A program made the translations under genes and the position numbers. Below are positions 1 through 64,000 of a stretch of DNA of 64,000 nucleotides, piece by piece; position 1 is the first letter of the stretch, and each line of letters opens with the position of its first letter. The notes beneath the pieces are model-generated. The model was given only the letters and a program-made list of their open reading frames with translations, made no database searches and was not told the DNA's origin. Origin of the DNA: Desulfomicrobium sp. ZS1 (lineage in GTDB: Bacteria > Desulfobacterota > Desulfovibrionia > Desulfovibrionales > Desulfomicrobiaceae); NCBI RefSeq assembly GCF_024204645.1, contig NZ_CP100351.1, positions 3,436,001 to 3,500,000 of the forward strand. Direction: 5' to 3'.

Positions 1-1107
1 GGCCACGGCCCGCTCCACGATGTTTTCGAGTTCTCGCACGTTGCCGGGATATCCGTAGGCCAGCAGCTTCTTGCGCGCATCGGCGGTGAACCCCCGCAGC
101 TGACGCTTCTGGGCGCGGCAAGCCTTTTCCAGAAAATGGTCGGCCAGGGCCAACGCGTCGTCCCCCCGTTCGCGCAGAGGCGGAAGATGCACTTTGACCC
201 CGCTTAGACGGTAATAAAGATCCTCTCGAAAATCGCCGTCGGCCACGCTCTGCTCGACGTTGCGGTTGGTAGCCGAGATGATGCGCACATCCGAGCGCAG
301 TTCTTCCGTCCCGCCAAGGGGAATGAAGCAGCGCTCCTGCACGTAGCGCAACAGCTTGACCTGCGTGGAATGGGCAAGCTCGCCCACTTCGTCCAGAAAA
401 AGAGTCCCGCCCTCGGCCATTTCGAGCAGGCCCTTCTTGGCGCGGTCGGCGCTGGTGAAGGCGCCCTTGCGAAAGCCGAACAGCTCACTTTCCACCAGAT
501 TCTCCGGCAAACCGCCGCAGTTGATGGCCAGGAAAGGGTGCTTTGCGCGCTGACTCTGGCTGTGAATGCAGCGGGCGAAAAGCTCCTTGCCCGTGCCCGA
601 CTCGCCGGTCACGAGCACGCTGATATTTGTCGGGGCGATGCGCCGGACCAGATCGAAGACGGCCTGCATCTGCCGGCTCCCACCGATGATCTCGCCGTAC
701 TGCTTACTGATCTGCCCCTTGAGCCAGTCGTTTTCCTCTTTGAGACGGGCCGTTTCCAGAGTGCGCTCCACCGTGTAGAGCAGGTCGTCGAGCTCGAAGG
801 GTTTGGAGATATAGTCCTTGGCACCATGCTTCATGGCCGTGATGGCGCTCTTGGCGTCGGCGTAGGCCGTGACCATGAGCACGGGCACCTCGGCCCACGT
901 CTCGCGGATGCGCACCAAGAGATCGATCCCGCTTTCGCGGCCCAGGCGCAGGTCCAGCAGAATAAGGGCGATGGATTGCTGCTGCAGCACGGCCAGGGCC
1001 GCTGCCGAGTCGGGCGCGGTCCAGACCGCATGCCCCTTCTTGATCAGGGCGATCTCCAGGACTTCACGCAGGCTCAGGTCATCGTCGACAATAAGTATGT
1101 TGGCCAT
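1..1107 (-). CDS. Sigma-54-dependent NtrC-family response regulator (3' end outside window)
   Basis: The visible 369 codons begin at an ATG at 1107. An N-terminal receiver domain (acidic pocket D8-D10, phosphoacceptor D52 in LLDLRLG) is followed by an AAA+ sigma-54 interaction domain with Walker A GESGTGKE, a Walker B-type [10 protein letters not shown] segment and the arginine-finger region. The C-terminal Fis-type DNA-binding domain lies beyond base 1, so the target cannot be inferred. The usual GAFTGA loop that contacts sigma-54 reads GAFTSA here. The gene follows pyrC by 50 bases in the same direction and has a GGGAAG-type ribosome site, so it may be co-transcribed or have its own promoter. 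The family assignment is firm; the process controlled is unknown. No histidine kinase is adjacent inside the window. Confidence 0.93.
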
Positions 1108-1157
1108 ATTCTTCCCGTGCTTCCCTGCTTGCAAAAATCAATTCGGCCCTCCCCTCA

Positions 1158-2471
1158 TCAAGGGCGCTTCAGCGTGATTGTCTCCAATCTGGTAAAGACA
1201 GCCCTGCCGCCCAGAAAATGGGCCATGACCCGGCCCGGCACCTCCTTGTCCAGGCAGGGCGTGTTCTTGCCCTTGGACAAGAGGGCCCCGGCCGTGGCCA
1301 CCCAGGCCAGATCCGGATCAAAAAGCACAAAGTCCGCCGGATCTCCGGGCCGCATGCGATTGGCGGGCAGACCGAAGATGGCGGCCGTGTTCCAGCACCA
1401 CAAACGGCTTATGTCGGCAAATTCAAGCTCCCCGCTGCGCACCAGTTCATAGGTCAGGGACAGTGCCGTATCAAGGCCACAGATGCCGTTTGGCGCGTCG
1501 GCGAAGGTCACTTCCTTTTCATGGGCGGCGTGAGGCGCATGGTCCGTGACCAGGATGTCGATGACTCCCGTGCGCACGGCCTGGCGCAGGGCCAGCACAT
1601 CGTCGCGGGTGCGCAGGGGGGGATTTACCCGCACGCTGGTATCGTAGCCCTCGACCCGGGATTCATCCCAGAGCAGGTAGTGCGGGCAGGTTTCCGCCGT
1701 GACCTTGACGCCGCGCTCCTTGGCGTCGGCGATGAGCTCCACCGACTGCCGGCAGCTGATGTGGGCCAGATGGATGGGCAGGTCCAGATAGGAAGCCAAG
1801 AGAATGTCGCGAGCGACCTGCATGGCCTCGGATGCGGTGGGAATGCCTTTGAGGCCCAGACGGCTCGAAACCTCGCCCTCGTTCATGACTCCGCCCTTGC
1901 CCAGCCACGGGTCCTCGCAGTGGTCGATGACCTTCAGGCCGAAATCCGCCGCATATTCCATGGCCCGCCGAAAAAGCTCCGCGTTTTCAACAGGCAGGCC
2001 GTCGTTGGACAGGGCCACGCAACCGGCCCGGGCCAGCTCCCCGGCCGCAGCCAGCTCCTTGCCCAGAAGGCCCACGGTCAGCGCCCCCACGGGCCGCACC
2101 CAGGGACCATACGGAAAGGCCTCCCCCGCCTTTTGCAACATGAAGCGGGTCACGGAGGCGTTGTCGTTGACGGGGATCGTGTTGGCCATGGCCATGACCT
2201 GGCCAAAGCCTCCCCCGGCTGCGGCGGACAGACCGGACCTGATGTCTTCTTTGTATTCCTGACCAGGCTCGCGCAGATGCACGTGCGCATCGATAAGGCT
2301 CGGCAGGAGAGTCAGCCCCCCCGCATCGACAATCTCGGTCCCGGACATGCCAACAGGCGCGGCAACGGTTCCGGCCTCGGCCAGTTCCAGCACGCGGCCC
2401 TCGCCAATGAAGAGGTCGCAGCTGCGATCCTCCCAGGAAACATTGCGAATCAGACAATCTACATGTGCCAT
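1158..2471 (-). CDS. pyrC: Dihydroorotase (class I)
   Basis: 437-residue amidohydrolase that cyclises N-carbamoyl-aspartate to dihydroorotate, the third step of pyrimidine synthesis, in the cytoplasm. The metal site motif DAHVHLREPG lies near residue 60, a second His cluster HLAHIS near residue 240, and the DHAPH motif with the catalytic Asp near residue 310. Length fits class I (PyrC/AllB-like, about 430 residues) and not the shorter E. coli class II form. It starts 22 bases after pyrB, so the two form an operon. In many bacteria a similar protein next to pyrB is an inactive PyrC' partner of aspartate transcarbamoylase. Here the HxH and DHAPH motifs are intact, so I favour an active enzyme. 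Confidence 0.93.
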   Translation of the reverse strand: MAHVDCLIRNVSWEDRSCDLFIGEGRVLELAEAGTVAAPVGMSGTEIVDAGGLTLLPSLIDAHVHLREPGQEYKEDIRSGLSAAAGGGFGQVMAMANTIPVNDNASVTRFMLQKAGEAFPYGPWVRPVGALTVGLLGKELAAAGELARAGCVALSNDGLPVENAELFRRAMEYAADFGLKVIDHCEDPWLGKGGVMNEGEVSSRLGLKGIPTASEAMQVARDILLASYLDLPIHLAHISCRQSVELIADAKERGVKVTAETCPHYLLWDESRVEGYDTSVRVNPPLRTRDDVLALRQAVRTGVIDILVTDHAPHAAHEKEVTFADAPNGICGLDTALSLTYELVRSGELEFADISRLWCWNTAAIFGLPANRMRPGDPADFVLFDPDLAWVATAGALLSKGKNTPCLDKEVPGRVMAHFLGGRAVFTRLETITLKRP

Positions 2472-2493
2472 GGTACCACCATCTTAAAATTTA

Positions 2494-3426
2494 TCATGCC
2501 GAAATCCGGGTCCGGGTCAAATACAAATGCAGAAGGGTCATGCGCACGGCCACGCCCGAGGCGACCTGATCCAGAATAAGGCTCGCCCCGCAGTCGGCCA
2601 GCTCGGAAGCAATCTCAAGGCCCCGGTTCATGGGACCGGGGTGCATGATCTTCACATCCGCATTGGCCTTTTCCAGATGCCTGGGCGCCAGACCGTAGGT
2701 ACAGGCGTATTCACGCAAATCCGGCAGGAGCCCCGCCTGCTGGCGTTCCAGTTGCAGGCGCAGGCAGATGACCGCGTCCACCCCCTCGCAGGCCTTGGCC
2801 ACGTCGGAAAAAACCTCTACCGGCCAGGTCCGGACCATGGCCGGAAGCAGGGTGCGGGGCGCGCAGATCCGCACGCGGGCCCCGAGCATGGTCAGAAGCT
2901 CCACATCGGAGCGGGCCACCCGGCTGTGCGCGATGTCGCCCAGGATGCACACCGTCTTGCCCGCGAAACGTCCCCAGACCTGATGCAGGGTGAACCCGTC
3001 CAGCAGGGCTTGGGTGGGATGGGCATGCCAACCGTCGCCGGCGTTGATGATGGAACAGGACAGCCGTTCGGCCAGAAACCTGGCCGCCCCGCTGTCCCAG
3101 TGCCGGATGACGATGGCGTCGGGGTTCATGGCCTGCAGGGTCAGGGCCGTGTCTTTGAGACTCTCGCCCTTTTGCAGCGAACTGCCCGATTTGGCCAGGC
3201 TGAAGGTATCGGCTGAAAGGCGCTTGCCAGCCATGTCGAAAGATGTCTTGGTGCGCGTGGACGCCTCGGCGAAAAACAGGACCACGCTCTTGCCCTTCAG
3301 AATGGGCACCTTCTTGATGGGCCGCTGATTCACTTCCGCGAACCGAGCCGCCGTCTCGAAAACATGAGCGATCTCGTCCGCGTCGAGCTGGGAAATCTCC
3401 AAAAGGTCCTTATGCCGCCAATTCAT
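2494..3426 (-). CDS. pyrB: Aspartate carbamoyltransferase catalytic subunit
   Basis: 310 residues counted from the ATG at 3426 (MNWRHKDLL), which is preceded by GGAG at good spacing. Longer in-frame starts upstream would read through the leader and are not supported. It condenses carbamoyl phosphate with aspartate. The carbamoyl-phosphate loop STRTKTSF lies near residue 55, the HPTQALLDG motif near residue 135, and the aspartate-site HPGPMNRG near residue 265. No regulatory subunit pyrI is nearby; pyrC follows directly. The start codon overlaps the stop of a 40-codon leader ORF as ATGA, and a strong intrinsic terminator sits about 50 bases upstream, which suggests control by attenuation. Confidence 0.95.
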
Positions 3427-3545
3427 AGCTCCGCCTTGCCGCCCCTGCGGGGGTTGTGATTGCATCGTGACCAAAAAAAAGGGACCCGGCATTTCGCCCG
3501 TCCCTTGTTCCTTACGTACCCCACGGTCTTTCGCACACGTTTCAT
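3423..3545 (-). CDS. Putative pyrB leader peptide (40 aa)
   Basis: A 40-codon ORF (starts [14 protein letters not shown], ends GGKAEL) has an AAGGGG ribosome site seven bases before its ATG. It is very basic and has no recognisable domain. It runs straight through the intrinsic terminator at 3473-3506 and its TGA overlaps the pyrB ATG as ATGA. This arrangement resembles the E. coli pyrBI leader, where a 44-residue peptide overlaps the attenuator and couples translation to read-through at low UTP. The similarity is architectural only; no sequence homology is claimed. A second mini-[16 protein letters not shown], lies just upstream (about 3557-3598). The ORF may simply be chance open frame. Confidence 0.45.
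3473..3506 (-). terminator. Intrinsic terminator / candidate pyrBC attenuator
   Basis: On the minus strand AAGGGAC pairs perfectly with GTCCCTT; inside it GGC/GCC can extend the stem around a GAAAT loop, and a run of eight T follows. It lies between gyrA and pyrB, 47 bases upstream of the pyrB start. A separate terminator directly behind gyrA makes this second one more likely to be a pyrB leader attenuator than a gyrA terminator. Confidence 0.8.
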
Positions 3546-3610
3546 GCCATGGCCCCTTACACGACCGGGCTCTCGACGTCCAGTGCGACGGCACGCATGG
3601 CCGGCGCTCC

Positions 3611-3640
3611 AAAAAAGGCGCGCCCCAGCGGAGCGCGCCC
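3611..3640 (-). terminator. Intrinsic terminator of gyrA
   Basis: Minus-strand GGCGCGC pairs with GCGCGCC around a TCCGCTGGG loop and is followed by six T. It begins 26 bases beyond the gyrA stop. Confidence 0.85.
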
Positions 3641-3666
3641 ACATCATTTTTCAAAAACCCACAGGT

Positions 3667-6219
3667 CTATTCCTGCGACTCATCGGGTTCATCCAGCATC
3701 TCGTCATCATCGGGCAGATCCACATCATCCGGGCCGACGAAATCTTCCGGATCCAAATCCGCCGAAGGCACCTCCGCACGCGGAACACCGCTCACTTCCG
3801 GAGCATCGGTCGGCACATGGTCGAAACAGACCACGGTCTGTTCATCCTCAAGACGAACCAGCCGCACTCCCTGGGTGGCTCGGCCGACCAGGCTGATGTC
3901 GGAGATGCCGATGCGGATGATCTTGCTGCCCGAGGTCAGGAGGATGAGCTCATCCGTGGGATAGACCATCATGGCCCCGACAACCTTGCCGGTCTTGGGG
4001 GTGATGCGCATGTTGATGATGCCCTTGCCTCCGCGCGACTGGGCCCGAAAGTGCTCCACCTGGGTGCGCTTGCCGTAGCCGTTCTCCGCGATGGTCAAGA
4101 GCTCCTGCTGAGTGTCCTTGTTAACCACCACGCCGGCCACGACCTGATCGCCCTTGCGCAGGGCCAGGCCCTTCACGCCGGTGGCGGTGCGGCCCATGGC
4201 GCGCACATCGGAGCAGGCGAAACGGATGGAGTAGCCGTCCACCGTGACCAGCACCATCTCGTCGTTGGTTTCCACCTCGCGCACGCCGATAAGCTCATCG
4301 TCGTCACGCATGCCAAGGGCGATGAGACCCACGGCGCGGATGTTGCGATAGAGGTGGACGGAGCTGCGTTTGACCACGCCGAGCTTGGTGTAGAAGAAGT
4401 AGAATTTCTCCTGGTCCAGATCGCGGCAGGTCATGGCCGCAGCGATGTATTCGTTGCTGTCCAGCGGCAGCAGATTGGCCACGTGCTTGCCCCGGGCCGT
4501 GCGCCCGCCCTCGGGGATCTGGTGCACCTTGACCTGGTACATCTTGCCCTTGTTGCTGAACAGATTCATGTACTGGTGGTTGGAAGTCGTCAGGATGAAG
4601 GTGATGAAATCCTCCTCCGCGACCTGCACCCCGGTGATGCCCGTGCCGCCACGGCGCTGCTGACGATAGTTATCAAGGCTGGTGCGCTTCAAATATCCGT
4701 TGCGGGACAGGGTGATGACCACGGGCTCGTCCGGGATGATGTCCTCGATGTCGATGGAATCGGGATCGTGGGCCAGCAGCACGGATTTGCGCGGCGTGGC
4801 GAACGTGTCGCGCAGCTCTTCAAGCTCCTGACGGATGACGGATTTCAAAACCTCGGTGTTCTCGATGACGCTGGTCAGGTACTCGATCTGCTTCAGCAGC
4901 TCCGCGTATTCCTCCAGGAGCTTTTCGCGCTCGAGGTTGGTCAGGCGCTGCAGGCGCATGTCGAGGATGGCCTGGGCCTGGATCTCGGAGAGTTCGAAAC
5001 GTTCACGCAAGCGCTCCTTGGCCTCCTGACCCGTTTTGGAAGCGCGGATCAACTTGACCACCTCGTCGATGAAGTCGAGCGCAATGCGCAGGCCTTCAAG
5101 AATGTGCGCGCGATGCTGGGCTTTTCTGAGGTCGAAGCGGGAACGCCGGATGATCACCTCGCGGCGATAATCCAGGAAATACTCCAGCACCTGCTTCAAG
5201 TTCAAAAGCTGGGGCCGGTTGTTGACCACAGCCATCATGTTGATGCCGAAGCTGGTTTCGAGCGACGTGAACTTGAAAAGCTGATTGATGATCACATCGG
5301 AGAAGACGCCCTTTTTGAGGTCCATGACGATGCGGATGCCCTTCATGTCCGATTCGTCGCGCAGGTCGGAGATGCCTTCGATCTTGCGCTCGTTGACCAG
5401 CATGGCGATCTTCTCGACCAGGGTGGACTTGTTCAAGGCGTAGGGGATCTCTTTGACGACAATGGATTCCAGGTCGCCTTTGCGCTTCTCGATCTCAATG
5501 CGCGAACGGATGCGCACCGAGCCGCGGCCCGTGCGATACGCCTCGCGGATGCCTGCCCGGCCATAGATCAGAGCGCCGGTGGGAAAATCCGGGGCCACGA
5601 TGGAGGTCATGAGCTCGTCGATGGACAGATGCGGGTCGTCCAGCAAGCGCAGAGTGCCTGCGACCACCTCGCCCAGGTTGTGGGGCGGGATGTTGGTGGC
5701 CATGCCCACGGCAATGCCCGAGGAGCCGTTAACCAAGAGGTTCGGAACCTTGGTCGGCAGAACCGAGGGCTCCTGCAGGGAGTTGTCGTAGTTGGGCCGA
5801 AACTCAACTGTGTCTTTTTCGATGTCCGCCAGAAAGGAACCCGCCAGCCGGGACATGCGCACTTCAGTGTAACGCATGGCCGCCGCGGAGTCGCCGTCGA
5901 TGGAACCGAAGTTGCCCTGGCCGTCGACCAGAGGATCACGCATGTTGAATTCCTGGGCCATACGGACCAAGGCATCGTACACGGCCGAATCGCCGTGAGG
6001 ATGAAACTTACCGATGACGTCACCGACCACGCGGGCGGACTTCTTGTAGGCCCGGTTGTAAGAATTGCCGAGCTCGTGCATGGCGAACAGGATGCGCCGG
6101 TGCACGGGCTTGAGGCCATCGCGCACGTCCGGGATGGCCCGGCCGATGATGACGCTCAGCGAATATTCAAGATAGGATTTCTGAAGTTCTTTTTCGATAC
6201 TGATGTTGGACACATCCAC
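3667..6219 (-). CDS. gyrA: DNA gyrase subunit A
   Basis: 850-residue breakage-reunion subunit of gyrase, which introduces negative supercoils with GyrB. The catalytic tyrosine is Y117 in MRYTEVRMS. The quinolone-resistance region [10 protein letters not shown] carries the sensitive-type S78 and D82 (E. coli S83 and D87). The tower and coiled-coil regions follow, and the C-terminal beta-pinwheel contains the GyrA box QRRGGTG near residue 535. The last 35 residues are strongly acidic (Asp/Glu/Pro-rich). The gene follows gyrB by 32 bases in the dnaA-dnaN-gyrB-gyrA cluster. Confidence 0.98.
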
Positions 6220-6251
6220 CTCAATTCCTTGTAAAAGCTATTGAACTCGAA

Positions 6252-8666
<2,415 letters not shown>

Positions 8667-8750
8667 TCAAATATCTCTATGTAATTTTTCAGCATCACGC
8701 TGATCGGAAGAAGATTCTTCAATATTATTTCACCCTTACAATTAGAGCTC

Positions 8751-9905
8751 TTACAGCTCTTCCTCGCTGTAATAGGTGTCTTCAGTGATCTCCACAGGCA
8801 TGGTGATGATCATGTAGTTCGGGTCGTCCTTGCCCGTGATGCGGCAGGGTTCGGACGGTCCCACGAAAGAAAAGGTCAGGGAGTCGGACACGAAGTGCCC
8901 CAGGATCTCAAGGATGACCTTGGTCGGCAGGGCGATCTTGGACAATTCGCCCTGGTACTGGCAGCTGATCAGCTCCGTGCCTTCGCCGATGTCCTGGCCC
9001 TGGCAATAGAGGGACAGCTCCTCGGGGCCGAAGTCGAAAAACGTGGCCTTGTTAGCTTCGGTGTTGAAAACGAAGATGCGGTCCAGGGCGTCGGTCAGCT
9101 CGTGCCGGTCCACCACCAGGTTGGAAGCGAAGCGGTCTTTATACTGGTTGATGAAATTGCGGTAATCGGCAAAAACATAGGCTTTAAGAGGAAGACTGAA
9201 CGACTCCTTGCGATTCTCGGTGCGCAGGAAGAGCCGCTTGTCCGAAAGGCTGATCTCGATCTCGTCGTTGGTCAGCCATTTGCGGATTTCAAGCAGGTAC
9301 TTCTTGGAGACAAGGAACCCGTCCTGGCCAAGAACCGCGCGGATATCGGGATTGGAGAAACGCAGCAGGCCGAACTGATGGCCGTTCAAACCGCAGATCT
9401 CCACGTCGTCGTTCTCAACGGGCGCGAACTTGATGCAGTTCATGCTGGTCAGGTCCTCGTCGTCGGCAATGCAGAAGGCGATGCGGTCGATGATCTCCTT
9501 GAAGAGATCGCCGGACCAGAGCACGGCGTTCTGGGCGGGAAACGGGTTGAAATCCTGGAACCAGGAGGACTCGTTGGCCGGGAGCTTGTACTTGCGGCGA
9601 CCCTGTTCGATGTGCAAATGCTTGGCGGAAGGATCGAGCTTCAAGGTGATTTCGCCGGGGGGAAGACGGCGCATCAGTTCGCAGAACTTCTTGCCCTGCA
9701 CGCCGACCAGACCGCCATCGCTGATCACGGCCGGATAGACACCCACGAACTCGATGCTCGAATCCGTGGCCAGAATGGAAACGGTGTCTCCTTCGGCCTT
9801 GAGCCAGACCGTGCGCAGATAGGCCGCGCCGGTTTTTGACGGAATGATGTTCGAGGCCTTGAGCAGCCCGTCAATGACCTCTTCCTTACGCACTTTCAAA
9901 AACAT
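8751..9905 (-). CDS. dnaN: DNA polymerase III beta sliding clamp
   Basis: 384 residues from the ATG at 9905 (MFLKVRKEEV), which has AGGAG nine bases upstream; the longer frame back to 9932 overlaps dnaA and lacks a comparable ribosome site. It is the three-domain ring-forming clamp that tethers Pol III, and it ends in the usual hydrophobic/acidic tail after the MIITMPVEI segment. It lies 19 bases after dnaA and is certainly co-transcribed with it. Domain identity is supported by overall pattern and by its place in the dnaA-dnaN-gyrB order. Confidence 0.95.
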   Translation of the reverse strand: MFLKVRKEEVIDGLLKASNIIPSKTGAAYLRTVWLKAEGDTVSILATDSSIEFVGVYPAVISDGGLVGVQGKKFCELMRRLPPGEITLKLDPSAKHLHIEQGRRKYKLPANESSWFQDFNPFPAQNAVLWSGDLFKEIIDRIAFCIADDEDLTSMNCIKFAPVENDDVEICGLNGHQFGLLRFSNPDIRAVLGQDGFLVSKKYLLEIRKWLTNDEIEISLSDKRLFLRTENRKESFSLPLKAYVFADYRNFINQYKDRFASNLVVDRHELTDALDRIFVFNTEANKATFFDFGPEELSLYCQGQDIGEGTELISCQYQGELSKIALPTKVILEILGHFVSDSLTFSFVGPSEPCRITGKDDPNYMIITMPVEITEDTYYSEEEL

Positions 9906-9924
9906 CGCCGACTCCTTCTCCTGA

Positions 9925-11205
9925 CTAGGCAAGGGTTGTTTCGTTCATGGCCAGGCATTTATCGCTCAGCTCATGTAACATGTTTTTTATGCTTTTATCA
10001 TCTCTCTGTAATTGTTCGACTTTTCTGCAGCTGTACAAAACCGTCGAGTGGTCCCTGCCGCCAAAGGCCCGGCCAAGTTCCGGAAAGGACAGGCCGAGGT
10101 GTTTGCGGCACAGGTACATGGCCACCTGCCGGGCAAAAACAAGATCGTGCCTGCGGCCGGAGGACAGGATATCTTCCGGCTTCAGGTTGAATTTGAAGCA
10201 AACAGCATCCAGAATCTGTTCGACGCTCAGGCTCGTTACGGCCCGATCGTCCAGATAATTGAGAATATTGTCAAACTCTTCATCGGAAATATGGTCATGG
10301 ACCAGCTCCCGGTAAGCCCACAGCTTCAACAGACACCCTTCCAGATTGCGCAGATCGGCAAACCGCTGGGCCAGGAGCAGGATTCTGTCCTTGGAGAGAT
10401 CCAAACGGCGCTCCCGGCAACGGGACTGGGCGTACTGGGTGCGGATATCCAGATCCGGAGCTTTAAGCATGACGCTAAGGCCCCACTCCAAACGCGATTT
10501 GAGCTTGGGCGCCAGAAACGTATACCCGCCGACCTTGCCCGTGCAGGCAAAAACCATCTGCTTGCGTTGCAGATGGAAGTGATCGAAGAGCGCCAAAAGC
10601 TCGCCCTGCAGGTAGCGATAGCGGGCAATCTCCTGCAGGTCGTCCACAGCCAGAAGCTGCATCGAAGTCAAAAATTTTCGCGCATCGGACCGGGACGAGT
10701 ACAGCTCGTGCAAATCCTCGATGCCGCCCACATAGGACCCGTCCGCGCCATGTTCGCTGCGGGCATTGGCAATGGCCCGCAGCAAAAAGGATTTGCCCGA
10801 CCCGCTTTCCCCGCAGAGCACAAACGGGTTGTACGGTGCTTCCCGGCTCTGGGCCACTTCCTGAGCCGAGGCCAAAGGGAAGTAGTTCTTGTTGTTGACC
10901 AGGAAGTTGTCGAAAATGAACTCGGATCCAAAAGGCAGGGCCTGACCCGCCGGCCGGGACTCGCGCACGATGCGGGAGCGGCTTCTGTCCCGGCATTCAT
11001 AGGCGATGCTCAGCCCCGAACCGGCCAGGGCCTGCTCGAAACGGACCCGCGCATGCGTTTCAAACCAGTCGGAAAAATATCTGTGCGGAAAGCGCACCGT
11101 GAGCACGGAGCCTTCCACGCTCAAACCCAGGGATGCGCGCCATTTGTCCAGCTCCTCGGCGGAAAATGCCTGCGTGAGCGCCACTTCGACCTGTGCGCCG
11201 TTCAC
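9925..11205 (-). CDS. dnaA: Chromosomal replication initiator DnaA
   Basis: 426-residue AAA+ initiator, slightly short because the linker domain II is reduced. Domain I spans residues 1-75; Walker A is GESGSGKS at 132-139, Walker B LLAVDDLQEI near 190. Domain IV ends with the DnaA signature GRDHSTVLYSCRK that reads DnaA boxes. It heads the dnaA-dnaN-gyrB-gyrA block. The 112 bases between it and the divergent DUF39 gene are GC-rich and contain no TTATCCACA-like box, so oriC is not obvious here. Confidence 0.96.
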   Translation of the reverse strand: MNGAQVEVALTQAFSAEELDKWRASLGLSVEGSVLTVRFPHRYFSDWFETHARVRFEQALAGSGLSIAYECRDRSRSRIVRESRPAGQALPFGSEFIFDNFLVNNKNYFPLASAQEVAQSREAPYNPFVLCGESGSGKSFLLRAIANARSEHGADGSYVGGIEDLHELYSSRSDARKFLTSMQLLAVDDLQEIARYRYLQGELLALFDHFHLQRKQMVFACTGKVGGYTFLAPKLKSRLEWGLSVMLKAPDLDIRTQYAQSRCRERRLDLSKDRILLLAQRFADLRNLEGCLLKLWAYRELVHDHISDEEFDNILNYLDDRAVTSLSVEQILDAVCFKFNLKPEDILSSGRRHDLVFARQVAMYLCRKHLGLSFPELGRAFGGRDHSTVLYSCRKVEQLQRDDKSIKNMLHELSDKCLAMNETTLA

Positions 11206-11317
11206 TCGCTCCCCTCATGGACCGCAACCCGCGGCTGGTTTACTCCGGCGTACAAATCAGACATAGTCATCCCTTGCGGACCGGCTGCGGCCCGATAACA
11301 TATTTTGGAGGACATGC

Positions 11318-12490
11318 ATGAGCGCACCATTTGAAGTCCACAGAACCATCGCCGAAATCAATGAAAAAATCCGACAAGGAAAAGCGGTCGTCCTCAACGC
11401 CAGCGAAATGACCAGTTTAGTTCGCAAGGAAGGCAAGGTCAAGGCCGCCAGACAAGTCGACGTCGTCACCACCGGCACTTTCTCGCCCATGTGCTCCTCT
11501 GGCCTGCTTTTCAATATCGGCCAGCAGCCCCCGACCATCAAGACATCCAAGGCATGGCTCAACGGCGTGCCCTGCTATGCGGGCCTGGCCGCCGTGGACT
11601 CCTATCTCGGGGCCACCGAGCCGACGGAAGAAGATCCACTGAACAAGGTCTATCCCGGCCAGTTCAAATACGGCGGCGGCCATGTCATCGAAGATCTGGT
11701 CAAAGGCAAGCGCGTGCACTTGAAGGCCGAGGCCTACGGCACGGACTGCTACCCGCGCAAGGCCATCGAAAAAAACGTTTCCCTGGCCGAGCTGCGCAAC
11801 GCCATCCTCTTCAACCCGCGCAACTGCTATCAAAATTACAACTGCGCCATAAACCGCACGGACAAGCTCAAATACACCTACATGGGCCCGCTCAAGTCGA
11901 ATATCGGCAACGCCAACTATGCCACGGCCGGAGAGCTGAGCCCACTACTGAACGATCCGTATTTTAAAACCATCGGCCTGGGTACCCGCATCTTCCTGGG
12001 CGGAGGCGTGGGCTACGTCATCGGCGAAGGAACCCAGCATGTCCCCGACCCCCAGCGCAACGAACGCGGCGTGCCCATGAGCGCCTCGGGCACTCTCATG
12101 GTCAAGGGCGACCTCAAAGGCATGAACGCCCGTTATCTGCGCGGAGTCAGCATCGTCGGTTACGGCTGCTCCCTGGCCGTGGGCCTGGGCATCCCCATTC
12201 CCATTTTAAACGAAGAGATGGCCTGGTTCACCGGCGTGGCCGACGAGGACATTCAGGTGCCTGTGGTGGACTACGGCGAGGACTACCCGAACGGATACCC
12301 ATCCAAGTACGGACACGTCAGCTTCTCCGACCTGAAAAAGGGCGTCATCACCGTGGAAGGCAAAGACGTGCCGACCACGCCCCTGACCAGCTACACCCTC
12401 TCTTTGGAAGTGGCGGAAGAGCTCAAGCGCTGGATCCAGGAAGGCAAATTTCTGCTGACCGAAGCCCAGGAACCCATTCCGGCGAGGTGA
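11318..12490 (+). CDS. DUF39 (COG1900) homocysteine biosynthesis protein
   Basis: 390 residues, ATG preceded by GGAGGA. Family knowledge: in methanogens and Desulfovibrio, COG1900/DUF39 proteins convert aspartate semialdehyde plus a sulfide source to homocysteine, bypassing O-acyl-homoserine, and work with a ferredoxin-type partner. The sequence is DUF39 throughout, with conserved cysteines in PMCSSG (near residue 55) and NPRNCYQNYNCA (near residue 170), and it lacks the C-terminal CBS domains found in some homologues. The next gene is the 4Fe-4S DUF362 partner, four bases downstream, which strengthens the call. Confidence 0.85.
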   Translation: MSAPFEVHRTIAEINEKIRQGKAVVLNASEMTSLVRKEGKVKAARQVDVVTTGTFSPMCSSGLLFNIGQQPPTIKTSKAWLNGVPCYAGLAAVDSYLGATEPTEEDPLNKVYPGQFKYGGGHVIEDLVKGKRVHLKAEAYGTDCYPRKAIEKNVSLAELRNAILFNPRNCYQNYNCAINRTDKLKYTYMGPLKSNIGNANYATAGELSPLLNDPYFKTIGLGTRIFLGGGVGYVIGEGTQHVPDPQRNERGVPMSASGTLMVKGDLKGMNARYLRGVSIVGYGCSLAVGLGIPIPILNEEMAWFTGVADEDIQVPVVDYGEDYPNGYPSKYGHVSFSDLKKGVITVEGKDVPTTPLTSYTLSLEVAEELKRWIQEGKFLLTEAQEPIPAR

Positions 12491-12493
12491 GCC

Positions 12494-13603
12494 GTGGCCG
12501 AACCCGTTTATTTCTGGAACCTGCGCGCCTCCCGCAAGGCTCCGTATGAAGCCAAGATCAAGCGTCTGCTCAAGCTGACCGGACTTGGCGCGGAGCTTCG
12601 CTCCGGCGATCTGGCCGCGGTCAAGCTCCATTTCGGCGAGGGCGGAGGCACGGGCCATATACGACCCCTGCAGCTTGCGCCCCTTTTGGCCTTTATCCGC
12701 AAGTGCGGAGCCAAGCCGTTCCTGACCGACACCAACACGCTCTACGTGGGTCAGCGCGGAGAGTCGGTTTCCCACTCCCTGCAGGCCGCCGCCCACGGCT
12801 ACGACCCCAACGTCCTCGGCGCCCCGGTCATCATCGCCGACGGACTCAAAAGCGGCAACGAGCGGGCCGTTCCCTGTCCAGGCAGGCATTTCGAGTTCGC
12901 CTATCTGAGCGGAGACATCGTCGATGCGGACATGATGGTCACGGTCAGCCATTTCAAGGGACACGACCTGGCTGGATTCGGCGGGGCCATCAAGAACGTG
13001 GGCATGGGCTGCGCCACCCGCAAGGGCAAGATGCAGCAGCACTGCGGGCTGGGACCTGCCATCCACCCCGAGCACTGCACCGGATGCGGGCAATGCGTGG
13101 CGGTCTGCAGCCACGGCGCCCTCACCCTGGACCTGAACAGCAAAATCAGCATCGACCGCAACAAATGTGCAGGCTGCGCGGCCTGCTTTCTGGTCTGCCG
13201 CTCGGGCGGCCTGGAAGTGGACTGGCGGGTGGACGTGAACACCTTCCTTGAGCGCATGGCCGAATATGCGGCGGCCACGCTTTTGACACGATCACGACGG
13301 ACCTTACATTTAAGTTTCATCCAGCAGGTCAGCCCCGGATGCGATTGCACGGGTTTTTCCGATGCGCCCATCTGCCCGGACCTGGGGCTTCTGGCCTCCT
13401 GGAACCCGGTGGCCCTGGACCAGGCCTGCCTGGACATGGTCAACCAGGCCCAGCCCCTGCACCCAAGCGCCCTCCCTGCGGACATACTGGCTGGGCAGGA
13501 CAAATTCGGAGCCATTCACGGGCATGTGCGGGGCGACTACCTGCTGGAGTATGCAGCACGTCTTGGGCTCGGTTCGCGGGAATATACGCTTCAGCCCGTC
13601 TAG
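12494..13603 (+). CDS. DUF362 protein with two 4Fe-4S clusters
   Basis: 369 residues from a GTG start three bases after the DUF39 stop. The N-terminal 180 residues form the DUF362 domain (VKLHFGEGG, FKGHDLAGFGGAIKN). Two ferredoxin motifs follow: CTGCGQCVAVC and CAGCAACFLVC. No signal peptide, so cytoplasmic. Known context: DUF362 ferredoxins are genetically tied to homocysteine formation with DUF39 in sulfate reducers, probably delivering electrons. The tight coupling here fits that role; the exact chemistry is not settled. Confidence 0.83.
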   Translation: MAEPVYFWNLRASRKAPYEAKIKRLLKLTGLGAELRSGDLAAVKLHFGEGGGTGHIRPLQLAPLLAFIRKCGAKPFLTDTNTLYVGQRGESVSHSLQAAAHGYDPNVLGAPVIIADGLKSGNERAVPCPGRHFEFAYLSGDIVDADMMVTVSHFKGHDLAGFGGAIKNVGMGCATRKGKMQQHCGLGPAIHPEHCTGCGQCVAVCSHGALTLDLNSKISIDRNKCAGCAACFLVCRSGGLEVDWRVDVNTFLERMAEYAAATLLTRSRRTLHLSFIQQVSPGCDCTGFSDAPICPDLGLLASWNPVALDQACLDMVNQAQPLHPSALPADILAGQDKFGAIHGHVRGDYLLEYAARLGLGSREYTLQPV

Positions 13604-13630
13604 AGCAGGCTTTTTGGGGCACATTGCCTC

Positions 13631-13658
13631 TGGACAAAGAGTGTGGCATTATTATAAG
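13631..13658 (+). promoter_or_regulatory. Sigma-70-type promoter for the small basic protein
   Basis: TGGACA, a 16-base spacer and TATAAG match sigma-70 boxes at five of six positions each. The predicted start is about 45 bases upstream of the ATG at 13710. This is the clearest promoter-like sequence in the window. Confidence 0.6.
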
Positions 13659-13709
13659 TGCCCTTTCTTTGAATCAGCTTACAATTTTATCCCATTGGAG
13701 GAATACATA

Positions 13710-13820
13710 ATGGCTCAGAAGAAAATCGAACGCAAAAAAGAGATTGATCGCCGCCGCAAACGTCGTGCCGAGCGCATCAAGGAACGTATCAAAGAAGCCA
13801 AGGCCGCTGCCAAAAAGTAG
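13710..13820 (+). CDS. Small highly basic protein (36 aa), unknown function
   Basis: MAQKKIERKKEIDRRRKR is followed by RAERIKERIKEAKAAAKK. The ATG has GGAGG eight bases upstream and a near-consensus promoter further up. More than half the residues are Lys, Arg or Glu, arranged as a probable single helix, which would suit nucleic-acid or ribosome binding, but no family is recognised. It is followed 23 bases later by the FmdB-type zinc ribbon and then a terminator, so the two probably form a transcript of two small genes. Confidence 0.75.
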   Translation: MAQKKIERKKEIDRRRKRRAERIKERIKEAKAAAKK

Positions 13821-13843
13821 GCCCTGTTTTCAGGGAGAGAACT

Positions 13844-14095
13844 ATGCCCATTTATGAATACTGCTGCGAAGACTGCCATCAGATCTTCGAGGAATGGCAG
13901 AAGGATTTCAAGGACAGGGAAAAAGTCTGTCCAGTCTGCGGGGGCACGTCCCAGAGGCTGATCTCCAACACCTCCTTTGTTTTAAAAGGAGGCGGCTGGT
14001 ACGCGTCCGGCTACAGCAAGGAATCCGGCGGCAACGGTAAGAAAAAGGACACCTCGTCCACTCCGGCCCCGGACACAACCTCTTCGGCGACCTGA
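13844..14095 (+). CDS. FmdB-family zinc ribbon protein
   Basis: 83 residues. The N-terminal 45 residues are a zinc ribbon of the FmdB/CxxC_CxxC_SSSS type: MPIYEYCCEDCHQIFEEW, then CPVCGG, giving the two CxxC pairs. The tail is Gly/Ser/Thr-rich and probably disordered. The ATG follows AGGGAGAG. The family was named from a putative regulator of formamidase genes, but its function is unproven. It ends a two-gene unit closed by a strong terminator. Confidence 0.85.
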   Translation: MPIYEYCCEDCHQIFEEWQKDFKDREKVCPVCGGTSQRLISNTSFVLKGGGWYASGYSKESGGNGKKKDTSSTPAPDTTSSAT

Positions 14096-14097
14096 CC

Positions 14098-14120
14098 AAG
14101 GCAGCTCCGGCTGCCTTTTT
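14098..14120 (+). terminator. Intrinsic terminator after the zinc ribbon gene
   Basis: GGCAG pairs with CTGCC around CTCCGG and is followed by five T, immediately behind the stop codon at 14095. Confidence 0.85.
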
Positions 14121-14174
14121 CATTTTCTGCCGCAAAACGCCTGCGGCCTCAAACATCAACCCACCCGCACCACC

Positions 14175-15485
14175 ATGATCGATCGTTATACCCGCAAGGA
14201 AATGGGCGAGATATGGACCCTGGAACACAAATTCAGGGTCTGGCTCGAAGTTGAGCTGGCCATCTGTGAAGGCTGGCACGCCATGGGCGTCATCCCGGCC
14301 GCAGACATGGCCCCCATCAGAGAAAAGGCCGATTTCGAATTGGACCGGATTCTCGAACTCGAGGAAACCACTAAGCACGACGTCATCGCCTTCCTGACCG
14401 CCGTGGAAGAAAAGGTCGGCCCCTCGGCCAGATACATCCACCTCGGCTGCACGTCCTCGGACATCGTCGACACGGCCAACGCCGTGCTGCTGACCAGGGC
14501 GGGCCGGATCATCCTGGCCGATCTGGACAGGCTGCTCGGCACCCTGGAAACCATGGCCAAAACCCACCAGGGCAGGCTGTGCATGGGCCGCACCCACGGC
14601 ATCCACGCCGAACCGACCAGCTTCGGTCTGAAGATGGCCGTGTTCCACGCCGAGTTCCAGCGCCACCGGCAGCGCTGGGTCGACGCCCTGGAGAACATCC
14701 GCTTCGGCAAGATTTCCGGCGCGGTGGGCACCTACGCCCAGCTCGAACCCGAGCTTGAGGAACGCGCCCTGACCATTCTCGGCCTTGAGGTGGACCCCAT
14801 CTCGACCCAGGTCATCCAGCGCGACCGCTACGCCCAGTATTTCACCACCCTGGCGCTCATCGCCGGCGGCATCGAGCGTATCTGCGTGGAGCTTCGGCAC
14901 CTGCAGCGCACCGAAGTGCTGGAAGTGGAAGAAGGTTTCGGCAAGGGCCAGAAGGGCTCCTCGGCCATGCCGCACAAGAAGAACCCCATTTCAGCCGAGA
15001 ACCTGACCGGACTCTCCCGCCTGGTGCGCACCAACGCCGTGGCCGCCATGGAGAACATGGCCCTGTGGCACGAGCGCGACATCAGCCACTCGTCCGTCGA
15101 GCGCGTCATCATGCCCGATTCGACCATCATGGTGAACTACATGCTGAACCGTTTGAACGGGCTGCTTGCAAACCTGCGCATCATCCCCGAAAACATGGAG
15201 CGCAACCTGATGGGCTCCTACGGCCTCTTCTTCTCCCAGCGCGTGCTCATCGCCCTGGTGGAAGCGGGGCTGGACCGGCAGAAGGCCTACGTCATGGTCC
15301 AGGCCGTGGCCATGGACTGCTGGCGGGACCGGACCTCCTTCGAGGCCGCAGTGCGTGGAGACGCGGGCATCACTGCTCATCTCTCCCCGGCCCGCCTGGA
15401 TCAGGCTTTTGATCTGAACTACTATCTGCGGCACGAACAGACCGTGCTTGACCGCGTTTTTGCGCAGGGGAAGAAAAATGATTGA
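14175..15485 (+). CDS. purB: Adenylosuccinate lyase
   Basis: 436-residue fumarase/aspartase-superfamily enzyme acting twice in purine synthesis (SAICAR to AICAR, and adenylosuccinate to AMP). The signature loop [10 protein letters not shown], with the catalytic Ser near residue 262, is intact, as are the [10 protein letters not shown] substrate region near residue 95 and [10 protein letters not shown] with the catalytic His near residue 140. It overlaps pyrE by eight bases, so purine and pyrimidine steps are translated from one message. Confidence 0.97.
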
Positions 15486-16041
15486 TCTGAAGAGGCGTCT
15501 GGCCCGTCTGCTCATCGAGAAGTCCTACCTCGAAGGCGACTTCACCCTGACCTCGGGCAAGAAGAGCGACTATTATTTCGACTGCAAGCACACGGCCCTG
15601 CATCCTGAAGGGGCCTGGCTCATCGGCAAGCTTTTTCTGGACATGATCCGCGCCAAGGGCGGGGTCACGGGCGTAGGCGGCATGACGCTGGGCGCCGACC
15701 CGCTGGTATCGAGCGTGACCGTGGTCTCCCATTTGGAGGGCTACCCTTTGCCCGGATTCATCATCCGCAAGCAGTCCAAGGGGCACGGCACCAACCAGTA
15801 CCTTGAGGGGCTGAAGAACTTCGAACCGGGGCAGAGCGTCTGCCTGCTCGAAGACGTGATCACCACCGGCGGCACACTGCTCACGGCAGTCGAGCGCGTG
15901 CGCGACCAGGGCCTGAATATCGCCTGTATCATGGGCGTGCTCGACCGCGAACAGGGCGGCCGGGAGAATCTGGAAAAGGCCGGATTCGACCTGCAGACCA
16001 TCTTCACCCGCAAAGAACTGCTCGAAACCGCGAAAAACTAG
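15478..16041 (+). CDS. pyrE: Orotate phosphoribosyltransferase
   Basis: 187 residues from the ATG at 15478 inside the purB end; GGGAAG in the purB tail can act as ribosome site. It joins orotate and PRPP to give OMP. The PRPP-binding motif LLEDVITTGGTLL is near residue 125 and the TSGKKSDYYFD segment near residue 23. The ORF could be read from further upstream but that would lie wholly within purB. A stable hairpin without a T-run starts in its stop codon. Confidence 0.96.
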   Translation: MIDLKRRLARLLIEKSYLEGDFTLTSGKKSDYYFDCKHTALHPEGAWLIGKLFLDMIRAKGGVTGVGGMTLGADPLVSSVTVVSHLEGYPLPGFIIRKQSKGHGTNQYLEGLKNFEPGQSVCLLEDVITTGGTLLTAVERVRDQGLNIACIMGVLDREQGGRENLEKAGFDLQTIFTRKELLETAKN

Positions 16042-16058
16042 GGAGGCTCCGGCCTCCC
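16041..16058 (+). other. Hairpin directly after pyrE
   Basis: GGGAGGC and GCCTCCC form a perfect 7-bp stem with a TCCG tetraloop. There is no T-run, so it is not a standard intrinsic terminator; it could stabilise or pause the purB-pyrE transcript before the next ORF. Confidence 0.5.
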
Positions 16059-16069
16059 CGACGTAAAAC

Positions 16070-16201
16070 ATGGGCATCTTCTTCATCCAAGCGGCCCATC
16101 GAAACATCCTTTCCTGCGCCACGGTCCGGACCACCGTCTTTCCACCCGAAACATCGGAAGTCCGGGCCATCGTCGGCGACGAGGCGGCGAAGCAGCCATG
16201 A
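16070..16201 (+). CDS. Possible small ORF (43 aa) coupled to the TIM-barrel gene
   Basis: It begins MGIFFIQAAHRNILSC and ends GDEAAKQP; its TGA overlaps the start of the following gene as ATGA. The downstream gene has a poor ribosome site of its own, so translational coupling is plausible. No family is recognised and no strong ribosome site precedes the ATG. It may be a chance frame in the leader. Confidence 0.3.
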   Translation: MGIFFIQAAHRNILSCATVRTTVFPPETSEVRAIVGDEAAKQP

Positions 16202-16971
16202 CCTTCACCAACCTGCCCCTGCGCTACATCGAAGAGCACCCACATTATCTGGACCTCTTTCTGACCCGCAAGGTGAACCCCGAGCTTGGCCTTGACGCCC
16301 TGGCCCTCAATACGTTTTCGCCCGAATGGCACAGGAGGACCGCCCGCATCTTTCATGACGCGGGCCTGACCTGCTCCGTGCACCTGCCCTTTTTCGACCT
16401 GCGCCCGGGAAGCCTCGACCCCATGATCCTGAAAGCGAGCCGGGAGCGCCTGCTGCACGCCGTGGACACGGCCCAGGTCTACGCCCCGGCCCACTTCATC
16501 GCCCACCTGGACTACAACAGCGTCATCTATTCCCATTTTAAGGACGCATGGCTTGAAAATTCCCTGCGCACCTGGGAGCTTGTACTGGATCAAACAGGAA
16601 ATGCGCCGCTTTACCTTGAAAACGTGTTCGAATCGAGCCCGGACCATCATGTGCGCGTGCTGCAAGGACTTGGAGGCAAGGCCGGAGCCTGCCTGGACGT
16701 GGGGCACTGGCACTGTTTCGCTGCAGGCCGCAAACGGGGGAATCTAACGCAGTGGCTCGCGGCCCTGTCCCCCTTCCCCCTGCACCTGCATCTGCACGAC
16801 AACGATGGCGAGTCCGACGCCCATCTTGGACTGGGCCAGGGCACGATCCCCTGGGACCAGCTCTGGGCCGGCCTGGCCGGCCGGGAAATCTCGGCCACTT
16901 TCGAACCGCACACAAAAGACGCCTTCCTGGTCACCCGGAACTACCTGCGCGACCACGACCTGAAGCTCTAA
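16198..16971 (+). CDS. Xylose isomerase-like TIM-barrel protein (AP endonuclease 2 superfamily)
   Basis: 257 residues. The metal-site residues of the superfamily are visible: SVHLPFFD near residue 63, FIAHLDYN near 100, LYLENVFE near 140, ACLDVGHWH near 165, LHLHDNDG near 200 and a late Glu in ATFEPH. This fits sugar-phosphate isomerases and epimerases, endonuclease IV and CbiR. The pattern LEN, CLDVGH and LGLGQ resembles the CbiR protein at 38696, but the context (purB-pyrE upstream, no cobamide gene) gives no substrate. Cytoplasmic. Substrate unknown. Confidence 0.75.
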   Translation: MTFTNLPLRYIEEHPHYLDLFLTRKVNPELGLDALALNTFSPEWHRRTARIFHDAGLTCSVHLPFFDLRPGSLDPMILKASRERLLHAVDTAQVYAPAHFIAHLDYNSVIYSHFKDAWLENSLRTWELVLDQTGNAPLYLENVFESSPDHHVRVLQGLGGKAGACLDVGHWHCFAAGRKRGNLTQWLAALSPFPLHLHLHDNDGESDAHLGLGQGTIPWDQLWAGLAGREISATFEPHTKDAFLVTRNYLRDHDLKL

Positions 16972-16993
16972 TCAGCGCGCGTCCCAGAGATAA

Positions 16994-17078
16994 TCGCGAC
17001 ATAAATCACGACACGAGCCTTGCAAATCGCGACAAATCGTGACATATCCATGTCGTGATGTGTCATCATTTGTCACGA
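16994..17078. repeat. Array of seven TCRCGACA-type 8-mers: candidate operators of the HTH-Fic gene
   Basis: Forward copies are at 16994 (TCGCGACA), 17006 (TCACGACA), 17027 (TCGCGACA) and 17037 (TCGTGACA). Inverted copies are at 17051 (TGTCGTGA), 17061 (TGTCATCA, imperfect) and 17071 (TGTCACGA). Several are exactly 10 bases apart, hence on one helix face, and the orientation flips in the middle (between 17044 and 17051), giving nested palindromes. The array ends 12 bases before the Fic start codon, and the Fic protein has an N-terminal winged-helix-like domain, so autoregulation is the obvious inference. Confidence 0.75.
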
Positions 17079-17090
17079 CAAGGCCCGCGC

Positions 17091-18485
17091 ATGCATATCC
17101 CCGTTCACAGACATGAAGAAATCCGGCAGCTTCTGCTCCAATATCCTGACGGACTGACCAGCACCGCCATCAGTGCATCGCTGCGAAATCCGCCGCATCA
17201 ACGCACGGTGCAGCGCTGGCTGTCCGAACTCGTGGCCTTGGGAGCCGTGACCGTTTCCGGTCGCGCGCGAGCCACCGTCTATCAGCTAGACACTCCCCTC
17301 GGCAGCCCGGCAACGCTGTTCGCAGAACCATCGGCATCGTTCGGCGCCCCTGACGGCATTCCCCTGTCGGAGCACGGCAGAGAGATTTGCGCCTATGTCC
17401 GACGCCCACGGACGGGCCGAACGCCGACTGGATATGATCGAAGTTTTCTCGGCGATTACGTTCCAAACCTGAGCTGGTATTTGAGCGCGGCCACAAGAAG
17501 GCATTTGCGGGTTATCGGCGAGACGGACGCGTTCGGCCGACCGGCCGGCACGCACGGCCGGGCCATTTTGAACCGACTTCTGATTGACTTGTCCTGGGCC
17601 TCCAGCCGTCTGGAAGGCAACACCTACTCCCGGCTTGATACGAAAGAGCTGATCGAATTCGGTCGCCATGCGGAAGGCAAGGACGCCCAGGACGCCCAGA
17701 TGATCCTCAACCACAAGGCGGCCATCGAATTGTTGCTCGATGAAGCCGATGCCGTGGGTTTTGACGCGCAGACCGTGCTCAGCCTGCACGGCCTGCTTTC
17801 AGAAAACCTGATGCCTGATCCGGACGCATCCGGACGTTTGCGGTTCAGGCCCGTACAGATCAGCGGATCAGTCTTCATTCCCCTGGCCATGCCGCAGGTC
17901 ATCGAAGAATGCTTTCACGGCATCCTGGACAAGGCGGCGGCCATTACCGACCCATTCGAGCAGGCATTTTTTGTGCTGGTCCAGCTTCCGTACCTTCAAC
18001 CTTTCGAAGATGTGAACAAGCGCGTCTCACGACTCGCGGCCAATATTCCGCTGCTCAAAAACAATCTCTCGCCGCTGACATTCATCGATGTTCCGGACCG
18101 GACCTATGTCGATGCGATCCTGGGCGTGTACGAAATGAACCGCATCGAATTGCTGCGGGACCTCTTTGTCTGGGCATACGAACGCTCGGCCAAGGAATAC
18201 GTGGCCGTGCGCAAGAGCTTGGCCGACCCGGACCCTTTGCGTCTGCGTTACAGGCAGGAATTGCGGGAGATTGTCGCTGATATCGTGCGCTCCAGACGAC
18301 AGGATGTGCTAGAGGCCATGGAGCGGTTTGCGGATGAACGGATTAAAGCCCGGGACCGGGAAGCCTTTGTCGAAATGGTTCAGGACGAATTAAAGCGCCT
18401 CCACCCAGGAACGCTGGCCAGATATCGACTCCGGCTTTCCGAATTCGAAGTGTGGCGGGCGGCAAGAAAAGCTCTCATGAGCTGA
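17091..18485 (+). CDS. HTH-Fic protein with degenerate catalytic motif
   Basis: 464 residues from the ATG at 17091; a GTG 36 bases upstream would extend into the repeat array. Residues 1-67 look like a winged helix (RTVQRWLSELVALGAV). The Fic core carries an inhibitory-helix motif SSRLEGN at 171-177, matching the class II pattern S/T-xxx-E-G/N. The Fic active-site motif, normally HPFx(D/E)GN(G/K)R, reads QPFEDVNKR at 303-311: the catalytic His is Gln and the Gly before Asn is Val. The N, K and R of the anion hole remain. The protein may not be a standard AMP-transferase. It has no partner antitoxin; immediately downstream is a convergent gene. Confidence 0.85.
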   Translation: MHIPVHRHEEIRQLLLQYPDGLTSTAISASLRNPPHQRTVQRWLSELVALGAVTVSGRARATVYQLDTPLGSPATLFAEPSASFGAPDGIPLSEHGREICAYVRRPRTGRTPTGYDRSFLGDYVPNLSWYLSAATRRHLRVIGETDAFGRPAGTHGRAILNRLLIDLSWASSRLEGNTYSRLDTKELIEFGRHAEGKDAQDAQMILNHKAAIELLLDEADAVGFDAQTVLSLHGLLSENLMPDPDASGRLRFRPVQISGSVFIPLAMPQVIEECFHGILDKAAAITDPFEQAFFVLVQLPYLQPFEDVNKRVSRLAANIPLLKNNLSPLTFIDVPDRTYVDAILGVYEMNRIELLRDLFVWAYERSAKEYVAVRKSLADPDPLRLRYRQELREIVADIVRSRRQDVLEAMERFADERIKARDREAFVEMVQDELKRLHPGTLARYRLRLSEFEVWRAARKALMS

Positions 18486-18510
18486 AGAATGCGTCGTGCA
18501 TGGAACAGAG

Positions 18511-18537
18511 CGTGGCGGGCATGAGAGCCCCGCCACG
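18511..18537. terminator. Hairpin between convergent Fic and glycosyltransferase genes
   Basis: CGTGGCGGG pairs perfectly with CCCGCCACG over a nine-base loop. It sits exactly between the two convergent stops. Neither flank has a T-run, so termination efficiency is uncertain. Confidence 0.45.
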
Positions 18538-20094
18538 TCAAAAGGAGCCGCCCTCCTGCTCCGGCCATACGCCCTTGTAGCCCCGGCACAGGAAGATGGT
18601 GAAGGTCTGGCCGGTGCGTTTGCCGTGGGCGGTGACCACCACCCTTGGTTCATCCACGCTCTCGAACAGGGGGAGCACCCTGTCTGAAACCTTGTCCTTT
18701 TCACCCCTGTAGACAAAGACCGCATTTTGCATCCCGCTGTCCGGACCGGGCCACAGATCGTACTGGTTCATCTTGCGCCCTCCGGCCAGGCAGAACGCCC
18801 TTTTCTGGCCCGGAACGTAAAAGCCCAGCTCCGCCGTGACTCCGTATTCACTGCCAAAAACAAAGACTGTTTCCTCCCCGCCCAGTTCCTCCCTGGCCTT
18901 GGCCACCTGCGCGCCCAAGTCCTGCCAGCCCATGAGACGGTGCACCGGATTCTTGGGGCTGTCGAAGGGGATGAACCCTTGCAGATGCAAGAGGATGAAG
19001 ACGACCGCGCCCAGGGCGGGCCAGGCGAAGCGCCATTTGGGACGCGGGTCGCGGTGCGTGAAGCGCTCCACGGCCAGGGCCGCGAGCATGATTCCGGCCG
19101 GATAGGCAGTGGCCGACCAGTTGGCTTCGACCTTGGTGTGCAGGCTCCAGAACAGGAAGAAGAGCCACACGGGCCAGAAAAAGACGGTCAGAATGATGCC
19201 CACGGGCCGGGAGAGCCAGGGAAAGGTGGGTTCGTCGCTGCGTTTTAAAAGCTGCCGGCCGACCAGCCAGGCGCCGATAAACAGGAAGACGAACCACCAC
19301 GGGGTGACCACGCCGAGCTGACTGCCCAGATATTCGGGAAAGTTCTTCAGTTCGAAAAAGACCTTGGCCTTGTCCCCGGCCATGGCCCCACGATACAGGA
19401 CGTGCTTGATCCCGACCCAGCCGTTGGTGGCGTTCCAGATCACAATGGGCAACATGCCGGCCAGGCCCCCGATACCCAGAGTTTTCAGGAGCCGGGGCCA
19501 GAAAAGCGCGGGCATTTCCTGCTTGCGCCCGATCCAGAACGCGGCCGCCAGCGCCAGAGGAATAAACAGCACCATGGTGTATTTGGCCGTGATCCCGAGC
19601 GTGAGAAACAGCCCGAGCATGATGAACGCCGCGAGGTGACCCTTGTCCACGGTTACGCTAAGGCAGATCATGCCCAGGAGCCAGCAGACCAGAAGCGGGT
19701 TGTCCGTGGTCATAAGCAGGCCCCCGGCCATGAAGAGCATGGTCGTGTTCAGGACGACGAGGGTCCAGAAGGCGGTGCGGATGCGTTTCAGATAAATGCC
19801 GATCCAGCCCAGCACGGCCACCTGCATGATCAGCGCCCCGACCATGGCCCCGGCGCGCACCCCGAGCTCCGTGGCCCCCAGAAAGGCCGTGCCGACATAA
19901 TTGATGAACGCGATGAGCGGCCCCTTGGAATAATAGGACCACTGCAGGGTCCGGCTCCAGTCCCAGTACTGGGCCTCGTCGGGCGCGAGGTTGAGTTGCC
20001 CCGAGACCACGAACCAGTATCTGGCCAGGGTCGCGGCCGTGATCAAAAGAAGACTCAAAGCCCAATACAGGGCGGATTCGTGGCGATCGGTCAT
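18538..20094 (-). CDS. ArnT/PMT-like membrane glycosyltransferase (GT39/GT83 type)
   Basis: 518 residues from the ATG at 20094, which follows AGGAGG; the much longer frame overlaps the neighbouring gene and is rejected. About ten to twelve hydrophobic segments follow an N-terminal helix. The first periplasmic loop carries LAPDEAQYWDWSRTLQWSYY, typical of the D-E acceptor/catalytic motif of GT-C enzymes that take sugar from a polyprenyl carrier, as in ArnT and RgtA-D. The C-terminal 130 residues are soluble and probably periplasmic. The acceptor is unknown. It overlaps the pseudouridine synthase upstream by four bases (ATGA). Confidence 0.85.
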   Translation of the reverse strand: MTDRHESALYWALSLLLITAATLARYWFVVSGQLNLAPDEAQYWDWSRTLQWSYYSKGPLIAFINYVGTAFLGATELGVRAGAMVGALIMQVAVLGWIGIYLKRIRTAFWTLVVLNTTMLFMAGGLLMTTDNPLLVCWLLGMICLSVTVDKGHLAAFIMLGLFLTLGITAKYTMVLFIPLALAAAFWIGRKQEMPALFWPRLLKTLGIGGLAGMLPIVIWNATNGWVGIKHVLYRGAMAGDKAKVFFELKNFPEYLGSQLGVVTPWWFVFLFIGAWLVGRQLLKRSDEPTFPWLSRPVGIILTVFFWPVWLFFLFWSLHTKVEANWSATAYPAGIMLAALAVERFTHRDPRPKWRFAWPALGAVVFILLHLQGFIPFDSPKNPVHRLMGWQDLGAQVAKAREELGGEETVFVFGSEYGVTAELGFYVPGQKRAFCLAGGRKMNQYDLWPGPDSGMQNAVFVYRGEKDKVSDRVLPLFESVDEPRVVVTAHGKRTGQTFTIFLCRGYKGVWPEQEGGSF

Positions 20095-21011
20095 ATGGTT
20101 CCCTCCTTGGCGGGAGCTGCGGCGAGAATATTTTTGATGTCCTGCGCATGACCGGGGTCGATGCGAAACTGGTCCTGCCAGGGCGGCAGGACAAAAAATG
20201 AGTGTCCGGGCCAGGAAAGGGCGGCCGCATGCAGAAGAAGCCCTCCGCCATGGCCATAGCGGGGGTCGCCGACAATGGCGTGACCGCAGTCGGCCAAATG
20301 GACCCGGATCTGATGGGTGCGCCCCGTGCCGAGCACGACCAGCAGCAGGCTCCGCCCAGCCGTCACAAGCACTGGATGAACATGGGACACAGCCCGCTTG
20401 CCCTGCCCGGAAACCACCTGCTCGCCGCTTCCGGTTTGGACCTTGGCCAGCTCCGAAACAACCGTCCGCCAGCCGGCCGCCGCCCATGCCCCTTCCACCC
20501 AGCACAGATAGCCCTTGGTCAGCGTGGGCCATGACGCGTGCATCGCACGCAGAAAATCATGGGTCTTGGCGCAGAGCAGGAGCCCGGAAGTGTCGCGGTC
20601 CAGGCGATGCACAGGGATGGGCACGAAAGCCTGCCCCGCAAAGCAGGCCTTCAGCCGATCGTGCACGGAGTCGGTCCAGCCCGTGCCGCCATGAACGGGC
20701 AATCCGGCGGGCTTGTCGATCACGAGCATCTCGTCGTTCTCGAACACGCCCCGCAGCCCCGGTAGATCGGGCAGGCTCTTTTCCTTGCGTTGCACGGTGA
20801 CGGGCGGAACGCGCACGGTCTGTCCCGTCAACACGCGATCGAAAGGCTTGCAGCGGCGGCCGTCGATACGCACCTGTCCTGTACGCACCAGGCGCATGAA
20901 CAGACCCGTCGGAAGCGGCCCCAGCCGGGCCTCCAGAAAGGAGACGAGCTTGCGGCCATTTTCCTCGCGCCCGACTTCCACCACTTGAACCGACGTCCTT
21001 TCCGACTGCAT
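20091..21011 (-). CDS. RluA-family 23S rRNA pseudouridine synthase (RluC-like)
   Basis: 306 residues from the ATG at 21011, preceded by GGAGGG. An N-terminal S4 RNA-binding domain (about residues 10-75, RKLVSFLEARLG) is followed by the catalytic domain with HRLDRDTSGLLL, whose Asp attacks the uridine, and with GTGRTHQIRVHLADCGHAI near residue 245 and GDPRYG. The S4 plus RluA architecture fits RluC or RluD rather than RluA or TruC. It is divergent from the RNA methyltransferase gene, an RNA-modification pairing. Confidence 0.92.
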   Translation of the reverse strand: MQSERTSVQVVEVGREENGRKLVSFLEARLGPLPTGLFMRLVRTGQVRIDGRRCKPFDRVLTGQTVRVPPVTVQRKEKSLPDLPGLRGVFENDEMLVIDKPAGLPVHGGTGWTDSVHDRLKACFAGQAFVPIPVHRLDRDTSGLLLCAKTHDFLRAMHASWPTLTKGYLCWVEGAWAAAGWRTVVSELAKVQTGSGEQVVSGQGKRAVSHVHPVLVTAGRSLLLVVLGTGRTHQIRVHLADCGHAIVGDPRYGHGGGLLLHAAALSWPGHSFFVLPPWQDQFRIDPGHAQDIKNILAAAPAKEGTI

Positions 21012-21087
21012 GGACCCTCCGCTTTGACAGGCCCTTTCTTGATGGCTACAGGGGCTCTTGTCAAATAAGCCTTTAAACCACCCCTCT

Positions 21088-22332
21088 ATGAAAAATACCA
21101 CTCGCTCTTTCAGGCTGGTGTGCGCAAAGGACCAGATCCAGGATGTGGAAGCCCTGCTCCAGGCCGAAGGCTTTCGTTTCGAGCCGCAGCCCTGTTTCGA
21201 CCTGGCGCGGACCCTGACCGCCGAGCCCATGCCGCTGGGGCGAAGCATCGCGGCCAAGTTCGGCTACATTTACATTCAGGATAAATCTTCCATGCTGCCG
21301 CCCCTGGCCCTGGCCCCCGCGTCCGGTGACCGGGTGCTGGACGTCTGCGCCAGCCCGGGCAGCAAGACCGGTATCCTCTCCAGTCTGGTCGGGCCCTCGG
21401 GACTGGTGCTGGCCAACGAGCCAAGCCCGGACCGCCTGGCCACCCTGCGCGTGAACATGCGCCATCTCGGCTGCTACAACGTGGCCACCTGCAAATATGA
21501 AGGCCAGTCCCTGCCCCTTCAAGACGACTCATGGCCGCACATCCTTCTTGACGCGCCCTGCAGCGGCTGGGGCACGGTGGACAAGAACCCCAAGGCCGCC
21601 CAGATGTGGGCCGGAGAAAAAACAGCGCCGCTGGAAACCCTGCAGCGGGAACTTTTGACCAAGGCCGCAGGGCTTCTTGCCCCGGGAGGGCGACTCCTTT
21701 ATTCGACCTGCACCACAAATGTGCGCGAAAACGAGGATCAGGTCCGTTTTGCCATGGATCACCTGGGTCTTGTGCCTGAACCCTTGATGGAATTTCCCGG
21801 CTTCAGGTTCGCCCCGTCCCTGCCCGGATGCCTGCTGGTGGATGGAGAAGGCAGCCTGGCGCAAGGATTTTTCCTGGCTGCGCTACGCAAACCGGGTCAG
21901 CAGGAAAAGAGCCCGCGCGCGCCAAAAGCCGAGTTGCCCGGCGAGCTTGTTTCACGCGAAGAATTTTCGGCCCGCACCGGACTGGACACGGGCTGGCTCC
22001 CGGAGCACTGTTTTTTGCGCGTGGGCGGCCGCATCTATCTTATTTTGGAACAGGCGGCAAAGCTTCCGGCGGAGCTCCGCTGGCAAGGTTTTGCCGTGGG
22101 CAAAAGCGCCAGGGATTCCATCCTGGCCGACGCCACGCTGCGCATGTTTGTCCCGCCAAAACCGGACGAAAAAAGCCTAGTTCTTGAGCAGGTGAACACG
22201 ATCCGTGAACTTCTGTCCGGGCAGAGCCTGTCGTGGTCCGGACCGGGAAAGCGCCTCGCATTCTATTTTTGTGGACTACCCTTGGGTTTTTTGACGATCA
22301 AGGGCAATCGTTGCCTGTGGTCGGATCGATAA
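21088..22332 (+). CDS. RsmB/RsmF-family (NOL1/NOP2/Sun) m5C RNA methyltransferase
   Basis: 414 residues from the ATG at 21088; a TTG at 21058 with AGGGG upstream is an alternative and would add ten residues. The SAM site DVCASPGSKTG lies near residue 88, then DAPCSGWGTVDKNP (motif IV Cys) and LLYSTCTTNVRENED (motif VI, nucleophilic Cys). A C-terminal extension of about 130 residues (from VSREEFSARTG) looks like the PUA-like tail of RsmF, so 16S rRNA m5C is the likely target. The exact nucleotide is not predictable. Confidence 0.9.
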   Translation: MKNTTRSFRLVCAKDQIQDVEALLQAEGFRFEPQPCFDLARTLTAEPMPLGRSIAAKFGYIYIQDKSSMLPPLALAPASGDRVLDVCASPGSKTGILSSLVGPSGLVLANEPSPDRLATLRVNMRHLGCYNVATCKYEGQSLPLQDDSWPHILLDAPCSGWGTVDKNPKAAQMWAGEKTAPLETLQRELLTKAAGLLAPGGRLLYSTCTTNVRENEDQVRFAMDHLGLVPEPLMEFPGFRFAPSLPGCLLVDGEGSLAQGFFLAALRKPGQQEKSPRAPKAELPGELVSREEFSARTGLDTGWLPEHCFLRVGGRIYLILEQAAKLPAELRWQGFAVGKSARDSILADATLRMFVPPKPDEKSLVLEQVNTIRELLSGQSLSWSGPGKRLAFYFCGLPLGFLTIKGNRCLWSDR

Positions 22333-22350
22333 CATAAACAGGAGAGCATC

Positions 22351-23112
22351 ATGATCGGATACCTGCGCAAGGCGGCCCGCCTCTTTCACCCGGGATCCAA
22401 ACGAACCATCATCCTGCCGCTGGATCATGGACTTTCCGAAGGGAACATCCCCGGTTTGGAAGATCTGGGAAGTCTGCTTCGCGGGGTGCAGCATCTGCCC
22501 ACCCAAGGCGTGATCCTGCACAAGGGCATGGTCATGGCCCACGCCGGCGAGATCCGCCTGGACCAGTCCCTTATCGTGCATCTCTCCGCCGGCACTCGGC
22601 ACGGCCTGCCGTCATACAACAAGGCCCTGGTCTGCTCCGTGCAGGAAGCCTTGCGCCTGGGTGCGGACATGGTCTCCATGCACATCAACATCGGCAACGA
22701 CCTTGAGGACCGCATGCTTTCCGACCTCGGTGCCTGCGTGGAAGAGGCGCATCAGCTCGGCCTGCCGCTCCTGGCAATGATCTACGCCCGTGGCGGACAG
22801 ATCGTGAACGAAAACGACCCGTCCCTGGTGGCGCACAGTATCCGTATCGGCGCGGAGCTTGGAGCGGACGTGGTCAAGGTGCCCTATTGCGGCAACAACC
22901 AGAGCTTCGGCCGGGCCATCGCGTCCTGCCCCGTGCCCGTGGTCATGAGCGGAGGACCGCGCAGCGGCGATTTCAAATCCTTCCTGCGCTCGGTGCGCGA
23001 AACCCTGGATGTCGGAGTGGCCGGAATGTGCATCGGACGCAACGTCTTCCAGCAGGAAAACCCTGCCAAGGCCCTGGAAGAAATCTGCAACCTGGTGCAT
23101 GGGAAAGGATAA
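22351..23112 (+). CDS. Class I aldolase of the ADTH synthase / DhnA family
   Basis: 253 residues. It has IILPLDHG near residue 24 and the Schiff-base lysine K176 in ADVVKVPYCG, with a phosphate-binding VVMSGGPRSGD segment near 195 and CIGRNVFQ near 227. This is the DeoC/LacD/FbaB superfamily. In sulfate reducers the close homologue makes 2-amino-3,7-dideoxy-threo-hept-6-ulosonate for the alternative shikimate route; a true class I fructose-bisphosphate aldolase is the other option. The paired dehydroquinate synthase II gene is not in the window, so the choice stays open. It lies 18 bases after the methyltransferase gene. Confidence 0.85.
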   Translation: MIGYLRKAARLFHPGSKRTIILPLDHGLSEGNIPGLEDLGSLLRGVQHLPTQGVILHKGMVMAHAGEIRLDQSLIVHLSAGTRHGLPSYNKALVCSVQEALRLGADMVSMHINIGNDLEDRMLSDLGACVEEAHQLGLPLLAMIYARGGQIVNENDPSLVAHSIRIGAELGADVVKVPYCGNNQSFGRAIASCPVPVVMSGGPRSGDFKSFLRSVRETLDVGVAGMCIGRNVFQQENPAKALEEICNLVHGKG

Positions 23113-23121
23113 AACCGAATC

Positions 23122-23847
23122 TTACGTTGTAGGCTCGGTATTCCAGGCCATGAGAGGCGTCTGGGCACGGGGAGCGGTCAGGTCGACGCGCACCGCCGTG
23201 AAGCCCCCCATCCACGGAAAGACCGGAATGCTGTTCAGATAGCGGATGACCGGGGCAAAATTCCAGGTGCAGGGCGGGCCAAGTAGAATGGACCTGGCTT
23301 CGATGCCGCCCGGAGAAAGATTTTTCAGGATCAGTGCGCGCATTTCGGGCCAAGTGAACCAGCGCGCCTCGCTCAGTGAGGATTTCTTTTTCCCCAGCCG
23401 TACGGACAGCCTGAACAAAGACGTCCGGTTCAAAAAACTGATGAGCAGCCCCTTGCGCGCCACACGCGCCGCTTCACGCAGGGCCAGACCCGGATCTTCC
23501 ACGAATTCGAGCACCGTCATGAGTGAGGCGTAGTCGAATTCGCGATCCTCGAAAGGCAGATGCTCCGCGCTTCCGAGATGCAGGTCGGCGCGATGGCCTA
23601 TCTTCTCCCGGGCCTGGGCCAGCATATCCGGGCTTTTATCCATGCCCGTCAGGTCGAACCCGCAGGACCAGAAAAACTCCAGAAATGTTCCCGTTCCGCA
23701 ACCAATGTCTATGAGCTTCTGCTTGCGCCTGGGCCACGGCGCGATAACGCTCTGCAGCAGTTTTTCCTCCTGCTGCAGAGCGAAGCTTCCCCGCATGCTC
23801 CCGGCCCATTTGTCATAACGGGCTGCGCTTTCCCGGTTCCAATGCAT
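23122..23847 (-). CDS. Class I SAM-dependent methyltransferase
   Basis: 241 residues. Motif I is LIDIGCGTGTFLEFF near residue 48, with the acidic motif II residue in LTGMDKSPDML. The pattern fits the UbiE/BioC type 11 family. The substrate is unknown. Its ATG overlaps the ilvD stop (TGATG), so it ends the nrdJ-ilvD run, but no functional link to valine synthesis is implied. Confidence 0.85.
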   Translation of the reverse strand: MHWNRESAARYDKWAGSMRGSFALQQEEKLLQSVIAPWPRRKQKLIDIGCGTGTFLEFFWSCGFDLTGMDKSPDMLAQAREKIGHRADLHLGSAEHLPFEDREFDYASLMTVLEFVEDPGLALREAARVARKGLLISFLNRTSLFRLSVRLGKKKSSLSEARWFTWPEMRALILKNLSPGGIEARSILLGPPCTWNFAPVIRYLNSIPVFPWMGGFTAVRVDLTAPRAQTPLMAWNTEPTT

Positions 23848-25517
23848 CAGATTTTGGTCACCGCTCCCTTGGCTGCGGACGAAGCCATGCGGCTGTAGCG
23901 GCGCAAGATGGAAGAGCTAATTTCCTTGGGATAGGGCTTCCAGTTCCGGCGGCGATTTTCCAGCTCCGCCTCGTCGACAAGAAGTTCCAGACTGCGGCCA
24001 GGAATATCGATCTTGATCAGATCCCCTTCCTGCACCAGCCCAATGATTCCGCCTTCGGCCGCCTCCGGGCTGATATGCCCGATGGCCGCGCCGCGCGTGC
24101 CGCCGCTGAAACGGCCGTCCGTCAGCAGCGCTACTTCGCCGCCAAGACCAAGGCCGGAAATGGCCGAGGTCGGAGTCAGCATCTCGCGCATGCCGGGGCC
24201 GCCCACCGGACCTTCGTTGCGGATGACGACAACGTCGCCGGATTTAATCTTTTTGCCCATGATCGCGGTCACGGCCTCTTCCTCGCTCTCAAAGACCCTG
24301 GCCGTACCCGTGCGCTGCATCATCTCGGGCGCCACGGCGGATTGCTTCACCACCGCGCCATCCAGAGCCAGGTTGCCCTTCAAAATGGCGATGCCACCTT
24401 CCTTGGAATACGGCTCAGCCACGGTGTGGATGACCTCGGGGCGCAGGATGCGCGGCTGCAGGGCCGCCAGATTCTGCCCCAAGGTGCGGCCGGTCACGGT
24501 CATGACCTCAAGGTCGATGCGCCCGCTCGCGGCCAGCTCGTTCATGACGGCCGGGATGCCACCCGCCTCATGCAGATCCGCTATATGATGCGGCCCGGCC
24601 GGGGAGAGGCGGCAGAGGTTAGGGGTCTTGCGGCTGATCTCGTCGAAAATGTCCAGGGTCAAATCAAGCTCGGCCTCGCGGAAAATCGCGGGCAGGTGCA
24701 GAACCGTGTTGGTGGAACAGCCCAGCGCCATGTCCACGGTCACGCCGTTGGCCACGCTTTTTTCGGTCACGATGTCGCGCGGGCGGATGTTCTTCTCGAC
24801 CAGGCTCATGACCTGCATGCCCGCGTCCTTGGCCAGGCGGATGCGCGCGCTGGTCGGAGCCGGGATGGTGCCGTTGCCGGGCAAGGACAGCCCCAATGCC
24901 TCGGACAGACAGTTCATGGAGTTAGCCGTGAACATGCCGGCGCAGGATCCGCAGCCGGGACAGGCGCATTCTTCCATGCGCTCAAGCTCCGCTTCGGTCA
25001 TGCTCCCGATCTTGACCTTGCCCACGCCCTCGAAGACCGTGATCAGATCGATTGTCTGCCCCTCGAACTTGCCCGGCAGCATGGGCCCGCCGCTGATCAT
25101 GATGGAGGGGATGTTGAGGCGCAGCATGGCCATGAGCATGCCGGGCACGATCTTGTCGCAGTTGGGAATGAAAACCAGCCCGTCAAACGGCACGGCCGTG
25201 GCCGAAATTTCAATGGAGTCGGCGATGAGTTCGCGGCTGGGCAGGCTCATCTTCATGCCTTCATGGTTCATGGCCAGCCCGTCGCACACGCCGATGGTCG
25301 GAAACTCCATGGGAGTGCCTCCGGCCATGCGCACGCCGTCCTTGACGGCCTGAGCGATGATATCAAGATGCATGTGTCCCGGCACGATCTCATTGGCCGA
25401 ATTGACCACGCCGATAAGCGGACGTTTCATTTCTTCCCGGGTCATGCCCAGAGCGAAAAGCAGGGAGCGGTGCGGGGCCTTTTCCAAACCTTTGATCATT
25501 TTATCGCTACGATTCAT
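23847..25517 (-). CDS. ilvD: Dihydroxy-acid dehydratase
   Basis: 556 residues. It makes 2-keto acids for valine, leucine and isoleucine. Fe-S ligands: CDKIVPG near residue 122 and [16 protein letters not shown] near 195; the first Cys lies in [21 protein letters not shown] near 465 is the C-terminal signature. Length matches the family (555-615). It follows ftsX by 18 bases and precedes the methyltransferase. Confidence 0.97.
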
Positions 25518-25535
25518 GAGGGATCCTCGACTAGT

Positions 25536-26408
25536 TTAATTACGAAAAGCGACAAGGGAGCTCAAAACTCCAACGGCCGCCAAAATTGCAAGAATGGCCA
25601 GACTGTGTATCTGCGGCAGAAAGGATATGGTGATCCACAGGGGAGGAACATTGAACATGTCTTCGATGCCGTGATGCAAAAGCCTGAGCAGACCAAGGGC
25701 CAGTCCTGCGCCCAAGAGTCCCTGGAAGGCTCCGCCCACGAGCAATGGAAACTGTATGTACGCACGGCTTGCGCCCACAAAGCGCAGGATTTCAAGTTCA
25801 TCGCGCCGAGCCAAGAGGGCAAGCTTGATGGTGTTGCCGACCACAAGACCCACTACGACAAGCAAAAAAATCGTCACCGGCCAGAAGGCCATCTTGGTCA
25901 ATCCGACCCAGGAGGTCAACAGGTCGACCTGCAGGGGATTGAAGGTCACCTTCTCGACCTTGGACAAACCTTCAAGACGCTTGACCATGCCCGTGGCCCA
26001 TTTCTTCCCGTTCTCCTGGGGCAGCTCGCACTCGACCAGCGCCGTCGGCGGCAGGGGGCTTCGGCCTTTCATCCATTCCAGATCCACGTTCTTCTGAAAT
26101 GATTCCTCCAGTACGCCAAGGGCCTGATCAGGAGTAAACGTGCGCACGTTGACCACTCCTTCCATGGAGGCCAGGCCGGACCAGATCTCTTTTAATTCCT
26201 CGGGACCGGCATCGCTCTTCCAGTAGACCTGGAACTGGACATTGCCCTGGCGGCTTCCGATCTGCAGATCGAGATTATGCACGAGCATGAGAAATGCCCC
26301 GCCCAGAAAGGAAACCAGGGTGATAGCCGCGATGGTCATGCACAAAGACCACGGAGCCCGAAACAAGTCCCGCACGCCTTGTCCGATGAGCTGAAAAAAT
26401 ACGTTCAT
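25536..26408 (-). CDS. ftsX: Cell division protein FtsX
   Basis: 290 residues with one N-terminal transmembrane helix (ITLVSFLGGAFLMLVH), a large extracytoplasmic domain of about 115 residues, and three C-terminal helices, which is the FtsX/MacB-type permease topology. With FtsE it controls peptidoglycan hydrolases at the septum. Its start overlaps the ftsE stop by four bases (ATGA). Family assignment rests on topology and on the adjacent ftsE. Confidence 0.93.
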   Translation of the reverse strand: MNVFFQLIGQGVRDLFRAPWSLCMTIAAITLVSFLGGAFLMLVHNLDLQIGSRQGNVQFQVYWKSDAGPEELKEIWSGLASMEGVVNVRTFTPDQALGVLEESFQKNVDLEWMKGRSPLPPTALVECELPQENGKKWATGMVKRLEGLSKVEKVTFNPLQVDLLTSWVGLTKMAFWPVTIFLLVVVGLVVGNTIKLALLARRDELEILRFVGASRAYIQFPLLVGGAFQGLLGAGLALGLLRLLHHGIEDMFNVPPLWITISFLPQIHSLAILAILAAVGVLSSLVAFRN

Positions 26409-27085
26409 GGCCGACCTCCGGCGGGGGCGCAGCCTTCGCGCATGGTCCCGTCCTCCAGAGTCACGATCCGCGCATCGGCCATGCGTTCCATAATTTCACG
26501 GTTATGGGTCGCTATCATAATCGAAGTTCCAAACTTATGAAATTGTTGAAATATATCCATCATGCGCATGGACAGTTCATGGTCGAGATTGCCCGTTGGC
26601 TCATCAGCCAGCAGCAGTTTCGGTTTGACGACCACGGCCCTGGCCACGGCCACCCGCTGCTGTTCGCCGCCGGACAATTCTTCGCAGGGCGCTCCGGTCT
26701 TGTGATCGAGATGCAGGCTTCTCAGCACCGCCCGAACCCGTTTCTCGATGATGTGCTGTCCGATTCCGCGCACCTTCAATGGCAAGGCGACATTGGCGAA
26801 AACGGTCTGGTTGGTCAGGATCTTGAAATCCTGAAAGACCACGCTTACGTCGCGGCGCAACAGATGTTTGCGGCTTTCGGGCAGGGTGTTCAGATCATAG
26901 CCGGCCACATCGGCCTTTCCGCGTTGAACGGGAAGCGCACCGTGCAGGATGCGCATGAAGGTGGTTTTCCCGGCCCCGGATGGCCCGCACAGAAATACGA
27001 ACTCGCCGGGCTTCATGCAAAAATTAATGTCTTTTAATGCCAGCTGCCTGCCAAAAGAGTAGGAAAGCTTGGAAATGCTGATCAT
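26405..27085 (-). CDS. ftsE: Cell division ATP-binding protein FtsE
   Basis: 226-residue ABC ATPase with Walker A CGPSGAGKTT near residue 38, signature LSGGEQQRVAVARA near 137 and Walker B LLLADEPTGNLD near 160. It pairs with FtsX. It overlaps both neighbours by four bases, including the upstream receiver/TPR gene, so division and a signalling protein share one message. Confidence 0.96.
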   Translation of the reverse strand: MISISKLSYSFGRQLALKDINFCMKPGEFVFLCGPSGAGKTTFMRILHGALPVQRGKADVAGYDLNTLPESRKHLLRRDVSVVFQDFKILTNQTVFANVALPLKVRGIGQHIIEKRVRAVLRSLHLDHKTGAPCEELSGGEQQRVAVARAVVVKPKLLLADEPTGNLDHELSMRMMDIFQQFHKFGTSIMIATHNREIMERMADARIVTLEDGTMREGCAPAGGRP

Positions 27086-28269
27086 ATTTGGTCCCCGGAT
27101 TTCTCGGCTTCGTCGTTTTTGTGCTCGTGAACGCTGATCTGTTTGAGGAGCGCCTTGGCTTTTTCGAACTCGGGATCATTGCCCAGGGCGTGGGCCAGAA
27201 GCGACTTGGCCCGAGCGTATTGTTTTCTGTTCACATAAGCCACGGCGGCGTTGAACAGAATTTTGGGATTATCGGGTTCCTTGGCCAGGGCCGCGCGGTA
27301 GATTTCGACAGCCCGGGCCAGCTCGCCCTTGCGCCGATAGGCCACGGCCATGTTGTTCAAGGTGTCGCAAGTCAGGGATGAGAAAATGTACGAGCCGAAA
27401 TCGCGCTGCACCTCATCGACCATGTCCAGATCCACATAGGCGTTCCAGATATCCTGCTTGATCTGATCGTTCTTGCGGTCAATGTTGAGCGCGGTCATGA
27501 AATTTTTTCTGGCCGCATGCAGATCTTCCTTGTGAAGATTGATGGAGCCCCGCAGGATGTAGTATTCGGTATTGTTCGGACTGATGGAAACGGCTTTGTC
27601 CGCAGCGGCCAATGCCTGGTCCCACATTCCCTGCCAGGACTGGATCTTGGCCATGGCCTCCCAGCCTCGGGCGAAGAGCGGGTTTGAGGCCAGAATATCG
27701 CACAGCATCGCCTCGGCCTTTGGAAAATCCGAAAATTCCATCAGCACCCGCACATGCGCAAGCCGTATCCGCTGCGCCTGGGCAGGGTAGAGGAGTTCGA
27801 AACGACGCAGCAGATCAAGGGCCTTGGCCTGTTCCTTTGCCGCGCACAAATTATGGATCTCGACTTTAAGCAGTTCAAAATCCTGTTCAAAGCCGCCATT
27901 AAAAACCATGTTCAAGGACTCGGCCAAAGCCTTGATGGTCACAGGCTTGACCAGATACGCCGAAGCGCCTCCATCCGAAGCCAGGGCCACATCCTCCACC
28001 TCGGATTTGGAAGTCAGGAAAATAAAGGGAATATAGGGCGATTCCGGTCTGGAACGCACAGCCCGCAACAAGCCAAGGCCGTTCATCTTCGGCATGTTCC
28101 AGTCGGAAATGATCAGGCCGGGGGTGCTGTTCCTGATTTTTTCCAGAGCCTCCTCGCCATTTTCCGCTTCCAGAAAATGGGTAAAACCCAAGGCTCGCAG
28201 CAGGTTCAAAACCGTCTCCCGGGCAGACAGGATATCTTCAACCACCATGACGGTGATATTTTTGTCCAT
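27082..28269 (-). CDS. CheY-like receiver fused to TPR repeats
   Basis: 395 residues. Residues 1-125 are a receiver with phosphoacceptor Asp in LIISDWNMPKMNG near residue 55, Thr in FIFLTSKS and Lys in LVKPV. Residues 130-385 hold about six or seven TPR units (for example AVSISPNNTEYYILRGSINL and LAKEPDNPKILFNAAVAYVN). There is no DNA-binding or enzymatic output, so it probably acts by protein contact. Downstream by four-base overlap is ftsE; upstream by one base is a histidine kinase that is the likely phosphodonor. Confidence 0.92.
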   Translation of the reverse strand: MDKNITVMVVEDILSARETVLNLLRALGFTHFLEAENGEEALEKIRNSTPGLIISDWNMPKMNGLGLLRAVRSRPESPYIPFIFLTSKSEVEDVALASDGGASAYLVKPVTIKALAESLNMVFNGGFEQDFELLKVEIHNLCAAKEQAKALDLLRRFELLYPAQAQRIRLAHVRVLMEFSDFPKAEAMLCDILASNPLFARGWEAMAKIQSWQGMWDQALAAADKAVSISPNNTEYYILRGSINLHKEDLHAARKNFMTALNIDRKNDQIKQDIWNAYVDLDMVDEVQRDFGSYIFSSLTCDTLNNMAVAYRRKGELARAVEIYRAALAKEPDNPKILFNAAVAYVNRKQYARAKSLLAHALGNDPEFEKAKALLKQISVHEHKNDEAEKSGDQI

Positions 28270-28270
28270 C

Positions 28271-29560
28271 TCAATTTTTCCCGGGAATGAAAAGAATGAC
28301 GCAAAATCTGCTGCCGTGCGGGATGACGTCCTCCACCCAGATCTTGCCTTGAAACATGTTCACGATCTTGCGACAGATGAAAAGCCCGATTCCGGTCCCT
28401 TTTATTCCGCTTTCAACTGATTTTTCCGTGCGTACGAACTTGTCGAAAATGGATTCCTTGTAGCGGTCTTCAATCCCCTCGCCATTGTCCTCGACCCAGA
28501 ATTTAAGCACCGTATGCGTGGGGTCCGCGGTCCTGCGCGATTCCCAAGCGCCCATTCCGATCCTGATCCGACCGTTGTTCGGCGTGTATTTGATGGCGTT
28601 TGAAATCAGGTTCTGGACCAGATGCTCAAGAAGCATGGGGTCGCCCAGAACATGAACGTCGAGTTCGCACTGATTTTCAATGCTCATGTTCTTTTCACGG
28701 GCCAAGGGCATAAGCGCTTCGACCTGCCCGCGCACCAGGGGCAAAAAAGAAACCGGACGCAGGATGACTCCCCGCTCCTGACATTCGTCGACCCGCGCGA
28801 TGTGCAGGAACTCGTCGATCATTTCCAGAAGCTTGGTCGCGCCTTTAAAGGCTGTTTCAATGATCGGCTGCTGGGATTCACTGGGTCCAAGATACGACAA
28901 CAGATCCATGTTGGAGATGACGGCCGAAAGGGGGCTCTTGAAATCGTGGACCACCATCTGCACCAGTTCGGAGCGCTCGGTGGAGGCGATGATCAGCTCT
29001 TTCTGCTTGATTTCGAGTTCCTGTGCCAATTCCTGATAGCGCTCTTTTTCCGTCTCAAGCCTCTCGAACATTCCCAGGCTCTCGATCAGGGGAGTGATCC
29101 ACCCTGCGTATTCGAGAAGGGCGGACAGATCGGACTCCGTGAAGGGGCCGCCGCCTTCCTTGTCGGAGACATTGATCACCCCGATGACCCGCTCCTGATC
29201 GGAAAGCAGGGGCACGGAAATGAGCGATGTGGTCTTGTAACCTCCGTTGCGGCAGCAAAAGCGACTGTCGCTTTCGATATCCTTGATCAAAAGCGGGGCT
29301 TTGTGCGTGCAGACATATCCGGAGATGCTTTCTGGAGAAAGGGGCTGAGTCAGCCCCACTATCTCCTGTCTGCTGGCAGCCACGACTTTGAGTTCCTGCT
29401 TGTCCTCGTCGAACAACATGACCGAGGCGTTGCGACTTTTGATCCTGGTCTGGATAAGCATGCCGCCGCAATGCAATTTTTCGGCTGCGCTCATGGCTCT
29501 GCTGGCCAGGATGGCCATCATGCTCCGCAGAAACTGCTCTATCCCGTTAGACTGCTCCAT
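28271..29560 (-). CDS. GAF-domain soluble sensor histidine kinase
   Basis: 429 residues from the ATG at 29560 (MEQSNGIEQ), with AAGGA upstream; an upstream ATG at 29614 overlaps nrdJ and is less likely. There is no transmembrane segment. Residues 20-180 form a GAF sensory domain, a short coiled coil follows, then HisKA with the phosphoacceptor His in VVHDFKSPLSAV near residue 220, and a HATPase domain with N box NLISNAIKYTP, DNGEGIEDR and GTGIGLFICRKI. It is probably the partner of the receiver/TPR protein. Confidence 0.92.
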   Translation of the reverse strand: MEQSNGIEQFLRSMMAILASRAMSAAEKLHCGGMLIQTRIKSRNASVMLFDEDKQELKVVAASRQEIVGLTQPLSPESISGYVCTHKAPLLIKDIESDSRFCCRNGGYKTTSLISVPLLSDQERVIGVINVSDKEGGGPFTESDLSALLEYAGWITPLIESLGMFERLETEKERYQELAQELEIKQKELIIASTERSELVQMVVHDFKSPLSAVISNMDLLSYLGPSESQQPIIETAFKGATKLLEMIDEFLHIARVDECQERGVILRPVSFLPLVRGQVEALMPLAREKNMSIENQCELDVHVLGDPMLLEHLVQNLISNAIKYTPNNGRIRIGMGAWESRRTADPTHTVLKFWVEDNGEGIEDRYKESIFDKFVRTEKSVESGIKGTGIGLFICRKIVNMFQGKIWVEDVIPHGSRFCVILFIPGKN

Positions 29561-29576
29561 GATCCGATCCTTGTTT

Positions 29577-31811
29577 TCATCCACACTTGGTGAAGCCGCA
29601 GGACGGACAGACAAAGCACCCTTCCTGAAAGACCAGTTCCGTCATGCATTCGGGGCATTCGGTCTTGGACAGGGATTTGTAGGAGCTACTCGGAGTGGTG
29701 CCTTGCAAATACTTGTTTTCGAGCACCCAGGATACCGCATCGGGAATGGAGAGAAGCATGCCCTTTTTCTGAAAAACCGGATGCTCTCCTCCGATCCCTT
29801 TGAGCTGCTTGACTATTTCGCGCACATGCACGCCGGAGCGAAGCGCCAGGGAAACCAGCCGGCCAATGGCTTCGGCCTTGGCCGTGATGGATCTGCCCGA
29901 TCGGCCGATGGTGGTGAAAACCTCGAAGGGCTTGCCGTTGACCTCGTTGACCGTCAGATACAGGTCGCCAAGGCCCGTACGGACCTTCTGCGTGAATCCG
30001 TAGACGATGTCGGGCCGGTCCATGGGACGACATTCGTCATTGTTCGTCTCATCCTTCTTGCCTTCTCCGGTGCATAGGACCTGTACGCTCTTGCAGCCGT
30101 CGCGGTAAACCGTGACGCCTTTGCAGCCTTCTTCGTAGGCCATCCAGTAGATCTTGTAGATGTCTTCCTGGGTGGCGGAATTGGGCAGGTTGACCGTTTT
30201 GGAGACAGCATTGTCGGTGTGTTTCTGAAAGGCCGCCTGCATCTTCAGATGCCACTGCGGCTCGATATCCATGGAGGTCACATAGACGTTCCTGAGCTCC
30301 TCGGGGAGGAAATCCATGTTTTTGACCGAGCCCTTTTCAATCACCTCGGCCATGAGCTTTTCGGAATAACATCCCTGGTCGTGCAGGGCTTTGACAAAAA
30401 AACTGTTGGCCTCGGTCAGCTTTTCGCCATCCATGACCTGGCGCACGAAGCACAGGGCAAAAAGAGGCTCCACTCCAGAGGAACATCCGGCGATGATGGA
30501 CAGGGTGCCTGTGGGGGCAATGGTCGTGGTCGTGGCATGGCGGTAGGGCCCCAGATTCTGTTCCTTGTAGATGGAGGTTTCGTAGGATGGAAAGTGCCCA
30601 CGCTCCCTGGCCAGTTCCTTGGAAGCAGATCTGGATTCCTTTTGGATGAAATCCATCATCTGCTCGGCGAGCACGATGGCCCGACGACTGTCATAGGGCA
30701 AGTCCAGCTGGTACAGAAGATCGGCCCAGCCCATTACTCCAAGCCCGATTTTCCTGTTTTTGCGCACAGTCTCCGTGATGCGCTCCAGCGGGTATTCCGA
30801 AGCGTCGATGACGTTGTCCAGAAAGCGAACGCTTAAATGCACCACTTCGCGCAGTCTGTCCCAGTCAATTTCAACGCCCCCGTCCTTTTCGCGCACGAAA
30901 CGGGCCAGATTGATGGAGCCGAGGTTGCAGGCCTCGTAAGGCAACAGGGGCTGTTCACCGCAAGGGTTGGTACTCTCGATCTCGCCCTGGTCCGGATTGG
31001 GGTTGTCGCGGTTGATACGGTCAATGAAGATGATCCCCGGGTCTCCGCTCTCCCAGGCCTTGCGCACCAGAAGCTCGAAGACTTCGCGGGCTTTCAGCTT
31101 TTCAATGACTTCCTGCGATTGGGGGGCGATGAGGGGATATTCCTCATCATTCTCCACGGCCTGCATGAATTTTTCGGTCAGGGCTACGGACAGGTTGAAA
31201 TTATTGAGGTCCCCCTCGCGTTCCTTGGCCCGGATGAATTCCAGGATATCGGGATGGTCGACGCGCAGGATGCCCATGTTGGCTCCGCGCCTGGTTCCGC
31301 CCTGTTTTACCTGCTCGGTGGCCGTGTTGAAAATCTTGAGAAAGGAGATGGGGCCTGAAGCAACGCCGCCGGTGGAACCGACCCGGCTGTCCTTGGGACG
31401 CAGACGGGTGAAGGAAAAACCCGTGCCGCCGCCGGACTTGTGGATCAGCGCCGCGTTCTTCACCGCATCGAAGATTTCGTCCATGGAGTCGCCGACAGGC
31501 AATACGAAGCAGGCCGCCAGCTGTCCCAGTTCCGTGCCGGCGTTCATGAGGGTCGGGGAATTGGGCAGAAAATCGTACTTCGTCATCAAGGAGTAAAATG
31601 TGCGGGCCAGATCCCTGGGTTTAAAAGGCGACGAAGGGTAGTTCTTTTCCATGGATGCTATGCTTGCCGCCACTCTCCAGAACATTTCCTTCGCTGTCTC
31701 AATGGGCGTTCCGTCCAATCCTTTGCGCTGGTAACGCTTTTTGAGCACCAGCTCGGCGTTGGAATTGAGATTCACGTCGGGCAGATCAGCCGGCATTTTC
31801 ATAACGTCCAT
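29577..31811 (-). CDS. nrdJ: Adenosylcobalamin-dependent (class II) ribonucleotide reductase
   Basis: 744 residues. It reduces ribonucleotides using a cobalamin-generated thiyl radical, so DNA precursors can be made without oxygen. The active-site core is NPCGEQPLLPYEACNLGS near residue 285, with LPNSPTLMNAG near residue 77 and a finger loop APTGTLSIIAGCSSGVEP near residue 430. The C-terminus ends in a four-Cys zinc-ribbon-like tail (CPECM and CPSCGFTKCG) that carries the shuttle cysteines. It leads the nrdJ-ilvD run. No cobalamin riboswitch B12 box is visible in the 370-base AT-rich upstream region. Confidence 0.96.
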   Translation of the reverse strand: MDVMKMPADLPDVNLNSNAELVLKKRYQRKGLDGTPIETAKEMFWRVAASIASMEKNYPSSPFKPRDLARTFYSLMTKYDFLPNSPTLMNAGTELGQLAACFVLPVGDSMDEIFDAVKNAALIHKSGGGTGFSFTRLRPKDSRVGSTGGVASGPISFLKIFNTATEQVKQGGTRRGANMGILRVDHPDILEFIRAKEREGDLNNFNLSVALTEKFMQAVENDEEYPLIAPQSQEVIEKLKAREVFELLVRKAWESGDPGIIFIDRINRDNPNPDQGEIESTNPCGEQPLLPYEACNLGSINLARFVREKDGGVEIDWDRLREVVHLSVRFLDNVIDASEYPLERITETVRKNRKIGLGVMGWADLLYQLDLPYDSRRAIVLAEQMMDFIQKESRSASKELARERGHFPSYETSIYKEQNLGPYRHATTTTIAPTGTLSIIAGCSSGVEPLFALCFVRQVMDGEKLTEANSFFVKALHDQGCYSEKLMAEVIEKGSVKNMDFLPEELRNVYVTSMDIEPQWHLKMQAAFQKHTDNAVSKTVNLPNSATQEDIYKIYWMAYEEGCKGVTVYRDGCKSVQVLCTGEGKKDETNNDECRPMDRPDIVYGFTQKVRTGLGDLYLTVNEVNGKPFEVFTTIGRSGRSITAKAEAIGRLVSLALRSGVHVREIVKQLKGIGGEHPVFQKKGMLLSIPDAVSWVLENKYLQGTTPSSSYKSLSKTECPECMTELVFQEGCFVCPSCGFTKCG

Positions 31812-32183
31812 GGATACCTCACTTTCCTTGAAATAATTGTGTACCTATTGAAAATAATTGATTCTTCTTGATCGGTTTTTCTCTGTACTGGAGAAGGCTT
31901 CAGACTTCAATCGTGAGAAAACGCGGGCAATATCAAGGCTCGTCTTTGTCTCTCTAAATAAAGAAAAGATTTAGTTATTGAAATTATTAGTGGGCGCATT
32001 ATGTGCGCTTTGAGGTTAACATATCAAAATATTGATAAATTTTTAGTTTGAAAGTTTTGATGTAAATTGTTTTTGAGGTTGTTTGATTTATGCTCGCTTA
32101 GAAACAAGGAACATGGGGACATATTTGGAACATAGTTTTCACCATGTGTTCGTTTTTCGTTTAACATGTTGGTTTATTTATGT
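31812..32183. other. AT-rich intergenic region between nrdJ and rfbA
   Basis: This 372-base stretch is strikingly AT-rich against its surroundings and holds no credible ORF. It contains the direct repeat AAATAATTG (about 31840 and 31854, upstream of nrdJ), a perfect inverted repeat GCGCA-TTATG-TGCGC at 31994-32008, and a looser CATGG/CCATG inverted repeat near 32112-32153. It must hold the nrdJ promoter and the 3' end of rfbA. I see no B12 box, no clear NrdR-box pair and no standard T-run terminator. Confidence 0.6.
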
Positions 32184-33056
32184 TTAAAATGACTCTTCGG
32201 CGATTTCATGCAGATATTTTCCGTACTCGTTTTTTTTGAATTTTGCGGCCAGGAGTTTAAGCTGCTCGGCGTCGATGAAGCCTTTTGAAAAAGCGATCTC
32301 TTCGATGCAGGCGATCTTGAAGCCCTGCCTGTCCTGGATGGCTTGCACAAAGCTGCCGGCCTGCTGCAGGGATTCGTGGGTTCCGGCGTCCAGCCAGGCA
32401 TATCCGCGGCCGAGCAGTTCAACCTTGAGGCTGCCTCGGCGCAGGTATTCGCGATTGACATCGGTGATCTCAAGCTCTCCGCGCGGGGAAGGCCGCAGGT
32501 TTTTCGCGATGTCGACAACAGCGTTGTCGTAGAAATAAATACCCGGAATAACGTACTTTGATTTTGGTTTGAGCGGCTTTTCTTCGATGCTGACAACCTG
32601 GCCAGAAGAGTCGAACTCAACGACTCCGTAGCGTTGTGGGTCCTTGACCGGATAGCCGAAGACGATGCCGCCCTTATCAAGTTTGGCGCAGTCTTTGAGG
32701 ACCTTGGACAGGCCTTCGCCGTAGATGATGTTGTCGCCCAGGACAAGGCAGACGCTGTCCTGACCGATGAAGTCCGCGCCCAGGATGAAGGCCTGGGCCA
32801 GACCGTCGGGCGAAGGCTGCGCTATGTAGGAAAAATTGAGGCCAAGGTGGCTGCCGTCTCCGAGCACATCCTTGAAGCGCGGCAGGTCCTGAGGCGTCGA
32901 GATGATGAGGATGTCTTTTATACCCGCCAGCATGAGAATGGAGAGGGGATAGTAGATCAGGGGCTTGTCATAAACGGGGAGAAGTTGCTTGCTGGTGCCA
33001 AGGGTCAAGGGATAGAGCCGCGTGCCCGATCCTCCGGCCAGAATGATTCCTTTCAT
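32184..33056 (-). CDS. rfbA: Glucose-1-phosphate thymidylyltransferase
   Basis: 290 residues, the full length of RmlA/RfbA. It makes dTDP-glucose from dTTP and glucose-1-phosphate for rhamnose-type sugars. The N-terminal nucleotidyl-transfer motif [40 protein letters not shown] with the metal Asp, and [15 protein letters not shown] with the sugar-binding Glu are all present. The rmlB, rmlC and rmlD partners are not adjacent. Some homologues act on other nucleotide sugars, but the motif set is standard RmlA. Confidence 0.95.
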
Positions 33057-33213
33057 GGGATTGATCCTTTTGATGCTGTTTCACGACAAGGAAAACACTA
33101 CTCCAGACCCACCTCACGGACAAGTGCCGGCTGATTGCGATAATGACAACAGCGCCGGGGTTTGGTAGGCAAAACAGGTCAATACAAAATAAATTGAAGC
33201 ACAAGGGGCCTGC

Positions 33214-33969
33214 ATGCGAGTAACCTGGAAGGATGCATACACCGCCACAGCAGTGATTATTGGTCAGGGCCGGGATCATCCGCTCATCCACGGCTGGTTC
33301 GATGGCGATATGGATCTACGCGTAGGGGATGTGATCGAGGATCCCTACTGCTGCGTGCAGCTTGAAAACAGGATTCGTCTCTGCCTGGAGGACGGGCTTT
33401 TCATCCCTGCCTGGGTTGCCAGAAAGGAAAATGGCGTGTTCGTGCCGGGTGAATTTTCATGCGCGCGGGCTCGGCGGGGCTTTTCCCTGGCCTGGATCAC
33501 CTTGAGCGACAAGGGGTCGCGGGGCGAGCGCGTCGATGCCAGCGGCCCGGCCATTCGCGATGCGGTCATGGAGGCCATGGACATCAGCCTGGCCCGGGGA
33601 ATGATCATTCCGGACGAGCCGGAAATTCTCAAGGCAGCTCTTGTGGATTGCTGCCTGTTTCAGGGCTTCGATCTTGTCTTCACCACCGGCGGGACCGGAG
33701 TCGGGCCCCGCGACATCACCCCGGAAGTGACCCTGCCTCTTCTGGACAAGAGTCTACCGGGGTTTGAGCGGGCCATGACTCAGGCCTCCTTGGCCAAGAC
33801 GCCGCACGCCATGATTTCCCGCGCCGTGGCTGGAGTCATGGGTCTCTCCCTGGTGGTCAATCTGCCCGGAAGCCCCAAGGCCGTGCGCGAAAATCTGCAC
33901 GCCATCCTGCCCGCGCTCAAGCATGCGGTTGAAAAACTGCAGGGAGATCCTAGGGATTGTGGACAATAA
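33214..33969 (+). CDS. MogA/MoaB-type molybdopterin protein with N-terminal extension
   Basis: 251 residues. Residues from about 88 onward form the MoCF-binding domain: AWITLSDKGSRGE, FTTGGTGVGPRDITPE near residue 155 and NLPGSPKAVREN near 215, typical of adenylyl-transfer to molybdopterin. The first 85 residues are an added domain with no motif I recognise. The family uses molybdopterin for formate dehydrogenase-type enzymes. It begins a long compact run of genes and overlaps the following kinase frame slightly. Confidence 0.88.
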   Translation: MRVTWKDAYTATAVIIGQGRDHPLIHGWFDGDMDLRVGDVIEDPYCCVQLENRIRLCLEDGLFIPAWVARKENGVFVPGEFSCARARRGFSLAWITLSDKGSRGERVDASGPAIRDAVMEAMDISLARGMIIPDEPEILKAALVDCCLFQGFDLVFTTGGTGVGPRDITPEVTLPLLDKSLPGFERAMTQASLAKTPHAMISRAVAGVMGLSLVVNLPGSPKAVRENLHAILPALKHAVEKLQGDPRDCGQ

Positions 33970-35608
33970 CCCTGAACTGAAACCCTCCGACGAATTCAAA
34001 AATTTCTATATCAAATTCTCCGTGATCCGTCTCGGGATCATGGTTTTTCTTTTGCTTTTGGCCATAGCCGAGATCGTCAATATTTCAGACAGAGGCATGA
34101 GGCTGGAAGTAAATCGTGATTTGCAGTATATTTTATTTTTTGTCAGCGGTTTTTCATTAAGTATTATATATCTCCTTGCTGCAAAGCGTTTTATTGGTTC
34201 TTTTCTGCTATTCAGGCTTCAGCTTTTTGCTGATATTTTTTTAACGACGTGGTGGGTTGTTTTAACGGGTGGATCATTCAGTGCATTTGCTTTTCTTTAT
34301 ATACTCTGCCTGTTTTTTTATGGTCGAATAATTGGATTTAAAACGATAATAATTTCTTCTTTTCTTGTCTGGATTCTTCTTTTCATCATATCATGTTTTC
34401 AATTCTACTATCCGCAATATTGGGCTCAGGCCCATATCCGCGGTTCCGATCTGGCCTATAACTATAGTTTGCTGACTTTGGCGCTTATTTTGGTCAGCTC
34501 TTTGGTCAAATTGAGTCGTACGGCGGAGAACCGGCTTCTGTTCCGGCTCATCGAACAGGAAGAAGCTCTGCGCAAAGCCGAGGAGATAAAATACCGCGTT
34601 TTTGACTGGATCGATGCGGGACTTCTGGTCGTCAACAATGTCGGCAGAATCACGACCGTCAACCAACGGACTCTTGATTGGCTTCCCGGACATAATCGCA
34701 ACGAAATGGTTGGGACCATGTTTGATGCCTATTTTCCTGAATTTCTTCCTTTCTGGAAGGATCGCGAGCTTGCGTGCCTGCGTCGAAACATGGTCATAAG
34801 CACCCACCGTGGCCTGGTTTTCGGGTTCAAGATGACTGAATTGCCCGAAAATCAAGGCTGGATGATCCTTTTTTCCGATATCACCGAAGTGCAAAGACTG
34901 GAACGGCAGGTCAAGGAAATGGAGAAGCTGGCCAGCGTCGGCGAACTGGCCGCCGGTCTGGCTCATGAAATGAAGAATCCGTTGGCCGGGATCAAGACCA
35001 GTCTGCAGCTTCTTCTCTCCGATGACCTGGAAAAGGAATTCTCCGACAGGCTCTCACGGGTCATACTGCGTGACATTGACCGTCTTGATTTTCTGCTCAA
35101 GGATTTTTTGATCTTTGCACGGCCCAAGGCGCCCGAGCCGTCCGCCCTTGATCTGGCGACGGAGCTGGAACACGTGCTCATGCCTCTTCGCCTGCAGTAT
35201 CCCGGCGTCACGATCCGCGCTCAAGTCGGGGATGAGCCGTTTTATTTTGACCGCAACCAGCTGCATCAGATTCTTATAAATCTTGTGGTCAATGCTTTGC
35301 AGGCTCTTGAAAACACGGAAGATCCGAACATCAGCATCCTGGAAGAAATCGGTCAAAGCACCAGGACCCTGATCATCGCCGATAACGGCCCAGGGGTGGC
35401 TGAGGAGATGGTGGACAAGTGCTTTGACCCGTTCGTGACCAGCAAGGCTGTTGGTTCTGGTCTGGGTCTGGCTATCGCCCGCAGGCTCGCGGCCCAGAAC
35501 GGCACATTCATCGATCTTTCCAATATTCCCACGGGAGGGACAAAGGCCGTGTTGGTTCAGGACCTCTCTTTTTTCCGGACCCAAAAGGATCCCCAGGATA
35601 CAACGTGA
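33959..35608 (+). CDS. PilS-like sensor histidine kinase (six transmembrane helices, PAS)
   Basis: 549 residues from a GTG at 33959 that overlaps the Mog gene stop; an ATG at 33923 in frame is the alternative. Six hydrophobic helices occupy residues 20-185 with almost no periplasmic loops, as in PilS. A PAS domain follows (about 200-310), then HisKA with His in GLAHEMKNPLAGIK near residue 338 and a HATPase domain with LVVNALQAL, DNGPGVAEE and GSGLGLAIARRL. No response regulator is adjacent. The NtrC-type regulator at the window start would be the right class of partner but is 33 kb away. The membrane part is AT-rich relative to its neighbours. Confidence 0.88.
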   Translation: MDNNPELKPSDEFKNFYIKFSVIRLGIMVFLLLLAIAEIVNISDRGMRLEVNRDLQYILFFVSGFSLSIIYLLAAKRFIGSFLLFRLQLFADIFLTTWWVVLTGGSFSAFAFLYILCLFFYGRIIGFKTIIISSFLVWILLFIISCFQFYYPQYWAQAHIRGSDLAYNYSLLTLALILVSSLVKLSRTAENRLLFRLIEQEEALRKAEEIKYRVFDWIDAGLLVVNNVGRITTVNQRTLDWLPGHNRNEMVGTMFDAYFPEFLPFWKDRELACLRRNMVISTHRGLVFGFKMTELPENQGWMILFSDITEVQRLERQVKEMEKLASVGELAAGLAHEMKNPLAGIKTSLQLLLSDDLEKEFSDRLSRVILRDIDRLDFLLKDFLIFARPKAPEPSALDLATELEHVLMPLRLQYPGVTIRAQVGDEPFYFDRNQLHQILINLVVNALQALENTEDPNISILEEIGQSTRTLIIADNGPGVAEEMVDKCFDPFVTSKAVGSGLGLAIARRLAAQNGTFIDLSNIPTGGTKAVLVQDLSFFRTQKDPQDTT

Positions 35609-38600
35609 ATACTTTCATCGCCGATCTGCACATTCATTCCAAATTTTCCCGGGCCACGAGCAAGAACCTTACACCCAGAAATCTGGTGGCCTGGGCCGGG
35701 ATCAAGGGCATCGACGTCCTGGCCACAGGCGACTTCACCCATCCGGGCTGGATGGATATAATCATTCAGCAGCTTGAAGCCGAGGAAAACGGACTGCTGC
35801 GTCTGCGCGACGACAAGGCACTGGAACAGGAGCTGCCCTGGTACTCCGGGAACATGAACGTGGCGCATATCCGTTTTCTGCTCTGCACCGAGATCAGCTC
35901 CATTTACAAGAAGCGGGACAAGGTCCGCAAAATTCATAATCTGGTCTTCATGCCCAGCATCGACGCGGCCCTCAAATTCAACACCCGTCTGGCGCAGGTA
36001 GGGAATCTCGCCTCGGACGGCCGTCCCATTCTGGGACTCGACGCGCACGATCTTCTTGAAATGGTTCTTGAAACCGACCCGCTGGCCTATCTCATCCCCG
36101 CCCATATCTGGACGCCATGGTTTTCCCTGTTCGGGTCAAAGTCCGGCTTCGATCGTATTGAAGACTGTTTTGAGGACTTAAGCGGAGAAATTTTCGCCCT
36201 GGAAACCGGCCTCTCCTCCGATCCTGAGATGAACTGGATGCTCAGCGCCCTGGACCGTTTTACCCTGGTGTCCAATTCCGATGCCCATTCCGGGGAAAAG
36301 CTGGGCCGAGAAGTCACTGTTTTTTCCGGAGAAATGTCTTTTGCGGGCATTCGCGCCGCCTTGCAGCGTAAGAGTGAGACGACGCGTTTTGAAGGCACCC
36401 TCGAATTCTATCCCGAGGAAGGCAAATACCACCTCGACGGTCATCGCAAATGCGGTGTCATGCTCGAACCCCAGGAGACCGCAACGCACCGCGGGTTTTG
36501 CCCGGTCTGCGGCAAACCTCTGACCATTGGCGTGCTGAACCGCATCTTTGCTCTCTCGGACCGGGATCTGCCTGTACGCCCGGCCCATCATCCGGGGTTC
36601 TCGTCGTTGGTGCCCCTGACCGAAATCCTTTCGGAAATTCTGGGGGTGGGTCCCGGCACGAAGAAAGTGCTTGGCATGTACAACCAGCTTGTTCAGGATT
36701 TTGGATCTGAATTCAGTATTTTGCGAGATGCTTCCGAAGAGGACTTGCGGCGCTCCTCCACGGTTTTGGCCGAGGCCGTGCGCAGGATGCGCCAGGGCGT
36801 GGTGCACAGGCATGCGGGGTACGACGGCGAGTATGGGCGCATCTCCATGTTCACCTCCCAGGAGCTGCTCGAATTCAAGCATGGGCGCATGCTGTCCATG
36901 GCTGCCCGCTCCGCGCCGCCGGAAGTACTGGGACAGCGCTGGCGCAAGACCAGGGGGGAGGTCTCGCCCCAGGCGGAGGAAGCGGTCCAGACGGCCAATG
37001 AAATGCAAATGGCCGCGATTCTCGCCGGCCCCGGGCCGGTGCTGGTCCTGGCCGGTCCCGGCACGGGCAAGACCCAGACCCTCATGGGCCGGGTGCGCCA
37101 CCTGCTTGCGCAGGGCGCAGACCCGGCGCGAATCCTGATCCTGACTTTCACCCGTAAGGCAGCGCGGGAATTGAAAGATCGCCTGCAGCGGCTTTGTCCC
37201 GGCCTGCCCGTGCTGCCCAAGACGGACACCCTGCACGCGCTGGGGCTTGAATACTGGACGTCCGTCATGGGCGAGGCCCCGATCCTTCTTTCCGAGGAGA
37301 GCAGCCGCAGACTTTTCGCGGCCGCCAATCCCGACCTGCAGGGCAAGGAACTCAAAACCGCCTGGAGCGAACAGTCCCTGGCCCGCGAGGACGGGGTGCG
37401 CATCCCTGGCGAACACACCAGACGCTATCTGGACGACAAGGTCCGCTTCAATCTGGTCGATTACACCGATCTGCTCGAATTCTGGCTCGAACACCTCGAA
37501 CTTGGGCAATGCGTTCCAGACTACGATCACGTCCTGGTCGACGAGGTGCAGGACCTCTCCGCTCTTCAGCTCGGACTGGTCACGGCGCTTTGCGCCCAGG
37601 GAGGGCGGGGGTTTTTCGCCATCGGAGACCCGCACCAGGCCATTTACGGATTCCGTGGCGCGGTGCGTGACGTCGAGGGCAGACTTCGCGCTCTGTGGCC
37701 GGATCTCAAAAGGATCAGGCTGGTCCACAACTATCGCTCGGCGCAGCAGATCCTAAGCCTTGCGGCGCATCTTTTTACGGAAAAGCAGACCCTGGTGGCC
37801 CAGAAATCCGTCTTGGCATCCCTCGTGCTATTCGAAGCCCAGAGCGCCGAGCAGGAGGCGGGCTGGATCGCGGGGCGGGTGCGCGAACTCCTGGGAGGCA
37901 CCGGCCACTGGCAGGCGGACACGCACGAGGGGAAAAACATCTCTCCCGGCGACATCGCCGTGCTGGTGCGTTTCAAGGCTCTTGTCCCGCCCATTGCCAA
38001 AGCGCTTGAGAGCGCCGGGATACCCGTGTCCGTGCCGGAGCAGGAGTCCTTTTTTGTCGATGCGCGGGTGGATCTTCTTTTGCGGATCGCCGGAAACGTG
38101 CTCGGACTGCCCGACGCCGTGGACGAGCAGATTCCGTCCTGTCCCGAGGGTGTGGTCGAGAAGGGACCGCTGGCCATGGCCGTTCATTTCTCCGCGACCC
38201 CGCCGTTTGACGCCCTGTTCTGGAAGAGCCGCGCCTTTGTGGATCTGGTCAAGGCCTTCCAGGCCTGCTCGGGCTGGCGCGGGCTTCTGAACATGGTCCG
38301 GCTTGAGACCGAGCTTTGCGCCATCAGGGCCAAGGCCCAGAAAGTGCAGATCATGACCATGCACGGGGCCAAGGGGCTTGAATTCGAGGTTGTGTTCCTG
38401 CCCGGCCTGGAAGAGGGCATCCTGCCTTTTGCGGGGATGGACATGCTCCTTGGCAAGCCCGGCGACGACCATGGGCTCGACATGGACGAGGAACGCCGCC
38501 TCTTCTACGTCGGCCTGACCCGGGCCAAATCCATGCTTTTCCTGAGCCACGCGGCCAGCCGCCGTGTTTTCGGCAAGACCTTGAAGCTCGCCCTGTCGTC

Positions 38601-38706
38601 CCTGGTGCGCCGTCTGCCGCAGGACATGCTGCGTAAAAGCGCCATCAAGCGCCATGTGCGCCTGACTGAACGGCAGCTGAGCCTTTTTGACCCGCATGCG
38701 CTTTAG
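35605..38706 (+). CDS. Fusion of EndoQ-like PHP nuclease and UvrD/PcrA-type helicase
   Basis: 1033 residues. Residues 1-400 match the EndoQ/TIGR00375 layout: PHP metal motif DLHIHSKFSRATSK at 7-20, LIPAHIWTPWFSLFGSKSGF near 165, NSDAHSGEKLG near 225, zinc-finger cysteines (KCGV near 283, CPVCGKP near 300) and a helix-hairpin-helix LGVGPGTKKVLGM near 350. EndoQ cuts DNA 5' of deaminated bases. From about 465 a superfamily 1 helicase follows: Walker A AGPGTGKTQT near 482, TFTRKAARELKDRL, VDEVQDLS near 645, GDPHQAIYGFRG, HNYRSAQQIL, MTMHGAKGLEFEVVF and YVGLTRAKSM. It overlaps the kinase by four bases and CbiR by eleven. The fusion is seen directly; coupled nick-and-unwind repair is inference. 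Confidence 0.88.
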   Translation: MNTFIADLHIHSKFSRATSKNLTPRNLVAWAGIKGIDVLATGDFTHPGWMDIIIQQLEAEENGLLRLRDDKALEQELPWYSGNMNVAHIRFLLCTEISSIYKKRDKVRKIHNLVFMPSIDAALKFNTRLAQVGNLASDGRPILGLDAHDLLEMVLETDPLAYLIPAHIWTPWFSLFGSKSGFDRIEDCFEDLSGEIFALETGLSSDPEMNWMLSALDRFTLVSNSDAHSGEKLGREVTVFSGEMSFAGIRAALQRKSETTRFEGTLEFYPEEGKYHLDGHRKCGVMLEPQETATHRGFCPVCGKPLTIGVLNRIFALSDRDLPVRPAHHPGFSSLVPLTEILSEILGVGPGTKKVLGMYNQLVQDFGSEFSILRDASEEDLRRSSTVLAEAVRRMRQGVVHRHAGYDGEYGRISMFTSQELLEFKHGRMLSMAARSAPPEVLGQRWRKTRGEVSPQAEEAVQTANEMQMAAILAGPGPVLVLAGPGTGKTQTLMGRVRHLLAQGADPARILILTFTRKAARELKDRLQRLCPGLPVLPKTDTLHALGLEYWTSVMGEAPILLSEESSRRLFAAANPDLQGKELKTAWSEQSLAREDGVRIPGEHTRRYLDDKVRFNLVDYTDLLEFWLEHLELGQCVPDYDHVLVDEVQDLSALQLGLVTALCAQGGRGFFAIGDPHQAIYGFRGAVRDVEGRLRALWPDLKRIRLVHNYRSAQQILSLAAHLFTEKQTLVAQKSVLASLVLFEAQSAEQEAGWIAGRVRELLGGTGHWQADTHEGKNISPGDIAVLVRFKALVPPIAKALESAGIPVSVPEQESFFVDARVDLLLRIAGNVLGLPDAVDEQIPSCPEGVVEKGPLAMAVHFSATPPFDALFWKSRAFVDLVKAFQACSGWRGLLNMVRLETELCAIRAKAQKVQIMTMHGAKGLEFEVVFLPGLEEGILPFAGMDMLLGKPGDDHGLDMDEERRLFYVGLTRAKSMLFLSHAASRRVFGKTLKLALSSLVRRLPQDMLRKSAIKRHVRLTERQLSLFDPHAL

Positions 38707-39406
38707 ACTGGCCGCGCCATCCTGCGTCATCCCGGACCGGGTCGGACCCAATTGCCGGGCGCTCTCTTCCATGGTCGGCGAGATCGCGCTGATGCTCCTT
38801 GAGACGCGTGGTTGCCTGGACTACGATGAGCTTGATCTGCCCTTGAATCTGCCCGAGCTGGGGCTGACCTACCATGCCCATCTTCCCCTGGATCTGCCCT
38901 GGCAGGACGGTCCGGCCGCCGTTGGCGACGCCATTTTCGCGCTTGAGCAAAAAATTGCCTTTCTCAAGCCACGCGGTTATGTGCTCCATCCTCCTGAACC
39001 CGGGAACCTCTCCGCGCTGCTGCGGCACAGGCCCGCCCTGTCTTCCATGCTCTGGCTCGAAAATACGCGCGAGGGCGATCTGAGTGGACTCTGGGATGAG
39101 ATACGCGCATGTGGGCTTGGAGTCTGTCTGGATGTGGGACACATGGTCAGTTATGGCCAAAACAGCCTGATGAGCCTGCCCGGTTTTTTCGAACGCGTGC
39201 GCATTCTTCATATCTATGGCGGGGAATCAAGGCGCGGGCATGCCGGGCTGGGACAGCTGCCCGATCCGGGCCTGCTGCGTGACATCTTGCTGCGCGTAGG
39301 GGAGGATACGACGCTGGTGGTTGAAATATTTACTCTGGAAGAGCTCGGACGCTCCTTGAATCTGCTTCAGTCCTGGCTTCTTCAGTGGGGCATGCACCAT
39401 GATTGA
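38696..39406 (+). CDS. cbiR: CbiR-type cobamide remodelling phosphodiesterase
   Basis: 236 residues from the ATG at 38696; a TTG nine bases upstream is possible. Xylose isomerase-like TIM barrel with HAHLPLDLPW, VLHPPEP, LWLENTREGD, VCLDVGHMVSYGQ, ILHIYGG, GHAGLGQL and a final VVEIFTLEEL. This series of His, Glu and Asp residues forms the metal site. Known: CbiR, first studied in Akkermansia, hydrolyses the phosphoribosyl bond of cobamides and yields cobinamide phosphate for rebuilding with another lower base. The next gene is CobU, whose substrate is exactly that product. The helicase stop and this start overlap. Confidence 0.8.
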   Translation: MRFRLAAPSCVIPDRVGPNCRALSSMVGEIALMLLETRGCLDYDELDLPLNLPELGLTYHAHLPLDLPWQDGPAAVGDAIFALEQKIAFLKPRGYVLHPPEPGNLSALLRHRPALSSMLWLENTREGDLSGLWDEIRACGLGVCLDVGHMVSYGQNSLMSLPGFFERVRILHIYGGESRRGHAGLGQLPDPGLLRDILLRVGEDTTLVVEIFTLEELGRSLNLLQSWLLQWGMHHD

Positions 39407-39905
39407 GCTGGTCCTTGGCGGCAACAAATCCGGCAAATCCGATTTCGGGCTTGAGCTCCTGTGCCGGGGGCCGCGCCCCTGGACGCTTGTGGCCACGGGA
39501 AAATCCCGGGACCTTGCCTTTCGGCGACAGATCATCACCCACCGTCAGAGCCGGGATGCGGATATCGCGGTGCGGGAAGTGGACACCGATCTGGCCGGCG
39601 CGCTTGGAGCCCTTGCTCCCTCAGGCGGCAGCGTTCTGGTCGACAGTCTTGATTTCTGGATGTTTTCGCTGGCGGGCAGCCGGGATGACGGCAAGCGGAT
39701 GAGAGAGGAATTTTTCGCCGGCCTTCGGGATTGGAGGGGGGGAAATCTGATTTTGGTATCGACTGAAATGGGGCTGGGGCCTCTTGCATTCGACGGTGAA
39801 ATACGGGCATTTGCCCGCGATCTGGGTCAACTCAACCGTGAAATTGCCAGTGTCAGTACAAGTGTGTATCTGGTCGTTGCCGGGTTGGCCCAAAAACTCA
39901 AGTGA
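39399..39905 (+). CDS. cobU: Adenosylcobinamide kinase / cobinamide-phosphate guanylyltransferase
   Basis: 168 residues. Walker A GGNKSGKS at 7-14, VATGKSRD, a conserved His H48 in IITHRQSR at the position of the GMP-carrying histidine of CobU, VSTEMGLGPL near residue 125, and a C-terminal YLVVAGLAQKLK that aligns with the CobU end. It phosphorylates cobinamide and transfers GMP to give GDP-cobinamide. It is slightly shorter than Salmonella CobU (181). It overlaps cbiR by eight bases, linking cobamide breakdown to reassembly. CobS and CobT are not in the window. Confidence 0.85.
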   Translation: MIELVLGGNKSGKSDFGLELLCRGPRPWTLVATGKSRDLAFRRQIITHRQSRDADIAVREVDTDLAGALGALAPSGGSVLVDSLDFWMFSLAGSRDDGKRMREEFFAGLRDWRGGNLILVSTEMGLGPLAFDGEIRAFARDLGQLNREIASVSTSVYLVVAGLAQKLK

Positions 39906-39912
39906 GAAGGTC

Positions 39913-40938
39913 ATGGCCTATTTTCGAAAGCTGGATCCGAAGCTTGCCAAGCTTCAAGAATTGCTGAATAAAAATGAGCGCTGGCTGATCCTCATCAATG
40001 CCGATCCCGACGCCTTGGCCTCGGCCATGGCGTTGAAGCGCATCCTCGCAGGCCGTGTCGAACAGGTCGCCATCGCCCATGTCAACGAGATCACCAGGCC
40101 CGACAATCTGGCCATGATCCGCTTGCTGCGCATCGCCACCAAGAAACTCAATCCGCTTCTTTTGGCCCAGTACGACCGTTTCGCCCTGGTCGACTCCCAA
40201 CCGCATCATCACCCGGATTTCGCGAACATCCACTTTTCCGTGGTCATCGACCACCACCCGAAAGTCGCGGGCACGCCCGTGGAAGCCGATTTTGTCGAGA
40301 TCGTGTCCGAGTACGGTTCCAACGCGACCATCATGACCGAATATCTCTACAACCTGGGACTGCGTCCGGGGAAGCTGCTGGCCACGGCCCTCTTGTACGG
40401 GATCAAGACCGACACCCAGAGCTTTGAGCGCGAGTTTCACGACAACGACATGAAGGCTTTTCGCTACCTCTCGAAATTCTACAACAAACCCCTGCTGCAC
40501 AAGATCATCCGCTCGGAGTTCCGCCTGGAGTGGCTTAAGTATTTCACCCAGGCCTTCCGCAAGATGCGGGTCACCGGCAAGACTATCACCATCTTTATGG
40601 GCAAGGTCGATTCTTCCGACATTTTGGTCGTTCTGGCTGATTTTTTCCTGCGCGTGCACGGGCTGTCCACGACTGTGATCAGCGGCATCAGCGAGGACAA
40701 GCTCGTTATCGTCTTTCGCGGTGACGGCTTGCGCCGCGACATGGGCAAATTCGCCAAGCGCCTGTTCGGCGACGTGGGTTCCGCCGGAGGACACAAGTCC
40801 ATGGCCCGGGCTGAGATTCCCATGGAGAAGCTGGGCTGTCAGCACGCCAGCCAGTTTGTGTGGGAACGACTGCATGGTGGCGTGGATGTGAAGAAAAAGA
40901 AGAAAGAGCCTGAGACTTCTCCGAACGGGGCCTCATAA
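39913..40938 (+). CDS. DHH-family phosphoesterase (NrnA-like)
   Basis: 341 residues from the ATG at 39913 (MAYFRKLDP). The DHH core carries LINADPDALASAMAL (metal Asp pair), ALVDSQPHHHP and the namesake VVIDHHPKV near residue 115. The DHHA1 domain carries SAGGHKSMARAE near residue 300. The NrnA group degrades 2-5 base RNA oligomers, including pGpG, and hydrolyses pAp. The tail is Lys-rich (KKKKKEPE). The gene lies seven bases after cobU and 32 before polA. A DNA-repair role like RecJ is less likely given the length. Confidence 0.88.
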   Translation: MAYFRKLDPKLAKLQELLNKNERWLILINADPDALASAMALKRILAGRVEQVAIAHVNEITRPDNLAMIRLLRIATKKLNPLLLAQYDRFALVDSQPHHHPDFANIHFSVVIDHHPKVAGTPVEADFVEIVSEYGSNATIMTEYLYNLGLRPGKLLATALLYGIKTDTQSFEREFHDNDMKAFRYLSKFYNKPLLHKIIRSEFRLEWLKYFTQAFRKMRVTGKTITIFMGKVDSSDILVVLADFFLRVHGLSTTVISGISEDKLVIVFRGDGLRRDMGKFAKRLFGDVGSAGGHKSMARAEIPMEKLGCQHASQFVWERLHGGVDVKKKKKEPETSPNGAS

Positions 40939-40970
40939 CCGACACCCGCTTCCCCCAAACCGGAGGGCGC

Positions 40971-43556
40971 ATGAGTTTGCAAACAAGGCTCGGACTGAAA
41001 ACCGAGCCGCTTTTTTTGATCGACGGTCACGCCTTCATCTATCGCGGTTTCTACGCATACCCCGATTTCAAGCGCTCCGACGGGTTTCCGACCAGCGCCA
41101 TGTATATCGTCTTCAAGCTGGTCCTCAGGCTCCTGCGCGAAGAGAATCCGTCCCATCTCGTTTTCGTCACCGACGGCCGCGCCCCCACCTTCAGACATGA
41201 ACTTCTGCCCACATACAAGGCCAATCGGCCGCGCATGCCCGAAGGGCTGGCCGCGCAGCTCGAACCGTTGAAGGCGGGGCTTCGGCTGCTGGGCATCCGC
41301 GTGCTCGAAGCCGAGGGCGGGGAGGCCGACGACTGCATCGCCTCCCTGGCCGGCCGTTTCAAGGCGGAACGCAGCGTGGTCATTGTCGGCGCGGACAAGG
41401 ATCTGCGGCAGTGTCTGGACGAGAACGTGGTCATGTGGGACCCGGCCCAAGGCAAGGAGAAGCTTGTCACCCGCGAGGGCTTTGTAGAGGAGACGGGACT
41501 GCAGCCGGATCAGTGGGCGGATTTCCAGGCCATGACCGGAGACGCGGCGGATAACATTCCCGGCATCCCGAAAGTCGGGCCCAAGACGGCCATGGGTTTC
41601 CTGCGCCGCTTTCCAAGCCTTGATTTGCTCAAAAAGAATTTCGACCGCCTCACGGCCAAGGAACAGACCCTGCTCTCCCCGCACATGGAGCAGGTCTTTG
41701 TGTACCGGAAACTGACCACGCTTCGCACGGACATGTGCACGGAGTTCGGTCTTGACGATCTGGCTGTGGGAGGGGTCGACGGCGGGGCGCTGGATTTTTT
41801 CAAGGAATATGAATTCCGCTCCCTCTTGTCCGAATTTCAAGCCCTTGCCCGTAAAAACGGGCGCGCCAAGGCGTCTGGCGCTCAGGAGCAGGCGGCGGTG
41901 GCCGCTCCGGTCCCGGAGGGGGAGGAAACATCCGGTCCGGTGCGGGTCGAACCCCGCCTGGCGCCACGCCTTGAGCCCATGGCCGGAAAGGACGTGGGCC
42001 TTTACGCCGAGGGCGAAAAGTGGATTCTGGGCACGGACGAGGAAGAGATTTTGTACATGGGCGCGGCCTCGGATTTGTGCCGCGCGCTGACGGGGGCGCG
42101 CGTCTACGTGACTTCGTACAAGAACGTGCTCGAGCAGGGCCGTCTTGATCTTTCGGGCTGCGCCGAAATTTTCGACATAGAGCTTGCCGCCTATCTCCTG
42201 AGCCCCGAAGAGCGCAATTACTCCCTGGAGCGGATCCGCGACGGGCTGGGCGACGAGATCGACGTGCACCGGGAAAATCACGGCCAGGCGGTGCTGGCGG
42301 TAGGCCGCCTGCTGCATGCGCGGCTCGCGGGCTCGGAGCTGCTCGGGTTGCTGCAGGATCTTGAGTTGCCCCTGACCGAGGTGCTGGTGCGCATGCAAAA
42401 ACGCGGCATCCGCATTGATACGGCCAGGTTCCATGATTTTCTCGGCCTGGTCCAGGCCGAGCTGGATCGGTTGACGCGCACGATTCATGAGCAGGCCGGA
42501 GAAGAGTTCAACATCCGCTCCAGCCAGCAGCTGGCCGAAGTGCTCTTTTCCAGACTGGGCCTGGCCAGCAAGCAGAAGACTCCCGGCGGGGCGCAATCCA
42601 CGTCCAGCAGCGTGCTTGAAGGATTGGCCGCGGAGCATCCCATCGTCGCCGATGTGCTGGAGTTCAGGATGTACGAGAAGCTGCGCTCCACGTATCTTGA
42701 GCCCATGCCGCAGCTGGCCGATAAGAACGGGCGCATCCACACCACCTTCAACCAGCTGGCCACGGCCACTGGCCGCCTTTCAAGCAGCAACCCGAACCTG
42801 CAGAACATCCCCATTCGCGGAGCGCTTGGTCCGCGAATGCGCTCCTGTTTCGTGGCCTCGCCCGGCAACCGGCTTGTGGCTGCGGACTATTCGCAGATCG
42901 AGCTTCGGGTTCTGGCGCACATGTCCGGAGACCAGACCCTCACGGAGGCCTTTGCCGCCGGTGACGACATCCACGCCCGCACGGCCGGGATTCTCTTCGA
43001 CACGACCGAGGTCAGCGCCGACGAGCGGCGCAAGGCCAAGACCATCAACTTTGGCCTGCTCTACGGCATGGGCCCGCAGAAGCTGGGGCGGGAGCTGGGC
43101 ATCAGCCTGAAGGAGGCCAAGGAGTTCATCGCGGTCTATTTCAGCAAATTGTCCCGCGTGCGGGAGTTTTACGAGGAAATCGAAGCCGGGGCCAAGTCCC
43201 TCGGCTATGTGACCACTCTGGCCGGGAGACGGCGCATGCTGCCCGAGATCAATTCCCGCAATACGAACATGGCCCAGCAGGCCCGGCGTATGGCCATCAA
43301 TACCGTGGTCCAGGGTTCGGCGGCGGATATCATCAAAAAGGCCATGCTCGAAGTGGACAAGAGTCCGGTTATTGGCGAATTAGGCGCGAGCCTGATCCTG
43401 CAGATTCACGACGAACTGCTGCTCGAGGCCCCTGCGGCCCGGGCCCGGGAAGTGGGCGAGGCCGTGGCCGGGATCATGGCTTCCGTGTACAGCCTCAGCG
43501 TGCCCCTCGTGGTTGACTGGGGCGTTGGCGATGACTGGAGCGCGGCTCACCAATAA
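40971..43556 (+). CDS. polA: DNA polymerase I
   Basis: 861 residues. The N-terminal 5' nuclease spans 1-290 (FLIDGHAFIYRGFYA, GEADDCIASLAG, GDAADNIPGIPKVGPKTA). The middle region (about 335-475) is a shortened exonuclease domain lacking the DxE metal motif expected at its start, so proofreading is probably lost. The polymerase domain has VAADYSQIELRVLAHMSGD (motif A), KTINFGLLYGMG (motif B) and LQIHDELLLE (motif C). It functions in Okazaki-fragment processing and repair. It sits four genes behind the EndoQ-UvrD fusion. Confidence 0.97.
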   Translation: MSLQTRLGLKTEPLFLIDGHAFIYRGFYAYPDFKRSDGFPTSAMYIVFKLVLRLLREENPSHLVFVTDGRAPTFRHELLPTYKANRPRMPEGLAAQLEPLKAGLRLLGIRVLEAEGGEADDCIASLAGRFKAERSVVIVGADKDLRQCLDENVVMWDPAQGKEKLVTREGFVEETGLQPDQWADFQAMTGDAADNIPGIPKVGPKTAMGFLRRFPSLDLLKKNFDRLTAKEQTLLSPHMEQVFVYRKLTTLRTDMCTEFGLDDLAVGGVDGGALDFFKEYEFRSLLSEFQALARKNGRAKASGAQEQAAVAAPVPEGEETSGPVRVEPRLAPRLEPMAGKDVGLYAEGEKWILGTDEEEILYMGAASDLCRALTGARVYVTSYKNVLEQGRLDLSGCAEIFDIELAAYLLSPEERNYSLERIRDGLGDEIDVHRENHGQAVLAVGRLLHARLAGSELLGLLQDLELPLTEVLVRMQKRGIRIDTARFHDFLGLVQAELDRLTRTIHEQAGEEFNIRSSQQLAEVLFSRLGLASKQKTPGGAQSTSSSVLEGLAAEHPIVADVLEFRMYEKLRSTYLEPMPQLADKNGRIHTTFNQLATATGRLSSSNPNLQNIPIRGALGPRMRSCFVASPGNRLVAADYSQIELRVLAHMSGDQTLTEAFAAGDDIHARTAGILFDTTEVSADERRKAKTINFGLLYGMGPQKLGRELGISLKEAKEFIAVYFSKLSRVREFYEEIEAGAKSLGYVTTLAGRRRMLPEINSRNTNMAQQARRMAINTVVQGSAADIIKKAMLEVDKSPVIGELGASLILQIHDELLLEAPAARAREVGEAVAGIMASVYSLSVPLVVDWGVGDDWSAAHQ

Positions 43557-43586
43557 CCATTTGCAAACATCTTTTGCGGATACGAT

Positions 43587-44759
43587 ATGCTCAATAAATT
43601 ACGATTGCTGACCCCCGGTCCCACTCCCCTACCGGAGGAGGTTCGCCTGGCCCTGGCCAAGGACATGATTCACCACCGCAAGCGCGATTTCGTGCAGATC
43701 ATGGAGCGCATTCAGCCTGGCCTCAAGTACCTGTTCGGCACCGCGCAACAGGTTCTGCCCCTGTCCTGTTCGGGCACGGGAGCCATGCACGCGGCCGTGA
43801 CCAATCTTTTCGCGCCCGGCGAGAAAGTGCTCGTGGTCGAGGGCGGCAAGTTCGGAGAGCGCTGGCGGGAGATCGCCCAGGCGCGTGGTCTTGTCGTCAC
43901 CTCCCTGGTTCTTGAAAACGGCCAGGCCGTGGCGGCCGAGGAGGTGCGGGCGGCTCTGACGGCGGATCCTGCGCTTTGCGGCGTGCTGGTCCAGGCCTCG
44001 GAGACGTCCACCGGGGTGCTGCACCCCGTGCACGAGCTCGGCCAGGTGACCCGTGACAAGGACGTGCTCCTTGTTGTCGACGGCATCTCGGCTGTCGGAA
44101 TTTCGCCATGCCCCATGGACGCCTGGGACATCGACTGCCTGCTGACAGGGTCCCAGAAGGGTCTCATGCTCCCGCCGGGTCTGGCCCTCCTGGCCTTGAG
44201 CGCCCGCGCCTGGGACAAAGTGCGCAGCGTAGGTTCTTCTGATTTCTATTTCAACCTGCTGGCCGAGCGGGACAAGAGCCTGGGTCACCAGACCCTTTTC
44301 ACTTCCCCGGTCAATCTGCTGCAAGGGCTGGCCGTGAGCCTTGATCTGTTCAAGGAACAGACTCTGGAGGCCGTGTACGCCAAGCAATGGGCGCTGACTT
44401 CCATGGCCCGGGCCGGAGCGACAAGCATGGGGCTTGAGCTTTTGGCCATGACGCATTTCACTTGGGGACTGACCGCCATCAAGCTGCCGACAGGCATCGA
44501 TGGCGGCGAAGTGCTCAAAACAGCGGCGGAGCGCTGCGGCGTGGTCATGGCCGGGGGGCAGGGCGAACTCAAGAAGAGCCTAGTCAGGCTCGGTCATATG
44601 GGCCATGTGGATTGGAGCGATGTCCTGGCGGGGCTTTACGCACTGCGTGAAGGGTTGCATGCGGCCGGTGGATATTGCGCCGCAAGGACGTATCTGGAAG
44701 ACGCAGCCAGTGCCTATGCAGAAGCGCTGCGCGACGGTTGCCCTGAATATCGGGCGTAA
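43587..44759 (+). CDS. Class V aminotransferase (alanine/serine-glyoxylate aminotransferase family)
   Basis: 390 residues. The PLP lysine is K191 in TGSQKGLMLPPG, and the N-terminal signature LTPGPTPLPEEV and LLVVDGISAVG are typical of the AGT/SPT group. Substrates may include serine, alanine, phosphoserine or aspartate with glyoxylate or pyruvate. In sulfate reducers such proteins are often annotated as serine-pyruvate aminotransferase; I cannot choose the substrate from sequence. It lies 30 bases after polA and nine before the DUF1844 gene. Confidence 0.88.
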   Translation: MLNKLRLLTPGPTPLPEEVRLALAKDMIHHRKRDFVQIMERIQPGLKYLFGTAQQVLPLSCSGTGAMHAAVTNLFAPGEKVLVVEGGKFGERWREIAQARGLVVTSLVLENGQAVAAEEVRAALTADPALCGVLVQASETSTGVLHPVHELGQVTRDKDVLLVVDGISAVGISPCPMDAWDIDCLLTGSQKGLMLPPGLALLALSARAWDKVRSVGSSDFYFNLLAERDKSLGHQTLFTSPVNLLQGLAVSLDLFKEQTLEAVYAKQWALTSMARAGATSMGLELLAMTHFTWGLTAIKLPTGIDGGEVLKTAAERCGVVMAGGQGELKKSLVRLGHMGHVDWSDVLAGLYALREGLHAAGGYCAARTYLEDAASAYAEALRDGCPEYRA

Positions 44760-44768
44760 GGAGTGAAT

Positions 44769-45074
44769 ATGAACGAAGAAAAAAAATTGGCCGAAGAATA
44801 CGAAGATTTGTCCTGTTCCTGTCCGGAAATGCCGCAGCTGGATTTCGGGACCTTTGTCTTGTCCATGAGTTCCTCCGCCCTGGTTCATTTGGGCGAGGTG
44901 CCTGAGCCCGAAAGCGGACAGATCATGGAGAATGTGCTGGCCGCCAAGCAGACCATCGATATTTTGTGCATGCTTGAGAGCAAGACCAAGGGTAATCTGA
45001 CGGATCAGGAAGCCCGGCTGCTTCGGGATATGCTTTTTGAACTGCGCATGAAATACGTCCAGAAGGCGAAATAG
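44769..45074 (+). CDS. DUF1844 protein
   Basis: 101 residues from the ATG at 44769, with AAGGAG upstream. The DUF1844 core is seen in LDFGTFVLSMSSSALVHLGE and in the helical AAKQTIDILCMLESKTKGNL. The function of this family is not known. It is acidic at the start and helical, with no signal peptide. It lies between the aminotransferase and argC with nine-base gaps on each side. Confidence 0.85.
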   Translation: MNEEKKLAEEYEDLSCSCPEMPQLDFGTFVLSMSSSALVHLGEVPEPESGQIMENVLAAKQTIDILCMLESKTKGNLTDQEARLLRDMLFELRMKYVQKAK

Positions 45075-45083
45075 GGAGCGAAA

Positions 45084-46133
45084 ATGGTGAAGCGCGTCGG
45101 TCTGGTCGGGGTTACCGGCTACACGGGAATGGAGTTGACCCGCATCCTGCTTGGCCATCCGCATCTGCGACTGACCCAGGTCACGTCGCGCAAGGAGGCC
45201 GGACAGGCCCTGCAAAAAATTTATCCCTTCCTGCAAGGCACGGAGTTTGGCGAACTGGAGATCACGGCTCCGGACACCGCCTTTTTGGCCGCGAACTGCG
45301 ATCTTGTTTTTCTGGCCGTGCCCCACTGCACGGCCATGGAGATGGCTGCGGAACTGCGCGGGCACGGGACAAAGGTCGTGGACTTGAGCGCCGATTTCCG
45401 CCTGCGCGACCGCGAGGTCTACGAGAGCTGGTACGGCGTGTCCCACACCCAGTCCGCCCTCCTGGCTGAGGCGGTCTACGGCCTGCCCGAGCTGTATGCC
45501 GAGCGCATCGCCGGGGCCTCCCTGGTGGCCAACCCCGGCTGCTATCCGACATCCGCCATTCTGGCCCTGTACCCGGCCCTGGCTTCCGGGCTCATCTCCG
45601 CCGACGATCTGGTCATCGATTCCAAGTCCGGAACCACCGGGGCCGGGCGCAAAGCGGGCGTCGGCACTCTTTTCTGCGAAGTTTCGGACACATTCCGGGC
45701 CTACAACCTGACCAAACACCGCCACACCCCTGAAATCGAACAGGAGCTGGGCCTGGCTGCCGGCCGGGAAATACGCCTCTCCTTCAACACGCACCTCTTG
45801 CCCATCAATCGCGGCATTCTGACCACCGCCTACGCCAAACTTTCCCCCGGCGTCGGCCTGGAGCACATCCGGGCCTGTTACGAGGCGTTTTATGCAGGCA
45901 AGCGGTGGGTACGTCTCTTGCCCCAGGGGTCCCTGCCTGAAACCAGGTGGGTGCGCGGCACCAATTTCTGCGACCTCGGTCTGGTCACGGACCCGCGCAC
46001 GGATAGACTCATCGTGGTCTCGGCCATAGACAACCTTTGCCGCGGCGCTTCGGGCCAGGCCGTTGCCAATGCCAACCTCATGCTGGGCCTGAAAGAGGAT
46101 ATCGGCCTGCCCTTTGCCCCACTCATGCCTTAG
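45084..46133 (+). CDS. argC: N-acetyl-gamma-glutamyl-phosphate reductase
   Basis: 349 residues. Third step of arginine synthesis: NADPH reduction of the acyl phosphate to the semialdehyde. Nucleotide site VGVTGYTGMEL at the start, catalytic Cys in VANPGCYPTSAI near residue 150, SKSGTTGAGRK near 180 and the NFCDLG/VSAIDNLCRGASGQA segments. Length is standard. No other arg gene is adjacent. Confidence 0.96.
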   Translation: MVKRVGLVGVTGYTGMELTRILLGHPHLRLTQVTSRKEAGQALQKIYPFLQGTEFGELEITAPDTAFLAANCDLVFLAVPHCTAMEMAAELRGHGTKVVDLSADFRLRDREVYESWYGVSHTQSALLAEAVYGLPELYAERIAGASLVANPGCYPTSAILALYPALASGLISADDLVIDSKSGTTGAGRKAGVGTLFCEVSDTFRAYNLTKHRHTPEIEQELGLAAGREIRLSFNTHLLPINRGILTTAYAKLSPGVGLEHIRACYEAFYAGKRWVRLLPQGSLPETRWVRGTNFCDLGLVTDPRTDRLIVVSAIDNLCRGASGQAVANANLMLGLKEDIGLPFAPLMP

Positions 46134-46143
46134 AGGTTTGTCC

Positions 46144-47391
46144 ATGTCGGAACAAATGTCCGAACAGTTCTATGACAGGATCTATGTAGCCAGACAGCCC
46201 ATTTTCACGGCGGAAATGAAAATCTGGGGCTATGAACTTCTTTTCAGGCATGGGGAGACCCAGTCCGCCGTGTTCACGGACGGCGACCAGGCCACGACCC
46301 AGGTCATTGCCGACGGATTCGCCCTCGGCTCCCGGGGCATGGGCGGTAAAATCAAGGCGCTGATCAATTTTCCGCGCAATGTCCTTGTGGGCCATGCGCC
46401 CTATGTGCTTCCTTCCGAGCGTTGCGTGGTGGAAATACTGGAGACGGTCTCGCCCGAGGATGAGGTCATGGAGGCCTGCCGGGAGCTGAAGAGAAACGGC
46501 TATACCCTGGCTCTTGATGATTTTGTGGGGGAGCCGGGTTTTGAGCCATTGTGCGAGATTGCAGATATCATCAAGGTCGATATTCTGGGCAAGACGCCCG
46601 GTGAGGTCATGGCCATCGTCAAGGGCCTGCGCGGGTACAAGGCCCGCCTTTTGGCCGAGAAGGTCGAGAACCTTGATATGTTCAACGTCTGCAAGCGGCT
46701 GGGTTTTGAATATTTTCAAGGGTATTTCTTCAGCAAGCCCGAGATCATCCCCGGGCGCAAGCTCTCTGCCACGCAGAGCACCAAGATCAAACTCTTGAAG
46801 GAACTCAATGAAGCCGGGACGGAACTGTCCCGGCTGGTGGAGATCATTCAGACGGATCTGTCCATTTCTTATCGCCTGCTCAAATACATCAATTCCGCGC
46901 GGTTCAGCCTCTGCGGAAAGATCGAGTCCATCCAGCGCGCCGTGACCATGCTTGGACGCCAGAATTTGCGTCAATGGCTGCAGGTGGTCATTCTGTCAGA
47001 TATAAATTCCACGGATAAGGGCCAGGAGCTGGTCCGCATGTCCGTCTTGCGTGGGCGCTTCCTCCAGCTTTTAGCCGGGGCTGCCCCGGCGCCGTTTTCC
47101 ATGGACAGCATGTTCGTGATGGGTTTTTTTTCCGTGCTTGATGCTATTCTGGACCAGCAGATGGAGCAGGTCCTCGACGAGATTTCCCTTGATCCGGCCA
47201 TCAAGGCTTCTCTGGTCGACACACATAGCGAGCACTCCGTCTGGATCGGGCTTTTGAATGAGCTTGATCGCGGCAGATGGGACGAGCTGGAGAAAAAGGC
47301 GCAGCAGATGGGCATTCCCATGGAGTTTGTCGACAACGCCGCGAGCGCGGCTGCGCTGTGGACCGATGAAGTCATGGGGGGTGCATCCTAG
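46144..47391 (+). CDS. EAL-HDOD signalling protein, copy 1
   Basis: 415 residues from the ATG at 46144. Residues 10-210 are a degenerate EAL domain: the catalytic EAL triplet region reads YELLFRHG, as in the YuxH group, so c-di-GMP hydrolysis is unlikely although KVDILGK and LAEKVEN strands remain. Residues 215-400 are an HDOD domain (VEIIQTDLSISYRLLKYINS, RAVTMLGRQNLRQWLQVVIL). It is closely similar to the next gene in order of motifs and spacing, so the pair arose by tandem duplication. Such proteins act as c-di-GMP-linked adaptors. Confidence 0.9.
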   Translation: MSEQMSEQFYDRIYVARQPIFTAEMKIWGYELLFRHGETQSAVFTDGDQATTQVIADGFALGSRGMGGKIKALINFPRNVLVGHAPYVLPSERCVVEILETVSPEDEVMEACRELKRNGYTLALDDFVGEPGFEPLCEIADIIKVDILGKTPGEVMAIVKGLRGYKARLLAEKVENLDMFNVCKRLGFEYFQGYFFSKPEIIPGRKLSATQSTKIKLLKELNEAGTELSRLVEIIQTDLSISYRLLKYINSARFSLCGKIESIQRAVTMLGRQNLRQWLQVVILSDINSTDKGQELVRMSVLRGRFLQLLAGAAPAPFSMDSMFVMGFFSVLDAILDQQMEQVLDEISLDPAIKASLVDTHSEHSVWIGLLNELDRGRWDELEKKAQQMGIPMEFVDNAASAAALWTDEVMGGAS

Positions 47392-47467
47392 GGAATGCCC
47401 TGGATGCTCCTGGGGACGGATTCAAGGTCTGCGAGCTTTTGCGCTCATCAATAAGAAGGACCCGCTG

Positions 47468-48709
47468 ATGGAAGAGACGTATCCGGAACAGCTTTACGAC
47501 AAGTTTTTTGTCGCCCGTCAGCCCATATTCACGGCACAGATGCAGATATGGGGCTATGAGCTGCTTTTCCGTCACGGAGAAAATATTCAGGAGGCAGTGT
47601 TCGCGGACGGAGACCAGGCCACGACGCAGATCATAGCCGACGGCTACAATCTTGCGGTGCAGGGGCTGCGCAAGGGAGCAAAGGCTCTGGTCAATTTTCC
47701 GCGCACCCTTCTTGTCGGCCGGGCGCCCTATGTCCTGCCTGCCGACCAGTGCGTGGTGGAGATTCTGGAGACCGTAAGGCCAGAGCCCGAAGTCATCAGC
47801 GCTTGCCTGGAGCTCAAGAAGAGGGGTTACGCCCTGGCTCTGGATGATTTTGAAGGCGGACCGGGCCTTGAACCCTTGTGCGAGATGGTCGACATCATCA
47901 AGATCGACATCCTGGGCAAGACTCCGGCCGAGGTTATGGCCATTGTGGCGGGTGTCGAAAAGTACGACGCGACGCTGCTGGCCGAGAAAGTGGAGACGCA
48001 CGACGTTTTCAGGGTTTGCAAGAAGCTCGGCTTTACGTATTTTCAAGGATTTTTCTTCAATCGCCCCGAGGTGATCCCCGGACGAAAACTTTCTGCCACG
48101 CAAGTCAACAAGGTCAAGCTGTTAAAGGAATTGAGCGTCTCGGACGCGGATTCCTCCCGTTTGGTGGAAATCATCCAGACGGATCTGGCCATTTCGTACC
48201 GGTTGCTCAAATACATTAATTCCGCCTTTTTTGGCCTGCAGATCAAGATCACGTCCATTCCGCGCGCAGTTTCCATGCTCGGATGCCGTAACCTGCGGCA
48301 ATGGCTGCAGGTGGTCATCCTGTCCGACGTGAGCACGGAGGACAAGGCGCACGAACTGGTCCGCATTTCCGTGCAACGTGCCCGTTTTCTGCATCTTTTG
48401 GCCCACAAGCACCCCACGCCCTTTGACCAGGACAGCATGTTTCTGCTGGGCTTTTTTTCCTTGCTCGACGCCATTCTGGACCAGTCCATGGGCCTGGTGC
48501 TGGAGGAAATCCCTTTGGAGCCGGGCATCAAGCGAGCCCTGATCGACCCGGATGATCCTAATGCGGTCTGGCTCGACTTGCTTGACGAGATAGATCGCTG
48601 CAACTGGGACCGTCTGAGCAGGAAAGCTGCTCAGCTGGGGGTTCCCATCGACCTCGTCAACAGGCTCTCCGCCGAGGCCTCGATCTGGGCGGTCTGGGTC
48701 ATGAGTTGA
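47468..48709 (+). CDS. EAL-HDOD signalling protein, copy 2
   Basis: 413 residues from the ATG at 47468 (MEETYPEQLYDKFF); earlier in-frame starts lie inside copy 1. The same degenerate EAL (YELLFRHGE) and HDOD (VEIIQTDLAISYRLLKYINS) domains as copy 1 and a nearly identical C-terminal half; the N-terminal tail and the loop around residues 60-75 differ most. It is separated from copy 1 by 76 bases and ends the compact plus-strand run that begins at 33214. Confidence 0.9.
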   Translation: MEETYPEQLYDKFFVARQPIFTAQMQIWGYELLFRHGENIQEAVFADGDQATTQIIADGYNLAVQGLRKGAKALVNFPRTLLVGRAPYVLPADQCVVEILETVRPEPEVISACLELKKRGYALALDDFEGGPGLEPLCEMVDIIKIDILGKTPAEVMAIVAGVEKYDATLLAEKVETHDVFRVCKKLGFTYFQGFFFNRPEVIPGRKLSATQVNKVKLLKELSVSDADSSRLVEIIQTDLAISYRLLKYINSAFFGLQIKITSIPRAVSMLGCRNLRQWLQVVILSDVSTEDKAHELVRISVQRARFLHLLAHKHPTPFDQDSMFLLGFFSLLDAILDQSMGLVLEEIPLEPGIKRALIDPDDPNAVWLDLLDEIDRCNWDRLSRKAAQLGVPIDLVNRLSAEASIWAVWVMS

Positions 48710-48778
48710 GCGGCGATGCCGGCTTTGCTTGAAGGCGCGTCATGATGGCACTGCAAAAAGTGCGAAAGAACCTCGGCG

Positions 48779-48803
48779 TCATTCCCGCGAAGGCGGGAAT
48801 CCA
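48779..48803. repeat. REP-like palindromic element
   Basis: ATTCCCGC (48781-48788) and GCGGGAAT (48793-48800) form a perfect 8-bp stem with a GAAG loop, flanked by GTC and CCA. The flanked element GTCATTCCCGC...GCGGGAATCCA is a widespread dispersed proteobacterial repeat. One copy is seen here, in an otherwise featureless 180-base gap. Confidence 0.6.
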
Positions 48804-48889
48804 TTTATGGCGAATGTGATTGAATTGTTGCCGCAAAATTGTAACAGCACAGAATTATTAGAAACATAATTATCTTCCAAGGTGTTCGC

Positions 48890-49672
48890 ATGGTCGAGCT
48901 TTTTTCGTATCCCGCGTTTTTTTACACCATGGCCCTTATTCTGGGGTTGTGCCTGGGCAGCTTCTACAATGTCTGCGTGCACCGCTATCTGGTGGGCGCG
49001 TCCGTAATCAGGCCCGGCTCGCATTGTCCGGCCTGTGGACATGTGCTGTCCTGGTGGGAAAACATACCGGTCCTGTCTTACGTCCTGCTCGGGGCGAAAT
49101 GCCGTTCCTGCAAAGGGGACATTCATTGGCGCTATCCGGCCGTGGAGCTTCTTTCCGGAATTCTGGCCCTTCTTTTCGCGGTCAAGTTCGGCCCGACCGC
49201 GCAGTGGCTGACCTACATGGTCTTTCTGGGGATTTTCCTGGTCGCCGCCTTCATCGATCTGGACTCTTTCATCCTGCCCGACGTTCTGACCTATCCGGCG
49301 GCCATCCTGGCCTTGTCCACCCCGCTTTTTTTGCCCGTGGACTGGCTTGAGACCATGCTTGGGGGGCTTTGCGGCGCGGGAATCTTTCTGCTCCTGCAGC
49401 AGGCCTACCTGCGTCTGCGCGGGATCGATGCCCTCGGCACCGGCGACATAAAACTCATGCTCAGCCTCGGGGCCCTGGTCGGCCTTTCCCTGCTGCCGCT
49501 CATGATTCTCCTTTCAGCCTTGTGCGCGCTTGCGGTCGCCGTGGTCTATTTGCGTCGCCCCGAAGGCCAGGGTCTGCGCACGGCCATTCCCTTTGGCCCG
49601 TTTCTTTGCCTCGGAGCGGTCCTGACCCTGCTCTGGGGTGAAGATCTGTTGCTGATGATCATGAATTTATGA
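48890..49672 (+). CDS. Prepilin peptidase (A24 family, PilD/TcpJ-like)
   Basis: 260-residue membrane protease/N-methyltransferase. An N-terminal domain has the zinc-binding cysteines CPACGHVLSWWENIPVLSY and CRSC (two CxxC pairs, near residues 45-75), followed by six or so helices with the catalytic aspartates in DLDSFILPD near residue 121 and GTGDIKLM near residue 185. It cleaves type IV pilin or type II secretion pseudopilin leaders. No pilin or secretion genes are nearby, so it may serve loci elsewhere. Confidence 0.93.
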   Translation: MVELFSYPAFFYTMALILGLCLGSFYNVCVHRYLVGASVIRPGSHCPACGHVLSWWENIPVLSYVLLGAKCRSCKGDIHWRYPAVELLSGILALLFAVKFGPTAQWLTYMVFLGIFLVAAFIDLDSFILPDVLTYPAAILALSTPLFLPVDWLETMLGGLCGAGIFLLLQQAYLRLRGIDALGTGDIKLMLSLGALVGLSLLPLMILLSALCALAVAVVYLRRPEGQGLRTAIPFGPFLCLGAVLTLLWGEDLLLMIMNL

Positions 49673-49799
49673 GTCGGGGCAAAAGCCTCGGGCGGGCGTT
49701 CAAGCTCGCTGGTGGAGAGTTCGGCATGGCGAAATTTGTGGCGACGCACGCCCCGCCAGAGGCGCTTACGGACACATTTCCGCGGCACAGAGGCTGTTA

Positions 49800-50615
49800 T
49801 CAGGGCAGGAAGGCTTTGGCGATGAGGTAGAGATCGGCGAAGGGAGTACCGGATTTGAGGGCGGACATCATCTGCATGGACAGGTCCATCTTCATTTCGG
49901 TCGCTTCGATGATTTCCTTTTTGACCAGATTGAGCCTGAATTTGACAAAGTCGTAGTCGAAACCGTCATTGATGAGCATCAGGCCGTCCTTGAAATACTG
50001 GGACGAGATGTATTCCTGAAACGCGATGAGATATTCGACTCCGTTCCTGCGGGCCAGCATGCAGTAGAAGATGAGGTTTATGATGAGCGCCTCGATTTTG
50101 AGTTTGTGGTCGATGTTCAGGAACTTGGACTTGTTCAGCTCGGCGTTGTCCAGATTCTTCAGCATGAGCTGGGCGACTTCGAAGACCTGTTTTTCAAAAA
50201 TGGGCGCGATGTGGAATTTGGACAAAAAGCGGATCATCACTTTTTGCGGATTCTCTTTGGACACGATGCCCAAAAGACCGATGGCCATGAGCACGTATTT
50301 ACGGTGCAATTCGGCCAGGATGTTTTTTTTTCTGACCTGAGCCAGTTCCTCGCAGCGTTTGGCCGAAAAAGAGGATGCGGCCAGTTCGAGCAGAAACCTG
50401 ACGTGGGGTTCGCGGGTGTGCTTGGCCTCCTCCAGCAGGAATTCATCGCCCTTCTTTTTGGAATCCATGGTTTTCTTCACAGACAGCCAAAAAGCGGCCA
50501 CGCCCTCAAGCGGCATCTCCATGAGGTCGAATTCCTTGGGGGCTGTCAGCGACTTGGCGCTGGCCCCGAGCAGCAATTCGGAAACCTGCTGGTTGATGTT
50601 TCCCGCGTTGTTCAT
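49800..50615 (-). CDS. Unknown all-helical protein adjacent to CheX
   Basis: 271 residues, no recognised domain, no signal peptide or membrane segment. The protein looks mostly alpha-helical, rich in Leu, Lys and Glu, with an N-terminal LLGASAKSLTAPKEF and C-terminal MQMMSALKSGTPFADLYL. It lies four bases downstream of cheX on the same strand, so it is probably co-expressed and may be a CheX-linked chemotaxis or motility component. Function not assigned. Confidence 0.7.
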   Translation of the reverse strand: MNNAGNINQQVSELLLGASAKSLTAPKEFDLMEMPLEGVAAFWLSVKKTMDSKKKGDEFLLEEAKHTREPHVRFLLELAASSFSAKRCEELAQVRKKNILAELHRKYVLMAIGLLGIVSKENPQKVMIRFLSKFHIAPIFEKQVFEVAQLMLKNLDNAELNKSKFLNIDHKLKIEALIINLIFYCMLARRNGVEYLIAFQEYISSQYFKDGLMLINDGFDYDFVKFRLNLVKKEIIEATEMKMDLSMQMMSALKSGTPFADLYLIAKAFLP

Positions 50616-50619
50616 GAGC

Positions 50620-51078
50620 CTATTCGAAGCAGAATTCCAGGGTGAAGGTCCCGGCTTCGCAGGAGAAAGGGATGGCGATGGCCACGGCCGAGCTCATGTG
50701 CGCGATGGTATGATTGTCGCCCATGATGACCGACGGGGTGGAGCCCTGGAGTTTGAGGCCCATGTCCGCCAGACCGACGCGGGCCTGGCCGGAGATCATG
50801 TTGGTGATCTCGCCCATGGCGTCCTGCACGTCCTGCAGGATGTCCTCTATGGCGTCTCCGAGCATCTGCTTGACGATGTGCACGGCGGTTTTGCGGTCAA
50901 AGGAGATGGAGAAGGTGCCTTGCTTGTCGCCGGTGATGCCGATCACGGCGGAAACATCGCCCCGGGCCATTTTGTCTTTTTTGACATAAGGCGTGCCGGC
51001 CACGACTTCAAGGGCGGCCATGGCGGAGAGGACGTCTTTGGTTGCTTTGATGAAGGGTTTGGCCAGCGATGGATCCAT
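50620..51078 (-). CDS. cheX: CheX-type CheY-phosphate phosphatase
   Basis: 152 residues from the ATG at 51078 (MDPSLAKPF), preceded by AAGGAG. The CheC/CheX/FliY phosphatase motif D/S-xxx-ExxN is intact as DAMGEITN (D86, E90, N93). Length is close to Thermotoga CheX (155). It dephosphorylates CheY-P and works as a dimer in that family. The neighbour downstream is an unknown helical protein; no CheA or CheW is nearby. Confidence 0.88.
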   Translation of the reverse strand: MDPSLAKPFIKATKDVLSAMAALEVVAGTPYVKKDKMARGDVSAVIGITGDKQGTFSISFDRKTAVHIVKQMLGDAIEDILQDVQDAMGEITNMISGQARVGLADMGLKLQGSTPSVIMGDNHTIAHMSSAVAIAIPFSCEAGTFTLEFCFE

Positions 51079-51223
51079 GGGGTTCTCCTTGAAAGGTGCG
51101 GGGATGGAAAACTTCACACCGTGGAACTTCATAAGGAAAATTTGTGGCCGGGGTCAACCACAAGACGTGAGCAACTCCAGGATTTTTTGGCAGGCAGGAG
51201 CACCGGTGTTGCTTTTTCTGTGA

Positions 51224-51236
51224 TGACGTTACGTCA
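51224..51236. promoter_or_regulatory. 13-bp palindrome upstream of the Hpt gene
   Basis: TGACGTTACGTCA is a perfect inverted repeat (TGACG-TTA-CGTCA) in the 285-base region between the divergent cheX and Hpt genes. It has the form of a dimeric repressor site (CRE/AP-1-like core), but the binding factor is unknown. The rest of this gap holds no clear gene. Confidence 0.35.
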
Positions 51237-51417
51237 GGCGCAGCACGCGCGCTTCGCGGCAAAGAGCGAGGTGCCATTTTAGCCGGAAGGCGAGCACCGC
51301 GTTCCGGGGCGCTTTCTTTTGGGTGCGGCAAGAGATGCTTGCCAGTCGCGTCCGGGCTTTCTACATGGGGAGCCGATTCAACACTTTCGGATTTTTCCCG
51401 GAAGCAGGGAGAAAAGC

Positions 51418-51726
51418 ATGGAGCAGCGGGTCAAGGAACATTTGTGCCAGGTTTACGGCCTGGGCCTGGATGACGTCGAAGAGCTGTACGGGCTTGGTTG
51501 CCAGACAGTGACCGCCACGCTCGACCGCCTTGAGGCTGCCTTTTTGCGATCCGACGCGCAGGAGGTCGCGGATGCGGGGCATATGCTCAAAGGGGCTCTT
51601 TTCAACATGGGGCTGCTTGAACTCGGGGAGCTGGCCAGAGCGCTGGAGTTGGCCGGCAAGTCCGGACGCATGGAAGAGGCGCGCGCCGTGTACGACGCGC
51701 TTCGTCCGGCCCTGAAATTCTTCTGA
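51418..51726 (+). CDS. Stand-alone Hpt (histidine phosphotransfer) protein
   Basis: 102 residues from the ATG at 51418 with AGGGAG upstream. A four-helix Hpt domain with the phosphohistidine in GHMLKGALFNMGL near residue 57 and a following Lys/Gly typical of HxLKG. It shuttles phosphate between a hybrid kinase and a response regulator. There is no cognate kinase next to it; the nearest two-component proteins are CheX and others in the window. Confidence 0.85.
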   Translation: MEQRVKEHLCQVYGLGLDDVEELYGLGCQTVTATLDRLEAAFLRSDAQEVADAGHMLKGALFNMGLLELGELARALELAGKSGRMEEARAVYDALRPALKFF

Positions 51727-51803
51727 GATCCGCATCAATTCCGGTTTTTTTTGCCCGTACCGGGCGTCTTTAAAAATCTGATTTCCGCCCGCATGGCGGC
51801 TAC

Positions 51804-52532
51804 TCAGTCGTGGTGATGGTGCGGCTCGTCGCCGAGCGGATGGGCGTGCACGTGACGGTGCGGCAAATGCGGCACGTCGGTGACGAGGCGGCCGTTTTTT
51901 ATGGTCATGAACTGCGTCGTTGTCCGCGCCAGGAAGTCCCAGTCGTGTGAAATGATGATGCGGGCCGTGGGCAGGCTGTCCAGAATTTCGATGATGCGCT
52001 CCCTGGTCTGCGGGTCCAGGCCGTTGGTGGGCTCGTCCAGCAACAGGACTTTTGGCTGCATGGACAGGATCGTGGCCAGGGACACCAGCTTTTTTTCCCC
52101 TCCGGACAGGCGGTGGGTCAGACGACCCTCGAATCCGCCCAGTCCCAGCTCCTTCAGGGTCTGCAAGGATTTCTCCCTCGCCTCGTCCACGGACATTCCC
52201 AGATTCAAGGGGCCAAAAGCCACATCGTCGAGAACCGTGGGGTTGAAGAGCTGGTCTTCCGCGTTCTGCAGGACCATGCCGACCTCGCGGCGCAGGGCGC
52301 GAAATTCCTTTTCTCCGCGCACCGGTTCGCCATGGAAAAGGACCTGGCCGCGTTGCGGGCTCATGAGCCCCATGACGATATGGAAAAGGGTGGTCTTGCC
52401 GCTGCCGTTGGTGCCGTAAAGCCCGATTTTCTGTCCCTGGGCAAAGGCGAAGTTCACGTCGTGCAGTACCGCGTCTCCCGAGTGGTAGGCAAAGGACACG
52501 TTCCGTAGGGCGAAAATGGGCGTTTCAGACAA
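51804..52532 (-). CDS. nikO: Nickel/cobalt ECF transporter ATPase NikO (CbiO-like)
   Basis: 242-residue ABC ATPase: Walker A GTNGSGKTT near residue 40, signature LSGGEKKLVSLA near 143, Walker B VLLLDEPTNGLD near 165. The last 20 residues are His-rich (six in HRHVHAHPLGDEPHHHHD region), suggesting metal binding. It is the last gene of the operon and overlaps nikQ by eight bases. Nickel rather than cobalt is preferred because the locus has NikL and NikK and lacks CbiN. Confidence 0.9.
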   Translation of the reverse strand: MSETPIFALRNVSFAYHSGDAVLHDVNFAFAQGQKIGLYGTNGSGKTTLFHIVMGLMSPQRGQVLFHGEPVRGEKEFRALRREVGMVLQNAEDQLFNPTVLDDVAFGPLNLGMSVDEAREKSLQTLKELGLGGFEGRLTHRLSGGEKKLVSLATILSMQPKVLLLDEPTNGLDPQTRERIIEILDSLPTARIIISHDWDFLARTTTQFMTIKNGRLVTDVPHLPHRHVHAHPLGDEPHHHHD

Positions 52533-53292
52533 GGCGTATCTCCGGAAAAAAGTCCATGAGCACGAGGCCGGCCGTGGCCGTCAGCCACAGGAAGGCAAAT
52601 AGCGCGTCCCTGCGGCGCGCCTTGAAGCGGACCACGGAGACGAAGCGTCCCTGAAATCCGCGCAGGACCATGGCCTGGTAGACCCGGCTGGAGCGGTCGA
52701 AACTGTTGACCAGGACCATGGCCAAAAGGTTCCCGATGGTGCGGTAGGTGTGCATGCCGGTGCGGGGCGCAAATCCGCGCAGCCTGGCCGCCGTGATCAG
52801 CCGCTGCCATTCGTCGGCAATAACGTGCAGGTAGCGGTAAGTGAAAAGGAACAGAAATACCAGCTTGGACGGCACACCGAGGCGGTCCAGGGCATGTCCC
52901 ATGGTCGGGGAGTCCATGGTCGTGACCAGGGCCAGGAAGGTCAGCAGGATGGCGTTGGATTTTAAGGTCGCAAGCTGCACCAGCGCAATGCCTTCACGGC
53001 TTGCCGTCAGCGGGCCAAGGGTGAGAAATGGCGTGCCGGGCATGGTCAGGGGTACGGTCAGCCACAGGAAAAGAATGAAGATATTGACAAGGGCCACGCG
53101 TTTGCACAGCAGCCCAAACGGTGGCGTGCTCAGGCTTAAGATTGCCAGGGCCGGAATCAGCGCCGCCCCGGCGGCGATGGGTTCTTCCAGCAGGGCCACG
53201 CAGACGGAGAAAAAAGCCGCCATGACCAGGCGCACCCTGGGATCGAGCCCATGCACCAGGGAGCGGCCATGGGCAAATGGTTCGTCAAACAC
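52525..53292 (-). CDS. nikQ: Energy-coupling membrane permease NikQ (CbiQ-like)
   Basis: 255 residues with about five to six transmembrane helices and the conserved coupling segment ITAARLRGFAPRTGM (ARG-box type) near residue 165 that contacts the ATPase. EcfT/CbiQ family. It overlaps nikL and nikO by eight bases each. Confidence 0.9.
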   Translation of the reverse strand: MFDEPFAHGRSLVHGLDPRVRLVMAAFFSVCVALLEEPIAAGAALIPALAILSLSTPPFGLLCKRVALVNIFILFLWLTVPLTMPGTPFLTLGPLTASREGIALVQLATLKSNAILLTFLALVTTMDSPTMGHALDRLGVPSKLVFLFLFTYRYLHVIADEWQRLITAARLRGFAPRTGMHTYRTIGNLLAMVLVNSFDRSSRVYQAMVLRGFQGRFVSVVRFKARRRDALFAFLWLTATAGLVLMDFFPEIRLV

Positions 53293-53899
53293 GCGGGCGG
53301 CTCTTGAAATAGGCCCCGATGCCTACCAGGCCGAAAATCCAGCCGATGCCGCCGATGATTTCCTGCACTCCCGGCCCGCTTTGGCTTTGCTCAAGCAGGG
53401 CGCGTCGTATGGGGGCGAGCTTCGCGTCGAGGGCGGCATTGACCACTACTTCCACGTCCGCTCGCGACAGTCCCGCCGCGCCCGGATCAGTTCTGCCCGG
53501 GCTCATTGCGCCCGCGGTCGCAGCCGCAACGTCCGCATTCGGCGCTAGGGGCCTCGGAGCTCCCGCGTCCATGAATTCCGCCGCATCCACGATCCATTCA
53601 TTCTGGTGCCCTTCTCCGGCCTGCAGCAGAATACGCAAGCCGGATCCGGACGTGCGGGCCTGGTCCGGGATAGAGAAGCGGAACAGCCCTTCCTCGTCGG
53701 TCGTTCCCTGCAACAGCGTTTCCCCGCTGACAGCGTCCTGGACTGCGATGGCGCCGTGCCTGACCCGTTTTGATTTGCTGTAGCTGCATTCGACGACGAC
53801 CTCGCCGCCATCCATGTAGGCAAAGACATTGACCCGGTGCGCCAGGGCCGGGGCAGAGATCAGGAAAGTGAAAACAAGGAGCAGGAAAAAGTTACGCAC
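53285..53899 (-). CDS. nikL: NikL accessory subunit of the nickel transporter
   Basis: 204 residues from a GTG at 53899 with AGGAGGAATCC upstream. N-terminal signal segment (FFLLLVFTFLISAPALA), an extracytoplasmic domain of about 140 residues (HRVNVFAYMDGGEV), and a C-terminal transmembrane helix (IIGGIGWIFGLVGIGAYF). This two-ended topology is that of NikL rather than CbiN. It overlaps nikM and nikQ by eight bases each. Sequence is poorly conserved, so the call depends on topology and position. Confidence 0.78.
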   Translation of the reverse strand: MRNFFLLLVFTFLISAPALAHRVNVFAYMDGGEVVVECSYSKSKRVRHGAIAVQDAVSGETLLQGTTDEEGLFRFSIPDQARTSGSGLRILLQAGEGHQNEWIVDAAEFMDAGAPRPLAPNADVAAATAGAMSPGRTDPGAAGLSRADVEVVVNAALDAKLAPIRRALLEQSQSGPGVQEIIGGIGWIFGLVGIGAYFKSRPRV

Positions 53900-54518
53900 G
53901 GATTCCTCCTTCGGAGCGTGATGCGAAACGCAGGAGTTCGGGCCGGACCCTGGACAGAAAGGATACGATCAGCGTGGTCATGATTCCTTCGACGATCATG
54001 ACCGGAACATGGGCCAAAAAGAGAAGCCTTGCGGCCTGCAGGAAACCTTCGTTCGTATAGGCCAGGGATAGGGCCGTGAGCAGCCCGGCGCCGGCCACGG
54101 ACAGGGCCCCGCAGCAAAACGCCCCCATTGTCCGCATTGGGCCGGGACGGGACAGCAGCGGGCGCAAGAGCAAAAAGCACAGCACAGCCGGGAAGGCCAT
54201 GTTGAAGGCGTTCACCCCCAGCACCGTGAAGCCTCCGTATTGAAAGAGCACTGATTGCAGCATAAGCGCCACCAGGATGGCCGGAAAGGCTGCCCAGCCG
54301 AGGATGACGCCGAGGAGGCCGTTTAAGATCAGATGGGCGCTGGAGGGGCCGATGGGAATATGGATGAGCGAGCCGACGAAAAAGGCCGCGGCCAGGATGG
54401 CCACGGTCATGAGGCGGTCGTAATCGAGGCGGCGCAGGCCCAGGGCCGTGCCGCCGACGGTCAGGGCCGCGCCCAGGCCCAGGATGGCTGGAGAAAGAAC
54501 CCCTTCGGAAATGTGCAC
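53892..54518 (-). CDS. nikM: Substrate-binding membrane protein NikM (CbiM-like)
   Basis: 208 residues from a GTG at 54518, with AGAGGA seven bases upstream. This start gives the N-terminus MHISEGVLSP: in NikM/CbiM the free N-terminus and His2 bind the metal, so the longer upstream ATG frame is wrong. Six or seven transmembrane helices follow, with HIPIGPSSAHLILNGLLG near residue 50 as the conserved metal-site loop. It forms the core of the ECF-type importer with NikL, NikQ and NikO. Confidence 0.9.
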   Translation of the reverse strand: MHISEGVLSPAILGLGAALTVGGTALGLRRLDYDRLMTVAILAAAFFVGSLIHIPIGPSSAHLILNGLLGVILGWAAFPAILVALMLQSVLFQYGGFTVLGVNAFNMAFPAVLCFLLLRPLLSRPGPMRTMGAFCCGALSVAGAGLLTALSLAYTNEGFLQAARLLFLAHVPVMIVEGIMTTLIVSFLSRVRPELLRFASRSEGGIRA

Positions 54519-54557
54519 GTGTCTGTCCTCTCTTCGCGTGGTTCGGCGAGGCATGAC

Positions 54558-54586
54558 AAAAAGCCGGGCAGGTGTCCATGCCCGGC
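54558..54586 (-). terminator. Intrinsic terminator between nikK and nikM
   Basis: On the minus strand GCCGGGCA pairs perfectly with TGCCCGGC around TGGACACC, followed by five T. It lies after nikK and only 40 bases before the nikM start, so it would lower nikMLQO transcription relative to nikK. Confidence 0.85.
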
Positions 54587-54629
54587 GCCTGTTCGGGCCT
54601 CTAACGTCAGGTCCGGCATGGATGAGTAC

Positions 54630-55400
54630 CTATTTGCGCGCGGGATCGACAAACTGCGTCCACAGCACGGCGCCCAGTTCCACATCCTTGGGCGTGCCCT
54701 CGTGGTCCATCTTTTCGTTCGCCGTGTTCAAGGCCGCAAAGCCCCACCATCCGGCGAAAGGCACGGCGTAGGTGAACACGCCGCTGGCGTCGGTCCTGAC
54801 CACCTGCGTGATCATGTAGTCGTTTGGCGCTTCGTATACGTTGTCCTTGTTGTAGAATTCCACCTCGACGTCTGCGCCTGCCACGGGCTTGCCTTCAAGA
54901 AGCACCTGGCCCTGGAAGACATTGCCGGCATAGTTGCCAAATGGCCGGGTCAGGGGGACGATCTCGGTTTTGAGACCCAAGGGTTCGCCCCAGCCCTCTT
55001 CCTCGCCGAAGGCGGCCACCACGGTCTTGGTGTAATGGATGATGAAGCAGTCTTCGGCCGGTTCCCAGTACGGGGCGGGTTCCATGACAAACTGGTACAC
55101 GCCGGGCCGCTTGACCACGTATTCGGCTGTCCAGGAGGGGTGCTCCATGATCGTGGCGGGCTTCAGGGCATCCTTCATCTCCGTGGGTTCACCGTCCACG
55201 AACACCTTGAACGAGGCCGGAGCGACAAGAGGCATGCCGACCATTTCCATGGGGTGGGAAAAGGACAGGGCAAGGGAAACGGCTGCGTCTTTTTTGTCCA
55301 TGACGATGCTTGACGCAGGGATGACCATCCCGAAATGGGCCAGAGCCGCGCCTGAAAAACTAAAAATCATGGTGAGACAAAGCGCAAGAGTCTTGAACAT
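54630..55400 (-). CDS. nikK: NikK-type periplasmic nickel uptake component (DUF4198)
   Basis: 256 residues from the ATG at 55400, with GGGAGGTG upstream. A clear signal peptide (LALCLTMIFSFSGAALAHF) is followed by a DUF4198-type beta-rich domain: HFGMVIPASSIV, FVMEPAPYWEPAEDCFIIHY near residue 125 and YAVPFAGWWGFAALN near residue 220. Known: DUF4198 proteins next to NikMLQO (called NikK) act as periplasmic metal-delivery parts in deltaproteobacteria. It heads the locus and is separated from nikM by a terminator. Confidence 0.82.
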   Translation of the reverse strand: MFKTLALCLTMIFSFSGAALAHFGMVIPASSIVMDKKDAAVSLALSFSHPMEMVGMPLVAPASFKVFVDGEPTEMKDALKPATIMEHPSWTAEYVVKRPGVYQFVMEPAPYWEPAEDCFIIHYTKTVVAAFGEEEGWGEPLGLKTEIVPLTRPFGNYAGNVFQGQVLLEGKPVAGADVEVEFYNKDNVYEAPNDYMITQVVRTDASGVFTYAVPFAGWWGFAALNTANEKMDHEGTPKDVELGAVLWTQFVDPARK

Positions 55401-55495
55401 GGCAATGCACCTCCCGTCTTGAACGGTCTCCGGCAATACGGATTGCGCCAAGATCAGCAAATTGAAACTATGGAATTTGAAAAGCGCCTCTGAAG

Positions 55496-55522
55496 ATAAC
55501 ACGGAATCAAAAATAATAACAT
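55496..55522 (-). promoter_or_regulatory. Candidate NikR-type half-sites upstream of nikK
   Basis: ATAACAC (55496-55502) and ATAACAT (55516-55522) on the plus strand, i.e. GTGTTAT and ATGTTAT in the direction of nikK, form a direct repeat with a 20-base period, about 95 bases before the nikK start. NikR sites described in deltaproteobacteria use GTGTTAC-type half-sites; the match here is incomplete and direct rather than inverted. Confidence 0.35.
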
Positions 55523-55666
55523 TCACGGTCTTCGCTATCGGGGAATCCATGTTTTTGTCAACAGTCAGATTTTATTGAGAGTCCGGGCCCAGGAGAATGA
55601 TGACGGCTGGAGAATGATGGCGGCTTGGGTTTTCCGGGGGGCGGCGGGATGGCAATGTCTGCGAGT

Positions 55667-55694
55667 AAAGCCCGGCGCGTGTCTCGCGCCGGGC
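55667..55694 (-). terminator. Intrinsic terminator of the DEAD-box helicase gene
   Basis: GCCCGGCGCG pairs perfectly with CGCGCCGGGC over a five-base loop (10-bp stem) and is followed on the minus strand by TTT. It lies 15 bases beyond the helicase stop. The remaining gap to the nikK leader (about 55523-55666) shows no gene. Confidence 0.75.
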
Positions 55695-55708
55695 CGGGTC
55701 GGGAAAAA

Positions 55709-57142
55709 TCAGGCTGGTTTGCTTCGCTTGGGGCCAGACAAAGGCTTTTGCCCGGCCTTGCCGGTTTTGGGGCCAGTTTTGGCGCGGGAGTTGGTGTCAG
55801 GTTTGGCGCCTGGGAGCGCGGAGCCGCGTTTGCGTGCCTGAGCGGGAGCGGCTTTGTCCCGGGATTGAGGCTCCCTGGCGGGAGCGGGCGAGGTGGAGGC
55901 GGTTGCCGTGGGTTCCTTGCGGGCGTCAGGTCCGGTCGTGAGGGGTTTCTTTCTGCCGCCTCTTCCGGGGCCAAAAGGACGCGGAGCCGGACGTAGGTTC
56001 TGCGCAGAGTCGCCTGTCGCCGGCACAAGGGCTCCGCGCACGAGCTGCACCTGCTCCAGGGTGATGTCCAGATCCTGGGCATAGCGCTTGGCCAGACGGC
56101 TTTCCGCCTCGGTCATGAGAGAGAGCACAAGGCCTGTGGCCCCGGCTCGGCCCGTGCGTCCGGCCCGGTGCAGATAATCGCGGCTCTGGCTTGGCACGTC
56201 TACGTTGACCACCAGTTCCACTCCAAAGATATCGAGTCCCCGGGCTGCGATGTCCGAAGCGATCAGCGTCTGGGCCTTGCCTTTGCGGAAATCGTCCAGG
56301 GCGTCCTGGCGCTGGAACTTGTCGTGCGCGCCGTGCAGGTCGGCCACGGACAGCTGATGGTGTTCCAGGCGTTCGGCCATGCGCTCGGCGCTGGCCCCGC
56401 GGTGCACGAAAACCAGGGCCCGCTCGGGGGCAAGGCCGCGCAGCACCTTGCGCAGCCAATCGACCTTGTCGCGCTCCTCGCAGACCAGATAGCAGTGCCG
56501 GATGGCCGGGCTGATCCCGTCCTGCGCGCGCACGAACGCAAGGTTCGGAGCCAGTCCGCGAGCGATGCGGGTCGTGGCCGGACCTTCGGTGGCGGAGACG
56601 AAGACAAAGCGGGTCTCGGGGCCCAGCTGGCCTGTGATCTTGCGGATATGCTCAAGCCCTTCCTCGATGAGCAGACGGTCCGCTTCGTCGAGGACCAGCC
56701 ACACGGTCTCCTTGAGTTTGAGTTTCCCTAGCTCCATGAGGTGCGTCATGCGGCCGGCCGATCCGATCACCAGATGGGGTTTTTTCTTGAGTCCCTCGAT
56801 CTGGCGGCTGACCGCGGCTCCGCCGATAAGGGCCTGTACGCGCACGCCAAGGCCGGCGTCTTTGGCCAGATCCGTGGCCACGCGATTAATCTGCATGGCC
56901 AGTTCGTGGGTCGGGGCCAGAACCACGGCCTGCACGTGCATGCTCTCGGCATTGATGCCCGCCAGAATGGGCAGGAGGTAGGCGAGCGTCTTGCCCGAGC
57001 CGGTCCGTGAGACCAGCATGGCCGATTTTCCGGCCATCAGCACCGGCAGCGCCGCCTCCTGCACGGGCAGGGGGGTACCGAGTTGGCGGGTCTGCAGGGC
57101 CTGCACCAGGGTGGGCGGGAGCCCGAAAGAATCGAATGTCAT
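55709..57142 (-). CDS. DEAD-box RNA helicase (RhlE/DeaD-like)
   Basis: 477 residues. Q motif region near residue 5-28, Walker A SRTGSGKT near 48, DEAD motif VLDEADRL near 153, SAT motif FVSATEG near 180, then ALVFVHRGASAER, ASDIAARGLDIFG and HRAGRTGRAG in the second domain. The C-terminal 100 residues are Lys/Arg/Pro/Ala-rich and disordered (for example GPGRGGRKKP), which usually binds RNA. It acts in ribosome assembly or mRNA turnover; the exact subclass is uncertain. Confidence 0.94.
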   Translation of the reverse strand: MTFDSFGLPPTLVQALQTRQLGTPLPVQEAALPVLMAGKSAMLVSRTGSGKTLAYLLPILAGINAESMHVQAVVLAPTHELAMQINRVATDLAKDAGLGVRVQALIGGAAVSRQIEGLKKKPHLVIGSAGRMTHLMELGKLKLKETVWLVLDEADRLLIEEGLEHIRKITGQLGPETRFVFVSATEGPATTRIARGLAPNLAFVRAQDGISPAIRHCYLVCEERDKVDWLRKVLRGLAPERALVFVHRGASAERMAERLEHHQLSVADLHGAHDKFQRQDALDDFRKGKAQTLIASDIAARGLDIFGVELVVNVDVPSQSRDYLHRAGRTGRAGATGLVLSLMTEAESRLAKRYAQDLDITLEQVQLVRGALVPATGDSAQNLRPAPRPFGPGRGGRKKPLTTGPDARKEPTATASTSPAPAREPQSRDKAAPAQARKRGSALPGAKPDTNSRAKTGPKTGKAGQKPLSGPKRSKPA

Positions 57143-57175
57143 ATATATCCTTTTCGGCGTGGGGCCGAGGTCATG

Positions 57176-57212
57176 AAAAAGGTGGCACCGCGCCGGAGCG
57201 TCCGGCGCGGTG
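57176..57212 (-). terminator. Terminator of the diguanylate cyclase gene
   Basis: CACCGCGCCGGA and TCCGGCGCGGTG form a perfect 12-bp stem with a three-base loop. Minus-strand T5 follows four bases after the stem. It lies directly beyond the cyclase stop at 57219. Confidence 0.75.
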
Positions 57213-57218
57213 GGAGAA

Positions 57219-58847
57219 TCACAGGGAAGGTGATTCCGGCTGCTCGTCGCTCCAGGCTACGACCCGGTTACGGCCCAATCGTTTGGATTGGTACATGGCG
57301 CGGTCCGCCCTGCGCAGCAGTTCGGCCATACCCTCGTCCCCGTCTTCCGGCTGCGGAACCATGGAGGCCACGCCAAAACTCATGGTCACGCAGGGCGCAG
57401 CATCGGAGTGGCCGTGTTCCAGATGCAGGTCCATGACCGCCTGACGCAGGGTCTGCGCCACATGTCCGGCTCCATCGGCGCCGGTGTCGGCCAGGATGAT
57501 GGCGAATTCCTCGCCTCCGAAACGCGCCACCAGGTCCGCCGGGCGGTTCATCTGCTGTTGCAGCACCGCAGCCACGGCGATGAGGCACTGATCCCCCTGC
57601 AGGTGTCCGTGGGCGTCATTGTAATTTTTGAAAAAGTCAACATCGCCCATGATGATCGAGACGGGCGTTTTGTCCCGCATGGCCCGGCGCCATTCCTGCT
57701 TCAGGGAGTCATCAAACATGCGGCGGTTGGGAATCCCGGTCAGGCCGTCCCGCATGGACAGAAGCGTCAGTTGCTCGTTGGCCCGCTTCAAGTCTTCGGT
57801 GCGTTCGCGAATGGTCTGCACCATGTTGTCGAAGCTGTCGGCCAGTACTCCGACTTCGTCACTCCGGCGCAGGTCGAGGCGCTGCGCATAGTCTTCCTCC
57901 TGGCGCAGCCTGGAGGCGTGACTGGTCAGTTTTTGCAGGGGCCGCAGGATTACGGCCTGTAGCAGCACATTGAGCATGACCAGCACGATCAGCCCGGACG
58001 AGATTACCAGGACCATGGCGTAGCGGATGCTGGCGATGCCTTTTTGCGTGATGTCCCGGGGGAAGAGATATTGGATGCCGAAAATGGGCCTTCCCGTAGG
58101 ATCGTTGTACGCGCTGCAGACTCTCACAAACTTTCCGTCTTTTTTCGTGAAATAGTCGAGGTTGTCGATGTGTGCGGTCGTGACCCCGGATGTGCCGCAG
58201 GCCATGCGCTCCTCGACGTACGGGTAGACGATCTCGAAGGGGATGCGTGTCTGTGCGGAGAGGATTTCGACCATGGCCGGGTTCACAAACCGTCCAACGA
58301 TCAGAAAACCGTTGGACGGACCGCTTCCGTCCGAACGCAGAATCCGCCTGGTGGCGAAAAGCAGGGGGTCACGTTCGGTATTGATGACTCCGTTGACGCC
58401 ATCTTCCTCGGCCGTCATGGTCAACAGCGGATGGCCCGGGGCGATGCGCCCTTCTTTGAGCAGTTCAAGGGGCAATGCGTTTTTTTGAACCGTGTCGCGG
58501 GCGTTGCTCCAAACGATCGTTCCGTCCTCTGCGCAATAGATCATGACGTTCACCGAGATGCTGTCCAAGGCCTCATCGTAGAGGTTGCTTGTTTTATAGA
58601 TCTCGGAGCGGGTGGTTATGAAGTCGTAGGTGTCATCCCAGGTCGCCCAGTCGCGGCAGATGCGCTCCAGGTGATAGTTTTCCCGGTCGATGGCGTGGAA
58701 AATACGTTGCAGGTTTTGTCCCGCCTCGTGCTCTTCGAGTTCAAGAAAGCTCGGGTAAACGACGAATCGCTGCACGAAAAAATCCGCCACGCCGAGGGAT
58801 GCGAAGAGGACGAAGATGATGGTGAACACTTTGGCGCGGATGGACAT
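57219..58847 (-). CDS. Membrane diguanylate cyclase (CHASE4-HAMP-GGDEF)
   Basis: 542 residues. A first membrane helix (KVFTIIFVLFASLGVADF) precedes an extracytoplasmic CHASE4-type sensor (about 40-270; RICRDWATWDDTYDFI near 62), a second helix (MVLVISSGLIVLVML), HAMP and a GGDEF domain. The active site is RFGGEEF near residue 470, with the I-site RxxD in RPAD exactly five residues before it, so feedback inhibition by c-di-GMP is expected. It makes c-di-GMP in response to an external ligand. Nothing adjacent suggests the target. Confidence 0.94.
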   Translation of the reverse strand: MSIRAKVFTIIFVLFASLGVADFFVQRFVVYPSFLELEEHEAGQNLQRIFHAIDRENYHLERICRDWATWDDTYDFITTRSEIYKTSNLYDEALDSISVNVMIYCAEDGTIVWSNARDTVQKNALPLELLKEGRIAPGHPLLTMTAEEDGVNGVINTERDPLLFATRRILRSDGSGPSNGFLIVGRFVNPAMVEILSAQTRIPFEIVYPYVEERMACGTSGVTTAHIDNLDYFTKKDGKFVRVCSAYNDPTGRPIFGIQYLFPRDITQKGIASIRYAMVLVISSGLIVLVMLNVLLQAVILRPLQKLTSHASRLRQEEDYAQRLDLRRSDEVGVLADSFDNMVQTIRERTEDLKRANEQLTLLSMRDGLTGIPNRRMFDDSLKQEWRRAMRDKTPVSIIMGDVDFFKNYNDAHGHLQGDQCLIAVAAVLQQQMNRPADLVARFGGEEFAIILADTGADGAGHVAQTLRQAVMDLHLEHGHSDAAPCVTMSFGVASMVPQPEDGDEGMAELLRRADRAMYQSKRLGRNRVVAWSDEQPESPSL

Positions 58848-59015
58848 GAAGACTCCTTGATCCTGTACAGCGATCAGTAACGAGAAGGATTATCCGAGAT
58901 CGCCTGCCGGGACAAGCCGCAAGAACGTCGGACTTGCGCTGCGCACCGGGCAGAGCGTACAGACCATGCGTTCGTCCGCGCCGGCAGGCCCGCAACGTGT
59001 CCAACGAGGAGACAG

Positions 59016-59642
59016 ATGCTCGAACTTTTCACCGTCGCAACCATCACCATTCTGGCCGTCATCAGTCCGGGGGCGGATTTTGCCATGGTCAGCCGCAACA
59101 GCATGATGATGTCGCGCCGGGCTGGGGTCCTGACCGCCGTGGGCATCAGCCTGGGCGTGCTGGTGCATGTCGCCTACAGCCTTCTCGGGGTGGGGCTGAT
59201 CATTTCCCGCTCGGCCGTGCTTTTCAATCTGGTCAAGTACCTGGGAGCGGCGTATCTTATCTTCCTCGGGGTCTCCATGATCCGAGTCCGGCCCGCCATC
59301 TGCGGCACCGCACCGCGCCCAGCGCTTTCCGACGCGGGCGCCCTGCGCACAGGCTTTTTGACCAACGCCACCAATCCCAAGACCACGCTCTTCGTGGTCA
59401 GCCTGTTCACGCAGGTCATCAGTCCGCGCACCCCGCTCGCGGTCCAGCTCGGCTACGGAGCGTTCATGTCCCTGGCGCACCTGGCGTGGTTCATCCTCGT
59501 GGCCTGCGCCTTTTCCTCGGCCCCGGCCCAGCGGGCGGTGGCCTCCTGTCGGCATCATGTAGAGCGAGGCATTGGCGGCGTGCTGGTCTGTCTGGGTCTG
59601 ACCCTGGCCCTGGCCTCGCTCAACCAGGCCTGGTCCCATTGA
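59016..59642 (+). CDS. LysE/RhtB-family amino acid exporter
   Basis: 208 residues, six membrane segments. The N-terminal segment ISPGADFAMVSRNSMMMSRR is the family signature (conserved Pro-Gly and Arg), and TNATNPKTTLFVVSLF near residue 115 is another. ATG preceded by GAGGAG. Substrate (homoserine, threonine, lysine or other) is not predictable. It is divergent from the cyclase; the intergenic 168 bases show no obvious operator. Confidence 0.9.
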   Translation: MLELFTVATITILAVISPGADFAMVSRNSMMMSRRAGVLTAVGISLGVLVHVAYSLLGVGLIISRSAVLFNLVKYLGAAYLIFLGVSMIRVRPAICGTAPRPALSDAGALRTGFLTNATNPKTTLFVVSLFTQVISPRTPLAVQLGYGAFMSLAHLAWFILVACAFSSAPAQRAVASCRHHVERGIGGVLVCLGLTLALASLNQAWSH

Positions 59643-59672
59643 TCCACCCTTTTTCAGCCAAGGAGAACTGTT

Positions 59673-60032
59673 GTGGCCTCGGAGCTCAAAACTGTTGTGA
59701 ATTTTGAAGAATCCCTGGGAATCCTGGACATCCGCGTGGGACGGGTCGTTTCGGCGCAGCCCTGCGCCGAAACGCCAAAACCCACCTACAGGATGGTCAT
59801 CGATTTTGGAAAATACGGTCAGCGCGTAAGCTACGGACGCTTCACCACCCATTCCCTGGACGAGGTCATCGGACGGCTGGTGCTTGCGGTGCTCAATTTT
59901 CCCCCGCGCGCCATGGGGGCAGTGGTCTCGGAGGTGCTGGTGCTGGGCGTGCAGTATCCGGGCAGGGACAGCGGCGAAGCGACCTTTGTCTCTCCGGCGG
60001 CCAACGCCAAAATCGGTAGCAAGCTTTTCTAG
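59673..60032 (+). CDS. CsaA-like tRNA-binding domain protein
   Basis: 119 residues from a GTG preceded by AAGGAG. The OB-fold tRNA-binding domain is recognised by LGILDIRVGRVVSAQPC, YRMVIDFGKYGQR and VLAVLNFPPRAMGAVVSEVLV with the terminal ANAKIGSKLF. CsaA is described as a protein-export chaperone, but the same domain binds tRNA in MetRS C-termini. It follows the exporter by 30 bases and precedes the EamA gene by two, so it belongs to a three-gene unit of unrelated parts. Confidence 0.88.
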   Translation: MASELKTVVNFEESLGILDIRVGRVVSAQPCAETPKPTYRMVIDFGKYGQRVSYGRFTTHSLDEVIGRLVLAVLNFPPRAMGAVVSEVLVLGVQYPGRDSGEATFVSPAANAKIGSKLF

Positions 60033-60033
60033 G

Positions 60034-60885
60034 ATGCCCATGAAACCCTATCTGTACGCCCTGGGCGCGGTGCTCTGCTGGGCCAGCCTGCCGGCGGCCA
60101 CGGGCAGCGGCCTGGAGGGGCTTTCGGTCACGGAGCTGCTTTTCTTCAGCTTTGTTCCGGCAGCGCTGTACCTCACGGCGCAGGAAATGATCATTTCCCG
60201 GCGCCGGGCCATCCCCTGGCCGGGCCTGAAGCTCACCGCCCTGGGGATGGCCGGGATTTTTGGCTACCACGCCCTGTATTATCTGGCCCTCGACCACGCG
60301 CCCCTGGTGGAAGGGGCCATCCTGACCACGACCTGGTCCTTCTGGATCGTCGTCCTATCCTCCATTCTGGACAAAAAGCGATTGTCCCCGCCTGTGCTGG
60401 CCGTGGCCCTGGCCGGGCTCGCGGGCGCGGGGCTGGTCGTTTCCGGCGGACAGAGCCTGCAGTTTGAAGCCCGTTACCTGCCCGGCTATCTCATGGCCCT
60501 GGGTTGCGGACTGATCTGGAGCAGCTTTTCCGTGGCCCTGTCGCGCCTGAAGCCCACCCGCGACTACATGCCTGCCTTCACGGTCCTGGCCGCCCTTTTT
60601 TCGACCCTGGTCTACGCCGCAAGCGTTCCGCAGGTCCTGCCCCCGGCGGGGGCCCTGTTCTCGGCCCTGTATCTGGGCCTGGTGCCGCTGGGGCTGTCCT
60701 TCACCCTCTGGAACAGGGCCGTGACCGCCGGCAACATGACGCTCATCGGCTACCTGTCCTACCTGACCCCGCCCCTGGCCGTGCTGCTGGCCGCCCTGGT
60801 CCGGGGAGCCGCCGTGACTCCGCACGCCGTGATCGGCATGATCGTCATTCTCGCGGCGGCGTTTGTGGGTAGAAGAATGAGCTGA
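60034..60885 (+). CDS. EamA/DMT-family transporter
   Basis: 283 residues from the ATG at 60034; ATG 60040 is an alternative with AGGATG upstream. About ten transmembrane helices in two EamA repeats (LYALGAVLCWASLPAATG and LMALGCGLIWSSFSVALS). Such proteins export metabolites or amino acids. The exact substrate is unknown. It starts one base after the CsaA-like gene stop. Confidence 0.88.
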   Translation: MPMKPYLYALGAVLCWASLPAATGSGLEGLSVTELLFFSFVPAALYLTAQEMIISRRRAIPWPGLKLTALGMAGIFGYHALYYLALDHAPLVEGAILTTTWSFWIVVLSSILDKKRLSPPVLAVALAGLAGAGLVVSGGQSLQFEARYLPGYLMALGCGLIWSSFSVALSRLKPTRDYMPAFTVLAALFSTLVYAASVPQVLPPAGALFSALYLGLVPLGLSFTLWNRAVTAGNMTLIGYLSYLTPPLAVLLAALVRGAAVTPHAVIGMIVILAAAFVGRRMS

Positions 60886-61021
60886 TCGGCCCGGATTTTT
60901 TTTCCCGCGGCTTTACAGAATGGGCAAATCCGGGCCAAGAGGTGGGCTGTGCTTTTCTCGCCGCCGAGCCCGAGGGGCTTGCCCGGCTCCGGATTGATGG
61001 TCACGAAAACCGGATCAAGTC

Positions 61022-62341
61022 ATGAACATCCCAGACGCCTATGATGGTCCCTCCGGGTTGGCCGCCGTGCATATGTCCATCGAGGACCTTTTAAGCTTCA
61101 TGAACGATTTCCCGGCGCTGCTCTGGCGTATCGAAATCGCCAAATCCCGCATTGAGTTCCTGAACAACAACTACATCGTCTCCAACGGCCTGGACGGGAA
61201 ACTGCTGCTGAAGAATATTCAGTACCAGCGGGACGTCGTCATTCCGGAGGACGCCTACCTGATCGGCGCCTTTATGGATTCCGTGAAAAAGGGAAAGACG
61301 GCGGCTACGATTTTTCGCGCACGATGCGCGGAAAACAGAATCGTCTGGCTCAAGATCACCGGCGCGACAAACTCCTGGGATCCCCGCTATTATTACGGTT
61401 TTCTGCTCAATGTGACCGACACCGTGGAGCAGATCAAGGCCATTCTGGACAAGGACGTCAATATCGAGTCCCTGGTCGGCGACACGGGCAACGCGGTTCT
61501 GGTTTTGGATTATGATGCGCGCAAGGTTTTGTGCGTGAACGCTGCGGCATGCGATCTGTTCGAGATGAACCGGGGGGAGTTGCTCAAATTGACCCTGGGC
61601 GATCTGTACCGAGAATCCATGAAGACGGCCGTGGAGACCATGCTGGAGCAGGTTCTGCTGCTGCGCAAATGGAACGGAAAGCTGGATTTTTACCAGAGCG
61701 GCAAACGCAGTTTTTTCACAGCGGAAACAGCCGTCCGGCATATGTCCTGCGGCGGTAAGCGCCTCCTGCGCGTGGAGTTTGCCAACCCCAAAATTGGCCG
61801 GGAGAGATCGCGGCCGCGTCGTCTTTTTTCCGACGACTCGCGCCGGGTGCGTTTGATTCATGACTTGTCCGCAGTCAAGGATGATATTGAGGCCATCATG
61901 CGGGTGGCCTTCGAGTCCGCGCTTGTTTCCGAAAAATACGACGCGATCATGTTTTCCGACGTGCATGTGCGCAAGAACCAGGTCTTTGTGTACTACGCCG
62001 GAAATCAGCCCATGCCGCTGGAGCAGGGGCACAGGTTCGCCTATTCCGGGACCATCGCCGAGGACATCAACCGCTTCGAGCTCTCCCACCTGACCGTGGA
62101 CGACACGCAGGAGAGCATCAAACCCATCGACTGGGCGCTTTTTGTGCCCCAGGGCATTCGCTCCTACTTCGCCAAACCCTTCTTCAGCCGCGGCACCCTG
62201 CGCACCGTCCTGATCGTGTGTTCGCGCAAGCCCCACGCTTTTTCCGGAGTCACTGTCGGCGATTTCGAGGATTTTCTGGACCCGATCAATGACGCCGTCA
62301 AAATGTGGCGGCAGTCCGGGCGACGCGGAACTCTTTGCTGA
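61022..62341 (+). CDS. PAS-PAS-GAF-like sensory protein without an output domain
   Basis: 439 residues, no membrane segment. Residues 20-140 look like a first PAS domain (FPALLWRIEIAKSRIEFLNN), 155-260 a second (GNAVLVLDYDARKVLCVNAA), and 280-430 resemble a GAF-like sensor. No kinase, cyclase or DNA-binding domain follows. The protein may act by protein contact or be a partner of a separate kinase. It lies 136 bases after the transporter gene in a gap with no visible gene. Confidence 0.7.
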   Translation: MNIPDAYDGPSGLAAVHMSIEDLLSFMNDFPALLWRIEIAKSRIEFLNNNYIVSNGLDGKLLLKNIQYQRDVVIPEDAYLIGAFMDSVKKGKTAATIFRARCAENRIVWLKITGATNSWDPRYYYGFLLNVTDTVEQIKAILDKDVNIESLVGDTGNAVLVLDYDARKVLCVNAAACDLFEMNRGELLKLTLGDLYRESMKTAVETMLEQVLLLRKWNGKLDFYQSGKRSFFTAETAVRHMSCGGKRLLRVEFANPKIGRERSRPRRLFSDDSRRVRLIHDLSAVKDDIEAIMRVAFESALVSEKYDAIMFSDVHVRKNQVFVYYAGNQPMPLEQGHRFAYSGTIAEDINRFELSHLTVDDTQESIKPIDWALFVPQGIRSYFAKPFFSRGTLRTVLIVCSRKPHAFSGVTVGDFEDFLDPINDAVKMWRQSGRRGTLC

Positions 62342-62351
62342 GAGGGACCTC

Positions 62352-62368
62352 TTTTGGTTCTACCAAAA
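62352..62368. promoter_or_regulatory. GntR/FadR-type operator 1
   Basis: TTTTGGTTCTACCAAAA is a perfect inverted repeat with seven-base arms and a three-base centre. It contains TGGT-N3-ACCA, the core recognised by FCD-subfamily GntR regulators such as FadR, PdhR and LldR. It lies about 125 bases before the GntR gene start. Confidence 0.7.
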
Positions 62369-62456
62369 ATGCGTTTTTATGCGCATACATGGTGTTATGG
62401 CGCAACTATCCAGAAAAATTGTAAATAACGTTGCCATGAGTCGATATTTTCGTGTA

Positions 62457-62467
62457 TGGGTTTACCA
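62457..62467. promoter_or_regulatory. GntR/FadR-type operator 2
   Basis: TGGGTTTACCA matches TGGT-N3-ACCA with one mismatch. It lies 26 bases before the GntR start. Between the two operators a TTGTAA ... GATATT pair with an 18-base gap could be the promoter, so a repressor bound at both sites would block it. Confidence 0.5.
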
Positions 62468-62492
62468 AATCAATCTTTGAAGGAACCAGTGC

Positions 62493-63218
62493 ATGATGGA
62501 AGACCATGGACGCCTGCTCAGTCAGCTTGAGCTGGTTGTTCTTGAAAGGGGATTGCAGCCTGGCGACAAGCTGCCACCCGAAAGAGAACTTGCCGGACAA
62601 ATGCTCGTCAGCCGCAACACGCTGCGCGGTCTTTTGCGTTCTCTTGAAGCTCAGGGTCTGGTCACGATCAAGCCGGGCAGCGGCACGTTCCTGCGCACCA
62701 GGCTGGCCGGGATTGCCCACCTCCACTGCTCGTCGCACCAGGCCGTGGCCGATAGAATCAAGGCCGCGTTTATATTCCTGCCACCGATTTTCAGCAAAGC
62801 CCTGCAAACCATTTCCGAGCCGCAATTCAAAAATCTGCAGGCCTGTAACATCGCGCTCAGCCAGGCGATGTGCGACGGGGACCCGTGCCGGGTTTGGGCG
62901 GAGATCGCCCTTTTTCTGCGTGTCATCGCCCAGGAAACCGGCAATTCTTTTTTGGTCAAGACCGTGGAGCAGATGTTCAGCGTCGAGCCGTCTTTTGTGG
63001 AGCACTACTTCCAAACCGACCGCGATATCCTCGAGGATATCTTTGCCGGGCATGTCAACATCCTGCAGGCGTTGCGGGAGCGAAACGCTGGCAGGATCTC
63101 CGCGCTGACCGGACAATATCTTCTGAGCATCTGCCGGGCTCTGGAGGCGGGCAACGAATTTTCCGTCTGGGATCCCGTCGCGCACAGGGCACAGGAAGGG
63201 GATGCATATGAGCAGTGA
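62493..63218 (+). CDS. GntR-family regulator (FadR/FCD type)
   Basis: 241 residues. The N-terminal winged helix carries GDKLPPERELAGQMLVSRNT and LEAQGLVTIKPGSGTF, the GntR signature. The C-terminal domain of about 155 residues is all-helical with spaced His/Asp (for example VEHYFQTDRDILEDIFAGH), the FCD ligand and metal-binding type. It senses a small acid (pyruvate, lactate or similar) in the family. Two matching operators precede it, so autoregulation is likely. It overlaps the following small gene. Confidence 0.92.
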   Translation: MMEDHGRLLSQLELVVLERGLQPGDKLPPERELAGQMLVSRNTLRGLLRSLEAQGLVTIKPGSGTFLRTRLAGIAHLHCSSHQAVADRIKAAFIFLPPIFSKALQTISEPQFKNLQACNIALSQAMCDGDPCRVWAEIALFLRVIAQETGNSFLVKTVEQMFSVEPSFVEHYFQTDRDILEDIFAGHVNILQALRERNAGRISALTGQYLLSICRALEAGNEFSVWDPVAHRAQEGDAYEQ

Positions 63219-63468
63219 CGTTCCGCTGAATCGACGGTTTTTTTTTAGAAAAAGTGTAGTCAGTCTTCTTGATTGCGTATGTAACGGATGCAATAGCAAA
63301 GATGAATATTCGTTTTTAGACGATGAAAAAAATAAAATGGCCGCGTTATGGAGTGATTTTACTCCTGAAATGATAAAATTCGAGGCAGAACGTCTTGGAG
63401 TTGATCCGGAAGACAAAGAAGAGATATTTAAGAGAATTCAGCAGGAAATGTTGGATGCAAAGAGCTGA
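63208..63468 (+). CDS. Small protein with twin-arginine-like N-terminus, unknown
   Basis: 86 residues from the ATG at 63208, with AGGAAGG eight bases upstream; an ATG six bases earlier is possible. The N-terminus PLNRRFFFRKSVVSLLD resembles a twin-arginine motif (RRxFF) but the hydrophobic stretch is short, and the cysteines in DCVCNGC follow at once. The rest (LWSDFTPEMIKFEAERLGV) is helical and charged. The gene is AT-rich compared with its neighbours. It lies ten bases inside the GntR gene end, so the two are coupled. No function assigned. Confidence 0.65.
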   Translation: MSSDVPLNRRFFFRKSVVSLLDCVCNGCNSKDEYSFLDDEKNKMAALWSDFTPEMIKFEAERLGVDPEDKEEIFKRIQQEMLDAKS

Positions 63469-63614
63469 TCTGTAAAAACTGGAGAGATAAGAGGTTTTAC
63501 CGGTGAATACATGAATCATTAATGTCGTATAAAAAGAGCTGGGGCGAAGTGTTGGTCGCAGGACGCCCCGCTCTTTAACCATACCACAGTTTCCAACCCG
63601 AGCAAGGAGGATTT

Positions 63615-64000
63615 ATGGAGAGGTACGGAGAAAATTATCTTGAGGAGCGAAAGCTTGTCAAGCGCTGGCCGCAGCCGATTCCGGCGATTGTCGCCCTGGT
63701 GCTGACGCTGGTGGTGTTTTACGGCACTTGGTGGATTTTTCAGGATCCCAGAGGGTTGATGCGCATGTACACCCCTTATGTGGGGTATATGTACACCCGC
63801 TGGTGGCTGATCATGCTCATCTGGATGGTCTACATCTTCAATTATTGGCCTTTTAAGCGCAAATGGCTGGAGACAACCCACCCCGCCATCAAGGGGGCTG
63901 TCCTGACCGGCATCTCGGTGGTCATCCTCTGGGTGCTGATCAAAGGCTTCTTTGAATACTTTTTGGGTAATTTCGGGCTGGCGTATTTCAATCCCGAGCA
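63615..64000 (+). CDS. Unknown multi-spanning membrane protein (3' end outside window)
   Basis: The visible 128 codons start MERYGENYLEERKLVKRW, with AAGGAGG upstream. At least three hydrophobic helices are visible (IPAIVALVLTLVVFYGTWW; WWLIMLIWMVYIFNYWPF; LTGISVVILWVLIKGFFEYF), many aromatic residues and no clear signal peptide. No family is recognised from the visible part. It is downstream of the GntR gene and the small protein by 146 bases that contain a GGGGCG/CGCCCC hairpin, and may be the regulated target. Confidence 0.75.
   Translation, partial: MERYGENYLEERKLVKRWPQPIPAIVALVLTLVVFYGTWWIFQDPRGLMRMYTPYVGYMYTRWWLIMLIWMVYIFNYWPFKRKWLETTHPAIKGAVLTGISVVILWVLIKGFFEYFLGNFGLAYFNPE

Follow-up and report, generated by a model that had tools for sequence, protein, structure and literature searches.

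The window, i.e. the whole 64,000-nucleotide stretch of Desulfomicrobium sp. ZS1 DNA analysed here, contains a single uninterrupted open frame of 1033 aa at 35605-38706 (+), whose GTG start overlaps the stop of an upstream histidine kinase gene by 4 bases. The frame encodes an EndoQ domain with PHP, Zn-binding and C-terminal helical parts (residues 6-420; 35620-36864, +; assigned with TIGR00375, PDB 5zb8 and Foldseek), a junction or linker (residues 421-458; 36865-36978, +) and a UvrD/PcrA-like SF1A helicase (residues 459-1015; 36979-38649, +) with shortened 1B and 2B regions and without a C-terminal Tudor-type tail. The same fused frame is found in relatives. The AlphaFold model, with 48 fused relatives as alignment input, has a mean pLDDT of 83 and contains both folds; most of the junction is of low confidence (429-458), and the tail at 1016-1033 is disordered (pLDDT < 50). 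An earlier note on this DNA, made from the sequence alone, had described an EndoQ-like nuclease fused to a UvrD/PcrA-type helicase. Matches of both domains by sequence and by fold within one chain confirm an EndoQ-type nuclease, predicted to be active, joined to an SF1A helicase. A sequencing artefact as the origin of the fusion was ruled out, since almost every listed member of the order has this frame in fused form, as have genomes of many other phyla.

HMM and sequence searches of residues 1-420 gave the best score to EndoQ. Residues 6-422 match residues 5-387 of Pyrococcus furiosus EndoQ (PfuEndoQ, 5zb8; phmmer, E 1.1e-45), and Foldseek aligns the model with the same structure at TMt 0.88-0.89. 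The TIGR00375 match (E 1.2e-56, 192.7 bits) does not reach the curated cut-off of 326.6 bits, which is passed by none of the Desulfobacterota genomes searched and by just one of 150 Bacillota genomes; this cut-off is therefore narrow and indecisive for EndoQ membership.

The metal-site residues are conserved in the alignment with PfuEndoQ. The PHP motif D7-L-H9-I-H11 (35623-35637) corresponds to Pfu D6, H8 and H10, with D7 and H11 present in 57/57 fusions and H9 in 56/57. The Zn ligands E96 (35890-35892; Pfu E76; Glu in 56/57 fusions), H111 (35935-35937; Pfu H84; 57/57) and H167 (36103-36105; Pfu H139; 57/57) follow, the last also being a base-exclusion residue. The substitutions E76A, H84A and H139A abolish PfuEndoQ activity, and T and A are sterically excluded from its pocket by H139, G169 and S171 (PMC8307549). 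The latter two correspond to G202 and S204 in the segment G202-L-S204 (36208-36216; 57/57 fusions). D226 and H228 of the SDAH motif (D226-A-H228, 36280-36288) are likewise present in 57/57. The zinc finger is H280-x2-C283 ... C299-x2-C302 (36442-36510; all these features on the + strand), while that of Pfu is CCCC; the position of H280 (Cys249 in Pfu) is His in 56/57 fusions and in 32/32 standalone EndoQs. The PHP and zinc-finger landmarks of the EndoQ pattern claimed in the earlier note are all present, with His as one zinc ligand; for its helix-hairpin-helix the segment ILGVGPGTKK is a plausible candidate, although it was matched by none of the HhH models in a Pfam search of the fusion protein.

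Since AP sites and oxidised pyrimidines are further substrates of PfuEndoQ (PMC8307549), and the two EndoQ domains are only about 29-30% identical in structural alignment, the fused domain might have shifted its substrate, e.g. to AP sites or oxidised pyrimidines only, the fusion then serving general nucleotide incision repair. The invariance of the T/A-excluding residues in 57/57 fusions and the lack of UDG and EndoV in most of the order argue against such a shift, which we consider unlikely.

The helicase domain

Residues of about 460-1020 match PF00580, PF13361 and the PcrA/UvrD/Rep models, the equivalog cut-offs of the latter not being reached (208 bits vs 911 for PcrA). In Foldseek comparisons with UvrD, Rep and PcrA the helicase part yields a TMt of about 0.56-0.69. 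By these scores the fused helicase is a relative of PcrA, UvrD and Rep and not itself one of them. In the alignment of 48 fusions the key positions of motifs I, II, III, V and VI are invariant: Walker A AGPGTGKT (483-490; 37051-37074; A483, G484, P485, G486, G488, K489 and T490 invariant), motif II DEVQD (646-650; 37540-37554; D646, E647, Q649 and D650 invariant), motif III GDPHQAIYGFRG (674-685; 37624-37659), motif V HGAKGLE (920-926; 38362-38382) and motif VI EERRLFYVGLTR (962-973; 38488-38523), all on the + strand. The superfamily 1 helicase is complete, as had been claimed, with all SF1A motifs present.

While all motifs and the overall fold are shared with PcrA, UvrD and Rep, the fused helicases differ in the attached nuclease, in 1B and 2B regions shorter than those of PcrA, and in a predicted clamp peptide in place of the Tudor tail. 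They end mostly about 55-75 residues past motif VI; the longer tail of most canonical PcrA is absent. For UvrD, PMC7585439 describes the terminal Tudor domain as governing contact with RNA polymerase.

Given the shortened 1B and 2B, the motor may move along DNA but unwind it only poorly. With PcrA, UvrD and Rep as the closest solved relatives, and with a predicted clamp tether that points to replication, the protein might be a clamp-bound fork-rescue or R-loop factor, in which the nuclease is active and the motor serves mostly for translocation or for removing proteins at stalled forks. The EndoQ lesion pocket and catalytic residues are, however, strictly conserved across many phyla, and a separate canonical PcrA/UvrD coexists with the fusion: PcrA-type helicase matches occur in 15/15 genomes checked; 13 of these, including that of the window, which has its own UvrD-type helicase and also an AddA/RecB-like gene, supplied a distinct canonical PcrA/UvrD-type gene. 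A role confined to stalled forks or R-loops is improbable on this evidence.

Distribution and origin of the fusion

TIGR00375 matches are present in 22/22 genomes of the family Desulfomicrobiaceae and in 193/199 genomes of the order Desulfovibrionales, where nearly all listed matches are frames of about 1000 aa or longer. Across Desulfobacterota they occur in 255/395 genomes as a mix of standalones (410-460 aa) and fusions (about 960-1170 aa). Samples of other phyla contain the family in 75/150 Bacillota genomes, about 20 of which have frames close to or above 1000 aa, and in 5/150 Actinomycetota genomes. Two Bacillota genomes (G586 C112 and G733) possess both the short and the long form. Scanning 84,980 species genomes yielded 80 loci, i.e. 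53 fused, 4 directly adjacent pairs, 21 alone and 2 cut by a contig end. The record titles of the fusions span at least 12 named phyla, although many come from MAGs with possibly imperfect labels; cultured isolates with the fusion belong to Moorella, Bacilliculturomica, Anaerotruncus, Dactylosporangium and Micromonospora. The earlier statement that EndoQ mostly stands alone agrees with published work on archaea and is also true of many bacteria, but in Desulfovibrionales the fused form predominates, and it is common in many phyla.

In the EndoQ tree of Desulfobacterota the fusions form one clade with one standalone inside. The cross-phylum EndoQ tree also unites them in one clade (SH-aLRT 96), containing 3 standalones and 3 pairs, which are readable as later splits or losses. 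In the helicase tree 13 canonical UvrD/PcrA sequences fall on one side (98), with every fused and paired helicase opposite. The trees suggest that the fusion arose mostly from one event, followed by later splits. Several independent fusions were rejected for the bulk of the sequences, given the one fused clade in the EndoQ tree and exceptions readable as later splits. A standalone EndoQ with an adjacent helicase was rejected as the common ancestral state, this arrangement being absent in the Desulfobacterota standalone loci read. Outside these, four adjacent EndoQ/helicase pairs were found, with both domains present. In a Nitrospirota locus (L168, 5577-6851 and 6855-8813, +) EndoQ and its cognate helicase are consecutive separate genes, both with clamp-like ends, and this pair could be a pre-fusion state or a split.

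Of the loci read in the order, about two thirds preserve the gene run MoaB-kinase-fusion-CbiR-CobU-DHH-polA; elsewhere it is not preserved. A CbiR cobamide-remodelling phosphodiesterase gene followed by CobU (38687-39905, +), kept in much of the order, lies between the fusion gene and DHH/polA in the window; because both are cobamide genes, the run is no repair operon. At the fusion loci of other lineages the ten immediate neighbours include no consistent shared gene; one is uvrB (Moorella). The earlier note had correctly placed polA four genes downstream of the fusion gene, but its use of this position as a sign of a self-contained repair route is weak, as the run is order-specific, includes cobalamin genes and is absent at fusion loci elsewhere. 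For the same reason a gene-neighbour pathway with polA was dropped.

An anti-phage role, in which the nuclease-helicase would attack uracil-rich or modified phage DNA in a Gabija-like manner, was considered as well. The helicase part is hit by GajB models of PADLOC (best score 198 bits), and an antiviral role of Bacillus EndoQ is raised as a possibility in a review (PMC8307549). The GajB match, however, reflects generic UvrD homology of the SF1A motor and is not above that to PcrA (208 bits); in contrast to Gabija, an EndoQ domain is attached, and none of the neighbouring genes identified within 33-46 kb is GajA (OLD/TOPRIM), the other neighbours having been recognised by eye only. The near-universal presence in the order and the conserved neighbourhood are of a housekeeping kind. 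A search for viral homologues found none. The defence reading is very unlikely and was set aside, given the generic GajB homology and the result of the viral search.

Predicted clamp peptides at the terminus and the junction

The C-terminus of the fusion protein reads ...RQLSLFDPHAL and holds, in its disordered tail, a predicted beta-clamp-binding peptide of canonical type, QLSLF (residues 1024-1028; 38674-38688, +). All 48 aligned fusions have Q1024, and at least 90% have L1027 and at least 90% F1028. A clamp-type peptide occurs within the last 22 residues of 45/47 complete fusions in the cross-phylum scan, vs 0.34 expected by shuffling, and terminally in 0/933 neighbour ORFs and 0/13 canonical UvrD/PcrA. 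Under a stricter pattern it is retained in 31/57 Desulfobacterota fusions (vs 0.1), so the tails of some members of the order are degenerate.

A second motif, Q-x2-LF, is found at the fusion junction in 28/48 aligned fusions (vs 3.1 in shuffled sequences) and is degenerate in the window protein. It lies nearly always at offset 13, and standalone EndoQs bear their terminal peptide mostly at 13-15; most of the standalones seen in Desulfobacterota end in a clamp peptide. From its position, we interpret the junction motif as what is left of the clamp peptide of EndoQ itself. That bacterial homologues of EndoQ carry a clamp motif was pointed out in 2016, the helicase being unmentioned (PMC4858679).

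A standalone EndoQ nested in the fused clade (L157, genome G533, 6756-8045, -) has lost its helicase and retains the clamp peptide; its tail RRRKEQLTLF resembles the tail RRERKEQLLLF of a fused relative (L115). Two further EndoQ genes (L138, 3938-5461, +, and L160, 6177-7496, +) have scores like those of the fused clade, without helicase and clamp tail in the region read, and are possibly truncated copies.

Proposed repair route

Taken together, the fusion is probably a single-chain, clamp-tethered EndoQ-helicase that excises deaminated bases, with predicted activity, clamp binding and unwinding direction. The C-terminal QLSLF would dock the protein on the beta sliding clamp and hold it at freshly replicated DNA, in the way that archaeal EndoQ is tied to PCNA by its PIP box. 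The EndoQ domain would flip out dU and dI, probably also dX and AP sites, and nick on the 5' side. The known polarity of UvrD, PcrA and Rep is 3'-5'. A motor of this polarity, brought to the nick, would run 3'->5' along the opposite strand and peel back the downstream strand; as a 5' nick leaves the lesion at the 5' end of that strand, exactly this strand would be displaced. A 5' nuclease and PolA would then remove the flap and fill in, and ligase would seal. Where both peptides are present, they could occupy both clefts of the dimeric clamp. A step of 'removal by helicase activity' after the EndoQ nick was already drawn in 2015 (PMC4357722). Against the repair reading stand the TIGR00375 score below cut-off, the His zinc ligand, the short 1B and 2B, the degeneration of some tails and the lack of a conserved repair operon outside the order.

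The repair inventory bears on the same question. EndoV was found in 0/81 genomes of the order, and UDG was recognised in 20/81, 11 of these at < 30 bits, and unrecognised in 61/81; the UDG search was positive in 13/14 control genomes. In a survey that covered UDG and EndoV among the deamination enzymes (others being AlkA, the MIG/Nth-like and HDG glycosylases and dU-cutting ExoIII), the fusion is thus often the sole initiator for deaminated bases recognised in the order. The terminal clamp peptide together with the missing EndoV and usually missing UDG, none of which the earlier note mentions, supports a repair role better than the polA neighbourhood does. It is conceivable, although we hold this broader proposal only tentatively, that in bacteria without UDG and EndoV the repair of deaminated bases is begun chiefly by the fusion, a glycosylase-independent system in one polypeptide, of essentially single origin, that replaces uracil BER in many phyla.

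In the literature EndoQ is mainly an archaeal, standalone nuclease with an unclear downstream pathway. PfuEndoQ (5zb8, 7k30-7k33; PMC4357722) shares with the fusion the whole fold, the PHP metal site, the pocket residues, the Zn-binding domain and a C-terminal clamp peptide (the PIP box), but it lacks a helicase, has the CCCC finger where the fusion has HCCC, and binds PCNA where the fusion would presumably bind the beta clamp, a parallel to the archaeal EndoQ-PCNA link. The standalone EndoQs of Bacillus pumilus, B. subtilis and Desulfobacterota share the EndoQ domain, whereas the helicase is present only in the fusion; activity of the B. pumilus enzyme has been demonstrated, as cited in PMC6202378. 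Desulfovibrio proteins have been recognised as EndoQ homologues since 2015 (PMC4357722), and no description of the fusion was found in the open-access literature. The sequences themselves are not new; new are the architecture, its breadth, the largely single origin, the conserved terminal clamp peptide and the link to missing UDG and EndoV. Helicase and clamp tail would name the next two steps after EndoQ, testable in one protein, and suggest how cytosine and adenine deamination may be handled by bacteria in which neither UDG nor EndoV is recognisable.

In the window's own genome no EndoV was found, and a single weak UDG-superfamily protein of 248 aa was detected (26.7-27.5 bits). The latter (L161, 1414-2160, -; own genome C1:3422125-3422406) is divergent, has no NCBIfam match and is found in most genomes of the genus.
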